Positions 1 to 64,000 of a DNA stretch of 64,000 bases are shown here, piece after piece; positions within the stretch are counted from its first letter, which is position 1, and each line of letters starts with the position of its first letter. Position numbers and translations under genes: made by a program. The notes below the pieces were generated by a model, which searched no databases, was not told where the DNA came from, and saw only the letters and a program-made list of their open reading frames with translations. The DNA lies in NCBI RefSeq assembly GCF_039645995.1, contig NZ_CP147920.1, forward strand, positions 620,001 to 684,000, read 5' to 3'. Origin of the DNA: Sulfurimonas sp. HSL3-1. Its GTDB lineage: Bacteria; Campylobacterota; Campylobacteria; Campylobacterales; Sulfurimonadaceae.

Positions 1-767
1 GCCGCGCCGTTCAGGCGGATGGAGGCGTAAAAGAGATAGAGCTGGGCGATATGGTTCGAGAGCGCCGTCAGCAGCCTGATTTCATCTTCGCCGTGTTCGA
101 GCAGGCGGCGCATCAGGGGAACGAAATCCTGTTTCTGGAGCAGGGCGTCGATGAGCTGGTCGACCTTGACCTCCGCGACGCCGTAGACGAGCTCGTCGAT
201 CTCCTTGATGCCGATACGCCCCTGCAGAAGTGAGAACTTGTCCAGTTCGTTGATGGTGAGGGCGAGGTCGCCGTTTTGCGATTCGAGCAAATGGGTCGCG
301 GCGTAGGGGTCGAGATTGATGCCGCGCGCAGCCGCCTCGTTCAGCACGATCTGGCGCGCCTCGTTGGGAAAGGGGCGGAAGAGCCTGACGTCCGCACCAC
401 CCGATTTCGGGCCGAATGCGCTGGTGGCGCTTTTTTTGAAGTCGGTGCCGAAATAGGCGTAGATGAAGAGGTTGCCGGGATTCTTCTGTACCAGGTCGAT
501 CAGGGCAGTGAGGTCGTTTTTCGGCAGTTTCTTCTCACTCTTGACGATAAGGACGTTGCGGCCGCCGAAGAGTGACCCCTGCGAGAGATGCGCCTTGGCG
601 CTCGAGAACTGGTACTCATCAAAGTAGACGCTGAGCATGTTGGGGTCCTCGACGGCGGCGAGCTGTTTGGTGTAGTGCTCGATCAGGAAGTGGCTCTCGC
701 CGTAGAGCATGACGGCCCCGGGGGCCTTGTCCTGTCGGATCAGGTTGTCAAGATCCTGCCGCTTCAT
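1..767 (-). CDS. holA: DNA polymerase III subunit delta (3' end beyond window)
   Basis: The left edge carries an open leftward frame that starts at ATG 767 and leaves the window without a stop, so about 255 residues are visible. It begins MKRQDLDNLIRQDKAPGAVMLYGE and continues with features typical of HolA: an early GESHFLIE segment in the position of the (degenerate) nucleotide-binding loop, then LFGGRNVLIVKSEKK, and later NGDLALTINELDKFSLL, matching the family's lid/helical region. HolA opens the beta sliding clamp as part of the clamp loader. The start overlaps the end of rnr by ATGA (767-764), indicating translational coupling. The C-terminal collar domain lies outside the window. Confidence 0.85.
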   Translation of the reverse strand, partial: MKRQDLDNLIRQDKAPGAVMLYGESHFLIEHYTKQLAAVEDPNMLSVYFDEYQFSSAKAHLSQGSLFGGRNVLIVKSEKKLPKNDLTALIDLVQKNPGNLFIYAYFGTDFKKSATSAFGPKSGGADVRLFRPFPNEARQIVLNEAAARGINLDPYAATHLLESQNGDLALTINELDKFSLLQGRIGIKEIDELVYGVAEVKVDQLIDALLQKQDFVPLMRRLLEHGEDEIRLLTALSNHIAQLYLFYASIRLNGA

Positions 768-2743
768 TCGCGCTCCTTGGAGAGGGTCGCATGGGACTCC
801 ACGGTGCGGACGAAAGTCGTATGGATCCGCGCGGTGGCCAGGCTGACGTTCTCGATACGCAGTTCGATGTCGTCAAAGAGCATGACCGGCTCGTTCGTAA
901 CGACTTTGACTTTGGCGCCGCGCAGCGGTCCGGTGATCTCGGCGCGCAGTTCCGGGTCGGTGGCGTAGACCCGCGCCGGGAAGACCTCGCCGATATGTTC
1001 ATTGGCCCAGCGGGCGAACTTGCGGTCCATGAAACGCACTTCAATGTCGCTCGCCTCGCGCTCCTTATCGCTGATGGCGAAACAGAGCGCGTCGATGTTG
1101 CGAAGGACGTAGGAACCCTCCTCCTTGTCGCCGCGCTGGATCGCCTTGAGCAGCCGGTGGACGATGAGGTCCGAGTAGCGGCGGATGGGGGAGGTGAAGT
1201 GGGTATAGCGCTCGAACCCCAGCCCGAAGTGCCCGACGTTGTCCGGGGCGTAGCGCGCCTGCATCTGGGAACGGATAATGAGGGTATCGACTTCGTGGGC
1301 GATCCCGCGCTTCTGCGCTTCGTGCTGGATGCCCGTAATGGTCTCTTTGAGGCTCTCTTTCTGTTCCGCGATGATCCCGATGCCGGCCAGTTCGGTATAG
1401 AGGCTCTGCAGTTTCGCCGGGCTCGGGGGTTCGTGGATACGGAAAACACCGCGCTCGTACATCGCCGCCGCGGCCTTGTTCGCCAGCAGCATACAGTCTT
1501 CGATGAGGGCATGCGAGGGGGTCTCCTCCGCGACGGTCGTCCCCAAGATGTTCTGCGCGTCATCCAGGGCCATCTCCAGCTCCTCGGAACGGAAGTCGAA
1601 GCCGATTTTGAGGCGTTTTGCGCGCAGGGCGTCGGTCAGTTTGCGCAGTTCGAAAAGGTTGGCGATGACGGTGCGTTCGTCGTCGTTTGCCGGCGCGGCC
1701 TTGTCCGGAGCGTCAAAGAGCGCGTCGACCTCTTCGTAGTTGAAGCGCCGTTTGGAGTGGATGATGGACTCGAAGAGTTCCGTCTCAACGACCTCGTGGC
1801 TCTCCGGGTCAAGGACCATCTTGAAGGTGTAGGCGAGGCGGTCGACGTGGGGCTGCAGGGAGCAAAGCGTCTCCGAGAGCTCGCGCGGCAGCATCGGGAT
1901 GGAGCGGTGGGGCAGGTAGATGGAGAAGCTGCGGTAGATCGCCTCGGCATCGATGGGGCCGAAGGGGGTGACATAGGCGCTGACGTCCGCAATGGCGACA
2001 TAGAGGGTGTGCGCGTCGGGCAGGTAGCAGACGGCGTCGTCGAAGTCCTTGGCCGTGACGGGGTCGATGGTGCAGAAGGGGAGACCGCGCAGGTCCTTGC
2101 GTCCCGGAAATTTCGAGGCATCGACTGTTTTGTCGAAACTTGCGGCGAGTTTTTGCACCTCTTCGTCGAACGCGTCGTGTTTGTTGTACATGGCCAGGAC
2201 GATCTTTTCGTCCACCAGCGGGTCGGCCAGGTTGCCGAGGACCTCCATGATCTCGCCGTTTTGGTTGTTGACCTTGAAAAGCGTCCCCTCATCATACCCG
2301 GCGAGGGCCTCGGCGCTGAGCGGCACCCCGGCGGGGTAGTCGTTGCGGATGTCGAGCACCGATTTGACGCCGTTTTGGATCTTGACGTAGGCGACGCTGA
2401 AGGTCTCCGCCCGTCCGACGACGGCGACGAGCTTCGCCGAGGGGCGTCCCCGGCGCCCAAGCAGCCGTTTGACGATGACGAGGTCCCCCTCCTTGGCGTC
2501 GCCCAGGTCGTGTTCGTCGATGAAAAGGTCGCGCACGTTGGCGCCGAGGACCTGCAGGTAGGCGCCGCTGCCCGACTGGTTCATGGCGATGGCGCCGGCA
2601 CGGTACTGGGAAGGGAGGCGGTAGACGCCCTCTTCGAGGACGACGAGGCCTTCTTGGAGCCACTGCGCAACGAGGGGCTTTTCGTCTTCGGTAACGTCCT
2701 GGGCATAGAGTCCGACGGTCAATCTGACTAAAAGTGATTTCAT
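764..2743 (-). CDS. rnr: Ribonuclease R (RNB-family 3'-5' exoribonuclease)
   Basis: A 659-residue RNase II/R protein that degrades structured RNA processively from the 3' end in the cytoplasm. The RNB catalytic signature CTIDPVTAKDFDDA carries the conserved Mg-binding aspartates (around residues 228-240), followed by YVAIADVSAYV and the LPHRSIPMLPRELSE block typical of the family. Near the C-terminus HFTSPIRRYSDLIVHRLL is the second conserved RNB motif. A short C-terminal beta segment stands in for the S1 domain. At 659 residues it is shorter than the enterobacterial enzyme (over 800) but matches the short form usual in Campylobacterota. It is translationally coupled to holA and has a TATAAT box 24 bp upstream. 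Confidence 0.93.
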   Translation of the reverse strand: MKSLLVRLTVGLYAQDVTEDEKPLVAQWLQEGLVVLEEGVYRLPSQYRAGAIAMNQSGSGAYLQVLGANVRDLFIDEHDLGDAKEGDLVIVKRLLGRRGRPSAKLVAVVGRAETFSVAYVKIQNGVKSVLDIRNDYPAGVPLSAEALAGYDEGTLFKVNNQNGEIMEVLGNLADPLVDEKIVLAMYNKHDAFDEEVQKLAASFDKTVDASKFPGRKDLRGLPFCTIDPVTAKDFDDAVCYLPDAHTLYVAIADVSAYVTPFGPIDAEAIYRSFSIYLPHRSIPMLPRELSETLCSLQPHVDRLAYTFKMVLDPESHEVVETELFESIIHSKRRFNYEEVDALFDAPDKAAPANDDERTVIANLFELRKLTDALRAKRLKIGFDFRSEELEMALDDAQNILGTTVAEETPSHALIEDCMLLANKAAAAMYERGVFRIHEPPSPAKLQSLYTELAGIGIIAEQKESLKETITGIQHEAQKRGIAHEVDTLIIRSQMQARYAPDNVGHFGLGFERYTHFTSPIRRYSDLIVHRLLKAIQRGDKEEGSYVLRNIDALCFAISDKEREASDIEVRFMDRKFARWANEHIGEVFPARVYATDPELRAEITGPLRGAKVKVVTNEPVMLFDDIELRIENVSLATARIHTTFVRTVESHATLSKERE

Positions 2744-2766
2744 GGAGGCTTTCGATTTTTTACCAG

Positions 2767-2772
2767 ATTATA
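2767..2772 (-). promoter_or_regulatory. -10 box (TATAAT) for rnr-holA
   Basis: Perfect TATAAT on the minus strand, 24 bp before the rnr start, in the divergent gap with the next rightward gene. Confidence 0.6.
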
Positions 2773-2792
2773 GCGTATGGGATAACTTATGC

Positions 2793-2798
2793 TAAAAT
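2793..2798 (+). promoter_or_regulatory. -10 box (TAAAAT) for the 2838 gene and greB
   Basis: The sequence TATGCTAAAAT resembles an extended -10 element. It places a transcript start near 2805, just ahead of the AGGAG and TTG start at 2838. Confidence 0.4.
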
Positions 2799-2837
2799 TT
2801 TCGACTACCAATATTGAACACATTAGGAGAAAAAGCA

Positions 2838-3173
2838 TTGCAGTTTATTGATAGTGAAGCGGTATTGAAACAGCTCGGTTATTCACCGAACGAGGCACTC
2901 ATGGAGCAGGTCGGACGCATCGAGGCGAATACGGCCGGATATGACAAGATCCAGAAGCACATCCTCGAGCTGCACGAGCAGCTGAAAGTCGATGACAGTT
3001 TCGTGGCCCTTTCGAATACACGCGACTGTTTCAAGATCAAGATCGAGGCGCCGAGCGACGAACGCAAAGCCGAAGCGCTGGAACGCCTGAACCATTTCAC
3101 CGAAAAATACAAGATCGACCTCGAACAGGTCCCGGGAAAAGAGACCTACTACATCCTGGGGTACAGCAAGTAA
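2838..3173 (+). CDS. Small conserved-looking protein of unknown function
   Basis: I do not recognise a family. TTG at 2838 is preferred over the in-frame TTG at 2814 because AGGAG lies about 9 bases upstream of 2838; this gives 111 residues. The protein is soluble, acidic and mostly helical (EALMEQVGRIEANTAGYDKI, then ILELHEQLKVDDSFV), with a C-terminal half (CFKIKIEAPSDERKAEALERL) that looks like a small alpha/beta fold. There is no signal peptide or membrane segment. It stops 3 bases before the greB start, so the two are almost certainly cotranscribed, which hints at a housekeeping role but does not define one. Confidence 0.75.
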   Translation: MQFIDSEAVLKQLGYSPNEALMEQVGRIEANTAGYDKIQKHILELHEQLKVDDSFVALSNTRDCFKIKIEAPSDERKAEALERLNHFTEKYKIDLEQVPGKETYYILGYSK

Positions 3174-3176
3174 ATC

Positions 3177-3704
3177 ATGCGCGTTGAGCCGATGACCCCC
3201 GAGGGGTACGATCTGCTGACGAGGGAGTTCAAATTCCTCAAAGAGGTCGAAAAACCCCGTGTCAACCACGAAAAGCAGGTGGCGGCGGAGCTCGGCGACC
3301 GCAGCGAAAACGCGGAGTACCACGCCGCCAAGGAGAAGCTCCGCCACATCGACAAGCGTCTTTTCTATCTCAACGGCATGATCGAAAAGGCCCGGGTGAT
3401 CGACCCCGAAGGCCTCGACCACAGCCGGGTGCATTTCGGCGCGACCGTCACCCTGGAGCGCATCGAAGACGGGGAGGAGGAGCGCTATACGATCTGCGGG
3501 GTGCTTGAGAGTGAACCGGAGATCGGACTCATCTCCGTCCATGCGCCCCTTGCCCGGGCGGTCATGGGCAAAGCGGAGGGGGACGAACTGACGGTAAAGC
3601 TGCCCGCCGGTCTGCGCGCATACGAGGTGCTCGGCATCGAGTATATTCCGCTTTTTTCGCTGAAAAAACAGATCCGGGGCGAGGCGGATTTCAGTTTCGC
3701 CTGA
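3177..3704 (+). CDS. greB: Transcription elongation factor GreB
   Basis: A 175-residue Gre factor that rescues backtracked RNA polymerase by stimulating transcript cleavage. The N-terminal coiled coil begins MTPEGYDLLTREFKFLKEVE and carries the signature LGDRSENAEYHAAKEKLR with the acidic tip, followed by IDKRLFYLNGMIEKA. The C-terminal FKBP-like domain ends in GIEYIPL. The basic N-terminal helix and the LRHIDKRLFYL segment match GreB better than GreA. It follows the small gene at 2838 by 3 bases. Confidence 0.85.
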   Translation: MRVEPMTPEGYDLLTREFKFLKEVEKPRVNHEKQVAAELGDRSENAEYHAAKEKLRHIDKRLFYLNGMIEKARVIDPEGLDHSRVHFGATVTLERIEDGEEERYTICGVLESEPEIGLISVHAPLARAVMGKAEGDELTVKLPAGLRAYEVLGIEYIPLFSLKKQIRGEADFSFA

Positions 3705-3765
3705 AAAGCGCTTCCTCTGCGTTTCCCCCTCTGCCGGCACCACCGGAAATTCAACTCCCCTTTGC

Positions 3766-3771
3766 TATAAT
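3766..3771 (+). promoter_or_regulatory. -10 box (TATAAT) for purL
   Basis: Perfect TATAAT preceded by TTTGC, 31 bp upstream of the GTG start of purL. Confidence 0.6.
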
Positions 3772-3802
3772 CCTTCCCACTATTTATGCGTAAGGAAATG
3801 CA

Positions 3803-6016
<2,214 letters not shown>

Positions 6017-6053
6017 CCCCACCCGCACGACACTGCAACCGCTTCTGATACTT

Positions 6054-6075
6054 CATGTCGGCGTTAGCCGGCATG
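6054..6075. terminator. Hairpin at the purL / CPBP convergent junction
   Basis: A 9-bp stem (one G-U pair) with a GTTA loop sits between the convergent genes and includes the stop codon of the leftward gene. Neither strand has a clear T-run after the stem, so intrinsic termination is uncertain. Confidence 0.35.
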
Positions 6076-6726
6076 ATAGAAAAAGCCCCCGATTCCCAGC
6101 GTAAAGACAAGATTGCCGTACAGCGAGTGCTCAAAAGCGCTCATGGCGACGGAACGGGTACGCAGATAAGTACGCATAAAGAGCAGACCTCCCAGAAAAC
6201 TGAGGATCATGGCGACGGGATTGCCGAACACACCGTGTACCAGGGAAAAGAGCAGGGCGTTAAGCAGAATGAGAAGCCGCCGGTCGGTGATGAGGCGTTC
6301 AAACCGGTAGGTGAAAAAGGCCCGGAAGACGATCTCCTGCGCCAGGGCGGAGAGCAGCGGGTAAAGGAGCATCACCAGTAGCCACAGTCCCGGACGCTCG
6401 CGGGGAAACACAAAAAGCAGTTCGGGGAAAATGATCCATACCGCGACACCCAATAACGTTCCCAGAAGGGTGAACCGGACAAGCACCCTCCGAAGTTTGT
6501 TGCCGTCGATATGCCACTGCAGCTTCGTATCACCGTTTTTTCGCAGTACAAACAGGGCATAGAGCATCCCTAGCCACAGCAGCGGCATAATGGCAAACCT
6601 CGGCAGCAAACCCGTGATGATCAGCAGCGGAAGCGCAAAGTAAAGCAGCACTGTTTCGAACAGAAGACGGAGGCGGGAGAAGATAATGATGTCGGTCAAG
6701 GGGGGCACGTCTGTTCCATTTTTCAT
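6064..6726 (-). CDS. CPBP-family intramembrane protease-like protein
   Basis: A 220-residue membrane protein with about six hydrophobic segments, of the CPBP/Abi family (relatives of Rce1). The C-terminal half shows the family motifs: EIVFR in the first (around residues 140-146), FSLVH in the second, and an EHSLYGNLV segment in the third. The first motif is normally EExxxR, but here the first acid is Gln (AQEIVFR), so one of the two usual glutamates is missing. Function in the cell is unknown; family members process prenylated proteins, bacteriocins or signalling peptides. It lies downstream of the two giant genes on the same strand but a hairpin separates them. Confidence 0.75.
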   Translation of the reverse strand: MKNGTDVPPLTDIIIFSRLRLLFETVLLYFALPLLIITGLLPRFAIMPLLWLGMLYALFVLRKNGDTKLQWHIDGNKLRRVLVRFTLLGTLLGVAVWIIFPELLFVFPRERPGLWLLVMLLYPLLSALAQEIVFRAFFTYRFERLITDRRLLILLNALLFSLVHGVFGNPVAMILSFLGGLLFMRTYLRTRSVAMSAFEHSLYGNLVFTLGIGGFFYHAG

Positions 6727-6749
6727 CGAAAGTTCTTTGGTGTTTCAGG

Positions 6750-6767
6750 GTGCCCTTTTCAGGGCAC
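6750..6767 (-). terminator. Hairpin after the 731-residue gene
   Basis: An inverted repeat GTGCCC/GGGCAC with a 6-base loop lies between the stop of the 731-residue gene and the start of the CPBP gene. No T-run follows, so it may be a partial terminator or mRNA-stabilising hairpin. Confidence 0.4.
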
Positions 6768-6776
6768 GTTGCATGC

Positions 6777-8972
6777 TCAAAGGAGCAGTGTGGCCGTCAC
6801 GAAGCCGCTCTGCCCTCCGCCGTCGTTGACCTGCTGCACGCCGATGGTGACGGTGCGGCCGGCACTCTGGGGGAGCGGAAGTGAAAGCGAATCGAACAGA
6901 TGGTAGTTCTGGTAAGGGGATTGCGCCCGCTGCTCTCCGGGAACGGCCTCTGCGGCGAAATCGCCGGGAGTGCCGTTAGCCCACCAGACGGTGTAAAGAC
7001 CGGCAGAGAGAGGGTTGGTGAAGGTCAACTTGATCATCGTACGGTTATAGAAATCGACGCCGAGGGGTTCGGCAATGAATGGCGGCGGAACCGTCGGCGT
7101 CACCGGGATGCGGACCGCCCGGACGGTATTACCGGCAGGGCCCACTTTGCCAAGGGCCTTGAGGCGCAGATGGTACGCCACGGTGTCCGATACCCCGTCG
7201 GGGCCGGGGAGAGGGTCGGGCACGTTAAGCTCGGTCGGAAGCGTCGCGGGGTCGAACTCTGCGACTTTTGTCCAGAGGGCAAGATGTGTTGGCATCTGAT
7301 GGAGTTCGGCCGTGCCGGCAGGGAAAAGGGTCGTGCCGCCGTCCCCCGGTTCAAAGTAGACGTCACTGCCCGAGACGCCGGTAACTTCCGCCTTAAACGG
7401 CGGGGCGACGAGGAATCCCCCCAGGAAATCGCTCAGCGTACCTGCCCCGGCGATGGTTGTGCGGTAGCGTCTGGCGCCGACGTAGACCGGTGCGGATACC
7501 GTGACCGTTTCCAGACGGGGCTGACCCGACGCGCCGCTTTTTTGCCGGTAGACATGCACTCTGGCACCGGCATCCTCTTTGATGACTTTGTCGGGCAACC
7601 AGCCGGGGAGCGCCGGCGTCTCCGTTTGGCGTGTCAGGGTGGCGGCGCCGCTTTGATAGCGGGCCTCTATCAACGGCGGGGCCGGCGGTTCATACCCAAA
7701 GGAGAGGCCGGTCCACGGCGACCATGCACTGAAGGTGCTTTCGCGATCCCAGGCATCGGTAGCGCAGGCCCGGCAGCGGACCCGGACATCGTGGAATGGG
7801 ACTTCCCGGCGCCGGGTCAGATTGCCTTCGCCCGGCATCTCATCGGGGAAGCGGGTACGGTTCTCTATACTCTCCTTCAGTAGGTCGCCCCCGATGGAAG
7901 GGCTCTTTGAAGTCTCCTCTTCGAGACGTACACCCAGGGCATCTGCAGCCGTCTGCTGCCAGTGCAGGTTGTAGCTGGCTTCGAAGACGGGTTTATCCGT
8001 TTTGGCATCGATGCCGAAGTGCACTTTGGGATCGCCGTAGAGGGGCACACCGGGCGCAGTCAGATCGGCAACGGGACGGGAGAGGCAGATGACGAGATTG
8101 CTGGGCCCGACCCGTTTGTCTTTTTCTCTGACACGGTAGACGGCGGTCTTGCCCGAAGGTATTTTTTCGAGCAGCAGGTCACGTTTGAGCTCGTCTATCT
8201 TCGGCCATTTGGTTCGGGGGCCGTCAAAAAAGCCGTGTCCGAACAGAAGGGCATGTTCCCATCGAAGGGCGGCCATCATCCCGAAGATCTCCCAGGGGGA
8301 GGCTTCCCCCTCTTCGAGATCGGCCGGGCCCGACGCCTGACCCTCCTGTGCCGCCGTGACAAACTCCTGCCACTCCGCCGCATCGAGGGTCGTCGGTATC
8401 GAGCTGCGCGGCGTCACAGCTGCCAGGTCGGCATCGAGGGTCTTTTTGACACGGATACGGGCAATCTCCTCAAAGGAGAGCCCCCGGTCATCGAAGAGGT
8501 CGAGGCTGCGGAAGTTTTCGAAACGGCTTCCCATGCCGAGCAGTTCAAACCGGTCCATGTCTGCTGCTTCGACCAGGACGACCTCCCCGTCGGAAACGCT
8601 GCGTTCGGCCACCAGGGTGTCCGTCGCGCTATCAAATACCCGAAGCCGGGTCGTCATGCCGCGATAGGTAAAGCGGACAGCCTGGACGGGGGCCGGCAGC
8701 TCAAATCGGCAGACGATCCATCCGTCGGGAATGATGTCGCCGTGTACTTTCCACCAGCTGGCGGGCACGCTGAGCAGCGCCGTTGATTCACCGGGGGTTT
8801 CCGGTTTGCGGGGGGAGAGTTCGTCCATCCATGCCCGTTCCACAATAATGGTATCGGGCAGTCCGAGAAAACCGCCTGAACCGTCCGGCGCTTGCAGAGG
8901 ATAGGACCAGCGTAACCGGTGGCCTGTGGGTGCATCGTCGACCCAACCAAGTCCTGTAAGATAGAGTTTCAT
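6777..8972 (-). CDS. Large uncharacterised protein (731 aa), partner of the 1361-aa protein
   Basis: I cannot assign a function. The N-terminus has no signal peptide (MKLYLTGLGWVDDAPTG) and is followed by HRLRWSYPLQ, a 'rLRW' opening I associate, from memory only, with very large bacterial proteins of unknown role. The protein looks beta-rich with several Fn3-like or jelly-roll-like modules: a region near residues 90-140 with a carbohydrate-binding flavour (AVRFTYRGMTTRLRVFDS), and a C-terminal stretch rich in Pro/Thr-bounded strands (FIAEPLGVDFYNRTMIKLTF). There are few cysteines and no membrane helix. The start overlaps the upstream 1361-residue gene by ATGA (8972-8969), so the two products are made together and may act together. 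Confidence 0.8.
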   Translation of the reverse strand: MKLYLTGLGWVDDAPTGHRLRWSYPLQAPDGSGGFLGLPDTIIVERAWMDELSPRKPETPGESTALLSVPASWWKVHGDIIPDGWIVCRFELPAPVQAVRFTYRGMTTRLRVFDSATDTLVAERSVSDGEVVLVEAADMDRFELLGMGSRFENFRSLDLFDDRGLSFEEIARIRVKKTLDADLAAVTPRSSIPTTLDAAEWQEFVTAAQEGQASGPADLEEGEASPWEIFGMMAALRWEHALLFGHGFFDGPRTKWPKIDELKRDLLLEKIPSGKTAVYRVREKDKRVGPSNLVICLSRPVADLTAPGVPLYGDPKVHFGIDAKTDKPVFEASYNLHWQQTAADALGVRLEEETSKSPSIGGDLLKESIENRTRFPDEMPGEGNLTRRREVPFHDVRVRCRACATDAWDRESTFSAWSPWTGLSFGYEPPAPPLIEARYQSGAATLTRQTETPALPGWLPDKVIKEDAGARVHVYRQKSGASGQPRLETVTVSAPVYVGARRYRTTIAGAGTLSDFLGGFLVAPPFKAEVTGVSGSDVYFEPGDGGTTLFPAGTAELHQMPTHLALWTKVAEFDPATLPTELNVPDPLPGPDGVSDTVAYHLRLKALGKVGPAGNTVRAVRIPVTPTVPPPFIAEPLGVDFYNRTMIKLTFTNPLSAGLYTVWWANGTPGDFAAEAVPGEQRAQSPYQNYHLFDSLSLPLPQSAGRTVTIGVQQVNDGGGQSGFVTATLLL

Positions 8973-11900
8973 TCCATGCCTCCTTTATCTGACACGTCGC
9001 TGTCGAGCCCAACGTCGGGAGCGGACGTTTTCGGCACACTTTTGGTTTCGGCTGCGGAGAGGGTGCGAATGGCACTCCCAAGGTTCTCCGGCAGGTCAGC
9101 AAGGCGTTTTGAGACGCTTTCAAGCTGCTTCACGGCGGAAGAGAACGCATCCATTGTGGGCTGATCCGGCGTTTGAAGCGGCGGTGTCGCGCCGCCTTTG
9201 AGGCGCTCTTTGATCCAGTCGGGGTCGACCCGGGGGTCGATCAGGACATCAATGATGTCCCATGGGATATCGTAAATGACGGCAAGCCGTTCCAGCAGAC
9301 CGGCAGGAATTTCGATGGGCGAGGCCGGCAGCGGCCACCGCTCCCCGAACGGCTGTATGAACGTGAGGGCAATCTGTTCAGTCGTGCCGCCGACGGCCGG
9401 TGAGGGGCGCAGGCGCGGCAGCCCCGGCAGCGCCGTGTCAAACCGGAGTGTCAAGGTGTATTCGCCGCGGGGCAGCCGGGTGCGATGCCCGGCCAGCCCC
9501 CCGACCAAGAATGCGGATGTGGCATCCGGACTCGGCAGGATTTCGACGGTCAGCTCAAGAGGATGGCGTACTTCGTATCCGGTAGGGCAGTCGCCGCTTT
9601 GTTCGACATGTCTGATCTGCAGCGACGCTTCGACACGGCGCCAATCCACCGGTTCGGGTGTTCGGACCCACAGCGCCAAAGGACGGCCGCTGCCGTCGGT
9701 GACAGCTTCGATCGTCGTGCTCTCGACGGTGTCATTGATTCCGTCGAGCATATCGCCGCTCCCGTCGTTGAAGCGGGCGCCGGATGCCGCTGCGAAACGC
9801 GCGAAGCGCTCGGCGCTAAGAGCGTCAAGGGGGTTGATCCACTGTGTCATCGCGCTCGGGAGGCGCCAGTTGACGGGCGGAACACTCAGCTCTTCGGGGT
9901 AGAGAGGTTGGATCAGATCGCCGTTACCGATCAGTCGCTCGTTCTCGAAAACAGGGCGGAATGATTCGGCGACAGAGAGCGTTTTCCGTGCGAAAATCGG
10001 ATCGACACGGTTTCCTTTTCGTACCGGACGGTGGGGCTTCTGATACGAGACGGGGATGATGGAAGGGCAGCAGGCGCTGTCGGTGCGCCCGCTGGGGCTG
10101 TAACGCACGGTGAGACACCGGCTGTTCCAGTCGAGATGCTCTGTGAAGGAGGCGAACATGGAGACATAGCAGTTCCAGCCGTCAAGCTTCACCTCGCCGC
10201 GTTCGGGGTGATCGAACGCAAGGGTCACCGCGGCCGGTCCGCTTTGAGTCAGAAGGTCGGGAAGGACGATCTCCTGATCCGGCGAGACCGTGCCGCAGTG
10301 CTCCTGTATCCATTGCCGCGACGCTCCCGGGAGGTAGGAATCGCCGTCGCCGTTCGGACCCGGAATGAGCTCCTGGACGACGGTTTCCCCGCTTTCCCAG
10401 ACGATACGCATCCGCAGCGGATTAAAGATCGCGTCCATATAGGGTACGAGAAAGCGCACAGCCGGCCGGTACTCCTGGTAAATCGGGAAACCGAAGCCGT
10501 ACATCGTGGGGTTCCAGGGCAGTGATTCGTCAAAAAAGATCCGGTTGTCACCGATGGTGGTGGAGCGGATATAGGGACGAAGTGTTTCGGGGAAATCGAT
10601 GTTGAAGGTATCACGGAGTTCCCATTCGGTCGTTTTACTGCTGGGGAGTCCCCCGCCGGGATACTCGGCAACAGAGGTGCCGGAGAGCGCCACTTCGTAC
10701 CGGCCCGGTGTCAGGACGACCTTCTCCTGCCAGTTACAGCTGCGTTGGCGTGCTTCGGTGTAGCGTACGGCATAGAGCAGCAGGTCGCGATCCTTGCTGC
10801 CGGACGAGATGACGATGCTCTCTTCGGGTTGCGGCAGCTCAATGGTCAGGGCCATCAGCTGCAGACTGTCATAGAGGCTCCAGACGACATCCGATACCGT
10901 AAAGACGCCGTACTTGGTCTCGATCCGCATTTTCCGATCGTATTCGATATTGCCCACCAGATACAGCGTGATCTGCTCTACTTCGACGGGGAGGTCGGTC
11001 GCCGTGCGGAAAGCGAGTTCAAACCGTTCGCTTTTAAACACCCGGGTCGGCAGCGCCGGCTGGAACACCGTTTCAAGCGAACCCATGTTCTGGATGGGGT
11101 CGACGAGCATCTCATTGAAACGCCGGGGATTGATGAAGTGCTCTTCGGTGCCGTATCCGAAGTTCACTTCGCAGGTGTGCCCGGGGGTTTCATAGGTGCT
11201 CTCGATCGTATCCACGTGGGGGACGACCCAGGCAAAGGGGTCCTGGCCGTTGATGTGCAGCCGTGCGGTATCGCCGCCCGGTCCTGCCGCCCAAACCGCC
11301 TGGATACCGGCGACGGCCGTACCCTGGGCGATGTCGGTCACTGTGAGGGCGTCCAGCCGGTGGGTGACGGTATAGCCTCCCTCCGTGGCGGCGCTGATGA
11401 CGGAACCGACAACCTTGCCGGTCTGGTCGATGACGCGTGTGCTGAACGGAATGACGATCTCGGCGTCAGGCCAGCCTCCGCGCGCTTCGGCATTAAACTC
11501 CCACTGCCGTCCGGTCAGCGAATGCAGCAGCGCTGGTTGCATCGCGCCGCTGTCCGATTCTGCCCCCCGTTTCCAACTGCCGGCCAGCAGCGGCGAGGCG
11601 ACGGCTGGCGCTTCGGGGTCTTCATCCCCGAGGGTCAACGTTTTTTCGCCTTTGATATCGGGAATAGGCCAGGGAAGGTTCAGTTTGTATTTGAACGTGA
11701 CATCCAGTTCCGTCGGATCGGGCGTGTGTCCCAGGACCTCCGCCGCGCCGCTCAGGGCAAACTTGAACTTCCACACTTTGAGCCCCAGCTCGCCCCAGAT
11801 CTTGAACAGCCCCTCGAGCAGGACCGGGTTCCATCCAATAGTAGCGGCGACGGCGGCGCCGATCCGGGCGAAGAGGGTGATGATGCTCCATTTCCACTCG

Positions 11901-13054
11901 CCCCCGATCGAGATACCGGCGCCGAAGGCCATGCGGTAATTGTTGATCATAAAGAAGAGTTCGGCGCGGAGCAGGTCGGAGAGGATCTTGCCGCTGATCT
12001 GCTTCTGCTGGGTGCCAAGGTTGATATACCATGTGGTCGGGTTTTCGAAGGAGAAGAAGGCGTCGAGTACCCCGTTGGCACGGAGAAGATAGGTCTTGCC
12101 CTCTTTGGGGATGTTGACCTTGACACCCATGCCGAGCGCCATGGAGCCTGAGGCAATGTCGACGACGATGTACCCTTCGACCTGCGCCGAGTCGCTGGAG
12201 ATCAGTTTGCCCGTACCGCCCAGGATAAAGACCGGTCCCGGGGTCAGCACCGCCAGACCGATCGGCTCGAGTTTGAGCACGTAGCCGTTGTCCGCCAGTG
12301 TGACAAGGTCCGTTCGGATGCCGACGCCTACGGCTGTCTGGTCGATGGGGCCGGCCTGCCAGCGGTCGAGTTCCTTGTTCTTTGCCCAGCGGACATAATC
12401 ATTGGCGGCCGGGTCGGTGACAGGCAAGCCGTTTTTTTCAAGACGGGCAATGAAATTGTAGGCGAAGTCGCCTCCCATCCCGGCGAGTCCCAGGCCCGTA
12501 CTGCCCAACGGGACAGGTGCCGGAAGGTCGACATCCAGCCCGATCATGACGCCGCGGTCGCTCAGGCCGCCCAGGAAGAGGTCCAGGCCGAAACCGGCGG
12601 GCTCTATTTTCAGCGCGCCGCGCCCCATCCAGACCCCGTCGTCGTATCCCAATCCAAGCTGGGCATTGAAGACGTTCTTTTTCCGGATCTTGAGGTCGCC
12701 CATGACGGTAATCCATTCGATGATGGTGATGGGAGATCCCCCGCTCATCAAATCGACATCCGTGGAGATGGTGATCTCCACACGCATAAAGACCGACTCC
12801 ATCCCTTTGAACAGAGGAATACGCCCCCGGATTAGAAAGGTGATATGGTCTACTTCCGGATCGGACGTGGCGGTATAATCCGTCACCCGTATCAGCGGTG
12901 AGGATGCCAGCGGCTTTTCACTGCCGACTTCACTTGCAAGCTCTTTGAGCTTGGTCTCTATTTGCGTCTCTCCCCATGTGGCGATGTCTTCCCACATGTC
13001 CCGGAGAGCCTGCCAGATGATTTCCCTAAAAAGATTGTCAAGCCATTGATCCAT
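8969..13054 (-). CDS. Giant uncharacterised beta-rich protein (1361 aa)
   Basis: I do not recognise a named family with confidence; glycine-rich beta segments in the N-terminal half (GFGLDLFLGGLSDRG, GPVFILGGTGKL, MALGMGVKV) are reminiscent of DUF6603-type proteins, from memory only. It opens with an amphipathic helix rich in Trp (MDQWLDNLFREIIWQALRDM) rather than a Sec signal. Residues around 60-470 form repeated strand-turn units that could be a membrane-associated or self-assembling shell. The middle and C-terminal parts look like several beta-sandwich domains, and the last 70 residues form a helical segment (FSSAVKQLESVSKRLADL) with a polar tail. It is the first gene of a two-gene operon with the 731-residue protein. 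Base composition is like the neighbours, giving no strong sign of recent transfer. Confidence 0.85.
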   Translation of the reverse strand: MDQWLDNLFREIIWQALRDMWEDIATWGETQIETKLKELASEVGSEKPLASSPLIRVTDYTATSDPEVDHITFLIRGRIPLFKGMESVFMRVEITISTDVDLMSGGSPITIIEWITVMGDLKIRKKNVFNAQLGLGYDDGVWMGRGALKIEPAGFGLDLFLGGLSDRGVMIGLDVDLPAPVPLGSTGLGLAGMGGDFAYNFIARLEKNGLPVTDPAANDYVRWAKNKELDRWQAGPIDQTAVGVGIRTDLVTLADNGYVLKLEPIGLAVLTPGPVFILGGTGKLISSDSAQVEGYIVVDIASGSMALGMGVKVNIPKEGKTYLLRANGVLDAFFSFENPTTWYINLGTQQKQISGKILSDLLRAELFFMINNYRMAFGAGISIGGEWKWSIITLFARIGAAVAATIGWNPVLLEGLFKIWGELGLKVWKFKFALSGAAEVLGHTPDPTELDVTFKYKLNLPWPIPDIKGEKTLTLGDEDPEAPAVASPLLAGSWKRGAESDSGAMQPALLHSLTGRQWEFNAEARGGWPDAEIVIPFSTRVIDQTGKVVGSVISAATEGGYTVTHRLDALTVTDIAQGTAVAGIQAVWAAGPGGDTARLHINGQDPFAWVVPHVDTIESTYETPGHTCEVNFGYGTEEHFINPRRFNEMLVDPIQNMGSLETVFQPALPTRVFKSERFELAFRTATDLPVEVEQITLYLVGNIEYDRKMRIETKYGVFTVSDVVWSLYDSLQLMALTIELPQPEESIVISSGSKDRDLLLYAVRYTEARQRSCNWQEKVVLTPGRYEVALSGTSVAEYPGGGLPSSKTTEWELRDTFNIDFPETLRPYIRSTTIGDNRIFFDESLPWNPTMYGFGFPIYQEYRPAVRFLVPYMDAIFNPLRMRIVWESGETVVQELIPGPNGDGDSYLPGASRQWIQEHCGTVSPDQEIVLPDLLTQSGPAAVTLAFDHPERGEVKLDGWNCYVSMFASFTEHLDWNSRCLTVRYSPSGRTDSACCPSIIPVSYQKPHRPVRKGNRVDPIFARKTLSVAESFRPVFENERLIGNGDLIQPLYPEELSVPPVNWRLPSAMTQWINPLDALSAERFARFAAASGARFNDGSGDMLDGINDTVESTTIEAVTDGSGRPLALWVRTPEPVDWRRVEASLQIRHVEQSGDCPTGYEVRHPLELTVEILPSPDATSAFLVGGLAGHRTRLPRGEYTLTLRFDTALPGLPRLRPSPAVGGTTEQIALTFIQPFGERWPLPASPIEIPAGLLERLAVIYDIPWDIIDVLIDPRVDPDWIKERLKGGATPPLQTPDQPTMDAFSSAVKQLESVSKRLADLPENLGSAIRTLSAAETKSVPKTSAPDVGLDSDVSDKGGME

Positions 13055-13146
13055 CGTTCCCGCCCCTTTGCGTTTGTCATGCGTACATTCCGTTTGACGT
13101 TTCCCTAACGACTCCTACCGTGAGCTATGCCTTTTGCGCCCATGCC

Positions 13147-13156
13147 GTATGCATAC
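13147..13156. promoter_or_regulatory. Palindrome in the promoter region of the giant-protein operon
   Basis: A perfect 10-bp palindrome GTATGCATAC lies in an AT-rich stretch (about 13140-13210) ahead of the 1361-residue gene; a related GCATAC occurs again near 13191. It could be an operator, but no regulator gene is adjacent. Confidence 0.3.
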
Positions 13157-13315
13157 TAAAAAACATACATTCATATTAATAATCAAAAAGGCATACTTGA
13201 TAATTCTACAGGGTGTAACTTAAAAGACGCAACAAGATAAAGTGTATAAGTCCGGGGAGGCAAACAGGCGCTGCCGGAAGGCTTGTGAAAGAAACGGGGA
13301 GATGCCAGCGGTGTG

Positions 13316-13444
13316 TCAGCGCATTTTGAATGCGAGTGTAAAGTCTTCGTAGTCCAGGTAGGTAAACCGGAAAAAGAAGCTGTCCAGACGTTTGTAGTAC
13401 TTCGTAAAGATGTTGGTAGTCTCTGTTTTCATGCGTTCCATCAT
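13316..13444 (-). CDS. Possible small protein (42 aa)
   Basis: The gap 13055-13545 holds no large gene. One short leftward frame from ATG 13444 (alternative ATG 13432) has a protein-like composition: MKTETTNIFTKYYKRLDSF followed by aromatic-rich FFRFTYLDYEDF. GGAGG lies upstream but is farther from the start than usual. It could be a small peptide gene, the remnant of a larger gene, or chance. The rest of this gap is an AT-rich promoter-like stretch at 13100-13210 in which I see nothing else. Confidence 0.25.
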   Translation of the reverse strand: MMERMKTETTNIFTKYYKRLDSFFFRFTYLDYEDFTLAFKMR

Positions 13445-13545
13445 AGTACGCTTCTATTACCTCCGGGGGACAGATCCGATACCGTTTGATAACATCGTGG
13501 GAAGGCCGGGATGATACGCACCGATTCGCGGGAGGCTCGAAGCAG

Positions 13546-15480
13546 CTACTGGTGTCGTTCGGCGATACGGCGGAATTCCTCTTTGAGCGCGAGGAAGACG
13601 TCGACGATCTGCGGGTCGAAATGGCTGCCCCGTCCCTCGACGATGATCGCCTCTGTCTTTTCAAAGGAGAAGGGCTCTTTATAGTAGCGTCGGCTGATCA
13701 GGGCGTCGTATACGTCGGCCAGGGCCATCAGACGCGCCTCGAGGGGGATCGCCTCTCCCGAGAGTCCCTGGGGGTAGCCGCTACCGTTCCACTTTTCGTG
13801 GTGGCCGTAGGCGATGTTGCGGGCGACGCGGAGCATTTCGTTGTCGCGGTAGCTGTTGATGGCGTTGTCGAGCATCTCCTTGCCGTACGTCGTATGCAGT
13901 TTCATTGTCTCGAACTCTTCAGGGGTGAGCCGGCCCGGTTTTTTGAGGATATGGTCGGGGATGCCGACTTTGCCGATATCATGGAGCGGCGCGGTATGAA
14001 AGAGCTGCTCGATGTAGGTGTCGCTGAGTATCTCCCGGTAGGAGCCCTGCCGCGCCATGGCCATGGCGAGAAGTCTGACGTAGTTTTTGGTACGGATGAT
14101 GTGGGCGCCCGTCTCCATATCCCGTGTCTCTGCGACGAGGGCCATACTGTCGAGAGCCGCCTGGTGGGAGTGGCTGAGCTGCTCGTAGAACTGTTTGCGC
14201 TGGGTATAGCCTTTGACCGCGATGGCGAGGGCCATAATGATAAAGCTGAGGGCCAGCGGGGTCAGAAAATAACCCGGCGCGATATAGAGGGACTGCGTCA
14301 GCGCCGCGACGGCGGCGGCGCTGTAGAAGAGCGTCACGGCGCCGAAGAAGAAGATAATGGAGAGGTAGCGTTTGCGGCGGAACAGGATCAGCGTTGCCAG
14401 GGCGCTTAAAAACGAAAGGAACATATTGACAGGCGGGAAGACCCCGGGTTGGGAGATGAGGTCGCCGTTGAAGAAGTTCTCGATCAGTGTTGCATGCATA
14501 AAGATCCCCGGCAGCACTTCGTCCGGGGCGACGGTATAGCGGTCGTGAAGTCCCACGGCCGTCGCACCGACGAGGACGTATTTGCCCCGGATGTCGGCGG
14601 GGTCTACCCGGCCCTGCAGCAGGTCGACGGCGGAAATGCGCCGGTAGGTGTCCGTGGGATAGAAGCGGAGCAATACATTTGTATGGGCATCGGTGTAAAA
14701 GGTCCGGTCGCCGAGCGTTGCCCGGAGGCCCAGGGGGCTGTTCGCAAGGTGCATTTCGGCCGGAAAGCGTCCCGAGGTCAGCAGCATCGCGACGGCGAGG
14801 GCGGCGACGGGCTCTTGTTGCAAACGCATGACGAGGGGCATCCGGCGGAAAATACCGTCACGATCCTCGCGGGCATTGATAAAACCTGTCGAGCGACTCT
14901 GCTGCTGAAGAGTAGGGATGTTGCAGAGCAGTCCCACCCCGGTATAGAGGGTATCGACCCCTTCGGCATCGATGCGGTATCCTGTATCCTTGAAGCAGGC
15001 AGTGTCGTTGCTGTCCCACCGGTTTTTTAGGTAGAGCGGCAGCAGCAGCGGAAGGTCGCTGATTGTATCGGCCAGCAGGGTGTCATTATCGTACAGCCAC
15101 TCCGGGAGTCCTCCGATCTGTACGGAGAGACCGAAATAGTTTTGGTAGAAACGTACCAGCTCCCGCGGCGAGGTACGGTCGTTTTCGGGAAAGATGACGT
15201 CTGCGGCGATGGCTGCGGGCTTGTAGGTGCCGATCTGCTCAAGCAGTTTGGCTGTGAGGACCCGGGGCCAGGGCCACTGCCCCAGCGTTTCGAGGCTTTT
15301 GTCGTCGATCTCGACGATCAGCGTCGCCGGTTCGCCGAGCTGCGACGGAGCGACTGTCGCGGCGATCCGTTTATAGAGGTCGTAGAGGAGGTTGTCGCTT
15401 TGCTGCAGCAGGGCGGTCGGGTAGGCGGCGAGATAGAAGAGCAGCGTCGACAGCGCGACTGCGACGTAGAATTTCCGCAT
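13546..15480 (-). CDS. CHASE2 sensor with HD-GYP cyclic-di-GMP phosphodiesterase domain
   Basis: A 644-residue inner-membrane signalling protein. An N-terminal membrane helix (YVAVALSTLLFYLAAY) leads into a periplasmic CHASE2 domain (about residues 25-310, including IVEIDDKSLETLGQWPWPR and GKYVLVGATAVGLHDRY). Three membrane segments follow (about 320-410). The cytoplasmic HD-GYP domain (about 430-640) carries HDIGKVGIPDHIL and the HHEKWNGSGYPQGL block with the GYP motif intact, so hydrolysis of cyclic-di-GMP is expected. It starts 4 bases after the OmpA-like gene ends, and a FecR-domain gene leads the same transcript, suggesting one envelope-sensing unit. The ligand is unknown. Confidence 0.92.
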   Translation of the reverse strand: MRKFYVAVALSTLLFYLAAYPTALLQQSDNLLYDLYKRIAATVAPSQLGEPATLIVEIDDKSLETLGQWPWPRVLTAKLLEQIGTYKPAAIAADVIFPENDRTSPRELVRFYQNYFGLSVQIGGLPEWLYDNDTLLADTISDLPLLLPLYLKNRWDSNDTACFKDTGYRIDAEGVDTLYTGVGLLCNIPTLQQQSRSTGFINAREDRDGIFRRMPLVMRLQQEPVAALAVAMLLTSGRFPAEMHLANSPLGLRATLGDRTFYTDAHTNVLLRFYPTDTYRRISAVDLLQGRVDPADIRGKYVLVGATAVGLHDRYTVAPDEVLPGIFMHATLIENFFNGDLISQPGVFPPVNMFLSFLSALATLILFRRKRYLSIIFFFGAVTLFYSAAAVAALTQSLYIAPGYFLTPLALSFIIMALAIAVKGYTQRKQFYEQLSHSHQAALDSMALVAETRDMETGAHIIRTKNYVRLLAMAMARQGSYREILSDTYIEQLFHTAPLHDIGKVGIPDHILKKPGRLTPEEFETMKLHTTYGKEMLDNAINSYRDNEMLRVARNIAYGHHEKWNGSGYPQGLSGEAIPLEARLMALADVYDALISRRYYKEPFSFEKTEAIIVEGRGSHFDPQIVDVFLALKEEFRRIAERHQ

Positions 15481-15484
15481 GACG

Positions 15485-16081
15485 CTACCGGATCGTCATC
15501 ACGACACGGCGGTTTTGCGGTTCGGTAGTATCATCGGGCGTCTGTACCTGGAGGAGATACTCTCCCAGTCCGTCGGTTTGGCATCGGCGCATCGTGACAT
15601 CCCGCTGTTCGAGCATCGTTTTGAGCGCCGACGCCCGTTTCTCCGAGAGAGCGAGATTGTACGACTCGCTCCCCGTGGTGTCGGTGTAACCGGTGATGGT
15701 GATCCGCAGGGGGCTGAGCTCCCTGAGCAGCGGAAGGATTTGGGCGAGATCGCGGCGCGATTTCGACGTAAGGCCAGCGCTGTTGTTCTCGAAATAGAGG
15801 GTGAGGGTCAGCGGCGGAGGCGGTGCGACGGCGAAGGTTTCAGCGTCCTCGGCGGTCAGCTCTGCGTCCGAAACCGTTTCAGGCGCGCTGGGAGCCTCCG
15901 AGCTGCTTTCCAATCTGGTGCCTTCGTAGGGGGTGTCGATGGTAAGACTCCCGCCTTCCGTGGTGACGATGATGGCGTTGCTGCTGCTCTTGTTATCGAG
16001 CAGAACAATTTCCGTACCGGGGTGATCCATCACCAGAGCCGTGACAATGAGGACGACGGAGACAAGGAGAACTTCGACCAT
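15485..16081 (-). CDS. OmpA-domain envelope protein with N-terminal membrane anchor
   Basis: A 198-residue protein. The N-terminus is hydrophobic (MVEVLLVSVVLIVTALVM) and probably acts as an uncleaved inner-membrane anchor; a Ser/Glu/Pro-rich linker follows. The C-terminal OmpA-like peptidoglycan-binding domain starts near residue 95 (LTLYFENNSAGLTSKSRRDL) and has the characteristic ITGYTDTTGSESYNLALSEKRA with the conserved TD..G..YN..LS..RA pattern, then QNRRVVM. It is sandwiched between the FecR-domain gene (1 base away) and the CHASE2/HD-GYP gene (4 bases away), so it likely tethers or reports the cell-wall state to that sensor. Confidence 0.85.
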   Translation of the reverse strand: MVEVLLVSVVLIVTALVMDHPGTEIVLLDNKSSSNAIIVTTEGGSLTIDTPYEGTRLESSSEAPSAPETVSDAELTAEDAETFAVAPPPPLTLTLYFENNSAGLTSKSRRDLAQILPLLRELSPLRITITGYTDTTGSESYNLALSEKRASALKTMLEQRDVTMRRCQTDGLGEYLLQVQTPDDTTEPQNRRVVMTIR

Positions 16082-16082
16082 A

Positions 16083-16508
16083 TCAATGCACCTTTACGAA
16101 AAAGCGTGTACCCCGTACCCCGATGGTGCCCTCGGGGACTCTGAAAGTAACGGATTTTGGGGATACTTTCCCTATCTTGCCGGTTTCGACGATGGCGCTT
16201 CCCTCTTTCAAAAAGAGGTCGAACCGGTACTTTTTCCGGCTCGGCTCGAAGAGGTAGTCGTCGATCTTCAGTACGCTCTTGTTACCCAGGGCAACCGTGC
16301 TGCCGTCGTTGAAGAGAATGCTGAGGGCACCGTCACTCCCGGTAAAGATGATGTCGCCCCGGTAAAGCTCCTCACCGCTGCCTGAAGGGGTAATGACATC
16401 GCCGCCCCGGCGGATGCCGACCTCGTTTTTCAGGTTGTCAAGCACGGCGACACTCTCAGCGGACCAGAGCGTGATGCTTATCAGACATAAAAGAAGGATT
16501 TGTTTCAT
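16083..16508 (-). CDS. Exported FecR-domain protein
   Basis: A 141-residue secreted protein with a short Sec signal (MKQILLLCLISITLWSAES). ATG 16508 is preferred over the upstream in-frame ATG at 16532 because AAGGTGA sits just before it and the signal peptide then begins normally. The body is a single FecR beta domain: DGALSILFNDGSTVALG, then GTIGVRGTRFFV near the C-terminus, the hallmark of FecR domains. Unlike the sigma-factor regulator FecR it has no membrane segment or N-terminal sigma-binding part. It leads the operon with the OmpA-like and CHASE2/HD-GYP proteins. Confidence 0.85.
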   Translation of the reverse strand: MKQILLLCLISITLWSAESVAVLDNLKNEVGIRRGGDVITPSGSGEELYRGDIIFTGSDGALSILFNDGSTVALGNKSVLKIDDYLFEPSRKKYRFDLFLKEGSAIVETGKIGKVSPKSVTFRVPEGTIGVRGTRFFVKVH

Positions 16509-16581
16509 CGTGTCACCTTGTAAGGGGCGCATACTTTTTATAGATTGTATGACAATCCGTGTGAAAATGTCAAACGAAGCG

Positions 16582-16791
16582 TTAAGGTCTGAAGAGATTG
16601 ACGAGCAGTGTCAGGACGATGCTGATAACGACCATCGTGGTAATGGGGATGTAGATGCGGGAGTGTTCGTTTTCGATACGGATATCGCCGGGCAGTCTGC
16701 CGAACCATCCGAAAAGGCCAGGGAGGAAGTGCAGCAGCAGGCCGACAACGACCAGCGCAATGCCGGCGATGATCAGCCATTTTGCCGTCAT
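16582..16791 (-). CDS. DUF2905 small membrane protein
   Basis: A 69-residue protein with two membrane helices (WLIIAGIALVVVGLLLHFL and MVVISIVLTLLVNLF) joined by the conserved loop GRLPGDIRIENEHSRIYIP, which is the signature of the DUF2905 family. Function is unknown. It overlaps the end of the SulP transporter gene by 4 bases and so belongs to the same transcript. Confidence 0.88.
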   Translation of the reverse strand: MTAKWLIIAGIALVVVGLLLHFLPGLFGWFGRLPGDIRIENEHSRIYIPITTMVVISIVLTLLVNLFRP

Positions 16792-18326
16792 AGGTTGACT
16801 GCGACCTTGTATGTCGGGTCGGTGACCTCGTAGGTGCAGTGGGGACCGGCGGCTTTGAGGAGCTTTTTACAATCTTCGCTCAGGTGCCGCAGGGTGAGCT
16901 GCTTGTTGGCATCTTCGTACTTGCGGGTGATCGTGTCGATCGCTTCGACGCCGGAGGCGTCCATGACCCGGGCATTGCGGAAGTCGATGACGACGCGCGG
17001 GGGATCCCGGTCGATCGTCAAGGCGTCAAAGAAGCTCGCCGTCGAACCGAAGAAGAGAGGGCCGTCGAGTTCATACACCTTCGTTCCGTCCGCTTCGACC
17101 TGGCTTTTGGCGTAGATGCGCGCATGTTTCCAGGCAAAAACAAGTGCGGAGATGATGACGCCGGAGATGACGGCGATGGCCAGGTCCTCGACGATCGTGA
17201 TGAGCGTGACGGCGACCATGACGAAGGCGTCGGAGCGCGGCATATGCCGGATGTGGCTGAAACTGCTCCATTCAAAGGTCCCGATACTGACCATGAACAT
17301 GATCCCGACGAGCACGGCAATAGGGATGACGTTGAGCACATCGGTGAGCGACGCGACAAGCACCATCAGGCCGACGGCAGCAGTGACGCCCGAGAGGCGG
17401 CCGAGACCGCCGGAGGTGTAGTTGATGATGGACTGGCCGATCATCGCACACCCCGGCATCCCGCCGAAGAGTCCGCAGGTCATGTTCCCGGTTCCCAGTG
17501 CGATACACTCCTGGTTTCCGCTGCCGCGGGTGCCGCTCATCTCGTCAAGCACCGCCAGGGTCAGCAGGGACTCGATCAGGCCGACAAGGGCCATGATGAC
17601 GGCATAGGGGAGGACGACGAGAATCGCACCCGGGTCGAGGATGAAGTCAGGGATATGGAAGGTCGGCAGCTGCCCTTTGAATGCGGAAAGGTTCGCCATG
17701 TCGCCGACGGTACCGGTCTGCAAAGAGAAAACGTAGGCGACCAGGGTAAGCGCCACGATGGCGACGAGGCCGGCCGGGACCGCTTTGGTGTAGCGAGGCA
17801 GCACGAACATGATCAGCATCGTGATCGCGACGAGGGCGTACATGATGACGCCTTCGCCGTCAAAGAACTTGAACTGCGCCGTGGCGATGACGATGGCAAG
17901 ACCGTTGACGAAGCCGTACATCGCCGGCTGAGGGACGAGGCGGATGAACTTGCCCATCTTGAAGACGCCGAAGAGGATCTGGATCGCGCCGGTAAGCAGG
18001 GCGGCGAGGGTGACGTACTGCAATACGCCCCAGGCCAGTTCCTCTCCGCCGAGCCCCTGCGAACGCAGCAATCCGGAGACCTCCAGGGTCAGGCCGATAA
18101 GCACAACGGCGACAGAGCCGGTCGCCCCGCTGATCATCCCGGGTTTGCCACCGATCAGCGCCGTAATAAACCCGAGGATAAAAGCGGTGTAGAGGCCGAC
18201 AATGGGGCTCACTTCGGCAATGAAGGCGAAGGCGATCGCTTCGGGCACAAGGGCGACGGCAACGACGAGCCCGGAGAGGACGTCGTTTTTGATGTTATCT
18301 GTACGGTAGTTCTGGAGGTTGAACAT
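16788..18326 (-). CDS. SulP-family anion transporter with STAS domain
   Basis: A 512-residue inner-membrane transporter. It shows the SulP pattern NDVLSGLVVAVALVPEAIAF near residue 15, about ten to fourteen membrane segments, MISGATGSVAVVLIGL, and GLFGGMPGCAMIGQSIIN. A short C-terminal STAS domain (residues about 410-500, VVIDFRNARVMDASGVEAID) lies in the cytoplasm. Such proteins carry sulfate, bicarbonate or dicarboxylates; the substrate here cannot be read from sequence. It begins in the last bases of valS and runs into the DUF2905 gene. Confidence 0.9.
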   Translation of the reverse strand: MFNLQNYRTDNIKNDVLSGLVVAVALVPEAIAFAFIAEVSPIVGLYTAFILGFITALIGGKPGMISGATGSVAVVLIGLTLEVSGLLRSQGLGGEELAWGVLQYVTLAALLTGAIQILFGVFKMGKFIRLVPQPAMYGFVNGLAIVIATAQFKFFDGEGVIMYALVAITMLIMFVLPRYTKAVPAGLVAIVALTLVAYVFSLQTGTVGDMANLSAFKGQLPTFHIPDFILDPGAILVVLPYAVIMALVGLIESLLTLAVLDEMSGTRGSGNQECIALGTGNMTCGLFGGMPGCAMIGQSIINYTSGGLGRLSGVTAAVGLMVLVASLTDVLNVIPIAVLVGIMFMVSIGTFEWSSFSHIRHMPRSDAFVMVAVTLITIVEDLAIAVISGVIISALVFAWKHARIYAKSQVEADGTKVYELDGPLFFGSTASFFDALTIDRDPPRVVIDFRNARVMDASGVEAIDTITRKYEDANKQLTLRHLSEDCKKLLKAAGPHCTYEVTDPTYKVAVNL

Positions 18327-20950
18327 CAGGCTCCCTGCAGGCTCTCGAGCTGGTCGAGGATCTTGCGTTGTTTGTTCTGGGCATCGACGAGGGCTTCGCG
18401 GTTGGTAGCGACGACCTCTTCAGGCGCGTTGGCGACGAAACGCTCGTTATTGAGCATGCCCGCCAATTTGGCGATCTCTTTTTCCAGTTTCACGTTCTGC
18501 TTCTCCAGCCGGTCCAGGATGGGGGCTAGGTCGATGGAACCGGTCGGGATAAAGACCTCGACCTTCTCCCCGACGTCGCTGACGGCATTTTCCATCTTCT
18601 CTGTGACGAAACCGACCTTCTCGACCTTGCCGAGGCGGCAAATGTAGGCATCCATCGCTTCGGATGTCACGGCATCCGTCTTGACGTAGGCCTCCTCGAT
18701 CTTCTGGTTGCCCATATCGATGAGGGTCTTCGCACGGCGGACGGTGACGATGGCGTCCATGATAACATCGAACATCGCTTCGATTTGCATATCGCGTTCG
18801 CCCGCTTCCGGATAGCGGCTGATCATGATGGAATCCCCCGTCTCCAGCGACGTGCCGGAGAGCTCATGGTAGAGGTACTCGGTCATGAACGGCATGAACG
18901 GGTGCAGCAGCTTCATGGAGGCTTTGAAGATCGCGCCCAGTTCCGGTACGCTCTCCTTGCTCACCTTGGAAAGTTCGATACCCCAGTCACAGAACTCGTT
19001 CCACAGGAAGCGGTAGAGGACCGTGGCCGCGTCGTTGAAGCGGTACTCGTCGAGGAAGCCGCGGGTTTCAACGACGGCGGCGTTGAAGCGGCTCTGCATA
19101 TAGCGGCCGAGGTCGGTTGTGACCGTGATGTTCTCCAGGTTATCGAAGGTCTCGACGTTCATCTGGAGGAACTTCGCCGCATTGTAGAGTTTGTTGGTGA
19201 AGTTGCGGCTTAGTTCCAGCTTCTCTTCGCTGAGGCGGATGTCGCGCCCCTGGACGGCGAGGACAGCCAGCGTGAAACGCAGGGCATCCGCGCTGTATTT
19301 CTCGACCATGTCGAGCGGATCGATGACGTTGCCCTTGGACTTGGACATCTTCTGGCCGTGTTCGTCGCGGACCAGCGCGTGCAGGTAGATATGTTCGAAC
19401 GGCAGTTTGCCCATGAAGGTTTCACCCATCAGCATCATCCGCGCAACCCAGAAGAAGAGGATGTCAAAGCCGGTGATCAGCAGGCTGTTCGGGTAGAAGT
19501 TCTTGAGGTCGTCGCTCTCGAAGAGCTTGTCCATGACCGGGTCACCGTTGCCCCAGCCCAGGGTCGAGAAGGGCCAGAGCGCCGAGGAGAACCAGGTGTC
19601 GAGAACGTCGGGGTCCTGAACGATGTTTTTGGAAGAGCAGTGCGGACACGCTTCAGGTTCCTCTTGCTGTGACGCCCACTCATGGCCGCAGTCGTCGCAG
19701 TAGAAGACCGGGATGCGGTGGCCCCACCAGAGCTGGCGGGAGATACACCAGTCGCGCAGGTCGTTCATCCAGGCATTGTAGCTGTTGATCCAGTGCTGCG
19801 GGAAGAACTTGACGAGACCGTCATTGACCTTCTCGATGCTCCCTTTGGCCGTTTCGGCGCGGACGAACCACTGCTTGGAGATGTAGGGCTCGACGACGTT
19901 CTTACAGCGGTAACAGTGGCCGACCTGGTGGACGTGCTCTTCGATTTTCTCGACGAAGCCTTCCTCTTCGAGACGCTTAACGATGACGTCGCGCGCTTCG
20001 AGGCGCTCGAGCCCTTTGAACTCGCCGGCGAAGTCGTTGAGGATCCCTTTTTCGTCAAAGACAGTGATGAATTCGAGGTCGTGGCGCTTGCCGACCTCGT
20101 AGTCGTTCGGGTCGTGGGCCGGGGTGACCTTAACCATCCCGGTTCCGAACTCCATGTCGACGTGCTCGTCGGCGATAATGGGGATCTCGCGGTCAATGAG
20201 CGGCAGTTTGAGCTTTTTGCCGATAAGGGCCTTGTAGCGCTCGTCGTCCGGGTGGACCATAACGGCCGTGTCCCCGAAATAGGTCTCCGGACGGGTTGTC
20301 GCGACGACGATGTGGCCGCTGCCGTCCGCGTAGGGGTAGCGGACGTGGTAGAAGTGGCCGTTGTGCTCTTCGTACTCGACTTCGATGTCGGAGAGGGCCC
20401 CGTCATGGGTACACCAGTTGACCATGTAGTTTCCGCGGACGATCAGCCCTTTGTCATAGAGGTTGACGAAGGCCTCTTTGACAGCGGACTTCAGCCCTTC
20501 GTCCATCGTGAAGCGTTCGCGGCTCCAGGCGGGGGAGACGCCCATCTTGCGGAGTTGGCCGACCATAATGCCGCCGGACTCCTCTTTCCATGCCCAGACA
20601 CGCTCCAGGAACTTCTCGCGCCCGAGCTCTTCCTTGGTCGTTCCTTCTTCAAGCAGCTGCTTCTCGACGACGTTCTGGGTCGCAATCCCCGCGTGGTCCG
20701 TGCCCGGCTGCCACAGCGTCTTGTAGCCGTCCATCCGCTTGTAGCGGACGATGATGTCCTGAAGGGTGAAGGTAAGAGAGTGGCCGATGTGCAGACGCCC
20801 GGTGACATTCGGCGGCGGCATCATGATGGCGAAGTTTTTGTCGGCTTTCTGGATGGCTTTGTTTCCGTCAATTTCAAAATAGCCGCGCTCTTCCCAGATA
20901 GGGTAGAATGCCGACTCGACGGAAGAAGGATCATAGCTTTTTTTTGACAT
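18326..20950 (-). CDS. valS: Valine-tRNA ligase
   Basis: An 874-residue class I aminoacyl-tRNA synthetase charging tRNA-Val. The HIGH motif appears as PPPNVTGRLHIGHSL near residue 45, KMSKS as GQKMSKSKGNVIDP near residue 515, and the editing domain lies between them with a small zinc-ribbon-like CxxC..CxxC (CDDCGHEW, CPHCSS). The C-terminal coiled coil (ILDRLEKQNVKLEKEIAKL) that binds the tRNA is present. The start at ATG 20950 is preceded by a TATAAT box near 21025. Length and motif order are normal. Confidence 0.97.
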   Translation of the reverse strand: MSKKSYDPSSVESAFYPIWEERGYFEIDGNKAIQKADKNFAIMMPPPNVTGRLHIGHSLTFTLQDIIVRYKRMDGYKTLWQPGTDHAGIATQNVVEKQLLEEGTTKEELGREKFLERVWAWKEESGGIMVGQLRKMGVSPAWSRERFTMDEGLKSAVKEAFVNLYDKGLIVRGNYMVNWCTHDGALSDIEVEYEEHNGHFYHVRYPYADGSGHIVVATTRPETYFGDTAVMVHPDDERYKALIGKKLKLPLIDREIPIIADEHVDMEFGTGMVKVTPAHDPNDYEVGKRHDLEFITVFDEKGILNDFAGEFKGLERLEARDVIVKRLEEEGFVEKIEEHVHQVGHCYRCKNVVEPYISKQWFVRAETAKGSIEKVNDGLVKFFPQHWINSYNAWMNDLRDWCISRQLWWGHRIPVFYCDDCGHEWASQQEEPEACPHCSSKNIVQDPDVLDTWFSSALWPFSTLGWGNGDPVMDKLFESDDLKNFYPNSLLITGFDILFFWVARMMLMGETFMGKLPFEHIYLHALVRDEHGQKMSKSKGNVIDPLDMVEKYSADALRFTLAVLAVQGRDIRLSEEKLELSRNFTNKLYNAAKFLQMNVETFDNLENITVTTDLGRYMQSRFNAAVVETRGFLDEYRFNDAATVLYRFLWNEFCDWGIELSKVSKESVPELGAIFKASMKLLHPFMPFMTEYLYHELSGTSLETGDSIMISRYPEAGERDMQIEAMFDVIMDAIVTVRRAKTLIDMGNQKIEEAYVKTDAVTSEAMDAYICRLGKVEKVGFVTEKMENAVSDVGEKVEVFIPTGSIDLAPILDRLEKQNVKLEKEIAKLAGMLNNERFVANAPEEVVATNREALVDAQNKQRKILDQLESLQGA

Positions 20951-21021
20951 GGATGTCCCCGTATTCTGCGCTTGTTTTGTTCAGATTTTGAAATGAATGA
21001 AGGCGCTTAAATTTTAGGCGG

Positions 21022-21027
21022 ATTATA
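21022..21027 (-). promoter_or_regulatory. -10 box (TATAAT) for valS
   Basis: TATAAT on the minus strand about 70 bp before the valS start, in the divergent gap with the helicase gene. Confidence 0.55.
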
Positions 21028-21136
21028 GCGAAACGGAGGTAAAATGCCGGACTCAACAGCGTAATGCCGTCAGCTTGACGGCCGAAACATCCCGCATCTC
21101 AGCCGTAAGAGCGAACTCTACCCGCAAAGGACAGCA

Positions 21137-23218
21137 GTGCCCCTTTCCCGTCTCAACGAAGAACAGTACCGTGCCGCGACCGCATCCTTTGGCCACAATC
21201 TGATTATCGCCTCCGCCGGGACGGGCAAGACGTCGACCATTGTCGGGCGGATTGCGCACCTTCTGGGGCAGGGGGTGCAGCCCCACGAGATCCTGCTGCT
21301 CACCTTTACGAACAAGGCCGCGGCGGAGATGGTCGAACGCGTTGCAGCCTTTTTCGGTGCGGAAAAGGCCGGGCAGATCGACGCAGGGACCTTCCATGCG
21401 GTCAGCTACCGCTGGCTCAAGCGGCAACAGGGCAAGGTCGTCCTCAAGCAGCAGCGCGAGCTCAAGACCCTCTTCCGCAGTGTTTACGAAAAACGCAGTT
21501 TCCACCACCTGGAGGGGGAGAACGAACCCTACGGCGCCAACTACCTCTATGACCTTTACTCCTATTACCAGAATACGGAGATGGACAAGAGTTTCGAGAT
21601 GTGGATCACTGAGCGGCAGGAGGAACATGACCGTTTTGCCATGATCTATGCCGACATCATCGACGAATTCGAAGAGCTGAAAACCCAGTACGGGTTTTTG
21701 AACTTCAACGACCTGCTCCTGCAGATGCGCAAGCTCTGCGAACGGATGGAGCTCGGGTATAAAGAGGTGCTTGTCGACGAGTACCAGGATACCAACGCCC
21801 TGCAGGGGACGCTGATCGATGCGATGAGTCCGCCGTCGCTCTTCTGCGTCGGCGATTATGACCAGTCCATCTACGCCTTCAACGGGGCGGACATCTCCAT
21901 TATCGGCTCTTTTTCGCAGAAGTACCCCGATGCCGACGTTCATACCCTCTCGAAGAACTACCGCTCGACGGTCCCCATCCTCTCCCTGGCGAACAAAGTG
22001 ATTGCCAAAAATGAGCGCATTTACCCCAAACAGCTGGAGGTGACGCGGGATCATGCCGCACCGCCGCCGAAGCTGCTCGTGTACGACGAACTCTTCGAAC
22101 AGTACCACGGCATCGCGGAGATGATTGGCAAGAGTGCAACCGAACACGAAGAGATTGCTGTCATTTTCCGCAACAACTCCAGTGCGGACGGGATCGAGGC
22201 GGCACTGCGGGAGAAGGGGATCGCCTGCCGCCGGCGCGGCGGGGTCAGCTTTTTTGACGCCAAAGAGGTGAAGTTCATTCTCGATATCTATACGCTGCTC
22301 GTCAACGAGAGCGATATGATGGCTTTCATCCATGTGTTCGAACATGCCAAAGGGGTGGGAAGCGCGTTGGCCAAGGAGCTCTACGTGGCGCTGCAGTTCC
22401 TTGGCGGCGGTTCGATGCTGCGGGGTCTTTATACGCCCGATCTGAAGATCAGCAACCCTTTCGAGAAACGGAAACTGAACCACCAGCTCGGACTGTTCGA
22501 TGATTTTCTAGAGCTTGGGCATGCCGGCCGTTTTGCCGAGGTGATCAGCGATAAAAAGCTTTTGAAGAACCCCGTACTAAAGCATCCGAAGCTGACCAAA
22601 GACGGGGCGAAAATGCTCTCGCAGTTCTATACCCTGCTGCAGGCGATCAAAAACCTCTCCCGTCCCCAGAACGTCGTACAGAAAATCGCAGCCTCCGATC
22701 TCTATGCGACGGTCGCGGAGCAGCTGGCCGTCCGGCGTGCCATTTTGCCCGACGGCCAGGTCGATGCAAAGCTTAAAACGGAAGCATTGGAACGTATTCG
22801 CCGCAAACCGGCGGTGCTCCAGGAATTGGCCAAGCCCTATAAAGAGCATGAGCGCTTCCTCAATGCGATGATTCTCGGCTCCCAGGACCTGACCCAGGGC
22901 GAAGGGGTGCATCTGCTCAGTATCCATGCGTCCAAAGGGCTGGAGTATAAAGAGGTTTATGTCATCGATCTGATGGACGGGCGCTTTCCCAACCGTAAAT
23001 TGATGGGCAGAGGCGGAAGTCTGGACGAGGAACGGCGGCTCTTCTACGTAGCGGTGACCCGGGCGAAGGATATCCTCTATCTGAGTTTCGCCAAATACGA
23101 CCGGATCAAAAAAGCGCAGTTCGTCCCGTCGATCTTTCTTTACGAAGCGGGCATGCTCAAAGAGGACGAAGAGTACAGAATGCTTGTGAAAAAAGAGGAA
23201 GCGAAAGAAGACGCGTAA
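21137..23218 (+). CDS. UvrD/Rep-family ATP-dependent DNA helicase
   Basis: A 693-residue superfamily 1A helicase (3'-5' unwinding, repair or replication restart). The start is GTG 21137 with AAAGGA upstream. Visible motifs are LNEEQYRAA (Q motif), IIASAGTGKTSTI (Walker A), LLTFTNKAAAEM (Ia), LVDEYQDTNALQ (II), GDYDQSIYAFNGAD (III), LSIHASKGLEYKEVYVID (V) and RRLFYVAVTRAKD (VI). The whole UvrD-like two-domain arrangement is intact. It cannot be assigned to UvrD, PcrA or Rep from sequence alone. Confidence 0.93.
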   Translation: MPLSRLNEEQYRAATASFGHNLIIASAGTGKTSTIVGRIAHLLGQGVQPHEILLLTFTNKAAAEMVERVAAFFGAEKAGQIDAGTFHAVSYRWLKRQQGKVVLKQQRELKTLFRSVYEKRSFHHLEGENEPYGANYLYDLYSYYQNTEMDKSFEMWITERQEEHDRFAMIYADIIDEFEELKTQYGFLNFNDLLLQMRKLCERMELGYKEVLVDEYQDTNALQGTLIDAMSPPSLFCVGDYDQSIYAFNGADISIIGSFSQKYPDADVHTLSKNYRSTVPILSLANKVIAKNERIYPKQLEVTRDHAAPPPKLLVYDELFEQYHGIAEMIGKSATEHEEIAVIFRNNSSADGIEAALREKGIACRRRGGVSFFDAKEVKFILDIYTLLVNESDMMAFIHVFEHAKGVGSALAKELYVALQFLGGGSMLRGLYTPDLKISNPFEKRKLNHQLGLFDDFLELGHAGRFAEVISDKKLLKNPVLKHPKLTKDGAKMLSQFYTLLQAIKNLSRPQNVVQKIAASDLYATVAEQLAVRRAILPDGQVDAKLKTEALERIRRKPAVLQELAKPYKEHERFLNAMILGSQDLTQGEGVHLLSIHASKGLEYKEVYVIDLMDGRFPNRKLMGRGGSLDEERRLFYVAVTRAKDILYLSFAKYDRIKKAQFVPSIFLYEAGMLKEDEEYRMLVKKEEAKEDA

Positions 23219-23228
23219 GCGCGTCTTC
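23207..23228. terminator. Convergent terminator hairpin
   Basis: A perfect 9-bp stem (GAAGACGCG/CGCGTCTTC) with a TAAG loop spans the helicase stop and the gap before the pilus operon end. On the minus strand it is followed by a pyrimidine/T-rich stretch, so it probably ends the pilus operon. Confidence 0.5.
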
Positions 23229-23236
23229 CATTGATG

Positions 23237-24481
23237 TTAACGGCCGTGGACGGCGTCGTTGAGCGACCACATCGGCAAGAAGATACCAAGGGCAAGCAGC
23301 AAGACCATCGCGGCAATCATAAAGAGCATGATCGGTTCGATCGCTTCGGCAAGCCCGTCGATGATCTGGTCGAAACGCATCTTATAATAGTCCGTGACCT
23401 TCTCAAGCATCGAGTCGAGCTGACCCCCCTGCTCACCGGCGGAGATCATCTGAATGATCATATTCTCGAACAATCCGGTGTCGGCAAGCCCTTCGCTTAG
23501 GGAGGCTCCTTTTTCGACAGCCTGTCTGACGGTTAAAAGTTTCTCCTGCAGCGGGAGGTTGTCGATCATGGCGACGGAGGTCTCGAGCGCATCGGCAATG
23601 GGAATACCCGCCTTGACAAGGGCGGAGAAGACCAGAGTGAAACGGTTGAGCGTAGAGAACATGATCAGATTTTTGATCAAATAGGTTTTCAGTAAGAGCT
23701 GATGCCATCGGAATTTGAACTCCCGGTTGGTATTGAGCATGTACCGGAAAATGATGAAAAAGACAATCAACCCCGCAAGGATATAAGGACCGAAGTTATT
23801 GAACAGGTACTCCAGTTTCAGCAGAATAATCGTCGGCAGCGGCAGATCGGCATGCAGCTCTTCGAAGATCTTTTTAAACTGGGGCACAACATAAGAGATC
23901 AAAATCGTAAAGGCGACGGCCATGGCGATCATGACGTTGCGCGGATAGGCCATAGCCTTCTTGAATTTGATGACGTTGCGACGGATCTCTTCGAGCATGT
24001 CGGCAAGCTGGTAGAGTGAATCTGCCATGTTACCGGTCTGTTCACCGAGTTCGACCATCGCCAGGGTGAGACCGCCAAGTTGAAAACGGAAGTTCTCCAT
24101 GGACTTCGACATGCTTGAACCCGAGTTGATATCTTCGGCAACGGAGGAGAAGATCTCTTCGAGCACCGGGTCGTTGGCTGCCCGTGCGATTTCGTTCAAT
24201 GCATCATGGACGGAGATACCGGCATTGGTCATAACGGCCAACTGCCGGATCGCAGCGATCAGAGAATCGGGTTTGACCTTCTTCTTTTTGATGTTGCCCA
24301 TAAAACGCTCTTTGAAATGTTTGAGCTGATCATCAAGCGGTGCTGCACCTTCCATGACATTGACAACGATACCGGGATAGCGGACTTTGGCAATATACAT
24401 CGCCTCTTTTTTCCCCTCGGCATAAAAGCCGTGTTGAACTTTTTTCCCTTTTGACAGGACTGTTGCAAGATAGTATTTCAT
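23237..24481 (-). CDS. Type IV pilus/transformation inner-membrane platform protein (GspF/PilC/MshG family)
   Basis: A 414-residue polytopic protein with two T2SF domains (about residues 70-195 and 275-400), each ending in a membrane helix pair. Recognisable segments are LIAAIRQLAVMTNAGISVHDAL in the first half and LNRFTLVFSALVKAGIPIADAL in the second, with ISAGEQGGQLDSMLEKV before the last helices. It anchors the assembly ATPase to the membrane. It is the last gene of the nine-gene operon and overlaps the ATPase gene by 4 bases. The Campylobacter counterpart by gene order would be CtsF. Confidence 0.92.
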   Translation of the reverse strand: MKYYLATVLSKGKKVQHGFYAEGKKEAMYIAKVRYPGIVVNVMEGAAPLDDQLKHFKERFMGNIKKKKVKPDSLIAAIRQLAVMTNAGISVHDALNEIARAANDPVLEEIFSSVAEDINSGSSMSKSMENFRFQLGGLTLAMVELGEQTGNMADSLYQLADMLEEIRRNVIKFKKAMAYPRNVMIAMAVAFTILISYVVPQFKKIFEELHADLPLPTIILLKLEYLFNNFGPYILAGLIVFFIIFRYMLNTNREFKFRWHQLLLKTYLIKNLIMFSTLNRFTLVFSALVKAGIPIADALETSVAMIDNLPLQEKLLTVRQAVEKGASLSEGLADTGLFENMIIQMISAGEQGGQLDSMLEKVTDYYKMRFDQIIDGLAEAIEPIMLFMIAAMVLLLALGIFLPMWSLNDAVHGR

Positions 24482-26214
24482 TCTTTTGCCACCCTCAAGA
24501 CTTCTTCAATTGTTGTTTTACCTTCAACGACCTTTGCCATCCCATTCTGAAACATACTAACGAAACCTTCCTGAATCGCCTGTTTCATCATCTCTTCTTT
24601 GGAAGCGCTCCTGGCGATCATGCTGCTGAGTGTTTCGGTAATGGGAAGAACTTCACTGATCATCTCTCGGCCGAGATAGCCGCTGCCGTTGCACTCTTTA
24701 CAACCGACACCATGGTAAAAGACCGTCTCGGGCGGGATATAGGCCTTATACTCTTTTAGAACGGATGGCGGCACTTCAAGCTCTTTTTTACAGTGCGGGC
24801 AGATTTTGCGGACGAGACGCTGCGCCTGAACGGCGACAACGGCCCCGCTGATAAGATAGGGCTCGATTCCCATGTCCGCCATACGAGGCAGGGCGGAAAT
24901 GGCGTCGTTGGTGTGCAGGGTAGAGATGACAAGGTGCCCGGTCAGTGCGGCCTTGATAGCGATCTCCAGGGTTTCATGGTCACGGATCTCACCGATCATG
25001 ATCTTGTCAGGGTCCTGGCGCAGAATTGAGCGCAATGCTGCGGCGAAGGTCATACCGACCTGCGGATGGACCTGGACCTGCTGAATAAGGTTCATCCGGT
25101 ATTCGACAGGGTCTTCGACCGTAATGACTTTGTCCTCGACGTTACGCAGTTCGTTGAGGGCCCCGTAGAGCGTTGTCGTTTTTCCCGATCCGGTCGGACC
25201 GGTGACCAGAAGGATGCCGTGGGGCTTTTTCAAAGCCTGGATCAGCTTTTTGTAGCCGTCCGCATCCATACCGGCGTCTTCAAGTCGGATCAGCGCTTTC
25301 TCCTTGTCCAGAATACGCATAACGATAGACTCGCCGTAGAGAATCGGGAGCGTCGAAAAACGGAAGTCGTACTCGCGGTCACCGACCACGGCGGAGAAAC
25401 GGCCGTCCTGGGGTTTGCGCTTTTCGGCGATATCGAGATTGGCAAGGAGCTTGAAACGCGAAGCGAGCGGTGGGTAGATATCCTGGTCGAAGATGAAGAT
25501 CTCGGCCAGTTTCCCGTCGACACGCGCCCGGACGACACAGTTGTTCTCCGTCGGTTCGATATGGATATCGCTCGCCCGGCTCTTGATACAGGTTTTCAGA
25601 ATAACGTTGATGAGCTGGAGAATCGACGATGCGTCCTTCTGCTCTTCGGGCGAACCGATCGTGTTGAGCTCTTTTCGGATGTTGTCGACAAGGCCCTTGA
25701 CACTGCTTTTAATATCGATCTTGAAGAGATAGGACTGGATCTGCTTTCCCGAGGAGATGGCCACCTGGAGCGGTTTACGCGGGAAGACCCTCTGAATCGC
25801 TTCCTGGGCATCGATGTTGAGCGGATCGGCGAAGGCGACCGTAATGCTCATATCGCTTTCCGCGACCGGCAAGGCATTGGAGCGTTGCAAGAGATTCAGA
25901 GGAACACGCTCCGCCAAACGATAATCCATATCGATCGAATCCAGATCGATATATTGGATCTCAAGGACCTCCGCCAGGTACTCCAGGACGGCCCTTTCGG
26001 GGAGAAAAGGATACTGTTTGAGAATCTCCAGGTCATACTTGCCGGCCCGGATCTGTTCAACGACGAAACGTTTGACAAAGTTGAGCGATACGGCCCCGAC
26101 TTTTGTCAATGTTTCCAGCAAGATCTCCTCTTTCACCCCGACCTTGACAAGGCGGTCGATCTGGGTTTGGGAGATATGCTTTTTTTCCAGAAGATCGTGC
26201 GTAATTCTATCCAC
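24478..26214 (-). CDS. Pilus/secretion assembly ATPase (GspE/PilB/MshE family)
   Basis: A 578-residue hexameric ATPase that powers pilus or pseudopilus extension. It has Walker A GPTGSGKTTTLYGAL (around residue 340), the Asp box, Walker B LRQDPDKIMIGEIRD, the His box STLHTNDAISALPRM, and the tetracysteine zinc site CPHC...CKEC near residue 500. The N-terminal domain is present, but I do not see the RLGxxL spacing that marks the cyclic-di-GMP-binding MshEN module. By gene order it corresponds to Campylobacter CtsE. It is cotranscribed with the platform protein. Confidence 0.93.
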   Translation of the reverse strand: MDRITHDLLEKKHISQTQIDRLVKVGVKEEILLETLTKVGAVSLNFVKRFVVEQIRAGKYDLEILKQYPFLPERAVLEYLAEVLEIQYIDLDSIDMDYRLAERVPLNLLQRSNALPVAESDMSITVAFADPLNIDAQEAIQRVFPRKPLQVAISSGKQIQSYLFKIDIKSSVKGLVDNIRKELNTIGSPEEQKDASSILQLINVILKTCIKSRASDIHIEPTENNCVVRARVDGKLAEIFIFDQDIYPPLASRFKLLANLDIAEKRKPQDGRFSAVVGDREYDFRFSTLPILYGESIVMRILDKEKALIRLEDAGMDADGYKKLIQALKKPHGILLVTGPTGSGKTTTLYGALNELRNVEDKVITVEDPVEYRMNLIQQVQVHPQVGMTFAAALRSILRQDPDKIMIGEIRDHETLEIAIKAALTGHLVISTLHTNDAISALPRMADMGIEPYLISGAVVAVQAQRLVRKICPHCKKELEVPPSVLKEYKAYIPPETVFYHGVGCKECNGSGYLGREMISEVLPITETLSSMIARSASKEEMMKQAIQEGFVSMFQNGMAKVVEGKTTIEEVLRVAKE

Positions 26215-26226
26215 TTCGGATTGCCT

Positions 26227-26775
26227 TTAACGGTAAATATGCTGTTTTGTTAATATTGTATCATAATATTCCGTGATGCCAAGCTGCAGGGATTGGCCGG
26301 AATGACGCAGGAAAAGCTTGTAGCTTCGACGGGGGGTTTGGGGATCGGTCAGCACATAGGAGTCGCCGCTCTTCACGTAGTGATTTGCACTGTACAGATC
26401 GAAGACGCGTGAGAGGAGATGGTCCGAAGTCGGGAGCTTCAGACCCGTAAGCGGTGTCTGATTTTCAAGGGCATTGATCAGCAGGTTTCGCTGCAGCAGG
26501 ATCGCAGCAAAGTACGTGGCGTTCCTGCGCGCTTCCTCGGAATGGTTCAGTATAACGGCGGGTAGTGCCAGGCGATCAATGCGATCTGCTTCGAGGCAGG
26601 AAAAGGCGTAGAGCGAAACAAAACGTTCATCCTGTTCATGGCGGTGCAGCATCTTTGCACCCTGATTGCAGGCCCGAAGGTACTGACCGTTTTGATAGAG
26701 CGTGTAGAGGCTGCCGCTGCTGGAAGCACTGAGCAGTGTAGTGACAAGTGCAAGCAGGCTCAAATGAAGCCTCAT
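26227..26775 (-). CDS. Small exported protein of the pilus operon
   Basis: A 182-residue protein with an N-terminal signal peptide (MRLHLSLLALVTTLLSASSSG). The rest is mostly helical and may contain degenerate tetratricopeptide-like helices (LYTLYQNGQYLRACNQGAKML). No family is recognised. It overlaps the upstream TPR protein gene by ATGA and precedes the ATPase gene, so it likely acts in the same machine, for example as a periplasmic accessory protein. Confidence 0.75.
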   Translation of the reverse strand: MRLHLSLLALVTTLLSASSSGSLYTLYQNGQYLRACNQGAKMLHRHEQDERFVSLYAFSCLEADRIDRLALPAVILNHSEEARRNATYFAAILLQRNLLINALENQTPLTGLKLPTSDHLLSRVFDLYSANHYVKSGDSYVLTDPQTPRRSYKLFLRHSGQSLQLGITEYYDTILTKQHIYR

Positions 26776-27716
26776 TCCATCGTCCCCTTCTCCATCTGAT
26801 CAAGGGTGATTTTGGCCTTGACGGAGCTGCTCTCCTGGATGTAGCTTTTGAGGGTTTTGATCGCCATCTCTTTCTGATCCATTTTGTAAAGCGACTTTGC
26901 AAAAATGAGCCATGAATCTTCGATCGTACTGTCAAGTTCATTGGTGATCAGCGCATAGTTGTAGGCTTGCTGATAGTTACCGATATTATAATAGCGCTTG
27001 GCGACGAAAAGGCTCAGAATAGGGTTCTTGCTCTTTTTAAAACGGGCGATGACATCCTGGATATCCTTCATGTCGTCATCGCGGAGGATCGTCATCTCTT
27101 CAGACGACGGTTCATCTTCCGCATCAGCCCGAGATGCTGTGGGGAGCGGAGGGGTGGCTTTGTGTGACGAAGAAGCCTGAATGCCGGGTAACGTATCGGA
27201 CTGCATTGAAGGGGCATTTATCGGCTGTATCTCCTCTTTCGGAGGTGCCGAAATGACCGGGGCCGGAACTGGTGCCTGTTGTACCGGTTTCTGATAGACT
27301 GGCGGTGCAGCCTGTGTCCTCGCTTGCGGTTGCGGCTCTTGCGTATCGACATGGGAATAATAGTCCATAACGTCCGATTCGAACTCGTGCATGAATCCCA
27401 TGGAAGGCGTCAGTTTGAGTGTAGGTTGTCCCGCAGCAACGCTCTGTGCCGGTGCAGGTCGTGAGCTGTTGGGTTCCTGCTCCTGCGCGGCAGCGGTCTG
27501 TTCAACTGCGGTAACAGTTGGTGCTGTTTCTTTGGAAGCAGCCGGGGCTGATACGACCGCCTCTGGTTTTGATGGCGTCGGAGCCGACGGTGTGAAGAGA
27601 AAATAGGTCGCAGCGGATAGAAGGAGCACCGTGGCAGCGCCGCCGACCAGGTACGGGACCTGTCGTGTTCGGCGGTAGCGCTTCCAGCGCTGTTCGAGTT
27701 CAGGGACGTTAAGCAT
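26772..27716 (-). CDS. Membrane-anchored TPR protein (MshN-like position)
   Basis: A 314-residue bitopic protein. ATG 27716 overlaps the end of the ATPase-like gene (AATGCTTAA junction) and gives a normal start (MLNVPELEQRWKRYRR), so it is preferred over the in-frame ATG at 27749. One membrane helix (VPYLVGGAATVLLLSAATYF) is followed by a long low-complexity Pro/Ala/Gln/Ser periplasmic linker, then a C-terminal helical repeat domain (LFVAKRYYNIGNYQQAYNYA) of TPR type. In MSHA loci MshN occupies the same place between MshM and MshE. Confidence 0.82.
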   Translation of the reverse strand: MLNVPELEQRWKRYRRTRQVPYLVGGAATVLLLSAATYFLFTPSAPTPSKPEAVVSAPAASKETAPTVTAVEQTAAAQEQEPNSSRPAPAQSVAAGQPTLKLTPSMGFMHEFESDVMDYYSHVDTQEPQPQARTQAAPPVYQKPVQQAPVPAPVISAPPKEEIQPINAPSMQSDTLPGIQASSSHKATPPLPTASRADAEDEPSSEEMTILRDDDMKDIQDVIARFKKSKNPILSLFVAKRYYNIGNYQQAYNYALITNELDSTIEDSWLIFAKSLYKMDQKEMAIKTLKSYIQESSSVKAKITLDQMEKGTME

Positions 27717-28521
27717 TGATAAACCCCGTTTCAATCCCCGCCATTTCAATCATTTTACGGTTGACAGCAGTATAGTTGATCTGCGTGGGCTGATTCTCTT
27801 CATACCATGACGCAATACTGAAGAGTGCAAAGAGCAACTTGTTGGTATTACGGTAATTGCCTTCGGTCAATGCATGGATCCAGCGGACATTCTTGTCATT
27901 GAACATATTGGCGACATCAAAACAGTTTGACCGGAGCAGTTTTTTCTGAATGTAGATCTTCAGTTCGGCGGCCGAAGCGTTGAGCAGCTCTTGCGCTTCC
28001 CAGATACGTGACTGGAAATGCTCTTTGGCGACAACATCCTCCTGTTCCGTTTTGTGTAGGGAGATAATAAACTTGATCTGGCGCGTATCGGAGATCAGAC
28101 GGATTTTTTCCAACAACGCTGTCGAATACATTTGCGCTTCGTCCAGCAAGACGACCGGAGGGGTTTCAAATGTGTATTGTGCCGCAAGCTCATTGAAACG
28201 CGTAAAATGGATCGGTTCGTCGGTGATGTAGTCAAACACATCGCGTGCCAGTGATCGGAAAAAAGCATCTTCATCGGTGATGGGTGTCTGATATAGAACG
28301 ATCTTCTGTCTGTCATGCAGCTCTTTGTAGATACGGCTCAGCATCATACTTTTACCCGTGCCCGGTTTTCCGAAAAGCAGGATCATTTTCAGGGGTTTTT
28401 TAATGGCTTCCATCAGGGATTTGTAGACGATGGCGACGCGATCGAGCTGCACATAGGCATTCGCGTCTACAACATCGAGAAAGACCTCTTTGGAAGAGTC
28501 AAAGAGGTTCTTATTCTGCAT
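27709..28521 (-). CDS. AAA ATPase of the pilus operon (MshM/ExeA/CtsP type)
   Basis: A 270-residue AAA protein with Walker A LLFGKPGTGKSMML (around residue 50), Walker B PPVVLLDEAQMYS (near residue 125) and a sensor-1-like FIISLHKTEQ. ExeA/MshM relatives help place the secretin or control pilus assembly, and CtsP of Campylobacter is an ATP-binding protein in the same genomic position. There is no peptidoglycan-binding or membrane segment. It overlaps the secretin gene by 11 bases and the TPR gene by 8, so expression is coupled. Confidence 0.85.
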   Translation of the reverse strand: MQNKNLFDSSKEVFLDVVDANAYVQLDRVAIVYKSLMEAIKKPLKMILLFGKPGTGKSMMLSRIYKELHDRQKIVLYQTPITDEDAFFRSLARDVFDYITDEPIHFTRFNELAAQYTFETPPVVLLDEAQMYSTALLEKIRLISDTRQIKFIISLHKTEQEDVVAKEHFQSRIWEAQELLNASAAELKIYIQKKLLRSNCFDVANMFNDKNVRWIHALTEGNYRNTNKLLFALFSIASWYEENQPTQINYTAVNRKMIEMAGIETGFINA

Positions 28522-30133
28522 TGGCCTCTGCAGCTGTTTCTTTTGCGGTCAGGCCGACTTCACTGTCGGTAAACTTGGTATATCCAAGATCAGAAAGGGA
28601 GAGCGTGTTGTTCTCTTTCTTGATAATGTGCGGTTCGATAACGATAACGAGTTCCGTCGTATCCACAGCTTTTTCTTCGTATTTGAAGAGATAACCGAGC
28701 CCCGGGATGTCACCAAGAAGCGGCACTCTGTTGGTATGCATGCTTTCGGACTTATCGATCAGACCGCCGATAATGATACTGTTGCCGTCTTTAACGGTCA
28801 CAACAGAGGCAAGCTGGCGGCGGTCAAGATCCGGCGGCATGGAGCGCTTCTGCTGCTCAAGTTCGTCACTGCTGAGTTTAATCCTCGTCTGGCTGACCGA
28901 AGGATTGATCTTGAGGGTGATTGTATTGTCGTTGGCGATCTCCGGTGTGATGTCCAGCAGAACACCGGCGAAGATGGAGTTGACCTCTTCGTTTTGTGTG
29001 GTCTGCGATGTACCGGCTGAACTACCGGCCAGAATCTGGGACTGTTGGATCTTGTAGAAGTACTCCGTACCGACAGTGATGAGGGCGGGTTGGTTGTTGA
29101 GGGTCAGCACCTTCGGGTTGGAGATCGCGTCAACGTCTCCCTGCGTTTTGAGGAACTTGACCAGTTCATTGATCGTATTGCCCCCGGTGAGTTTGAGCAG
29201 TGATGCCGGACCGGAATAGCCTGCGGTTCCCCCCGTCAGGATATTCCCCGTCGTATCAAAGGTGGAAACGTTCAAAGCATCGAGTTTGTCAATGTGAAAC
29301 GAAAGGTTCTGCAGGGCATAGATCTGGGACCAGTCGATCCCCGTTGAACTACTGTTGTTGAGCGTAACGGCCATCATCCGGACGTCGATCAGTACCTGGT
29401 ACTGGATCTTTTTCTGCAGTTGGTTGAGGTACTTCTCAAGACGCTGCTGCTGGCGTACCGTCGCCGTGACGGTGACGAGCCCCGCGTTTTTGTTGACGAT
29501 CGGAGCTTCCGCCTGGTAGAAGTCCGTCGGACGGTTCAGGACACGCTGCAGTTCGAGGTCGAGTTCTTCCCAGAATTTGACCTCGTCGAGGGACTCGATC
29601 TTGATACCTGAGGTGTTGTTCTGCGTAATCTGCATGGAGCCGCCGCCGAGGTCAGCCCCCTGGCCGCCGCCACCGCCGCCGGATTGGCTGCTTGAACTCC
29701 CGGTTGCCTGGGAGCTGCTGAGCAGAATATCCGTACTGCCGATACTTTTACGGGCACTGATAATGTAGTCGATGTTGTAGGTCTTCGTCTCGATAAAGGA
29801 GATCTTGAGGATATTGTTCTCCAGGGTGTAGTTGAGGTTGTTGTCAACCAGGAGAATATCCAGGACCTCGTTCAGGGTGAGATTCTTCAGATTGGTCCGC
29901 TGCAAGCGCTTGGACATCTTTTTTTCAGCTTCATTGTCGCTGATGATCAGCGTGAGTTCACATTCGTTGCTCAGCTGATCGACATATTTGGAGATGGTCA
30001 TCCCCTTCGCTCCGCTGATGGAAAAGAGCTCATAGGTACAGTCTGCTGCCTGTACCGATGAAGCCAGCAGTAGGGCCGCGGCTACCGAAGTGATTGACTT
30101 GTGGATGCTTTGGAATGGAGTCATGTTTTTCAT
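28511..30133 (-). CDS. mshL: Type IV pilus/MSHA-type secretin (MshL/CtsD family)
   Basis: A 540-residue outer-membrane secretin. The signal peptide ends at SVQA (about residue 29), followed by an N-terminal STN-like domain (KYVDQLSNECELTLIISD) and a short Gly/Ser-rich linker near 155-170. The C-terminal secretin core contains NPKVLTLNNQPALITVG and the signature VTVKDGNSIIIGGLI, then VPLLGDIPGLGYLF. AGGAAAAG lies 5 bases before the chosen ATG. Known members form the gated outer-membrane pore through which pili or DNA pass. Confidence 0.92.
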   Translation of the reverse strand: MKNMTPFQSIHKSITSVAAALLLASSVQAADCTYELFSISGAKGMTISKYVDQLSNECELTLIISDNEAEKKMSKRLQRTNLKNLTLNEVLDILLVDNNLNYTLENNILKISFIETKTYNIDYIISARKSIGSTDILLSSSQATGSSSSQSGGGGGGQGADLGGGSMQITQNNTSGIKIESLDEVKFWEELDLELQRVLNRPTDFYQAEAPIVNKNAGLVTVTATVRQQQRLEKYLNQLQKKIQYQVLIDVRMMAVTLNNSSSTGIDWSQIYALQNLSFHIDKLDALNVSTFDTTGNILTGGTAGYSGPASLLKLTGGNTINELVKFLKTQGDVDAISNPKVLTLNNQPALITVGTEYFYKIQQSQILAGSSAGTSQTTQNEEVNSIFAGVLLDITPEIANDNTITLKINPSVSQTRIKLSSDELEQQKRSMPPDLDRRQLASVVTVKDGNSIIIGGLIDKSESMHTNRVPLLGDIPGLGYLFKYEEKAVDTTELVIVIEPHIIKKENNTLSLSDLGYTKFTDSEVGLTAKETAAEANAE

Positions 30134-30142
30134 CGTCTTTTC

Positions 30143-30568
30143 CTATTTGGCGTTGATTTGGATTTTTGGGTTCTTCTTCTTCAGCGTCAGCGTTACTTCT
30201 TTCTTCTTCTTCTGAAGCAAGACGCTGTCGCGTTCGATCTTCGTGATGACGTACCCGTAAATGGTATCTTTTTCTTTGTACCATTTGCCGTCAATCAGCG
30301 CGGTGCGGCTGTTGATGACGGATTCGAGGGTCATGTACCTCTGCTTGGGACGCTTCACGTATGTGCCCGTCGCCTTTGCCTTATGGGGCTGGTTGAGGAT
30401 CAGTTGGGCCCTAAAGGGATCTTGTAATCCGTACAGCGCACTGGCATGAACCCCCTTGCGGGGCGGTTTGATCGCTGCGATCTCATCGTCTACCCACTTC
30501 ATGTCAGGCTGCATGCCCTCGGCGAGTACGATCAACGGTAGGGTGAGGAGTAGTAGCTTTGTTTTCAT
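30143..30568 (-). CDS. Small periplasmic pilus-operon protein (MshK/CtsR position)
   Basis: A 141-residue exported protein with signal MKTKLLLLTLPLIVLAEG. The start at 30568 overlaps the upstream gene end and is preferred over the in-frame ATG at 30586. The C-terminal half (LIDGKWYKEKDTIYGYVITKIERDSVLL) has the shape of a small beta-barrel such as that in PilP/MshK/GspC-type proteins, which couple the inner-membrane complex to the secretin. Lys-rich C-terminus. Assignment is by position and pattern. Confidence 0.75.
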   Translation of the reverse strand: MKTKLLLLTLPLIVLAEGMQPDMKWVDDEIAAIKPPRKGVHASALYGLQDPFRAQLILNQPHKAKATGTYVKRPKQRYMTLESVINSRTALIDGKWYKEKDTIYGYVITKIERDSVLLQKKKKEVTLTLKKKNPKIQINAK

Positions 30569-31200
30569 TAGTAAGTAATCCCCCATACAGATGAGTTGAC
30601 GTCGAGTTCCAGTTTTTCTTTGGCTCTGAGGTCAAGACCGTGCAGGTCAATGACGAGATCGCTCTGCTCCATCGCATTGATGAATTTGAGCATATTGTCG
30701 AATTGACCACTTGCAAAGACCTTAATATCCAAGACATGACCGAACTTCTCTTTTTCAATGGCGCGTTTGTTGCTGAGAAGCGCGAGCTTGATGTTGTATT
30801 TTTTTGCGTTTTCGGCAATCGAGTCGATATATTTACCCCAAGCTTCTTCATTATAGAAGAGTTCGGAGATCTGGCTGATCTTGAAGTTGATGTACTCATT
30901 TTTCTCCTGAGTCGCTACCGTCTCCATTTTGATCGCTTCAATCTGCGCTTCGATCTGCTTGATTTCACTTTCGGGGTGCATCGCCAGGTACTGCTCATCC
31001 GCCCGGAGTTTTTGTTCGACGGCGATTCTCTCTTGTTTGACTTGGAGATATTCGCGCTCGGCACTTTCCCAGAAAAGAAGATAGGAAAACGCCACCAGTG
31101 CCACGGCGATCAGACCGTAGATCATATAGACCTCGCCCTGCTTTTTGCTGGCGAAGGACTGGTCTATCGGATAGAGATATTGTTCAAGATTGAATTTCAT
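30568..31200 (-). CDS. PilO/MshJ-like inner-membrane alignment protein
   Basis: A 210-residue bitopic protein: a short cytoplasmic N-terminus, one membrane helix (MIYGLIAVALVAFSYLLFW), a coiled coil (YLQVKQERIAVEQKL through EAQIEAIKMETVATQEK) and a C-terminal ferredoxin-like domain (VLDIKVFASGQFDNMLKFINAM). This is the architecture of PilO/GspM/MshJ. It overlaps both neighbours by a few bases. Confidence 0.82.
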   Translation of the reverse strand: MKFNLEQYLYPIDQSFASKKQGEVYMIYGLIAVALVAFSYLLFWESAEREYLQVKQERIAVEQKLRADEQYLAMHPESEIKQIEAQIEAIKMETVATQEKNEYINFKISQISELFYNEEAWGKYIDSIAENAKKYNIKLALLSNKRAIEKEKFGHVLDIKVFASGQFDNMLKFINAMEQSDLVIDLHGLDLRAKEKLELDVNSSVWGITY

Positions 31201-32729
31201 TTCAGCACCACCTTCAGGTCACCGCGGTAATAGTTGGTTTCCTCATCCAATTCGATTTTTTCGATGTTATAGTGGAAACGCTGTGTACGGTGTTTTGTCA
31301 TAAATTCGACCAGATCGGTAATTTGTTTGTCCTTTTTCGCCATGACACGTAAACTGAAAGTTTTTTCATGGTCATCCTGTTTATAGTTGATATCGGCAAC
31401 GCTGACGTCAAACCGATTCAACTCTCTGGTAAGGGCAGCCATGATTTCTGCTTTCATGGGGTAATTGACCTTGACGTCATGGATTTTGATCAGTGTCGCT
31501 TTTCGCTCTTCGAAGAGTTCGATCTCTGCATCAAGCAGCTTCTGCGCTTCTGCCTTTTGCGCCAGTTTGAGATTGATGGTCTCTTCGCGGGTCACCTTGA
31601 TGGCATGCGTCTCGCGGTACTGCTTTTCCAGGAGGGCTTTACGAACGCTTTCGGCATACCCCATCGTCCAGTAGGTGACGGGGTAGGCAAATGCGACGAC
31701 GAGCGAAAGGGCTGTGACGGCGAAGAGCTTACCGCTGTGGCGTTGGAAAAACGGCGGCGGCCGGTGGTAGATGGAAAAGTTGACGTCATAGCGTGCGGCT
31801 TTGTCCGTACGGACATACAGCTGCATCAGCTGGTGGATTTGGTCAATGTAGCTGTCCGTCGCAAAACCGTAGGAGAAGTCGAACGCCTTGGCCTCAAACC
31901 CCAGATAGGTCTGGCAATACTCGTCAACCCCGGCAATAGAGCCGATCTGCGAACCGATATAAATCTCTTCGATCGTTTCGATTTCGTAAGCGCGTTTCGC
32001 GTAATTAAGAACGTCGTTGATATGGAGGAAGAGTTCGCCGAAGAGTTTGATCAGGTATTTTTGGTACTCCGGATTCTGCGTCGCAAGCCCTTCGGTCGCA
32101 AGCAGCGTCTGAAAGTCCGCAAGGTCGATCTGCTCGCCCAGGAGCTCGCAGAAACGCTCATGCATGTCACGGAAAGAGTATTTGAGACTCTTTGTGTAGA
32201 CGAATTCCTGCTCATTATAGAGGGTGAAGAAGGCGTCATTTTCCTGGAAATAGATGTAGCAGTGGGCACCGTATCCCTGAACGATCTCATGGCTGTAGAG
32301 GGTTTTGAGCAGCAGCGGTACCGGAACGATCTGGTCGACATACTGCAGATCGGAAACCGTTTGCGCAAAGGTCTCGTCGATGACGAGCGGGTCGACAATA
32401 AATACATGGAAGGTGCGTTCTTTCGCACTCCCGTCCGTCGGCACCTCGATGAAGTCGATCGTGTACTCGATCGCCATGTCGAGGGCGAGTTCTTCGTATG
32501 CCTTGGTTTCAATGACAAAAGCAAGATCGTCATCCGGGATGTTTTTGCTTACACCGATCTGGGCCGTGATGAAGCTACTCGTGTTGAGATAGGAAATCCC
32601 GTACTGTTTCTTACCATACTGCGGGTTTTTAGCAGCACTTAACTGATTACCGCTCCCGAGGTAGTAGGTGTGATTATACGGGTTGTTCGAGAGGACCGTA
32701 TCAAAAACCTGCTCGTTAGAATTGTTCAT
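31197..32729 (-). CDS. PilM/PilN-like protein, first gene of the pilus operon (MshI position)
   Basis: A 510-residue protein. ATG 32729 is chosen over the in-frame upstream ATG at 32774 because AGGG precedes it and the upstream part reads through a leader region. The N-terminal 330 residues look like an actin-like PilM/MshI cytoplasmic domain (LAFVIETKAYEELALDMAIEY; VPLLLKTLYSHEIVQGYG). One membrane helix near residue 350 (LFAVTALSLVVAFAYPVTYW) is followed by a coiled coil and a small PilN-like domain (MAALTRELNRFDVSVADINY). A single-chain PilM-PilN arrangement is what MshI/GspL show. It is preceded by a leader of up to about 180 bases. Confidence 0.82.
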   Translation of the reverse strand: MNNSNEQVFDTVLSNNPYNHTYYLGSGNQLSAAKNPQYGKKQYGISYLNTSSFITAQIGVSKNIPDDDLAFVIETKAYEELALDMAIEYTIDFIEVPTDGSAKERTFHVFIVDPLVIDETFAQTVSDLQYVDQIVPVPLLLKTLYSHEIVQGYGAHCYIYFQENDAFFTLYNEQEFVYTKSLKYSFRDMHERFCELLGEQIDLADFQTLLATEGLATQNPEYQKYLIKLFGELFLHINDVLNYAKRAYEIETIEEIYIGSQIGSIAGVDEYCQTYLGFEAKAFDFSYGFATDSYIDQIHQLMQLYVRTDKAARYDVNFSIYHRPPPFFQRHSGKLFAVTALSLVVAFAYPVTYWTMGYAESVRKALLEKQYRETHAIKVTREETINLKLAQKAEAQKLLDAEIELFEERKATLIKIHDVKVNYPMKAEIMAALTRELNRFDVSVADINYKQDDHEKTFSLRVMAKKDKQITDLVEFMTKHRTQRFHYNIEKIELDEETNYYRGDLKVVLK

Positions 32730-32754
32730 GTCGCAAATCCCTGTTCTTTTTGGA

Positions 32755-32840
32755 CTGTCCGGCAGCCATGTCATGAAGGGCGAATACTATCTCTAGATAG
32801 CCGGGGGCAACCGGATTGCCACCCGTTTTTTTTCACCTGG
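32755..32840 (-). ncRNA. Candidate structured leader RNA of the pilus operon
   Basis: In the transcript direction this part of the leader can fold into a GGCAA/TTGCC hairpin with a TCCGG loop (32806-32820), followed by a CTATC/GATAG hairpin with a TAGA tetraloop (32787-32800). The second hairpin is enclosed by a pairing of CCGG at 32801-32804 with CCGG at 32759-32762. Single-stranded parts include an A-run and TTCATGACATGG. The compact order of paired elements looks like a cis-regulatory RNA. It does not match the cyclic-di-GMP riboswitch sequences I remember. The remaining gap 32841-33029 is AT-rich, with a possible TACAAT -10 at 32916-32921, and has no gene. Confidence 0.4.
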
Positions 32841-33029
32841 TTCATTTTTTAACAACATAAAACCACATTGCAAAATAACACAGAGTGTTATCGTTCTGAG
32901 GTTTCACACATTTTCATTGTAGCCCAAGTAAACTTAAAAATTTTCTTATAAGTGTGCAAAAAAGCCCTAGTTATGGTTGTCGCGGGGGAGTGAGGTAGAA
33001 TCTATTTTTATGGCTAATCTGCCGGAGGC

Positions 33030-33905
33030 TCAGGTTTGGTACCCGAGGTCTTCAAGCATCTTCTTATCGTTGGTCCAGTTGGGTTTCACGCTGACAAACA
33101 GATCAAGGTAGGCGCGGTGGCCGGAAAGAGACTCGATCTTTTGGCGGGCATGTTTGCCGATGCGCTTGATCGTTGCCCCGCCTTTGCCGATCATGATCCC
33201 TTTCTGGCTCTCCTTTTCAACGATGATCGTTGCGCGAATATGGTCGATGTCGTCGGCTTCGTCGATTTTGTCAATGACGACATCCGTACCGTAGGGGATT
33301 TCGTCGCTGATATTCTCGAAAATTGATTCGCGGATGAACTCTCGGAAGATGTCCCGCAGTTTCTCATTGGTGAGGTCTTCAGGGTCAAAGAGGTAGGGCG
33401 ATTCCGGCAGAAAGCGCGTAATGACTTCTTTGAGCTGTTCGAGACCGGTATGCTTGGTCACAGAGACGGGAATGAGGGCCTCGAAGTGTTCAGAGAAGGC
33501 ATTGTACTCTGCGATTCTGGCCAGCAGCTCCCCCTGGGAGATCTGGTCGATCTTGCTCAGTGCAATGAGGTGTTTTTTCCCGCCGGCGAGCTCCAAGAAG
33601 CGTTTGTAGTGCTTGACGCTGTCCGCGGCGGGGGCCAGGTAGACAATGAGGTCGCAGTCACCGATTGCCTTGAGGGCCTCTTCGAGCATGAACTGGTTGA
33701 GTTTGCGCTCTTTTTCATGCAGGCCGGGCGTATCGACGAAGATCAGCTGATCCTCCCCGTGCATGACAATGGCGTTGAGTCGTCTGCGCGTCGCATTGGC
33801 TTTCTGGCTGACCATGGCGATTTTTTCGCCCAGCAGGGCATTGAGCAAAGTGCTTTTGCCCGCATTCGGGCGTCCGACGAGGGCGATAAAACCGGCTTTG
33901 GTCAT
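33030..33905 (-). CDS. era: GTPase Era
   Basis: A 291-residue GTPase needed for 16S rRNA maturation and 30S assembly. ATG 33905 is preceded by AAGGAG at good spacing; the frame is open further upstream only because it crosses hslU in another frame. G-motifs: GRPNAGKSTLLNALLG (G1), TRRRLNA (G2), DTPGLHEKE (G3) and ALSKIDQI (G4, TKxD variant SKID). The C-terminal KH domain includes GIMIGKGGATIKRIGKHAR. It follows hslU by about 10 bases. Confidence 0.96.
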   Translation of the reverse strand: MTKAGFIALVGRPNAGKSTLLNALLGEKIAMVSQKANATRRRLNAIVMHGEDQLIFVDTPGLHEKERKLNQFMLEEALKAIGDCDLIVYLAPAADSVKHYKRFLELAGGKKHLIALSKIDQISQGELLARIAEYNAFSEHFEALIPVSVTKHTGLEQLKEVITRFLPESPYLFDPEDLTNEKLRDIFREFIRESIFENISDEIPYGTDVVIDKIDEADDIDHIRATIIVEKESQKGIMIGKGGATIKRIGKHARQKIESLSGHRAYLDLFVSVKPNWTNDKKMLEDLGYQT

Positions 33906-33915
33906 ACAGGGCTCC

Positions 33916-35244
33916 TTAGAGGATATAACGGGAGAGGTCTTCATCCTCGATGACGATGTCCAGTTTATCATGGACGATCGTTTTGCTGACGGTATAGATC
34001 TTCCCGGCGTAGGATTCGGCGTCAAAACTGATCTCTTCGAGCACCTTTTCCAAGATGGTGTGCAGACGTCTGGCACCAATGTCTTCGGTCTTTTCATTGG
34101 CCTGCTGCGCGAGGGCGGCGATGGCACGGATGGCGTCGTCATCAAATTCAAGGGTGACTTCTTCGACGGCGAGCAGCGCCTTGTACTGTTTTATCAGCGA
34201 GTTCCTCGGCTGGGTGAGGATGGAGTAGAGCGCCTCTTCGTCAAGGGACTGCAGCTCGACGCGAAGCGGAAAACGCCCCTGAAGCTCGGGGATAAGGTCG
34301 CTGGGCTTGGTCAGGTGAAAGGCCCCGGCGGCGATGAAAAGGATGTGGTCGGTTTTGACCGGCCCGTACTTGGTGCCGACGCTGCTCCCTTCAACGATAG
34401 GCAGCAGGTCGCGCTGTACCCCCTCTTTGCTGGGGTCGTTGCGACCCTGACTCTTGGCGCTGACGGCGATTTTGTCGATTTCGTCGAGGAAGATGATGCC
34501 GCCGTCTTCCGCGCGGCGTACGGCCTCGCTTCGGATGGCGTCCATGTCCAGAAGCGCTTCGGTCGCTTCGCTGTCGAGGATACGGATGGCATCGGAGACT
34601 TTCATCTCCTTTTTGTTCTCTTTTTTGTTGATCGAACTGAACATTTTGGCGAAGGATTCCTGCATCTTCGCCATCTCCGGCGGCATGCCGCTGTCGTTGA
34701 ACTCGATATTTCCCTTGGGGAGCTCGATCTCGATGGTTTTGTCGTTCATCTCGCCGTCAATGACCCTCTGCCGCATCCGTTCGCGGGAGGAGGCATATTC
34801 GGCTTTCTTGGTCTCCGAGGAGAGGGGTGGCAGCGGCGGCAGCAGCTTGTCGACGATCTTGTCGAGGACGTACGCTTTGATCTTCTCTTCGTTTGCCGCT
34901 TTCTGCTCCTCTTTGACGAGGGCGATGGAGGTCATGACGAGATCGCGGACCATCGATTCGACGTCGCGGCCGACGAACCCGACCTCCGTGAATTTGCTCG
35001 CTTCGACCTTGATGAAGGGGACGCCCATCATCTTGGCCAGTCGGCGGGAGATCTCCGTCTTTCCGACCCCGGTTGAACCGATCATCAGGATGTTCTTGGG
35101 CATGATCTCCTGCTGCATCTCGCCATCAAGCTGCATACGGCGGTAACGGGTGCGCAGGGCCAGGGCGATGCTCTTTTTCGCGGCCTGCTGGCCGATAATG
35201 TAGGCATCGAGGTAGGAGACGATCTCGTTGGGGGTCATGTTCAT
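33916..35244 (-). CDS. hslU: HslU, ATPase subunit of the HslVU protease
   Basis: A 442-residue AAA+ unfoldase that feeds substrates into HslV. ATG 35244 overlaps the hslV stop by ATGA. It starts [19 protein letters not shown] and has Walker [17 protein letters not shown], the pore motif region near [14 protein letters not shown], an intermediate domain (about 110-220), Walker [13 protein letters not shown], and a C-terminal helix ending DLSRYIL, the tail that docks into HslV. Length is normal. Confidence 0.97.
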
Positions 35245-35786
35245 GCTTCCGAGGCCTCCAGGGTAAGGATTTTGATCTCGTGGTTGGTGTAGATGCAGAG
35301 GTCCGCCGCGATATGCAGGCTCTCCTCGACGAGGGACTCGGGTGTCATGTCCGCATGCTTTTTCAGGGCACGGGCGCTGGCGATGGCGTAGTTTCCGCCG
35401 CTGCCGATGGAGGCGATTTGGCCATCCTCGGGCTCGACGACGTCGCCGTTGCCGGTCAGGATGAAGATGTGCTCTGTGTTGAGGACGATCATCATCGCTT
35501 CCAGACGCCGAAGGACCTTGTCTTTCCGCCACGCTTTGGAGAAGTCGATGATGGCCTTGACCATGTCCCCCTTGCGTGCGGAGAGGAACTCCTCGAACAT
35601 GTCGAAGAGGTTGAAAGCGTCCGCCGTGGAGCCGGCGAATCCGGCGAGGACCTGGCCGTTGTGCAGTTTGCGGATCTTGGTGGCGTTGTTCTTTAAGACG
35701 GTGTGCCCGAAGGTGACCTGCCCGTCCCCGCCGATGACCGCCTTGCCCTCACCCTTGTACGCGAGGATCGTCGTTGCGTCGAACAT
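35241..35786 (-). CDS. hslV: HslV, peptidase subunit of the HslVU protease
   Basis: A 181-residue threonine peptidase forming the two-hexamer core. The start [12 protein letters not shown] implies removal of a four-residue propeptide to expose the catalytic Thr of [12 protein letters not shown] and [14 protein letters not shown] are family signatures. The start overlaps the rplI stop (TAATG) and the end overlaps hslU, so all three are coupled. Confidence 0.96.
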
Positions 35787-36232
35787 TATGCACCTACGAT
35801 GTCGAGGTGCAGCAGCGCATGGATGCCGTGGCCGAGTTTGAGGTCGACCTCGTGCTTCCCGGTCATTTTGATCGCCTTTTTGGCTTCAATGTGCTTTTTG
35901 TCGATGGTGATGCCGTGCGCATCTTCGAGTGCTTTAGCGATGTCATCTTTGGTGACGGCGCCGAAGAGGTGGCCGGTATCGCCCAGTTTTTTGGCGATCG
36001 TTACCTCCAGGGCTTCGAGCTTCGCTTTCATGGCAGTGAGGTCGGCGATCTCCTGGGCCTCGTTCGCAGCGGCCTGGCGTTTTGCTTCCTCCCATTCCGC
36101 GATCACCTCGTCGGTCGCATGTCTGGCAAACCCCTTGCCGATCAGGAAGTTCTTGCCGTAGCCGTCTTTGACCTCTTTGACCTCGCCGGCTTTGCCGAGG
36201 CTTTTGACATCTTTGATCAACAGTACTCTCAT
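35786..36232 (-). CDS. rplI: 50S ribosomal protein L9
   Basis: A 148-residue L9 with the N-terminal domain [21 protein letters not shown] and [13 protein letters not shown], a long connecting helix ([20 protein letters not shown]) and the C-terminal rRNA-binding domain ([14 protein letters not shown]). AAGGAG precedes the start. The order rplI-hslV-hslU-era is compact and translationally coupled. Confidence 0.97.
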
Positions 36233-36248
36233 CTCTTCTCCTTGTGTT

Positions 36249-36977
36249 TCAGCGTTCGAGCTCGCCGCCGTAGGCGACGATCCCGTAGGTCAGGTTGCCG
36301 ACGTCTTCAAATCCCATGTCGCTCAGGATACGTTGGCAGTGCGCACTTCGGCTGCCGACATGGCAGTAGACGATCAGCTTCTCTTTTTTGGAGAGTTTTG
36401 CGCTCTCCAGGGTGTCAAAGAAGCTGCTGGTAGGAATGAGGCGGTCGGCGCCCTTGATATGCCCCATCTGCCACTCCATGTGCTCACGCACGTCGATCAG
36501 TTTGAAATCGACCATGCCGAGCGTTCTCCCTTCGAGCAGGGCGGCGAGCTCGTCGCCGTCGAACTGCTCTTTTTGAAGCAGCAGCGCACACTCTTCGGCG
36601 CTGAGCCCTCGGGAGTGCTGATGGACGACCTCTTCGATCTCTTCCTCGCTACGGTGCTGGGCAGCATATTCGGGGGTGCAGAAGATCTGGCAGTGGCAGA
36701 CCCCGTCTTCGGGAATCTCTTTCTCGATGGCCGGTTTGCAGGGGCAGATGCGGTCCTGCTCTTTGTCGCCGGTGACGAAGAAGCAGGGGCAGTAGCGCTT
36801 GCCGTGCATCAGCTTGTTACGCGTCAGCCCCAGCTGGATGCCGTCGTTGATCTCCGCATCGGGGTTGTAAGACCAGCCGAACTGCTCGACGACTTTGTCG
36901 GTAAAGCGGATCGTCCGCTCGAGCTCGCTCTGGAATTCGTCAGAGTTGATATCGATCTTCGTAATTCCGCCGGCCAT
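36249..36977 (-). CDS. Ferredoxin-thioredoxin reductase catalytic domain fused to rhodanese
   Basis: A 242-residue fusion. The first half has the FTR beta-chain cysteine pattern CPC (63-65), CPC (78-80) and CHC (94-96), which in the known enzyme holds a [4Fe-4S] cluster next to the redox-active disulfide. The second half (about 150-240) is a rhodanese domain: DVREHMEWQMGHIKGA and the active loop YCHVGSR with Cys205, followed by GGELE. A helical linker (EEEIEEVVHQHS) joins them. FTR reduces thioredoxin-like partners, whereas rhodanese handles persulfide sulfur, so the fusion suggests a thiol/persulfide reductase role; this is inference. It lies between argG and rplI in the same direction. Confidence 0.88.
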   Translation of the reverse strand: MAGGITKIDINSDEFQSELERTIRFTDKVVEQFGWSYNPDAEINDGIQLGLTRNKLMHGKRYCPCFFVTGDKEQDRICPCKPAIEKEIPEDGVCHCQIFCTPEYAAQHRSEEEIEEVVHQHSRGLSAEECALLLQKEQFDGDELAALLEGRTLGMVDFKLIDVREHMEWQMGHIKGADRLIPTSSFFDTLESAKLSKKEKLIVYCHVGSRSAHCQRILSDMGFEDVGNLTYGIVAYGGELER

Positions 36978-36986
36978 CGTTTTTCC

Positions 36987-38201
36987 TTACTGTTTGCGCG
37001 CTTTGCCCGCGATGATGAAGCGCAGGGCGTTGAGCTTGATAAAGCCGTTGGCGTCTTTCTGGTCGTAGACCGCGTCCTCTTCGAAGGTACAGTACTCCGG
37101 GTTGAACAGTGACTGTTCGGAGCTGCGTCCGACGACGATGACGTTGCCTTTGTAAAGCTTGAGGCGGACAGTCCCTTCGACGTTCTCCTGGGTCTTGTCG
37201 ATGGCAGCCTGGAGCATCTCACGCTCCGGCGCGAACCAGTAACCGTTGTAGATCAGCTTCGCGTAGCGCGGCATCAGCTCGTCTTTGAGGTGCGCCTCTT
37301 CGCGGTCGAGGGTGATGGACTCGATGGCGCGGTGCGCTTTGAGCATGATCGTACCGCCCGGCGTTTCGTAACAGCCGCGGCTTTTCATCCCGACGTAGCG
37401 GTTCTCGACGATGTCGGCGCGGCCGATACCGTGTTTGCCCGCCAGCTTGTTCAAGGTCTCGAGCATCGTCGCCGGGGAGAGGGCTTCGCCGTTGAGCGTG
37501 ATCGGGTCGCCGTTTTTGTAACCGATCTCGATGTACTCGGGCTCGTTCGGCGCCTCTTCAGGGGAGACGGTCCAGCGCCACATGTCGGCTTCCGGTTCCG
37601 CGGCGGGATCTTCGAGGATGCCCCCTTCGTAGGAGATGTGCAGCAGGTTAGCGTCCATGGAGTAGGGGGATTTTTTACCGCTTTTCTCGATCTTGATGCC
37701 GTGTTTTTCAGCGTAGGCGAGCAGCTTTTCGCGGGAGTTGAGGTCCCATTCACGCCACGGGGCGATGATGGTGAGGCTGCTGTTCTGGCCGAGGTAGCCC
37801 AGTTCGAAGCGGACCTGGTCGTTCCCTTTGCCGGTTGCGCCGTGGCTGACGCCGTCGGCGCCGGTGATCTTGGCGATCTCCGCCTGGCGCTTGGCGATCA
37901 GCGGGCGGGCGATGGAGGTGCCCAGCAGGTACTCGCCCTCATAGATGGCGTTGGCACGGAACATCGGGAAGACGTAGTCGCGGACGAACTCTTCGCGCAG
38001 ATCGTCGATAAAGATGTTTTCGGGCTTGATCCCCAGATCAAGCGCTTTCTGGCGTGCCGGTTCGACCTCTTCGCCCTGGCCGATATCGGCGGTAAAGGTG
38101 ACGACTTCGCACTGGTACTCATCCTGCAGCCACTTGAGGATGACGCTGGTGTCCAGACCGCCGGAGTAGGCCAAAACGACTTTTTTGACTTCTTTTTTCA
38201 T
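36987..38201 (-). CDS. argG: Argininosuccinate synthase
   Basis: A 404-residue enzyme joining citrulline and aspartate with ATP in arginine synthesis. ATP-pyrophosphatase P-loop [16 protein letters not shown] near residue 10, then [25 protein letters not shown] and [17 protein letters not shown] are characteristic. It starts the operon that runs through the FTR-rhodanese fusion into rplI, with a TAAAAT box about 40 bp upstream. Confidence 0.97.
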
Positions 38202-38237
38202 GGATAGATGTCCTTGAAGGATAATTATGATGCCGCG

Positions 38238-38243
38238 ATTTTA
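38238..38243 (-). promoter_or_regulatory. -10 box (TAAAAT) for argG
   Basis: GCTAAAATCG on the minus strand, 37 bp upstream of the argG start. Confidence 0.4.
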
Positions 38244-38299
38244 GCGCAGTTTAGATGACGGCGAGGTAAAGGGCAGCCGGGTTGGTGTGGGGGACCTGC

Positions 38300-38305
38300 T
38301 ATACT
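38300..38305 (+). promoter_or_regulatory. -10 box (TATACT) for the 38329 gene
   Basis: TATACT preceded by TGC, 24 bp before the ATG at 38329. Confidence 0.4.
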
Positions 38306-38328
38306 TTTGAAAAAGTTTGGAGCTCCGG

Positions 38329-38580
38329 ATGCCAAGTTTTGCCATTATCGGCGGTCTTTTACTTAACGTCGGCGCCTTTTTGACCTACCGCGGGAAAATC
38401 TTCGAAGCGGTGTGGGCCTACCTGGTGGCAGATCTGTGCTGGATCGCGATGGCGTGGGAACGCAACGACGGCTGGGGCATGCTCTTTATCGCCATAGGCA
38501 TCGCCTTCGGGCTGCTGGCCTTTCGGCGGATGCACCGGGGCGACATGGAAAAATCACTGAACAAGGATGAACGTGGCTGA
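38329..38580 (+). CDS. Small membrane protein of unknown function
   Basis: An 83-residue protein with about three hydrophobic segments (FAIIGGLLLNVGAFLTY; AVWAYLVADLCWIAMAW; MLFIAIGIAFGLLAF) and a charged tail. ATG 38329 has GGAG six bases upstream; the TTG at 38317 overlaps that ribosome site and is less likely. No family recognised. The next gene starts inside its last codons. Confidence 0.7.
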   Translation: MPSFAIIGGLLLNVGAFLTYRGKIFEAVWAYLVADLCWIAMAWERNDGWGMLFIAIGIAFGLLAFRRMHRGDMEKSLNKDERG

Positions 38581-38872
38581 CACGATGCTATACGAAGCGC
38601 AGGGATTGCAGCTTGACCTTTCCAAAATCACCCGCCTCTACCCGGCGGCGATCGTCGAGGGGGGTGGGGCTGAGGCCCAGGTCTCCCTTGAGTGGGCGGA
38701 TTTGAAGAAGGACGAGGTGAAGATCGCGGAGTACGTCCTCGTCTTTGACTTCGACCCTCCGGGAGAGGTCCCGGCCCAGCGCAAATTGCTCCATTTTGAG
38801 ACGAAAGCGGCGCTCTTCGAGACAATGCAGAGTCTATCAGATATCTTCGAAAAGGCCTACAAGGGGGCTTAG
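38573..38872 (+). CDS. Small soluble protein of unknown function
   Basis: A 99-residue acidic protein. GTG 38573 has AAGGA at ideal spacing, whereas the ATG at 38567 overlaps that site and the ATG at 38585 lacks one. The sequence looks like a single small alpha/beta domain (AQVSLEWADLKKDEVKIAEY; ALFETMQSLSDIFEKAY). It overlaps the preceding membrane protein gene by 8 bases and ends tail-to-tail with the envC-like gene. Confidence 0.7.
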   Translation: MADTMLYEAQGLQLDLSKITRLYPAAIVEGGGAEAQVSLEWADLKKDEVKIAEYVLVFDFDPPGEVPAQRKLLHFETKAALFETMQSLSDIFEKAYKGA

Positions 38873-40083
38873 CGGATGACCTGCAGCGGATCGATGTGGT
38901 AGTTTTTCTGGGTCACTTCGAACATCAGCTCATCGTTCACGCGGCCGATGACGCTCCCTTTTTTAAGACGCTTGCCTTTCTGGACCGTCGGGGCGATCTG
39001 GTCGAGGTGGGCATAGATGGTATGCAGTCCGCCGGAGTGCTCGATAATGACGACGTTCTCCAACATCGGCGTCTCCTGGGCAAGAATGACCTTGCCGTTG
39101 AAGATGGCCTTGACTTTGGCGTTGGAGCTTTTTGGCTGCAGGGAGACCGACTCGTTGAAGATCTTGATCTTGTAGATCGGATCGGTGTAGGTGCCGTAGC
39201 GCTTCAGAACCGTGTACGCATCGAGCGGTGCGATCGTCTTTGAACCGCGGTAGCGGCGGGTTCGCGCCTTGTGGTAGCTGCTGCCGACCGAACGCACATC
39301 TGGAACCTCTTTGGAAGCCAGCAGCGCTTCATTGCGCTTCTCCTCCTGACGCGCGGCCGCTTTTTGTGATTCGCTCTCCTGGATAATGTGCAGTTGGGCC
39401 AGGGTCTTTTTCAGGGCGGACTTCTGCGCCAGAATCTTTTTGATCTCTTTTTTATAGCGGCTCTTCTTCGTCTGCAGGTCGCCCAGGGCCTTTTCGTTCG
39501 TCTTTTTGGCTTTTTGAAGGTCGCGTTTCTCCTGCTCGATCGAAGCGATGTCCGTTTTAAGCCGTGCCGTTTTTGCCGTCAGCTGCTTCAGGGCCGCTTC
39601 GTTTGCGCGGAAGTCGTTCCCGAGTTTCTTGATCTGTTCTTTGGTCTGCTCGTTCAGTGCGCTAAAGACCGCTTCGCCGATGACCGCGTCGGGGGAAAGG
39701 GTGTTGCTGTCCTCCTGGATCATGGTGAGGGAGACGATACGCGCCATAAGGTCGGCGAGGTCGTCGCGCAGCTTTTTGCGGTTGGCTTCGAGGGTCTCCT
39801 GCGTTTCGGCGAGCGTGACCAGCTCATCCTTGGCGCCGGAAAGGATGGTAGCCTTGCCCTGCAGTGCCGACTCGAGGGATTCGATCTTCTTTTGCTGGGT
39901 CAGAACGGTCCGCTTTTTTTTCAGGATCGCCTTGGCGGTCTTGGCCATCTTGGCATTGACCGAGGCGTAGTTGCGGTCAAAAGAGCTGAGACTTTTGGAG
40001 GTCTCGTCGATTTTGTCGTCGATGCTTTTGGCCGTCACAGTGGCGGTGAGCAGCACCAAAAGCAGAAGGGCGGACCGGATCAT
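38869..40083 (-). CDS. EnvC-like murein hydrolase activator (degenerate M23 domain)
   Basis: A 404-residue exported protein: signal peptide (MIRSALLLLVLLTATVTA), then long coiled coils (about residues 30-250) and a C-terminal LytM/M23 fold (about 300-400). In place of the zinc motif HLHFE the sequence reads ELMFEV, so the domain is probably non-catalytic, as in EnvC, which activates cell-wall amidases at the septum when driven by FtsEX. YAHLDQ and KGSVIGRV retain the fold. It begins 4 bases inside the end of ftsX, which supports this role. Confidence 0.87.
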   Translation of the reverse strand: MIRSALLLLVLLTATVTAKSIDDKIDETSKSLSSFDRNYASVNAKMAKTAKAILKKKRTVLTQQKKIESLESALQGKATILSGAKDELVTLAETQETLEANRKKLRDDLADLMARIVSLTMIQEDSNTLSPDAVIGEAVFSALNEQTKEQIKKLGNDFRANEAALKQLTAKTARLKTDIASIEQEKRDLQKAKKTNEKALGDLQTKKSRYKKEIKKILAQKSALKKTLAQLHIIQESESQKAAARQEEKRNEALLASKEVPDVRSVGSSYHKARTRRYRGSKTIAPLDAYTVLKRYGTYTDPIYKIKIFNESVSLQPKSSNAKVKAIFNGKVILAQETPMLENVVIIEHSGGLHTIYAHLDQIAPTVQKGKRLKKGSVIGRVNDELMFEVTQKNYHIDPLQVIR

Positions 40084-40892
40084 ACCTCTTCTTTGTGCCC
40101 CATGACGATCATGGAAGCGAGCAGGATGGAGAGGGAGATGGCCACGCCGGTGAGCAGCGGCACGTCATGCAGCGGCTGGAAGAGCGTCGGCTGCAGCTGC
40201 ACGAGGGAGAGGAGCTGTGCCATCCAGCCGTAGTGGTCGACAAGGACAAAGACGGTTGTCGCCAGCAGCGAGGCGATCACGGCATCGACGATGGCCAGGC
40301 GGAAGAGGACGGCCGACCGCAGCCAGACCGGGGCGCCGAAGAGGGCCATGATGTTCATCCGTTCGCGGTGCTGGAACTGCCACAGGCGCATCTCTTTGAT
40401 GATGAGCAGCGAGGTGACGAGGAGGACGACGGCCGCCAGGACACTGACGACGTTCTTGAAAAGCTGCAGCAGTCGGTAGACGGTGTCATGCTGCTGTGCA
40501 AAGGTCTCGACGCGGCTGATGGCGCGGTCGCGCAGCAGCCTCTTCCCCAGTTCCCGCGCCTCGTCCGGGGTGATGAAGTTTGCCATCCGCAGCCGGTAGA
40601 AATGCGGAAGGTTCAGCGTCATCAGGTTGATCTGTGAGTCGCCGGTCTGCTGCTGGAGCTGCTGCAGTACCCGGCTGGGCGAGAGGGGTTCGACGGCGCT
40701 GATAGCGTCGTCGATGCCCTGGAAAAAGGCGAGGGAGAGGTTGCTGTCGCTGACGACGACGATGCCGTAGTTGTCCCCCAGGCGCTGTTCGTATGCCCCG
40801 ATGACCCGCTCCAGGCTCAAAAAGAGCTGCAGGGTGATGAGGATGGAGAAGAGCGCCGTGATCAGCGAAAAGTGGCTTTTAAGAGACTTCAT
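40080..40892 (-). CDS. ftsX: Cell-division protein FtsX
   Basis: A 270-residue membrane protein with four helices: one near the N-terminus (FSLITALFSILITLQLFL), a periplasmic domain (about 35-150), and three more helices (VSVLAAVVLLVTSLLII; LFRLAIVDAVIASLLATTV; GVAISLSILLASMIVM). This is the FtsX layout. With FtsE it forms an ABC complex that couples ATP hydrolysis to peptidoglycan cleavage through EnvC. It overlaps ftsE by 14 bases and the envC-like gene by 4. Confidence 0.87.
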   Translation of the reverse strand: MKSLKSHFSLITALFSILITLQLFLSLERVIGAYEQRLGDNYGIVVVSDSNLSLAFFQGIDDAISAVEPLSPSRVLQQLQQQTGDSQINLMTLNLPHFYRLRMANFITPDEARELGKRLLRDRAISRVETFAQQHDTVYRLLQLFKNVVSVLAAVVLLVTSLLIIKEMRLWQFQHRERMNIMALFGAPVWLRSAVLFRLAIVDAVIASLLATTVFVLVDHYGWMAQLLSLVQLQPTLFQPLHDVPLLTGVAISLSILLASMIVMGHKEEV

Positions 40893-41550
40893 AGACGTCT
40901 CCGTGCTCGATATGGTAGTGCTTGTATTTGACCCCCAGCGTCTCGGGGATGTGGTGGGTGACGACGACGACGGTCGCTTCGAGCTGGGTATTGGCCCCTT
41001 CCAGAAGGTTCCAGATCACCTTGGAGGAGTACTCGTCAAGGTTCCCCGTCGGCTCATCCGCGAGGATGAGGATGGGATTGTGGGCAAGGGCGCGGGCCAT
41101 CGCGACGCGCTGCTGCTCGCCCCCGCTCAGCTCCATGGGGTACTTGCCCCGCTGGTGGGTGAGTTTGACGTGGCCGAGGAGCTTCTCCACCTGCATCTCG
41201 CTGATGTCGCGGGCGTATCCGTTGATGAGCAGCGGGAGCATGACATTCTTCTCTATAGTCCACTCTTTGACCAGCTTGTAATCCTGGAAGACAATCCCGA
41301 CGTGGCGGCGCAGGAAGTTGAGTTTCTTCGTATTGATATTGTCCATGTCGACCCCGCCGACGGTGAGGGAGCCGGAGAGCATGGGGAGGGCACCGAAGAA
41401 GGACTTGAGCAGGGTGGATTTGCCGCTCCCGCTGGCCCCGGTGATAAAAACGAAGCTGCCGGAGTCGATGGCGAAGGTCGCCTTGGAGATGATCGTTTCA
41501 TGCTTGCCGTAGCCCAGGGAGAGGTTGTCGGCGATGATGATCTTATCCAT
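40879..41550 (-). CDS. ftsE: Cell-division ATP-binding protein FtsE
   Basis: A 223-residue ABC ATPase: Walker [16 protein letters not shown]-loop [10 protein letters not shown], signature [15 protein letters not shown], Walker [14 protein letters not shown] and switch His VVVVTHH. It pairs with the adjacent ftsX. The start overlaps the trmB stop by 8 bases. Confidence 0.92.
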
Positions 41551-42715
41551 GCAGGGCCTCGATCAGGAGCTGATGCGCACGGGCGTTCGTCCGGGAACGC
41601 ACCGGCGGTGTCGGGAGGTAGCGCGGCGCATCGCCGAGGATCAGGTAGAGATGTTCGGGACGGGCGTAGGGGCCCATGGAGAGGCGGAACATGGCGCGGC
41701 CGTCGTCGGTGCGGTAGAGGCGCTCGAAGTGCACGAACCCCTCGTCGAAACGCAGCGTGGAGCCGTTGAGGGCTTCGAGGCGTTCCGGGTCGGGTGCGAT
41801 GGCGTTGAAAGCGAAGGGGGCGATCGCCTCGAGCGGTCCGGAAAGCTCTTCGTTGTGCATCAGCACGTCGTAGATGTTCTTCTCCATCCGGCGCCAGCGA
41901 TCCTCGTATTTGCTACTGACCTCCAGGGCGCGGTTCTTGTAGATCTCGATATGGTTCTGGTTCAGGGCCATAAAGGTCTCGAAACTGTAGGCGAAGTAGT
42001 TGTCGCTGTCGGTACGCAGCTCCAGTTTCCCCTCGGGCTTCAGCACCCGGATGCTTTCGGCAATGAAAGCTTCGCCGATGACGCGGCGGTGGGGTTTCTT
42101 GTCCCAGGGGACGGGAAAGTGGACGTAGATCCGCCCGGCAAGGTTGGAGGGGACGAGTTCCAAAAAGAGGCGGGCATCGTAATCGAGCAGCAGGATATTG
42201 TCAAGCTGCTGGATGTTGATCTGTTTGAGCACCTGCTCGATGGAGGGCTTGTGAATCTCGATCCCGATAAAGAGGACCTCCGGGTTCGCCTTGGCCTGGT
42301 GCAGCAGGTGGCGACCGGAACCGAAGCCCACTTCGATGCGGATCTCACGGTCGGTGGGAAAGTCGCGCTCGAAATCGTGGATGGACCACAGCGCGCTGTC
42401 GTTGCCCAGGTGCATGTTCGCTTCGCCGCTGTCGACGTTCGAGGCGAGGACCTCCAGCCCGACGAGCCCCGCATAGGCCTGAAGGGCGCGCTTGACATAG
42501 TGCGTGGCCGACGGGCGGGAGATCTTGTCCGCTTTGAGCAGGGTCTTGTCCGGCAGCCGCTTGAGCAGCAGGAAGAACTCCTTTTCGCCGATGGAGGCGG
42601 CGATCAGTTTTTCATCGTCGTGGAGGGTGTTTTCCGCCATATAGTGAAAAGTGACGCCGTCCGCAGCCGCGGGGAAGGCCGGAGCCTTGAACGAAGCGAT
42701 ATGCAGGTGGGGCAT
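41543..42715 (-). CDS. trmB: tRNA (guanine-N7-)-methyltransferase
   Basis: A 390-residue TrmB that methylates G46 of tRNA. ATG 42715 gives MPHLHIASFKAP and leaves a 4-base gap after the upstream gene. The SAM-binding region VGFGSGRHLLHQAKANPEVLFIG and IYVHFPVPWDKKPHRR are typical. An N-terminal extension of about 100 residues, and a C-terminal one, are longer than in E. coli TrmB but usual for Campylobacterota. Confidence 0.9.
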   Translation of the reverse strand: MPHLHIASFKAPAFPAAADGVTFHYMAENTLHDDEKLIAASIGEKEFFLLLKRLPDKTLLKADKISRPSATHYVKRALQAYAGLVGLEVLASNVDSGEANMHLGNDSALWSIHDFERDFPTDREIRIEVGFGSGRHLLHQAKANPEVLFIGIEIHKPSIEQVLKQINIQQLDNILLLDYDARLFLELVPSNLAGRIYVHFPVPWDKKPHRRVIGEAFIAESIRVLKPEGKLELRTDSDNYFAYSFETFMALNQNHIEIYKNRALEVSSKYEDRWRRMEKNIYDVLMHNEELSGPLEAIAPFAFNAIAPDPERLEALNGSTLRFDEGFVHFERLYRTDDGRAMFRLSMGPYARPEHLYLILGDAPRYLPTPPVRSRTNARAHQLLIEALHG

Positions 42716-42719
42716 CGGG

Positions 42720-43976
42720 TTACTGGCCCTCCAGGACGATGGTCTTGGACGCGGAAGGTTCAGACTTGAGGCCGTTGGCATCGACGGCGATCACCTTGTA
42801 GCTGTACTCCAGTCCCGGCGAAACGTTCACATCGGTGAAGCTTTCGGTTTTGATGTCGCGGATAACGTTCTCTTTGCTGTCAAACCACCCGCTGCGGGTC
42901 GTCTTGAGGAGTTCGAAGGCGACGGCGCGGCTGTCTTTGGATTTCCATCGTACCACGACGGCCTTGTTGCGCAGCGCGAGGGCGGTCAGTTCGGGGACGG
43001 CGGGCGCGGCCATCGTCGTGCCTTCGGCGGGTTCGCTCGGCAGGCTCTCCAGCTCATCCTTGTCGACCGCCGCGACTTTGTAGAAGTAGCGCACACCGTT
43101 TTCGTCGACCTTGTCCGTGAAAGCGGTGCGGTCGACTTTGGCGCGGTAGCTGTAGTAGCCGTCTTCGCGGTCGGCACGGTAGACCTTGTAGTAGACGATC
43201 CCTTTGTCGGGGGAGGGCTGCCACTGCAGGGCGACCCGGTGGATCGCACCCCGGCCGGCGGAGAGCTGCGACGGCGGCAGCGGGAGCGGTTTGGTCGCGA
43301 CGGTCACGACGGCGGAGGGGAGGCTCTTCTCGCCGCTGAAAGTGCGGGCGAGGATGCGGTACCGGTAGACGCTGTCGTCGTCAAGATCGTGGTCGATGTG
43401 CTCGGCATGGAGGCGGCCGTCGATGCGGGCGATCCAGTGGAAGGATTTCTCGCCCGGATCGAGGCGTTCGATCTCATACCCCTCGACGCGCAGGTCCGGG
43501 TGGGGACGCCAGAGGAGTTTGGCGCTGCGGGCCAGCTCTTTGGTCGCCGTGAAGTAGCTGACCGGCTCGGGGAGGCTCAGCGTTTTGGCGGCGACGGTGT
43601 TGTCGGGCATGGATTCGCGCCCCTTGGCGTCGACGGTCGTGAAGCGGTAGCGGTAGGTCGTCGCGGGCTGCAGGCCGGCGTCGACGTAGTGGGTACGGAG
43701 GGTGTCGTCGATCACGGCGATGCGGTAGAGTTTGTCGTCCTCACCGCCCGGGGTGTCGCGGTAGATATTTACGCCTTTGACCCGCGGGTCCTTGACCGGT
43801 TTCCACTCAAATGCGATGGCGGCGGTGTCGCTAAGGTAGCCGTTGATGCTGACCTGGGGCAGGGTGTTGTCGATTGCGACAGGTTCGGCGGGGGCAGGTC
43901 CTCCGACACAGCCGCTAATCAGCAGCGTCAGTGTCGAAAAGAGTGCCGATACGATCAGGGTCGAGCGTCTCATCAT
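42720..43976 (-). CDS. Lipoprotein with four fibronectin type III-like domains
   Basis: A 418-residue predicted lipoprotein: signal and lipobox LLISGC near residue 22, then four Fn3-like units of about 95 residues, each ending in a YxYxxxAxDxxGxES-type strand (TYRYRFTTVDAKGRES, YFYKVAAVDKDELES, EYSYKVIAVDANGLKS). ATG 43976 or 43973 gives the signal peptide; both overlap the end of rluD by about 60 bases. Probably outer-membrane or periplasmic; role unknown. Its position between rluD and trmB-ftsEX suggests coexpression with division genes. Confidence 0.85.
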   Translation of the reverse strand: MMRRSTLIVSALFSTLTLLISGCVGGPAPAEPVAIDNTLPQVSINGYLSDTAAIAFEWKPVKDPRVKGVNIYRDTPGGEDDKLYRIAVIDDTLRTHYVDAGLQPATTYRYRFTTVDAKGRESMPDNTVAAKTLSLPEPVSYFTATKELARSAKLLWRPHPDLRVEGYEIERLDPGEKSFHWIARIDGRLHAEHIDHDLDDDSVYRYRILARTFSGEKSLPSAVVTVATKPLPLPPSQLSAGRGAIHRVALQWQPSPDKGIVYYKVYRADREDGYYSYRAKVDRTAFTDKVDENGVRYFYKVAAVDKDELESLPSEPAEGTTMAAPAVPELTALALRNKAVVVRWKSKDSRAVAFELLKTTRSGWFDSKENVIRDIKTESFTDVNVSPGLEYSYKVIAVDANGLKSEPSASKTIVLEGQ

Positions 43977-44898
43977 CCAGTGTCTCCGTAGGGAAATGCG
44001 ACTGCAGCCTCTCTGTAAGCGCCGCGGGAAGCGGGGCCGCAAAACGCATCGCCTTCCCCGTCCGCGGATGGGTGAAGTAGAGCGTATAGGCGTGCAGCAG
44101 AATACGTTGGATTTTATCGGGATTGCTCTTAATGCCGTATAAATGGTCGCCGAGGATATGGCGGCTGAAACTCTCCAGGTGGACGCGGATCTGGTGGGTG
44201 CGCCCCGTAAAGAGTTTACAGGCGATCAGTTCCTCTTTTTCGTCCTTGGAGAGCAGCAGCTTTTTAAAGAGGGTCTGCGCACTCTTGCCGTGAGGGACGA
44301 CGGCCATCTTGAGGCGGTTGTGGGGGCTGCGCCCGATCGGCTTGTCCACCAGGGTGAGATCCTCTTTGAGCGGCGGAGTGACGACGGCAAGGTAGTAGCG
44401 CCCCATGCTTTTGTCCTGGAGCTGCTTGGAGAGGGCGTCGTGGGCCTCGTTCGTTTTGGCGACGATCATGACGCCGCTGGTGCCTTTGTCGAGGCGGTGG
44501 ACGATGCCGTGGCGCTCCTCGCCGCTGAGCGTCGAGAGGCGGATGTCGTGGTGTTTGAGCCAGTCGACGAGGGTCGGCTCCTTGACGCTGGGGGCCGGGT
44601 GGACGGTGAGGCCGCTGGGCTTGTCGATGATGAGCAGGTCGTCATCCTCATAGAGAATGGGCACGTCGAAATCGATGGGCTGCGCTTCTTCGGGCTCCAT
44701 CTGGGGCAGCGTAACCGTGACCTTTTCGCCGGACTTGAGTTTCACCCCCGGCTTGGCCGCCGCTTTGGCCTCGACGGCGACATGGCCGTTCTTGATGAGG
44801 TGGGCGATCTGGTTGCGGGGTTCGCCCATCGCCTGCCCCAGAAAGGTGTCGAGGCGTTCGCCCCCGGCGGCTTCGAAAGTCAGGACAGTTGGCTGCAT
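43915..44898 (-). CDS. RluA/RluD-family pseudouridine synthase
   Basis: A 327-residue enzyme making pseudouridine in rRNA. ATG 44898 is preceded by AAAGG. An S4 domain (RLDTFLGQAMGEPRNQIAHLIKNG) leads into the catalytic domain with DKPSGLTVHP and the catalytic-Asp motif GIVHRLDKGTSGVMIVAK, then FTGRTHQIRVHLES. RluD is the likely orthologue because of the S4 domain and length. Its C-terminus overlaps the lipoprotein gene. Confidence 0.93.
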   Translation of the reverse strand: MQPTVLTFEAAGGERLDTFLGQAMGEPRNQIAHLIKNGHVAVEAKAAAKPGVKLKSGEKVTVTLPQMEPEEAQPIDFDVPILYEDDDLLIIDKPSGLTVHPAPSVKEPTLVDWLKHHDIRLSTLSGEERHGIVHRLDKGTSGVMIVAKTNEAHDALSKQLQDKSMGRYYLAVVTPPLKEDLTLVDKPIGRSPHNRLKMAVVPHGKSAQTLFKKLLLSKDEKEELIACKLFTGRTHQIRVHLESFSRHILGDHLYGIKSNPDKIQRILLHAYTLYFTHPRTGKAMRFAAPLPAALTERLQSHFPTETLDDETLDPDRIGTLFDTDAAD

Positions 44899-44910
44899 GG
44901 GAACCTTTGT

Positions 44911-44916
44911 TATAAT
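44911..44916 (+). promoter_or_regulatory. -10 box (TATAAT) for rodA
   Basis: TATAAT about 110 bp before the rodA start. The leader between them has inverted GCGTTAAGCG-like repeats (about 44931-45010) and no gene. Confidence 0.5.
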
Positions 44917-45023
44917 TTTGGCACTGGGCATTAAGCGCTGTGGCTAAAAGCGGGAGAAAGACCTCTACCGCTCTATTTTCTACACGTTTGACGCTGAACG
45001 CTTAACGCTTGAGAGGACGTGCC

Positions 45024-46133
45024 TTGCGCAGAATAGATAGACGCATTTTAGCACACTTCGATTTTGTCATCCCGGCGCTGATCGTGCCCCTCGTCCTGGT
45101 GTCGGGGTGGCTGATCGGCGAGATCCACCCCCTCCTGGCGCACAAACACCTCGTCTATGTCGGCGTCGGGGCGGTCGTCTTCACCTTTTTCTTCTTTCTG
45201 CCCGTGCGGCGGCTCAGCTGGATGATCCCGATCTTCTACTGGTTCAACATCGGCCTGCTGCTCGCCGTCGAGTTTTTCGGCCATGCGCGCCTGGGTGCGA
45301 AGCGCTGGATCGAACTCCCCTTCGTCCACTTCACCATGCAGCCCTCCGAGCTGATGAAACCGGCGTTTATCCTGATGCTTGCCTACCTCGTTTCGCGCAA
45401 TCCGCCTCCCTACGGCGGCTACGGCTGGGCCGCTTTTTTGAAACTCTCCTTTTACATCCTGCTCCCTTTCTTTCTCATCGCCAAGGAGCCGGACCTGGGG
45501 ACGGCCACCGTCTTGCTGCTGCTGGGGGTGGGGGTACTCTTTCTCGTCGGGGTGCGCTGGAAGATCTGGCTGACGCTGGCGGTCGGTTTTATCGTCTCGA
45601 TGCCGCTGATCTATACCCAGCTGCACGACTACCAGAAGAAGCGGATCACGGACTTTATGAGCGAGAAACCGAGCTATCACGTCCAGCAGTCCATCATCGC
45701 CATCGGTTCGGGCGGGGTCGTCGGTAAGGCCAAGGAGGAGGCGACGCAGACGCAGATGAAGTTCCTTCCCATCGCGTCGAGCGACTTCATTTTCGCCTAC
45801 GTCGTGGAGCGTTTCGGGTTTATGGGAGCAGTGCTGCTGATCGGGCTCTATGCCCTGATCATCATCCACCTGCTCGGCATCAGCCTCTACACCCACGACC
45901 CCTACATCAAGGTCGTCAGCGCGTCGGTCTCTTTGCTCATCTTCGTCTACATGAGCGTCAATATCGCGATGACCATCGGGCTCGCCCCCGTTGTCGGCGT
46001 CCCGCTGCCGATGTTCAGCTACGGCGGCAGCAGTTTCGTCAATTTCATGATCCTCTTCGGGATGCTTGAAAACCTGATGGCGTTCCGCTTCACCGAACTC
46101 TACCACCGCCGGGGCAAAAAAAGCTTCGTCTAA
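45024..46133 (+). CDS. rodA: RodA/FtsW-family peptidoglycan polymerase (RodA-like)
   Basis: A 369-residue SEDS glycosyltransferase with ten membrane segments. TTG 45024 is chosen because AGAGGA lies six bases upstream; a TTG at 45009 overlaps it. Conserved regions: GAKRWIELPFVHFTMQPSEL, IAKEPDLGTATVLLLLGVG (with the catalytic Asp of this family) and PMFSYGGSSFVNF near the C-terminus. RodA builds the lateral wall with a class B PBP. The hydrophobic KRWI pattern and short N-terminus favour RodA over FtsW. Confidence 0.9.
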   Translation: MRRIDRRILAHFDFVIPALIVPLVLVSGWLIGEIHPLLAHKHLVYVGVGAVVFTFFFFLPVRRLSWMIPIFYWFNIGLLLAVEFFGHARLGAKRWIELPFVHFTMQPSELMKPAFILMLAYLVSRNPPPYGGYGWAAFLKLSFYILLPFFLIAKEPDLGTATVLLLLGVGVLFLVGVRWKIWLTLAVGFIVSMPLIYTQLHDYQKKRITDFMSEKPSYHVQQSIIAIGSGGVVGKAKEEATQTQMKFLPIASSDFIFAYVVERFGFMGAVLLIGLYALIIIHLLGISLYTHDPYIKVVSASVSLLIFVYMSVNIAMTIGLAPVVGVPLPMFSYGGSSFVNFMILFGMLENLMAFRFTELYHRRGKKSFV

Positions 46134-46145
46134 AGGGCGCGAAAG

Positions 46146-46151
46146 TATAAT
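46146..46151 (+). promoter_or_regulatory. -10 box (TATAAT) for the tRNA gene
   Basis: TATAAT 24 bp upstream of the tRNA 5' end. Confidence 0.55.
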
Positions 46152-46174
46152 TCGCTCCTTCCTGTAGAGGATGT

Positions 46175-46251
46175 GGGTCTTTAGCTCAGTTGGTTAGAGC
46201 CCCCCGCTCATAACGGGGTGGTCCAGGGTTCGAGTCCCTGAGGACCCACCA
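46175..46251 (+). tRNA. tRNA with CAU anticodon (Ile2 or elongator Met)
   Basis: A 77-base cloverleaf including the encoded CCA: acceptor GGGTCTT/AGGACCC (one G-U), D arm GCTCAGTTGGTTAGAGC, anticodon stem CCCCG/CGGGG with loop CTCATAA, and T arm CCAGGGTTCGAGTCCCTG. A CAU anticodon can be elongator Met or, if C34 is modified to lysidine, Ile2. The GGGTCTTTAGCTC start resembles isoleucine tRNAs, but sequence alone does not settle it. It is not the initiator, since the acceptor end is fully paired. Confidence 0.9.
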
Positions 46252-46291
46252 CCAGACCTACGATACCTTTTTCCCTTGTTTTGTCAGAACG

Positions 46292-46858
46292 TTATTGCGC
46301 ATGCAACAGTTTTTCAATGGCACTTTCCAGTGCTTTCGGCTCGGTCGAGGGGGCAAACCGTTCGACGACGTTGCCGCTGCGGTCGACGAGGAACTTGGTG
46401 AAGTTCCACTTGATCGCCTCGCTGCCCAGCACGCCGGGCCTGGCCTTTTTAAGGTGGCCGTAGAGGGGGTGGGCGTTCTCGCCGTTGACGTCGATCTTGC
46501 CGAACATCGGGAAGGTGACCCCGAAATTGCTCCGGCAGAAGGTCATGATCTCCTGTTCCGTTCCCGGTTCCTGGGAACCGAACTGGTTGCAGGGGAAGCC
46601 GAGGACGACCAGGCCCCGGGATTTGTATTTTTCATAGAGCGCTTCGAGCCCTTCGTACTGCGGGGTAAAGCCGCAGCGGCTCGCGACGTTGACAATCAGC
46701 ATCACTTTGCCGCGGTAGGGTGCGAGCGTCGCGTCGCTGCCGTCAATGGTTTTAACGTTAAAAGCGTAGATGTCGGTCATTGTATTCTCCTTGGCGCAGT
46801 TTTGGATGGAAAAGAGCAGAAGGAGCCAGAAGAGCCCCCGTATTGTCCGCCTTGTCAT
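46292..46858 (-). CDS. Glutathione peroxidase family protein, possible dual start
   Basis: A thiol peroxidase of the GPx family. The core begins at [10 protein letters not shown] and has [11 protein letters not shown] (peroxidatic Cys in place of selenocysteine), [13 protein letters not shown] (second Cys) and [10 protein letters not shown] with the conserved Trp and Asn. Two ATGs in one frame each have a ribosome site: ATG 46858 (AAGGAAG upstream; 188 residues) adds a signal-like RR...[13 protein letters not shown] segment, and ATG 46780 (AAGGAG; 162 residues) starts the core directly. The long form would be exported, possibly a lipoprotein with a weak lipobox; the short form would be cytosolic. 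Confidence 0.88.
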
Positions 46859-47023
46859 GATCTTCCTTCGTCCGTGTGATACCGCATTGTAACATTCATA
46901 CAAAGCCCCTCTGCCGGGGCAGTGGTAAGCGCGCCGGAAACAGCGGCGGGTCCGGGGTGTGAAAACCCGTGGGGGTGGGTGAAAAATAGGCGCGGTTTTC
47001 CCGAAGTTGAATCGAGAAAAGTA

Positions 47024-47029
47024 TATAAT
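47024..47029 (+). promoter_or_regulatory. -10 box (TATAAT) for the transglutaminase/ATP-grasp operon
   Basis: TATAAT 34 bp upstream of the 1123-residue gene, which also has AAGGAA before its ATG. Confidence 0.55.
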
Positions 47030-47062
47030 GCAGCAATATTCTGAGGACGCACAAGGAAAACC

Positions 47063-50000
47063 ATGGCGCTCAAAGTCGTAATCTCCCACAAAACCGCTTA
47101 TCAGTATGACCGTTACGTGTCGCTTTCGCCGCATACCATTCGTTTGCGCCCCGCGCCGCACAGCCGGACGCCGATCGAGGCGTACTCGCTCAAGATCAAG
47201 CCGGAGAACCACTTTATCAACTGGCAGCAGGATCCCTTCGGCAACTACCTCGCCCGTATCGTTTTCCCGGAAAAGACGAAGGAGATGAGCATCGACGTCG
47301 AGATCATCGCCGACCTGATCACCATCAACCCTTTCGATTTCTTCGTCGACGAGTATGCGCAGGACTTCCCGTTCAAGTACAAGCCGGCGCTGAAAAAGGA
47401 GCTGCTGCCCTACCTGGAGATTACGGACAAAGGCAAAAAGCTCAAGACGTTCATGGAGTCGCTCGACCTGAAGACGAAACGCAATATAAACGACTTCCTC
47501 GTCTACCTCAATACGGAGATCCACAAGTACCTCGACTATACGATCCGGCTCGATCCGGGCGTGCAGACCTGCGAAGTGACCCTGGGCAACAAACTCGGCA
47601 GCTGCCGCGATTACGCCTGGCTCTTCGTGCAGGTACTGCGCCACCTGGGACTCGCGGCGCGTTTCGTCTCCGGCTACCTCGTCCAGCTCACCGCCGACGT
47701 CAAATCCCTCGACGGCCCGAGCGGCCCGGAAGCGGACTTTACGGACCTGCACGCCTGGACGGAGGTCTACGTCCCGGGGGCGGGGTGGATCGGCCTCGAC
47801 GCTACAAGCGGCCTCTTTGCCGGGGAGGGTCATATCCCGCTGGCGTGTACGCCCCATTACGACAGCGCCCATGCCATCGACGGGGCGACGGACAAATGCG
47901 AGACGGAGTTCGATTACTCCAATACCGTCACGCGGATCTTCGAATCGCCCCGGGTCACCAAGCCCTACCGTGATGAACAGTGGGAGGCGATCTACAATCT
48001 CGGGTTCGAGGTCGACAGGGAGCTCGAAGCCAACGACGTGCGTCTCTCGATGGGGGGCGAGCCTACTTTCGTCTCCATCGACGACATGGAGTCCGAGCAG
48101 TGGAACACCGAAGCCGACGGCGAACACAAGCGCGAACGCGCAGACGTCCTTGCGCACCGGCTGCTGGGGACCTTCGGCAAAGGCGGGATGCTGCACTACG
48201 CCCAGGGGAAATGGTACCCGGGCGAACCGCTGCCGCGCTGGCAGAAATCGGTCATCTGGCGCAAGGACGGCAAGCCGATCTGGCGCAACCCGAACCTTTT
48301 TGCCGACATGAACGCGACCTACAGCTATACGACCGAAGATGCGAAGCGTTTTATGGAGCTGCTGTCGCTGACGCTGGGCGTGAGCGACAAGAATATTGTC
48401 GAAGCCTATGAAGACCCCGTCTACTACGTCGTCAAAGAGGCCGAGCTTCCCATCGACGTCGATCCGGCGAAGTTCGACCTGGATGACCCGCTCGAGCGCC
48501 GTACCCTGGCGCAGCTGCTGCAGCAGGGGTTGGCCAACCCGGTCGGCTATGTGCTGCCGCTGGGCTACGGCCAGACCCGCTGGATCACCTCGGCATGGGA
48601 GTTCCGCCGCGGGAAACTCTTTCTCAGTGCGGGGAACTCGCCGCTGGGCCTGCGGATGCCGCTGGAGTCGCTGATGGCCAAACCCCATGTGGAGCTGGCG
48701 CAGAACTTCGAACCCGACCTTTTTGCGGAGTCCCCGGCACTGGGGGATTACCTTGACGATGCGCGGGCACGCTGCGAAGCGGCGACCCCGGAAACGACGG
48801 AGGCGAACCGTTACGACGCCTTCGTGCGGACGGCGATCAGTACGGAAGTGCGCGACGGCAAACTGTATATTTTCCTGCCGCCGCTCAACCACACCGAGGC
48901 TTTCCTGGACCTCATGGCCTCCATCGAGGCGGTCGCGGCGAAGCTCAATGTCAAAGTCGTCCTCGAAGGGTACGAACCGGCCCATGATAACCGCATCGAG
49001 CGCATCAAAGTGACCCCGGACCCGGGTGTCATCGAGGTCAACATCCATCCGGCGAAGAACTGGAGCGAACTGACCGAAACAATGCTGGGTCTTTATGAAG
49101 ACGCGCGCCAGTCCCGCCTGGGGACGGAGAAGTTCATGGTCGACGGCAAGCATACGGGTACGGGCGGGGGGAACCACGTCACGATCGGGGCGATGACGCC
49201 GCACGACAGCCCGCTGCTGCGCCGCCCGGAACTGCTGCGAAGCCTTATCACTTTCTGGCAGCACCACCCCTCCCTGAGTTACCTCTTCTCCGGTGCTTTC
49301 ATCGGCCCGACCTCCCAGGCGCCGCGCGTCGACGAAGGGCGCGCGGAGAACCTCTACGAACTGGAGATCGCCTTTGCGCAGATCCCCGAAAACGGAGAGG
49401 TGCCCTACTGGCTCACCGACAGGCTCTTTCGCCATATGCTCACCGATATCACCGGCAATACCCACCGTTCCGAGTTCTGTATCGACAAGCTCTACTCGCC
49501 CGATTCAAGCACCGGGCGGCTGGGGATCCTGGAACTGCGCGGTTTCGACATGCCGCCGCATTCGCAGATGGCCCTGATGCAGATGCTGCTGGTGCGTACC
49601 CTGGTCTCGCTCTTCTGGCGAAAGCCCTACCGCCACAAGCTGGTGCGGTGGGGGACCCAGCTGCACGACAAGTTCCTGCTGGAGCACTACGTCAAGGAGG
49701 ATATCGCGGATATTGTCCGCTTCCTCAATTCCGAGGGGTATCCCTTCGAGCTGGACTGGTTCGATCCCTTCTTCGAGTTCCGCTTCCCGCTTTACGGCAT
49801 GGCGACGGTGGAGAATGTCCATCTCGAACTGCGCGCGGCCATCGAACCGTGGAACGTCCTGGGAGAAGAGAGCGGATCGCAGGGGACATCGCGCTATGTC
49901 GATTCGTCGCTGGAACGGGTCCAGGTGAAGATCAACAACTTTGTGCCGGAGCGCTATGTACTCACCTGTAACGGGGTCGCGGTGCCGTTGAACCCGACGG

Positions 50001-50434
50001 GCGTCGAGGGCGAGTTCGTCGCCGGGGTCAAGTACAAAGCGTGGGAGCCGTGGTCGGCGCTGCACCCGACGATCGGGGTCGACACCCCGCTCACGTTCGA
50101 TGTCGTCGACCGCTGGAACCAGCGCTCCATCGGCGGGATGACCTACTACGTCTCCCACCCGGGCGGCCGCAGCTACGACACCTTCCCCGTCAACAGCTAC
50201 GAGGCGGAGTCGCGCCGTATCAACCGTTTCTGGGGCTTTAATCATACCCAGGGCAGTGTCGATGAGGTGCCGACCCATGTGGTCGAACAGGCGCTGCCGG
50301 CAGGGGAGCGGGAAGTGACGCGCAAAGTGGCCGAGAAGCACGCCGGCGACAAGGTCTTTGTCTTCCAGGAGCTGCCGCGCAGCGCCGAGTATCCCCATAC
50401 GCTGGACCTTAGACGGAAATGGACACGGGTGTAA
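47063..50434 (+). CDS. Transglutaminase-like protein fused to DUF2126
   Basis: An 1123-residue protein. The N-terminal 80 residues are the beta domain that precedes bacterial transglutaminases ([18 protein letters not shown]). The transglutaminase/protease core shows the catalytic Cys in [18 protein letters not shown] (Cys about 181), His in [12 protein letters not shown] and Asp in GLDATSG. From about residue 310 to the end is DUF2126 ([40 protein letters not shown]), whose His- and Asp-rich motifs suggest a metal or nucleotide site. In known neighbourhoods such proteins accompany circularly permuted ATP-grasp ligases. It ends directly before the ATP-grasp start (TAA ATG). Confidence 0.92.
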
Positions 50435-52927
50435 ATGGGGATTTTCGACCGTTATTTTTCCGAAAGCTCCTTTGACGAGATGGTCGATGCGCAGCGGCAG
50501 TGCCGCCCGCATTGGCAGGCGATCTACGACCAGATCGAGGCGACCGGCATCGAGGGGCTGAAAGCCAAACAGGCCGAGCTGGACTGGAGCCTCGAAGAGA
50601 ACGGCGTCACCTACAACGTCTACGACGCCCCCGACGGAATCACCAAACGGCGCTGGACGCTCGATCCCATCCCCTTCGTCGTCACCCAGACGGAGTGGGA
50701 CGGCGTCGTCAAGGGGCTGCGTCAGCGCGCGAAGCTTTTCGACCTGATGCTGCGCGACCTTTACGGCGACCAGCTTCTGCTGCGGCAGGGGATCCTGCCC
50801 GCCGAAGTCGTTTACGCCCACAAAGGGTACGCGGCGGAGATGTTTGGTTTCGGGCACAAAATGGATTTCGAACTCTTCTTCTACGCAACGGACATGGCGC
50901 GGGGCCCCGATGGCAAGTTCTGGATCGTCAATGACCGGATCCAGGCCCCGTCGGGCCTCGGTTACGCCGTCGAGAACCGCCTGAGCATGAACATCATTGC
51001 CAAATCACTCTATCCGGGGGTGCATACCCGCCGGCTCGCGGGCTTCATCGAAGAGATGAAATCGATGATCGACCGTCTCAGCGGGGGGGACCGCTCCAAG
51101 GCGGCCCTGCTGACGCCGGGGCCGCACAACGAAACCTATTTCGAGCACGCCTATCTCAGCTCCCTGCTGGAGATCAGCCTGGTGCAGGGCGAGGATATGC
51201 TGGCCAAGGACGGGGCGCTGTGGCTGAAAAACCTGAGCGGCCTCACAAGGATCAACACCCTGCTGCGCCGCGTGGACGACCGCTACTGTGATCCGCTGGA
51301 GCTGAAAAACGATTCGCACCTGGGTGTGGCGGGCCTGGTCGACGCGGCGCGCCGGGAGAACCTGGCGATGATCAACCCCATCGGCAGCGGTATCCTCGAG
51401 AACCTCGGCTTCAACCCCTTTATGAAGAACATTGCGAAGTTCTTCCTCGACGAAGAGCTGATCCTGCCGCAGATCGCCACCTGGTGGTGCGGGCAGCCCG
51501 GCGAACTCGAATACGTTCTCGAAAACCTCGAAGGGCTTATTGTCAAGCACATCGACCGCACGGAGAGCGCCAAGGTCTATTTCGGACGGAAAATGGACGC
51601 AGCGGAGCTCGATGCGCTGAGGGCGCAGCTGAAGGCGGCGCCGCACCTCTACGTGGCACAGGAGGAGATCGGCTTCTCCACCGTACCCTATTTTACCGGG
51701 GAGTCCGTCGAACCGCGCAACGCCGTTATTCGCTCCTATGCCTTCAAGCGCGGCAGCCAATACTGGGTGATGAACGGCGGGCTCGTGCGCGTCGCCTCGC
51801 AAAAAGACGCCTTCTTGATCTCCTCGCAAAAAGGGGGCACCAGCAAGGACCTCTGGATCGTCGGCGAAGATGAGGAGCGCGCGCCGAGCAATCCCTTCAA
51901 ACAGCTGCCGTGCATCGACGCCTCCATCGACCAGATCCCGACCCGCAGGGCGGAGAACCTCTTCTGGCTGGGGCGTTACCTCTCGCGTGCCATTATCACG
52001 ACGCGCCTCATCCGCTACACGGTCAAGCGCCTTATCAACGTCTACCGCGACGAGTCGAACACCGCCGGGGAGTCGCAGCACCAGCTGCTGCGCGCCATTA
52101 CCCACATGACGATGACCTATCCGGGATTCCTGGATAAGAAAAAGGCCGACAAGCTCCTGGAGAACCCGATGAAAGAGATCGTCTCCGTCCTCAAAGAGCA
52201 GAACCGGTCCGGGTCGCTCTCCTTTACCCTGGCGATGCTGTCGGGTTCGAATGTCAGCATCAAGAACCTGCTGGGCATCGAAGCGTGGAAACTCTTCGAC
52301 AAGCTCCAGTGGGAGTGGCAGAGCTTCTGCAGCGCCAATACCCGCATGAACCGCACCATCGTCAACGAGATGGACAAGCTGCATGTAAACCTGCTGGCGT
52401 ACAAGGAGCTCGTCGAAGAGAGCATGTTCCGCGAGCAGGGCCTGGTGCTGTACGACATCGGTTACCGGATCGAGAGCGTCCAGCTGCTGATCTCCAAGGC
52501 GCGCTCCCTGCTCTGCCCGCGCCAGGAGAAGGCCGAGGAGTATGAACTGCTCGAAGCGCTGCTGAACACCTGCGAAAGCTTCAACGCCTACCGTGCCCAC
52601 TACCGCAGCGCTTTGCAGCTCGAGAACGTCATCGAGTTCCTGCTGCTCAATCCGCAGTATCCCAAATCGCTGACCTACCAGACCCAGAAACTGCTCTCGG
52701 ACCTCAAAGACCTGCCGAAGTCGCGTACCCACCTGACCGAGTATGAGGCGCCGATTTTCCAGGCCTATTCGCGCCTGAAGCTTGCGACGGCGCAGGCGCT
52801 GCTGACCTATGAGGAGTCCGACGGCATCTACAAGGAGCTCGATGCACTGCTCTCGGAGCTTTCCGAGCTCTTTATGAAGGCTTCGGACGAGTTTTCGAAA
52901 ACCTATTTTTCCCATTACGACGAGTGA
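50435..52927 (+). CDS. Circularly permuted ATP-grasp ligase fused to an alpha-E domain
   Basis: An 830-residue fusion. Residues about 1-480 are a circularly permuted ATP-grasp domain (DUF404/DUF407 type): LMLRDLYGDQLLLRQGILPAE, FWIVNDRIQAPSGLGYAVEN, TPGPHNETYFEHAYLS, and VLENLEGLIVKHIDRTESA. Such domains activate a carboxylate with ATP and join it to an amine. Residues about 510-830 are the all-helical alpha-E (DUF403) domain starting RRAENLFWLGRYLSRA. Alpha-E domains nearly always occur beside these ligases and may bind a partner or substrate. It lies between two transglutaminase-like genes and overlaps or abuts both. Confidence 0.92.
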   Translation: MGIFDRYFSESSFDEMVDAQRQCRPHWQAIYDQIEATGIEGLKAKQAELDWSLEENGVTYNVYDAPDGITKRRWTLDPIPFVVTQTEWDGVVKGLRQRAKLFDLMLRDLYGDQLLLRQGILPAEVVYAHKGYAAEMFGFGHKMDFELFFYATDMARGPDGKFWIVNDRIQAPSGLGYAVENRLSMNIIAKSLYPGVHTRRLAGFIEEMKSMIDRLSGGDRSKAALLTPGPHNETYFEHAYLSSLLEISLVQGEDMLAKDGALWLKNLSGLTRINTLLRRVDDRYCDPLELKNDSHLGVAGLVDAARRENLAMINPIGSGILENLGFNPFMKNIAKFFLDEELILPQIATWWCGQPGELEYVLENLEGLIVKHIDRTESAKVYFGRKMDAAELDALRAQLKAAPHLYVAQEEIGFSTVPYFTGESVEPRNAVIRSYAFKRGSQYWVMNGGLVRVASQKDAFLISSQKGGTSKDLWIVGEDEERAPSNPFKQLPCIDASIDQIPTRRAENLFWLGRYLSRAIITTRLIRYTVKRLINVYRDESNTAGESQHQLLRAITHMTMTYPGFLDKKKADKLLENPMKEIVSVLKEQNRSGSLSFTLAMLSGSNVSIKNLLGIEAWKLFDKLQWEWQSFCSANTRMNRTIVNEMDKLHVNLLAYKELVEESMFREQGLVLYDIGYRIESVQLLISKARSLLCPRQEKAEEYELLEALLNTCESFNAYRAHYRSALQLENVIEFLLLNPQYPKSLTYQTQKLLSDLKDLPKSRTHLTEYEAPIFQAYSRLKLATAQALLTYEESDGIYKELDALLSELSELFMKASDEFSKTYFSHYDE

Positions 52928-52929
52928 GC

Positions 52930-53877
52930 ATGATTTACGATATTTTCCACGAAACGGTCTTCCATTATCAGAGTCTGGTCACCTTCAGCCACAACATCGC
53001 GCGGCTGAAGCCCAAAGAGGGGCGGGAGCAGGAGCTGCTCTCCTTCCGGCTCGACGCGGAGCCGTACGCGTCGGAGATCCATGCCTTCGTCGACATGTTC
53101 GGCAATACGAACCACCATCTGCTGCTGCGAGAACCGCACACCTCCCTGACGGTGACGGGGCATGCACGGGTACGGCGCAAAATCCAAGAGGTGCACCGGG
53201 CGATCGAACGGCTTCGAAAAGGGGCCGTCTCCTATGAAAAAGCGCTGCAGCGCCTTTCGGGCTTCAATACGCGTGACATCGCCGCCAAGCAGTTCCTTTT
53301 CGCGTCGGAACTTGTGCCCGTCGATATCGCGCCGCTGCGCGACTACGCCCTGGAGTCTTTCCATCCGGATCGCAGCCTTTTCGAGGCCGGCGAAGAGCTG
53401 ATGGGGCGCATCTTCGAAGACTTCGAGTTCAATCCCGCTTTCAGCGACCTGACGACCCCCGTGACGACGATTTTCGAAGAGAAAAAGGGGGTCTGCCAGG
53501 ATTTCGCGCATCTGGCCCTCTCCGCGCTGCGCTCCATGGGGCTGCCGGCGCGCTACGTGAGCGGCTACATCGAGACCATCCCGCCCGAAGGCACGGAGAA
53601 GCTCTTCGGTGCGGACGCGTCGCACGCCTGGGTGTCGCTCTACGTCCCGGGGAGCGGCTGGCTCGACCTCGACCCGACGAACAACATCATTCCCCTGGAG
53701 CAGCACATCGTCATGGGGCATGGACGGGACTATGACGATATCTCGCCGCTCAAAGGGGTGGTGCGCGGGAGCGGGCAGAGCCGGCTCAGCGTCCGCGTGG
53801 ACGTTCGGCGCGCCACTGAGGAAGATGAAGAAACGGCACCTACCCAGACACAGTCACAGTCGCAATCGTCGAAGTAA
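52930..53877 (+). CDS. Transglutaminase-like cysteine protease
   Basis: A 315-residue protein with the N-terminal beta domain (YDIFHETVFHYQSLVTFSHN) and a transglutaminase-like core: catalytic Cys in GVCQDFAHLALSALRSMG, His in ASHAWVSLYVPGSG and Asp in LDLDPTNN. It lacks DUF2126, unlike the first transglutaminase gene. ATG 52930 or GTG 52924 are possible starts; both lie at the end of the ATP-grasp gene, so it is translated with it. The Gln/Ser-rich tail is probably disordered. Likely an amidase or peptidase of this pathway. Confidence 0.9.
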   Translation: MIYDIFHETVFHYQSLVTFSHNIARLKPKEGREQELLSFRLDAEPYASEIHAFVDMFGNTNHHLLLREPHTSLTVTGHARVRRKIQEVHRAIERLRKGAVSYEKALQRLSGFNTRDIAAKQFLFASELVPVDIAPLRDYALESFHPDRSLFEAGEELMGRIFEDFEFNPAFSDLTTPVTTIFEEKKGVCQDFAHLALSALRSMGLPARYVSGYIETIPPEGTEKLFGADASHAWVSLYVPGSGWLDLDPTNNIIPLEQHIVMGHGRDYDDISPLKGVVRGSGQSRLSVRVDVRRATEEDEETAPTQTQSQSQSSK

Positions 53878-53893
53878 CGCCGCCGCGACCGGG

Positions 53894-54826
53894 CTAATGG
53901 ATCTTCGCGATGCGGTAGGCGACGGCATTCTCGAAGATCAGCGAGTGCATATAGATACAGGTGATCATGCCGTCGCAAGGGGCGAGGAAACGGTGGACGA
54001 CTTCGCCCTCTAAGGCGTGAACGATCTTGCCGATCGTCTCATCCTTGGAGACCGTCGTCCCGGGTTTCTGCGTCGGGATAAAGATCCCGCTGCGGGGGCT
54101 TTTGATGACCTCGATGCGTTCGCGGGTCACGACGGTCGAGTTGTAGCCGTTAAATGCCTCGTATCGGATGATGCCGCTGTGGCTGAGGAAGTTGATGAGA
54201 CTATCCATGATGACCCGGGCGGATGCGGGGTCGATCAGGGGCTCGTGGGGGCAGACCACGGAACACGCCTTGGCCCCCCAGAGCTGCCAGTTGTACTGCA
54301 GCGACACCGTCTCGATGGATTCGGGTTCGCGGTGGTGGATGACCTTGAGCCCCAGCCAGCGGGCGCTTTTCACATCTTCGTAGCCGGTCTTGAAGAGTTT
54401 GACGTAAGGCAGACAGGTGGCAAGGTCGGTCCGCGTCTCCAGAATAATGCCGTAGTCGTAGTCCTGGACCGCTTCGAAGAGGCGGTGGGCGATGCGCTGC
54501 GTCGTTTCGCCCTCGTTGTACCCCGGGAACATCATGTTGATGTCGGTCTTGTCCAGGGGCCAGAAACGTTCGTTGATGTTGAGGGCGTAGTGGTTGACGG
54601 AGGGGATGACGAGGATATTGCCCAGGATCTTTTCGCTTCCGAGTTTGTTGCGTAGGAAGTCGACCAGCTTCGACGCGCTGTACAAGGGCAGGGTCGTGGC
54701 CCCCTCCATGGCGCCGATGACGGCGACGCTGGGGGCGTCGGGATCGCTCCCTTCGAAGAGGTACCCCTCGACGACCATCGGCGCGCGGCTGAGGGATTCG
54801 AGTTTCAGGATCTCAATTTTTTTCAT
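53894..54826 (-). CDS. Aspartoacylase-family protein lacking zinc ligands
   Basis: A 310-residue homologue of the AstE/aspartoacylase (M14-like) family. Its neighbour at 54813 has the zinc motif GIHGDE, but here the same place reads GAMEGATT; the later DIHSS (third zinc ligand) reads LETRTD; DLNRAFPG reads DINMMFPG; and the catalytic-Glu region VVEMGVG reads SVVCPHE. So no zinc centre is evident. The fold and C-terminal beta domain (KSPRSGIFIPTQKPGTTVSKDE) remain, suggesting a binding or regulatory partner rather than a hydrolase. It overlaps the intact paralogue by 14 bases. Confidence 0.85.
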   Translation of the reverse strand: MKKIEILKLESLSRAPMVVEGYLFEGSDPDAPSVAVIGAMEGATTLPLYSASKLVDFLRNKLGSEKILGNILVIPSVNHYALNINERFWPLDKTDINMMFPGYNEGETTQRIAHRLFEAVQDYDYGIILETRTDLATCLPYVKLFKTGYEDVKSARWLGLKVIHHREPESIETVSLQYNWQLWGAKACSVVCPHEPLIDPASARVIMDSLINFLSHSGIIRYEAFNGYNSTVVTRERIEVIKSPRSGIFIPTQKPGTTVSKDETIGKIVHALEGEVVHRFLAPCDGMITCIYMHSLIFENAVAYRIAKIH

Positions 54827-55769
54827 CGCTCTCTCCGAAAATCCGTGCGAGCAGGGACCCTTCGTAGACGACGGGGTACTCGCGCAGGGTGAACAAAACG
54901 CCGCCGTTGGGGGCGTAGAGGGATTCGCGCACCGCCCCGCTGAGGGGGTCGACGATGTCGCCGATCCACTGCTCCTTCTCGATCACTTCGCAGTGGTCAA
55001 GGGCAGGGACAAAGAGGCCGGCGGCGGGGGCGTTGATGTAGAACACCTCCCCGACCTCGGAGGTGAACGGCTCGCGGACCTTGAACTCCGTCGGGGTCTC
55101 GATGATCCCCTCGCGCTGCATCAGATTCAGGATCCCCCGCAGGAGCTGGCGCCCGTAGGCCTTTGTCAGACGCATCCCCACCCCCATCTCGACGACGAGG
55201 GTTTTCGTCCCCCGCTCGTTCATCGTATGCGAAAAGGTCGCTTCGAGGACCGTGACGGCGTCGTGGATCCAGATGAAGTCGCAGTTGAGCTGTTTGGCCA
55301 GGGGGAGGGTCGCTTCCGAGAACGCCTTGTTGATGCGGATCTGCGGGATCTCGCGCAGGAAGATGTTGGAGGAGTGGATGTCGATGGCGATGTCGCTGCC
55401 TTCGACGTCTTCGGCCAGGGCATGCACCACCTGCGCGGGCAGGAAGTCGTTGCGCGCCCCCGGGAAAGCGCGGTTAAGGTCGATCTCGTAGAGGGGGAAG
55501 CCGCGGATAATGGTGTCGACCCCCAGGGAGTTGACGGCGGGATAGATGTCAACGGTCCCGCGCAGGGCTTCGGGATGCTCGCGCAGCCATGCGGCCAGGA
55601 GGTAGATGACGAGCTGCCCTTCGAGCTCGTCGCCGTGTATCCCGCTGACGACGCTGATGCGCTTGGCGTCCGGGCGCACTTTTTCCGGTGCGAAACGGGC
55701 GCGCTGGATGCGCAGCGTCTCTCCCACCGGGAGCTCGGAGGAGAAGATTTCCGTGATTTCCGGGTTCAT
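54813..55769 (-). CDS. Succinylglutamate desuccinylase/aspartoacylase-family hydrolase
   Basis: A 318-residue zinc hydrolase: VVSGIHGDELEGQL (His and Glu ligands), LYEIDLNRAFPG (substrate-binding Arg), IDIHSSNIFL (third ligand) and VVEMGVGMRL (catalytic Glu). A C-terminal beta domain (AAGLFVPALDHCEVIEKEQ) is typical. Family members remove acyl or aminoacyl groups from amines. It sits between an alpha-E gene and the degenerate paralogue, so it may cut the product of the ATP-grasp ligase; the substrate is unknown. Confidence 0.9.
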   Translation of the reverse strand: MNPEITEIFSSELPVGETLRIQRARFAPEKVRPDAKRISVVSGIHGDELEGQLVIYLLAAWLREHPEALRGTVDIYPAVNSLGVDTIIRGFPLYEIDLNRAFPGARNDFLPAQVVHALAEDVEGSDIAIDIHSSNIFLREIPQIRINKAFSEATLPLAKQLNCDFIWIHDAVTVLEATFSHTMNERGTKTLVVEMGVGMRLTKAYGRQLLRGILNLMQREGIIETPTEFKVREPFTSEVGEVFYINAPAAGLFVPALDHCEVIEKEQWIGDIVDPLSGAVRESLYAPNGGVLFTLREYPVVYEGSLLARIFGESDEKN

Positions 55770-55771
55770 TT

Positions 55772-56428
55772 TCAGTAGACGACGAGCTCGTCGATGAGGG
55801 CGTTGATGGCGTCGAGGTTGGCCTCTTCGTCGGTTCTGGAGATGGCAAGTTTCGCGTCGGGCGCGATCTTTTGCGCCGTCTGCAGAATGTTGTTGAGGTA
55901 CTCGATGGGCTCTTTCCCGTCCTTGCCGTGACGGAGGTGGAGGTCAACCTTTTCGGTCAGCTTGCCCAGGCGGACGAAGTGGTCGCTTTTGCAGCGGATC
56001 AGGCCGCGGTTCATGCTGCCCCAGATCTCGTTGATCAGGGAGAGGGCATCGTCGACGAAGCGGTAGTCGACGAAGACGGCGCTTTTCGAGGCGTGGTCGA
56101 AAAGATCGGCGAGGTGGATCGTCTCGCCGAAGGCGTCCGTATCGATATAGGCCCGTGAGATGATCGCGTTTTCGCGGGCGAAACGCATGATCTCCGCCAG
56201 GTTGGAGGGGTGGTCCCCGAAGATGGCGTTGTCAAGGAACTGGGAAGCGTTGGCGTAGTCGAGTTCGATCTCGAGGTGCTCGAAATAGCGCCTCCCGGCG
56301 TCCTTGTCCGTGTCGATAACGCAATCGAAGATTTCGATAACGTCAACGAGGGTTGTTTCGACGCGCTGGAGGTGGCGTCCGAACCAGTAGAGGTTGGTGG
56401 CGACGTTGGTGCTCAGCAGTTGATCCAT
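55772..56428 (-). CDS. Alpha-E domain protein (DUF403), short copy
   Basis: A 218-residue all-helical protein. ATG 56428 follows the ATP-grasp stop by one base; frames open further upstream only by overlapping that gene. It starts STNVATNLYWFGRHLQRVE, the alpha-E signature, and ends EEANLDAINALIDELVVY. It is closely similar to the protein at 58048 over the whole shared length. Function unknown; by neighbourhood it assists the ATP-grasp enzyme. Confidence 0.88.
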   Translation of the reverse strand: MDQLLSTNVATNLYWFGRHLQRVETTLVDVIEIFDCVIDTDKDAGRRYFEHLEIELDYANASQFLDNAIFGDHPSNLAEIMRFARENAIISRAYIDTDAFGETIHLADLFDHASKSAVFVDYRFVDDALSLINEIWGSMNRGLIRCKSDHFVRLGKLTEKVDLHLRHGKDGKEPIEYLNNILQTAQKIAPDAKLAISRTDEEANLDAINALIDELVVY

Positions 56429-56429
56429 C

Positions 56430-57794
56430 TTAGAGCTCCATGACCCATGTATCTTTGAACCCGCCGCCCTGGGACGAGTTGACGAGGTAGTTGCCCGCTT
56501 CCATCGCATAGCGTGTCAGCCCGCACTCCCAGACATTGACCTTCTCGCCCATGACGACATAGGCGCGGAAGTCCGCCTTGCGGGGACTCAGCTCCCCGTT
56601 GATGAGACACTCTTCGTCGTAGAACTCAACGAGCTCCTGGGCGATAAAGCGGCGGGGGTTGGCCTCGATGATCGTTTTGAGGTCATCGAGCTGGATCTTG
56701 GACATGGCGTGTCCGAACATGACGCCGTACCCGCCGGCTTCTGCGACATCCTTGACAACGAGTTTGTCAATGTTGTCGAAGATGTATTTTTTGTCCTTTT
56801 CGAAATAGGGGAGGTAAGTCGGCGCGTTATGCATGATGGGCTCTTCGTTCAGGTAGTATTTGATCATTTGCGGCACAAAGTAGTAGATCCCTTTGTCGTC
56901 CGCGACTCCATTGCCGACGGCGTTCATGATCGCCACGTTGCCCGCGAGGTAGGCTTCGATGATACCGGGTACGCCGATGAGACTTTCGGGGTTGAAAAAC
57001 TTGGGGTCGAGGAAATCATCGTCAAGGCGGCGGTAGACCGCCCCGACGCGGATGCGTCGCCCGTCGTAGTTTTTAAAGTAGAGGACCTTGTTCTCCACGA
57101 CCAGTTCGGCGGCGCGGACCAGTTCGGCCCCGATCTCTCCGGCGAGGTAGCTGTGTTCGTAATACGCGGAGTTGTAGCGCCCCGGGGTCAGAACGACGTT
57201 GATGCCGCCGGTATTGACGTAATCCATCGCGTTGCGCAGGTACGACGAGTACTGCTTGATCGGTTCGATCTTCAGCTCTTCGAAGAACTCCGGGTAGATC
57301 TTGCGGTAGGTGTCGCGGATGGAGAGCGGATAGCTCGCCCCGCTGGGCACGCGCAGGTTGTCCTCGAGGATGACCCATTCGTCGTTCTTGGTATCCTTGA
57401 CGAGGTCGATGCCGTTGATATGGGTCCTGATCTTCTGCGACGGGGAGAAACCGACGAACTCCTTGAGGTACCCTTTGGCCTGGTGGATAAATGCTTCGGG
57501 GACGATGCCGTCCTTGACGATCTTGGCCTCGGTATAGAGGTCTTCTAGGAAGAGGTTCAGTGCCGTGATGCGCTGCTCGAGGCCGCGCTGCATCTTGCCG
57601 AACTCCTCCTTGGAGATGATGCGGGGAATGACGTCGAAGGGGAGTGAACGCTCGATGAAATTGCCGTCTTTATAGAGATTGAAATTGACAGCGAACTTAT
57701 CCATATAGCGCTGAAACTCTTCGACTTTCTGTCGATCCTGCCGGGAAAAAATCTCCCAGAACTTTTCGTGTAGTTTTCCAGTTTCTTCTATCAA
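56430..57794 (-). CDS. Circularly permuted ATP-grasp ligase (stand-alone)
   Basis: A 454-residue DUF407-type ATP-grasp protein without the fused alpha-E domain seen in the rightward operon. Motifs: LFLEDLYTEAKIVKDGIVPE, VILEDNLRVPSGASYPL, LTPGRYNSAYYEHSYLA, NAVGNGVADDKGIYYFVP and NSSQGGGFKDTWVMEL at the end. The missing domain is supplied by the next gene (alpha-E at 55772). The start at 57794 has a leader of about 60 bases with TTTATAC near 57868-57873. The gap 57795-58047 shows no gene. Confidence 0.9.
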   Translation of the reverse strand: MIEETGKLHEKFWEIFSRQDRQKVEEFQRYMDKFAVNFNLYKDGNFIERSLPFDVIPRIISKEEFGKMQRGLEQRITALNLFLEDLYTEAKIVKDGIVPEAFIHQAKGYLKEFVGFSPSQKIRTHINGIDLVKDTKNDEWVILEDNLRVPSGASYPLSIRDTYRKIYPEFFEELKIEPIKQYSSYLRNAMDYVNTGGINVVLTPGRYNSAYYEHSYLAGEIGAELVRAAELVVENKVLYFKNYDGRRIRVGAVYRRLDDDFLDPKFFNPESLIGVPGIIEAYLAGNVAIMNAVGNGVADDKGIYYFVPQMIKYYLNEEPIMHNAPTYLPYFEKDKKYIFDNIDKLVVKDVAEAGGYGVMFGHAMSKIQLDDLKTIIEANPRRFIAQELVEFYDEECLINGELSPRKADFRAYVVMGEKVNVWECGLTRYAMEAGNYLVNSSQGGGFKDTWVMEL

Positions 57795-58047
57795 TGTATC
57801 TCCCTTGATGCTTTTATGCGAACATCACTCCGACCCGCGGGTTTCACGGTGCCAAAGGTGGTGTGGGTATAAAAGATCATATTGCATATTCTATGAGAAA
57901 ATGCTTTTATTCGGTGCTTTTGTGGTTTTCGTTTTTTCGTCAAAGCGCGGAGGGCTAGCCGCCCCGATCCGTCGATTTGATGAACGCGGCTTTTCGCAGG
58001 GGGTTCGGCATGTGGTACGGGGCGCGGCGGGTCTGTTTTGCTCGCAT

Positions 58048-58869
58048 CTAAACCACAACCAGGTTCTCGAAGAGGTCGTTGATAGCATCGAGGTTGGCCT
58101 CATCATCTTTTTCGTCGATGGGCATCTCCGCCTCCGGGGCGATCCGCTGCGCAGTGATGAGAATATTGTGCAGGTAGACGACCGATTCATTGCCGTTCTT
58201 GCCGTGGCGCAGGTGCAGGTCGACTTTCTCGGTCAGTTTGCCCAGGCGGATGAACTGGTCGCTTTTGCGCCGCAGAAGACCGCGGGCCATGATCCCCCAC
58301 ACCTCGTTGATGAGTGAGAGTGCATCCCCGATGAAACGGTAGTCGACCTTGGTATCGGTCTTGGCATAGGTGTCGAGGAGGTTGTAGAGCCTGATCGTCT
58401 CCCCGAAGGCTTCCGCGTCGAGATAGGGACGGCAGATGATGGCGTTTTCTCGGGCGTTGCTCATAATGGTGGCGAGGTTTGCGGGGTGGTCGCCGAAGAC
58501 GGCCTTTTGAAGGAAATCCTGCGCGCTCTTGTACTCCAGCTCAATGTCCAGATGCTCGAAGTAGCGTACGCCGGCTTCTTTGTCCGTGTCAATCACCGCG
58601 TTGAAGAGCTCCAGCACGTCGATCAGGGTCGTTTCGACGCGCTGGAGGTGGCGGCCGAACCAGTAGAGGTTGGTGGCGACGTAGGTGGTGAGCAGCTGGT
58701 GTTTATGACTGTGCTGGGGCCAGGTTTCGACAAACTTTATGCTCGGGTACTGCCGGTAGTCGGCATAGCCGTTAAGATAGTCTCGGAGCCGTTTAAAAAG
58801 GGTGATGGCGTTGAACGTCCAGAGATGCTTTGGATCTCGGTCGACGGGGGGAACATGTACTGCGTTCAT
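58048..58869 (-). CDS. Alpha-E domain protein (DUF403), long copy
   Basis: A 273-residue protein. Residues about 60-273 match the alpha-E protein at 55772 closely (TYVATNLYWFGRHLQRVE, GDALSLINEVWG, LGKLTEKVDLHLRHGKNG). The N-terminal extension of about 58 residues (NAITLFKRLRDYLNGYADY) is absent from the other copy. Stretches of DNA are nearly identical between the two genes, pointing to a fairly recent duplication. It is followed after about 250 bases by the stand-alone ATP-grasp gene on the same strand. Confidence 0.88.
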   Translation of the reverse strand: MNAVHVPPVDRDPKHLWTFNAITLFKRLRDYLNGYADYRQYPSIKFVETWPQHSHKHQLLTTYVATNLYWFGRHLQRVETTLIDVLELFNAVIDTDKEAGVRYFEHLDIELEYKSAQDFLQKAVFGDHPANLATIMSNARENAIICRPYLDAEAFGETIRLYNLLDTYAKTDTKVDYRFIGDALSLINEVWGIMARGLLRRKSDQFIRLGKLTEKVDLHLRHGKNGNESVVYLHNILITAQRIAPEAEMPIDEKDDEANLDAINDLFENLVVV

Positions 58870-58935
58870 AGTGCGCCTCCTGCAGATACAGCGGGTCTGT
58901 CGGGCTCAAACACGTTTCGAGCATATATTTTGACC

Positions 58936-58941
58936 ATTATA
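58936..58941 (-). promoter_or_regulatory. -10 box (TATAAT) for the long alpha-E gene
   Basis: TATAAT on the minus strand 67 bp upstream of the start at 58869. The rest of the gap 58870-59117 is AT-rich and contains no gene that I can see. Confidence 0.5.
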
Positions 58942-59117
58942 GAACGCGCGGCTGTGCATAGGGTGATATTTATGATTAACTTTTAAACATAGCAGGTTTT
59001 TTCAGGTGGAAATGGACGTGAAATCACGGAAAATAAGGCGCTTTCTCCTCTGAATGCACAAACGGGCTTACATAGGGGACGTTTACGAAAAGCCGCCGAT
59101 CGAAAAGCGACGGGTGC

Positions 59118-59969
59118 CTATCGTTTGCGCGCGTTGATGAAGTAGACGGCGGCGGTACTGACGGCACCCCCTGCCACGAGCCAGAAGGAGGGGCGCTCTC
59201 CCAGCAGCAGGAAGCTCGCTACCAGGGCGGTCAGCGGCACGAGGAACATATAGCTTCCGGCCTTGGCCGAGCCGATCTTACCCGACGCGACAAAGAAGAT
59301 GGTCGACGCCACCGTCTGCCCCATGATGGCCAGGAAAAGCAGCCCCGTCCAGAACGTCCAGTCCTGGTGCAACACCGTACCCAGCCCCGCGGGCAGTGCC
59401 GGAACGAGTGTGATGGGTACGGCGAAAACGGCCAGCCAGAAGTTGAAGTGGATGGGTTCCATCTCCGTATGCGACTGCTGCCCCAGCAGGGTGAGCACGG
59501 CCCAGACGAGCGCGCTGCCGATAAAGAAGACATTGCCGCTGTGCAGCAGGTCGGCATGCCACACCTCCAGCATCAGCATCCCGCCGAACAGTCCCACTCC
59601 CAGCCCAAGCAGCTGCGTCGGGGAGACGCGGGTGTGGAAGACAATCAGGGCGAGCAGGGCCGTGAGAATGGGGCTGGCCACGGTGATGATGACCCCGCCC
59701 GCCCCGGCGCTGCCCGTTTGCACGCCCCAGAAGGCGAAGTACATAAATGCGACGTTGAGCGCGCCCGCCGCGATAGTGAAGCGCAGCGTCCGGCGGTTGA
59801 GGCGCAGCGGCTTGCGCCGCCAGTAGAGGATGGGCAGGAAGGAAACCGCCATGATGGCGAAGCGCAAAAAGGTGACGGTCTCGACCGGGACGTCAGTATC
59901 GGTCACGACCTTGAGCGCGGGCCAGCCGATGCCCCATAACACCATCGCCAGTACGATCCAACCCGCCAT
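59118..59969 (-). CDS. DMT-superfamily (EamA) transporter
   Basis: A 283-residue inner-membrane protein with ten membrane helices in two EamA repeats. ATG 59969 has AGGGAAG upstream and starts MAGWIVLAMVLWGIGWPALK, the usual first EamA helix; an in-frame start at 60032 would lie upstream of the -10 box and is rejected. Second repeat: FIGSALVWAVLTLLGQ and MFLVPLTALVASFLLLGE. Such proteins export metabolites or amino acids; the substrate cannot be read. Confidence 0.9.
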   Translation of the reverse strand: MAGWIVLAMVLWGIGWPALKVVTDTDVPVETVTFLRFAIMAVSFLPILYWRRKPLRLNRRTLRFTIAAGALNVAFMYFAFWGVQTGSAGAGGVIITVASPILTALLALIVFHTRVSPTQLLGLGVGLFGGMLMLEVWHADLLHSGNVFFIGSALVWAVLTLLGQQSHTEMEPIHFNFWLAVFAVPITLVPALPAGLGTVLHQDWTFWTGLLFLAIMGQTVASTIFFVASGKIGSAKAGSYMFLVPLTALVASFLLLGERPSFWLVAGGAVSTAAVYFINARKR

Positions 59970-59996
59970 ATTGCTTCCCTGCAGAAAATTTCGGGA

Positions 59997-60002
59997 ATTA
60001 TA
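59997..60002 (-). promoter_or_regulatory. -10 box (TATAAT) for the EamA transporter
   Basis: TATAAT on the minus strand 28 bp upstream of ATG 59969. Confidence 0.55.
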
Positions 60003-60146
60003 CTCCGATAATGGTGTGATGTGATATTTCAATGACTTCTATTTGCTACTTTGCTATCATGGCTTTTGAACGAAATGTATGATTGGTCTCAATTCTCAAT
60101 AGCTGAACATACGTTATTGCTACTAATTAATTCTTAGGAGTAGACT

Positions 60147-60476
60147 TTGGTCAACCTATGGATATTGCCGATTGCACTCGTCATACTTCTAGACCTTGCT
60201 GCACTTTTTGTCGTCATAAACGAAGAGTTACTGTATGAGGCACATCAAAAGTTTTATAAAGTGCTTTTTATTCTCCTCGTTCCTCTTATCGGTGCTATTG
60301 TAGAGCTTTACCTACTTAGCAGATATGCAAAATTTCGTGGAGATGGCTATTACCCAGATGATGATGTTAAGTGGTATGCATTTTGGAATCACTTTTCAAA
60401 TGACAGTTCATCATCTGGCAGCCATAGTGGTTCTGATGGGAGTGGGGGTGGAGATTCCGGTGGCGGCGGAGATTAA
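60147..60476 (+). CDS. Small membrane protein with Gly/Ser-rich tail
   Basis: A 109-residue protein with TTG start (AGGAG six bases before). Two membrane helices (LPIALVILLDLAALFVV; VLFILLVPLIGAIVELYLL) flank a short loop, followed by a polar region and a tail of Ser, His and Gly (ending GGGDSGGGGD). Its DNA is distinctly AT-rich compared with both sides, suggesting acquisition from elsewhere. No family is recognised with confidence; the helix pair recalls PLDc_N-type membrane anchors. Confidence 0.7.
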   Translation: MVNLWILPIALVILLDLAALFVVINEELLYEAHQKFYKVLFILLVPLIGAIVELYLLSRYAKFRGDGYYPDDDVKWYAFWNHFSNDSSSSGSHSGSDGSGGGDSGGGGD

Positions 60477-60489
60477 AACTTCTAACAAA

Positions 60490-60550
60490 CTAAAGGAGAC
60501 CAATCAAAAACCCGCAAGCAGGTTTTTGATTGGTCATTTTAAACGTAATA
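60490..60550 (+). repeat. Hairpin repeat, copy 1
   Basis: Directly after the first small gene: TAACAAA, then a 15-bp perfect inverted repeat (arms GACCAATCAAAAACC / GGTTTTTGATTGGTC, loop of 8), then TCATTTTAAACGTAA. A second, imperfect copy follows the next small gene. It could be a terminator or the end of a mobile unit. The same GATTGGTC core also occurs near 60082, ahead of the first gene. Confidence 0.6.
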
Positions 60551-60569
60551 GTAACAAGGGAATCTGAAG

Positions 60570-60878
60570 ATGGGAAATAAAATAGAGTACAAAAAAGCGT
60601 TGAAAAAGCAAATTGTGACTGCGATTGCAGCACTTTTGCTTTTCCTTGTACTGATGTATCTTTCTATGCAATCATCATTTGGCATACTTCAATTTAGCAT
60701 AATAGGAATGCTTAGTATCGGCCTCATGTTAACAGTTCTACATGCCTTCAAAAATCAAGCCAAAGAGGCAAAGTGTCCACATTGTGAAACCGACTTATTT
60801 GAAATGACACAAGTCGCATTGTCTGAAAAAGTCGAATTCAATTACTGTCCAACCTGTGGCAAACATGTTGAGCTATAA
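60570..60878 (+). CDS. Small membrane protein with zinc ribbon
   Basis: A 102-residue protein: two hydrophobic helices (TAIAALLLFLVLMYLSM; LQFSIIGMLSIGLMLTVL) then a cytoplasmic zinc-ribbon-like domain with CPHC and CPTC pairs separated by about 24 residues. AT-rich like its neighbour at 60147. No named family recognised. Probably part of the same acquired segment. Confidence 0.7.
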   Translation: MGNKIEYKKALKKQIVTAIAALLLFLVLMYLSMQSSFGILQFSIIGMLSIGLMLTVLHAFKNQAKEAKCPHCETDLFEMTQVALSEKVEFNYCPTCGKHVEL

Positions 60879-60942
60879 CAAATCAAAAGAGACCAATCAC
60901 AAACCCGAGGGCGGCTTTTTGATTGCTCATTTAAATGTAAAC
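60876..60942 (+). repeat. Hairpin repeat, copy 2
   Basis: Starts in the stop codon of the zinc-ribbon gene (TAACAAA) and repeats the pattern of copy 1: GAGACCAATCA, AAACCCG, a T-run, GATTG, TCATTT, AAATGTAA. The hairpin is imperfect here. Confidence 0.55.
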
Positions 60943-60966
60943 TTCCAAGAAAAAAGGAGACAAAAA

Positions 60967-61356
60967 TTGAAATCTGAGAGGTATAAAATCGGAAGGGAGA
61001 AACTGGCCGAGGTCGGCGGCGATCAGGGGGATAAGATCATTGAGGCCCTCAGTGCAATCGCTCCGGAGTTCGCCGACCTGCTTGTGGAGTTTCCTTTCGG
61101 AGACATCTACAGCCGTCCGGGCTTGGAACTGCGCTCCCGTGAAATCGCCACGGTCGCGGCCCTGACGGCGATGGGTACGGCAGCGCCCCAGTTAAAGGCC
61201 CACGTACACGGGGCACTCAATGTCGGCTGCACGCCGCAGGAGATCATCGAGATCATGATTCAGATGGCGGTATATGCCGGTTTTCCCGCCGCGTTGAACG
61301 GGCTTGCGACCGCCAAAGAAGTTTTTGACGAACGGGATATCAGCGTTCAAAACTGA
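60967..61356 (+). CDS. Carboxymuconolactone decarboxylase-family protein
   Basis: A 129-residue single-domain CMD/AhpD-fold protein. TTG 60967 has AGGAG just upstream. Conserved: LELRSREIATVAALTAMG and LKAHVHGALNVGCTPQEIIE, then QMAVYAGFPAALNGL. The CxxC pair of AhpD-type peroxidases is absent, so it resembles the decarboxylase/hydratase-type branch. G+C content returns to the normal high level inside this gene, marking the end of the AT-rich insert. It converges on the TetR gene. Confidence 0.85.
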   Translation: MKSERYKIGREKLAEVGGDQGDKIIEALSAIAPEFADLLVEFPFGDIYSRPGLELRSREIATVAALTAMGTAAPQLKAHVHGALNVGCTPQEIIEIMIQMAVYAGFPAALNGLATAKEVFDERDISVQN

Positions 61357-61373
61357 AAACGCTCCGGGGATCG

Positions 61374-61955
61374 CTATTTCCGGTAGTGTTCCAGTGCGAT
61401 TGTCAGGTACTGGGTGTGGTGTCCAAACGATTCTTTCGAAGAGAGGGAGGGGGGCAGCGATATCTCTCCCCAGGTGGAGGTGATAAAGAAGCGGGCGAAG
61501 GCTTTGGTGTCAAACGCTACGAGTTCACCGTCTGCAACGGCGGCTTCCAGCGCCAGAGAAAGCTTGTCGATAAAATGGTGGTAGGCCTTTGTCAGGACGG
61601 TTTCAAAGTCGGGGTCCAGCGGGGCCATCTCCACGAGCAGGCGGTGCAGAGGGCAGCCGTTGGCGATGAGGGCGCCATGGTTCTGCATCTTCGAGAACAC
61701 GCGCTCGAAAGTCTGAAAAATGTTCTCACCCGGCAGGCGAGAAAAGTCGAAGAAGTCGTCCATTTTCGGGACGATGCGTTCTTGGCTCACGGCCAGGATG
61801 AGGTCCTTCTTGGAAGCGAAAAAGTGGTACATGCTCCCCTTGGGCACCCCGGCGGCCTTGAGGATGACGGCGGTGCCGGTACCGTGATAGCCGTTTTTGT
61901 AGACTTCAGCAAAGGCGGCGTCCAGCAGCCGCGCTCTTGAGTCCTGGCGCTTCAT
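61374..61955 (-). CDS. TetR-family transcriptional regulator
   Basis: A 193-residue regulator with the N-terminal helix-turn-helix (RLLDAAFAEVYKNGYHGTGT, then AAGVPKGSMYHFFASKKDL) and a ligand-binding C-terminal helical domain with one Cys (NGCPLHRLLVEMA). TATAAT lies 27 bp upstream. The two palindromes at 63283 and 63328 are its most likely targets, placing the ketoacyl synthase and thioesterase under its control. Confidence 0.9.
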   Translation of the reverse strand: MKRQDSRARLLDAAFAEVYKNGYHGTGTAVILKAAGVPKGSMYHFFASKKDLILAVSQERIVPKMDDFFDFSRLPGENIFQTFERVFSKMQNHGALIANGCPLHRLLVEMAPLDPDFETVLTKAYHHFIDKLSLALEAAVADGELVAFDTKAFARFFITSTWGEISLPPSLSSKESFGHHTQYLTIALEHYRK

Positions 61956-61981
61956 AGTTAAACCCTTGAAATTTTTGCATC

Positions 61982-61987
61982 ATTATA
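61982..61987 (-). promoter_or_regulatory. -10 box (TATAAT) for the tetR gene
   Basis: TATAAT on the minus strand 27 bp upstream of the TetR start. Confidence 0.5.
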
Positions 61988-62018
61988 TCGGTTTGTCCCC
62001 GGGGTGCCGGGGCACGGG

Positions 62019-63227
62019 CTAAAGCGCTTTGGTGAAGATGATGGCCCCGTTCGTGCCGCCGAAACCGTAATTGGTGCTCATGACGGTTTGAAGCTCCTTC
62101 TCGCGCGCGGTGTTGGCGACGTAGTCCAGGTCGCAGGCGTCGTCTGGGGTACGGAGGTTTATGGTCGGGGGCATGATGTTGCGCTCCAGGGCCATAATGG
62201 AGACGGCGGCTTCGATGATGCCGGTGGCCCCGAGACAGTGGCCGATACTCCCCTTGATGGAACTGATCGGAGGCACGGTCTCAAAGACCGCTTTGAAGGC
62301 TTTGGTTTCGTTGGCGTCCCCCAGCGGGGTACTGGTCCCATGCGCGTTGATGTAGTCCACTCGTGGGTTGCCGGCCATCTGCAGCGCTGCCTGCATGGCC
62401 CGGACGGGGCCGTCCGTGGCGGGGGCTGTGATGTGGCCTGCGTCTGCGCTTTCGCCGAAGCCCGCGACTCGTGCATAGATCTTCGCACCCCGCTTTTGGG
62501 CATGTTCCAGGGTTTCGAGCACGAGCGCCGCCGCCCCTTCGCCCATTACGAAGCCGTCGCGCTCCTTGTCGAAGGGCCTGGAGGCCGTTTTCGGGTCGTC
62601 GTTATGGGTGGAGAGCGCCTTCATGGCGCTGAAGCCGCGGATGCCCGTCTCGCAGATGCACGCTTCGGCGCCCAGGGCGACCATGACGTCTGCCCCGCCG
62701 GCCATGATGGTCTTCGCCGCCTGGTTGATGGCGTGAAGCCCCGCCGTGCAGGCCGTCGTCGAGGAGAGGTTCGGCCCCTTGAGCCCGTAATAGATGGAGG
62801 CGTACCCCGCCAGCATGTTCGTGATGGAACCGGGGATGAAAAAGGGCGAGATCTTCTTGCCGAAGGCGTTCTTTTCGATATTTTCCTGCATCATCGGCAG
62901 TCCGCCTATCCCGGTGGCGGCGCTGACGCCCATCCGGGCTGCATCCCCGCTTTGCGGTTCGAGCGCGGCGTCGGCAAGGGCCTCTTTCAGCGCATGCATT
63001 CCCAGGTGGATGAAGCGGTCGCTCTTTTTGATGTCTTTGGGGTCCATGATGCTGCTTGGATCGAAGCCTTTGACTTCACTGGCGATTTGGACGGCATCGC
63101 CGGAGGCATCGAAATGGGTAATATAGTCAATGCCGCATACCCCCTCGATCAGCGCTTCAAAAGCGCTCTCGGCGCTGATGCCGACGCCGTTGATCATGCC
63201 GATTCCCGTAATGACAATAGGGTTCAT
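62019..63227 (-). CDS. Beta-ketoacyl-ACP synthase (FabF type)
   Basis: A 402-residue condensing enzyme. ATG 63227 has AAAGGAG upstream; an in-frame start at 63281 is less likely. Catalytic Cys in STTACTAGLHA, His in NAHGTSTPLGD and GSIGHCLGATG, plus GFGGTNG at the end. It elongates acyl-ACP, but its place beside a thioesterase and a TetR regulator, outside any other fatty-acid genes, suggests a specialised role rather than the main FabF. Confidence 0.93.
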   Translation of the reverse strand: MNPIVITGIGMINGVGISAESAFEALIEGVCGIDYITHFDASGDAVQIASEVKGFDPSSIMDPKDIKKSDRFIHLGMHALKEALADAALEPQSGDAARMGVSAATGIGGLPMMQENIEKNAFGKKISPFFIPGSITNMLAGYASIYYGLKGPNLSSTTACTAGLHAINQAAKTIMAGGADVMVALGAEACICETGIRGFSAMKALSTHNDDPKTASRPFDKERDGFVMGEGAAALVLETLEHAQKRGAKIYARVAGFGESADAGHITAPATDGPVRAMQAALQMAGNPRVDYINAHGTSTPLGDANETKAFKAVFETVPPISSIKGSIGHCLGATGIIEAAVSIMALERNIMPPTINLRTPDDACDLDYVANTAREKELQTVMSTNYGFGGTNGAIIFTKAL

Positions 63228-63282
63228 TTTAACTCCTTTGCAAAAGTTTGAATGAGACAGAAACATACAAAGTTCGCTCAAA

Positions 63283-63298
63283 TAGACTGATTGGTCTA
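63283..63298. promoter_or_regulatory. TetR-type operator 1
   Basis: TAGACTGATTGGTCTA, an inverted repeat matching the TetR-family pattern TAGACYnnnnGGTCTA. It lies upstream of the ketoacyl synthase start and overlaps its probable -35 region. Confidence 0.6.
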
Positions 63299-63327
63299 GT
63301 GAGATTCTAGTAGAGCTGTGCTTAAAC

Positions 63328-63343
63328 TAGACTAAACGGTCTA
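63328..63343. promoter_or_regulatory. TetR-type operator 2
   Basis: TAGACTAAACGGTCTA (extended to CTAGAC/GTCTAG), with its centre 45 bp from operator 1. It overlaps the -35 region of the rightward promoter whose -10 (TATAGT) is at 63356-63361. Confidence 0.6.
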
Positions 63344-63355
63344 GTACTAAGATGC

Positions 63356-63361
63356 TATAGT
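63356..63361 (+). promoter_or_regulatory. -10 box (TATAGT) for the thioesterase gene
   Basis: TATAGT 13 bp after operator 2. A transcript from here would begin near 63368, which excludes a start codon at 63361 and supports TTG 63433. Confidence 0.45.
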
Positions 63362-63432
63362 TGTCTACGAATAAGAAATGTGTCGATGCGGTCACTGGCG
63401 ATATTGTGCCGGGCCGAAAGAAAGGAGAACCG

Positions 63433-63840
63433 TTGGAAGCCGCCGATATACCATTTGCACGCTATATTGGGCTTGAACAGGAGAAAGGGAGCGTGTCGCT
63501 GGGGTTCAGCGGTACGGTAATGAACCATCTCAATACGATACACGCCAGTGCCCAGTTCGCTTTGGCGGAGACCCAAAGCGGTCTGTTTCTGCAGACGCTC
63601 TTTCCCGAACTGGAGGGCAAAGCCGTCCCGCTTTTGCGGGATGCGCAGATCCGTTACAGAAAACCCGCCGCGGCAAGGATCGTCGCGTCCGCGTCAGTGG
63701 ACACATCGGCGGTCGAAACGTTCAGGGATCAGTTCGGAAAAAAGGGGAGGGGGTCGATCAGGGTCGACGTCGCCGTGACGGACATCAACGGTGTATTGAC
63801 GTCGCAGGGCTCCTTTACATGGTTCATCCAGACGCTCTGA
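63433..63840 (+). CDS. Hotdog-fold thioesterase-like protein (DUF4442/PaaI type)
   Basis: A 135-residue hotdog protein. TTG 63433 has AAAGGAG at ideal distance. Family features: IPFARYIGLE, FSGTVMNHLNTIHASAQFALAE (the hotdog helix) and RYRKPAAARIVASASV. Likely hydrolyses an acyl-CoA or acyl-ACP; substrate unknown. Divergent from the ketoacyl synthase with the operators between them. It ends 4 bases before the oppositely oriented gene at the right edge. Confidence 0.8.
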   Translation: MEAADIPFARYIGLEQEKGSVSLGFSGTVMNHLNTIHASAQFALAETQSGLFLQTLFPELEGKAVPLLRDAQIRYRKPAAARIVASASVDTSAVETFRDQFGKKGRGSIRVDVAVTDINGVLTSQGSFTWFIQTL

Positions 63841-63844
63841 GGCG

Positions 63845-64000
63845 TCAGCCGCTCCACTTCTCCAGCTTCGCCGCGTTGTGGTTGTAATCGGGCTCTTTCG
63901 ACTCCGGGTCGAGGAGGTCGTTGGTCAGGTAGTTGATACGGCGGTCGGTGACAGGGACGAAGAGGGTCTTTTCGCGGATGTTCTCCGTCACCTTCGCCTC
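63845..64000 (-). CDS. Molybdopterin oxidoreductase, C-terminus only
   Basis: The last 51 codons of a leftward gene that enters from the right edge. EKTLFVPVTDRRINYLTND followed by LLDPESKEPDYNHNAAKLEKW is the typical ending of the molybdopterin-dinucleotide-binding domain of DMSO-reductase-family enzymes (such as nitrate reductase or formate dehydrogenase catalytic subunits). Which enzyme cannot be told from this fragment. Confidence 0.7.
   Translation of the reverse strand, partial: EAKVTENIREKTLFVPVTDRRINYLTNDLLDPESKEPDYNHNAAKLEKWSG

Follow-up and report, generated by a model that had tools for sequence, protein, structure and literature searches.

Why would a bacterium keep, directly behind the gene for a zinc-dependent hydrolase, a second gene of the same family whose product has lost the residues for metal binding and catalysis? 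The question is raised by two genes, here called A and D, in a 64,000-nt window of the Sulfurimonas sp. HSL3-1 genome (the window being the whole stretch of DNA that was analysed; the coordinates in Table 1 are positions within it). Both products exceed the cut-off of 25 bits for the Pfam profile AstE_AspA_cat (PF24827), A with 58.6 and D with 35.4 bits, and A carries the motifs HGDE, DLNR, DIH and VVEMG. The same genome encodes a third, ordinary member of the AstE/AspA family in which HGDE and DLH are intact (G000:C1:1134453-1135262). A sequence-only reading of the window had described A and D as an active and a degenerate copy overlapping by 14 bases, and the overlap is indeed there (Table 1). 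A ribosome-binding site, GGAGAG, lies inside A, 7–8 nt upstream of the ATG of D. Among relatives, the stop of A usually overlaps the start of D, the shared stretch being 4 bp or, in the window and in its close relatives, 14 bp.

Table 1. Features of the window referred to in the text.
Feature	Position	Strand	Basis
A: AstE/AspA-type zinc amidohydrolase, 318 aa, intact site	54813..55769	-	PF24827, ligand residues, AlphaFold2
D: AstE/AspA-fold pseudoenzyme, 310 aa	53894..54826	-	PF24827, ligand tally, AlphaFold2
Overlap of A stop and D start, 14 bp, ATGAAAAAAATTGA	54813..54826	-	Sequence
Alpha-E domain protein, third from operon end	55772..56509	-	PF04168 (42.3 bits), conserved neighbour
Circularly permuted ATP-grasp, predicted amide/peptide ligase, upstream of Alpha-E	56430..57794	-	PF14403 (444.7 bits), conserved neighbour
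Second Alpha-E, upstream of operon	58048..58869	-	PF04168 (46.4 bits), syntenic in congener L034
Converging cluster: long transglutaminase-type protein, ATP-grasp/Alpha-E fusion, transglutaminase	47063..53877	+	Frames, profiles, synteny
HslV-like proteasome-fold gene	35241..35786	-	Adjoins AAA+ ATPase frame
AAA+ ATPase frame, downstream of HslV-like gene	33916..35532	-	Read as HslU

From what is known of the AspA/AstE family, we take H45, E48 and H132 of A to be its zinc ligands, E194 its catalytic glutamate and R100 the arginine that meets the substrate. In an alignment with homologues, D has E41, T44, E130, V191 and M98 at these positions, respectively, leaving it without both histidine ligands, the glutamate ligand, the catalytic glutamate and the substrate arginine. 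The motifs that the sequence-only reading quoted for the two proteins are all present, and its pairing of DLNR (A 97–100) with DINM (D 95–98) stands. The other three pairings were out of register by one or two residues: opposite HGDE (A 45–48) lies EGAT (D 41–44) rather than MEGA, opposite DIHSS (A 130–134) lies ILETR (D 128–132) rather than ETRTD, and opposite VVEMG (A 192–196) lies SVVCP (D 189–193) rather than VVCPHE. Its conclusion that D has lost the zinc ligands and the catalytic glutamate survives the correction.

Orthologues of D that keep the ligands, which the sequence-only reading had named as counting against its claim, were sought, and none was found. Either histidine is kept in none of 130 aligned D rows and the catalytic glutamate is replaced in every one of them (these are rows, not independent genes, and the sets that make them up partly overlap for Campylobacterota), and all ligands and the catalytic glutamate are kept in 78/78 aligned A rows. 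The D rows comprise 30 from a protein search in Campylobacterota, 80 loci found by searching D patterns in GTDB genomes of Campylobacterota, Bacillota, Bacteroidota and Spirochaetota, and 20 Lachnospiraceae genes reached via A. MFPGY and GETTQRIA seem invariant in the 80 loci, but the same patterns were used to find those loci. Since the 20 genes reached via A include GPATSRIA, GDTTQQIA and MFPGD variants, we do not call either motif invariant in the family. The loss of ligands is unaffected by this search bias; they are absent from all 20 of the genes reached via A, which were chosen without any D motif.

What replaced the lost residues differs between lineages. Outside Campylobacterota, all 63 rows have arginine for the first histidine and tyrosine for the catalytic glutamate, with the glutamate ligand and the substrate arginine kept; the second histidine has become alanine, threonine or proline, rarely serine or arginine. 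The pocket of Campylobacterota D is more degraded, with the glutamate ligand and the substrate arginine mostly gone. There, the first-histidine and glutamate-ligand positions are variable, some rows have histidine at the latter, the catalytic glutamate position is valine or isoleucine, and the second histidine is replaced by glutamate in 65 of 67 rows. That glutamate and the occasional histidine are what speaks for D being an ordinary hydrolase whose catalytic metal is held by other residues, a reading that we consider very improbable, as no consistent ligand set runs through D and the catalytic glutamate is lost everywhere. With no invariant histidine or cysteine across the aligned D, the alternative metal site that the sequence-only reading had likewise named is unlikely, and a conserved one was rejected on this ground. 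D could instead be an enzyme whose site has been rebuilt for a new activity that needs no metal, as the uniform arginine, glutamate and tyrosine of the 63 rows and the strong D-specific constraint described below would suggest. We think this improbable too: arginine/glutamate/tyrosine outside Campylobacterota against variable/variable/valine or isoleucine inside leaves no shared catalytic set, and the lack of an invariant cysteine or histidine weighs against this reading as well. The status of D as a conserved pseudoenzyme is well supported.

The fold has been kept along with the gene. AlphaFold2 monomer models have a pLDDT of 89.3 for A and 89.8 for D, and the D model matches 3cdx and DoeB (6twm) with Z 29 over 292–294 residues, C-terminal domain included, as the sequence-only reading had anticipated in stating that D retains the fold. 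For the A model, the best Foldseek match is 3cdx and the top matches are as for D; structures of CphZ are close to both models. The D model is weak at about residues 81–110 (block means 52–67), a stretch that ranks with the best conserved of the protein. Since the corresponding stretch is weak in the A model also, it may be a plain flexible active-site loop; that a partner or ligand orders it would be a guess.

A tree of 67 proteins places A, D and the ordinary AspA-like proteins each on one side of a fully supported branch (support for the A and D clades, 100/98 and 100/99), and Campylobacterota separate from the other phyla within both A and D. Each of the two is thus a single clade with the same phylum split, from which we conclude that the pair arose once, before reaching these phyla through descent or transfer. 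Distances among A proteins correlate with those among D proteins (r = 0.89, a value reached in none of 1,000 permutations), as is expected of genes that travel together. Genes of one operon share their history, so neither matched trees nor linkage proves that A and D touch.

Purifying selection acts on D. Compared with two congeners, D has dN/dS values of 0.04 and 0.11, which are not those of a pseudogene; the values for A are 0.04 and 0.07. Across 54 paired rows, positions fixed in D and variable in A include R14, W89, E107, R111, F117 and W183, and the reverse class, fixed in A but not in D, consists of the ligand and catalytic residues and what surrounds them. The list of D-constrained positions falls partly inside the search patterns (M99–Y103, G106–A113), and these stretches are variable among D genes found by a route that did not use the patterns; W89 and the NWQ of residues 179–181 are kept in 20/20 D genes reached via A, and W183 is not. 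For D as a functionless, decaying duplicate speak its rate of evolution, some 1.2 times that of A, and one relative, described below, that has a collapsed operon with a truncated D. With dN/dS of this order, D-specific constraint, and an intact frame and linkage to A across four phyla, decay is scarcely credible, and we rejected it on dN/dS and linkage.

That linkage is close. In Campylobacterota (397 genomes searched, lists matched by eye), D adjoins A in 43/43 A orthologues, and in Lachnospiraceae (200 genomes of the family to which the Mediterraneibacter genome L109 belongs, counted by eye, some genomes contributing two A copies) in 56/56. An adjacent D thus accompanies A in all 99 cases, yet one intact D was found without A: the Lachnospiraceae genome L148 has D at L148:4316-5230 (- strand), with no A orthologue found and the usual operon neighbours absent within about 4–5 kb. 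D may be able to act without A, or the assembly may be incomplete. Every orthologous pair that was examined repeats the ligand loss and the adjacency, so the observation goes beyond chance, and the A–D pair is old and conserved, spanning at least four phyla.

Some loci in these searches depart from the usual arrangement. At L154:3889-5519 (+ strand), a truncated ATP-grasp gene runs directly up to a D gene that is itself truncated and begins at MFPGY, and Alpha-E, transglutaminase and A are missing, through a deletion or an assembly join. Seven genomes from the Lachnospiraceae family search (G533, G535, G541, G574, G578, G655 and G687) have two A–D pairs on separate contigs. The A frames of G700, G533 and G541 from the same search and of G163 from Campylobacterota each have one in-frame stop (TAA, TGA or TAG) within the matched or open part; broken frames or faults of assembly may account for these stops.

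As D has been kept as the neighbour of A despite its lost residues, it is most likely a non-catalytic partner rather than a decayed gene. The sequence-only reading had proposed a heteromer in which D regulates or targets A. The gene overlap, the matching trees and the linkage of each A found to a D fit this proposal without proving contact, and we think it probable, though well short of certain, that D serves A as a dedicated pseudoenzyme subunit. The main competitor is that D forms no complex with A and is a non-catalytic binding protein, for example a carrier or sensor, for the ATP-grasp protein, the Alpha-E protein or their product. D is retained with the whole operon and not with A alone, it occurs once without A, and its pocket outside Campylobacterota, with the substrate arginine kept and an arginine at the zinc-histidine position (63/63), might accommodate a carboxylate or another anion. 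On the other side are the absence of any A without an adjacent D among the 99 cases and the usual overlap, by 4 or 14 bp, of the A stop with the D start, and we regard a binding protein independent of A as rather unlikely.

The neighbouring genes suggest what a subunit pair of this kind might act on. In the window, the operon runs ATP-grasp, Alpha-E, A, D, an order conserved in relatives. At most loci of other phyla and at some of Campylobacterota, Alpha-E and A are separated by a transglutaminase-like gene; in the window, transglutaminase genes are confined to the cluster that converges on A–D. The converging arrangement of transglutaminase, ATP-grasp/Alpha-E and transglutaminase recurs in many Campylobacterota, and it adjoins A–D in many, not all, relatives. 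Two Alpha-E genes flank the ATP-grasp gene of the window (Table 1); the upstream one is also present in the congener L034, and none of the other Campylobacterota loci compared showed a second Alpha-E copy in this position.

ATP-grasp, Alpha-E and transglutaminase proteins are known to accompany Anbu in an operon proposed to serve peptide synthesis, with Anbu as the peptidase (PMC6376114, PMC5666114). The operon described here has ATP-grasp and Alpha-E in the same order, with the transglutaminase type third at the loci that carry it there, and likewise ends on a hydrolase gene; it differs in that the A–D pair takes the slot of the Ntn-hydrolase Anbu. We rejected an Anbu encoded elsewhere in the genome: no Anbu gene was found there, and the only proteasome-fold gene is the HslV-like gene of Table 1, which lies alongside an AAA+ ATPase frame, the two being read as HslV–HslU. 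Pull-downs gave no stable complexes of Anbu with the other proteins of its operon (PMC6376114), so contact between the products of such operons is not a given.

Among characterized enzymes, the full-length fold is shared with DoeB/EutE, the N-acetyl-L-2,4-diaminobutyrate deacetylase (6TWL/6TWM; for D, Z 29.0, 3.1 Å over 294 residues), and A retains its H..E..H ligands, catalytic glutamate and DxNR. In contrast to DoeB, D has neither the metal site nor the catalytic residues, and the operon setting is different; against the DoeB equivalog TIGR02994, A (41.2 bits) and D (38.9 bits) score far below the cut-off of 402.7. The cyanophycin dipeptide hydrolase CphZ (8EIN/8EIP) likewise shares family and fold with both proteins. 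It is an isopeptidase/isoaspartyl dipeptidase whose substrate stems from the product of an ATP-dependent ligase (PMC10206079). D has no described counterpart in the CphZ system, and a link to cyanophycin was rejected for this genome, in which the cyanophycin synthetase domain PF18921 was not found.

Inactive proteins of this general kind are known elsewhere. The carboxypeptidase-like CPX-1, CPX-2, AEBP1/ACLP and domain III of carboxypeptidase D have an M14-type fold from which the zinc ligands have been lost; they are eukaryotic and belong to a different M14 branch, and they are not known to share an operon with an active counterpart. Closer to the arrangement proposed for A and D is the trypanosome AdoMetDC with its prozyme, a proven heteromer in which a dead paralogue activates the active enzyme (PMC5201418). 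The AdoMetDC pair differs from A–D in fold and reaction, and its heteromer is established where that of A–D is proposed; the A–D genes are adjacent and overlapping. The literature searched contained no account of the A–D pair or of a bacterial AspA-family pseudoenzyme; the 2009 amidoligase paper by Iyer and colleagues was outside its coverage.

In the model that we favour, with D as a dedicated subunit of A, A would be a zinc-dependent amidohydrolase of the AstE/AspA/DoeB kind, probably active, that removes or trims an amide, the product of the ATP-grasp ligase in its own operon. It would thereby hold the place that the Ntn-hydrolase Anbu has in the Anbu operon, and might do its job. D, translated right after A via the gene overlap and retaining the whole fold, would most likely join A in a hetero-oligomer. 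A substrate or signal would be bound there by the dead pocket of D and by a rebuilt rim made up of W89, the FPG loop, the helix of residues 106–117 and YNWQ at 178–181, and D would set the activity or specificity of A. More tentatively, and as a possibility that we hold to be doubtful, the operon may be a multi-phylum system for writing and erasing amides, in which the Anbu slot has gone to an obligate enzyme/pseudoenzyme heteromer and D, with arginine for the zinc histidine and tyrosine for the catalytic glutamate, is a ligand sensor that licenses A to cleave the ATP-grasp product.

Pairs of an enzyme and a dead paralogue are best studied in eukaryotes. A–D offers a bacterial example that is compact and has hundreds of relatives, a conserved order and a clear active partner, and it would allow a direct test of how the dead member of such a pair controls the other. 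The chemistry known for this hydrolase family, from DoeB and CphZ, also narrows what the product of the ATP-grasp/Alpha-E operon may be.
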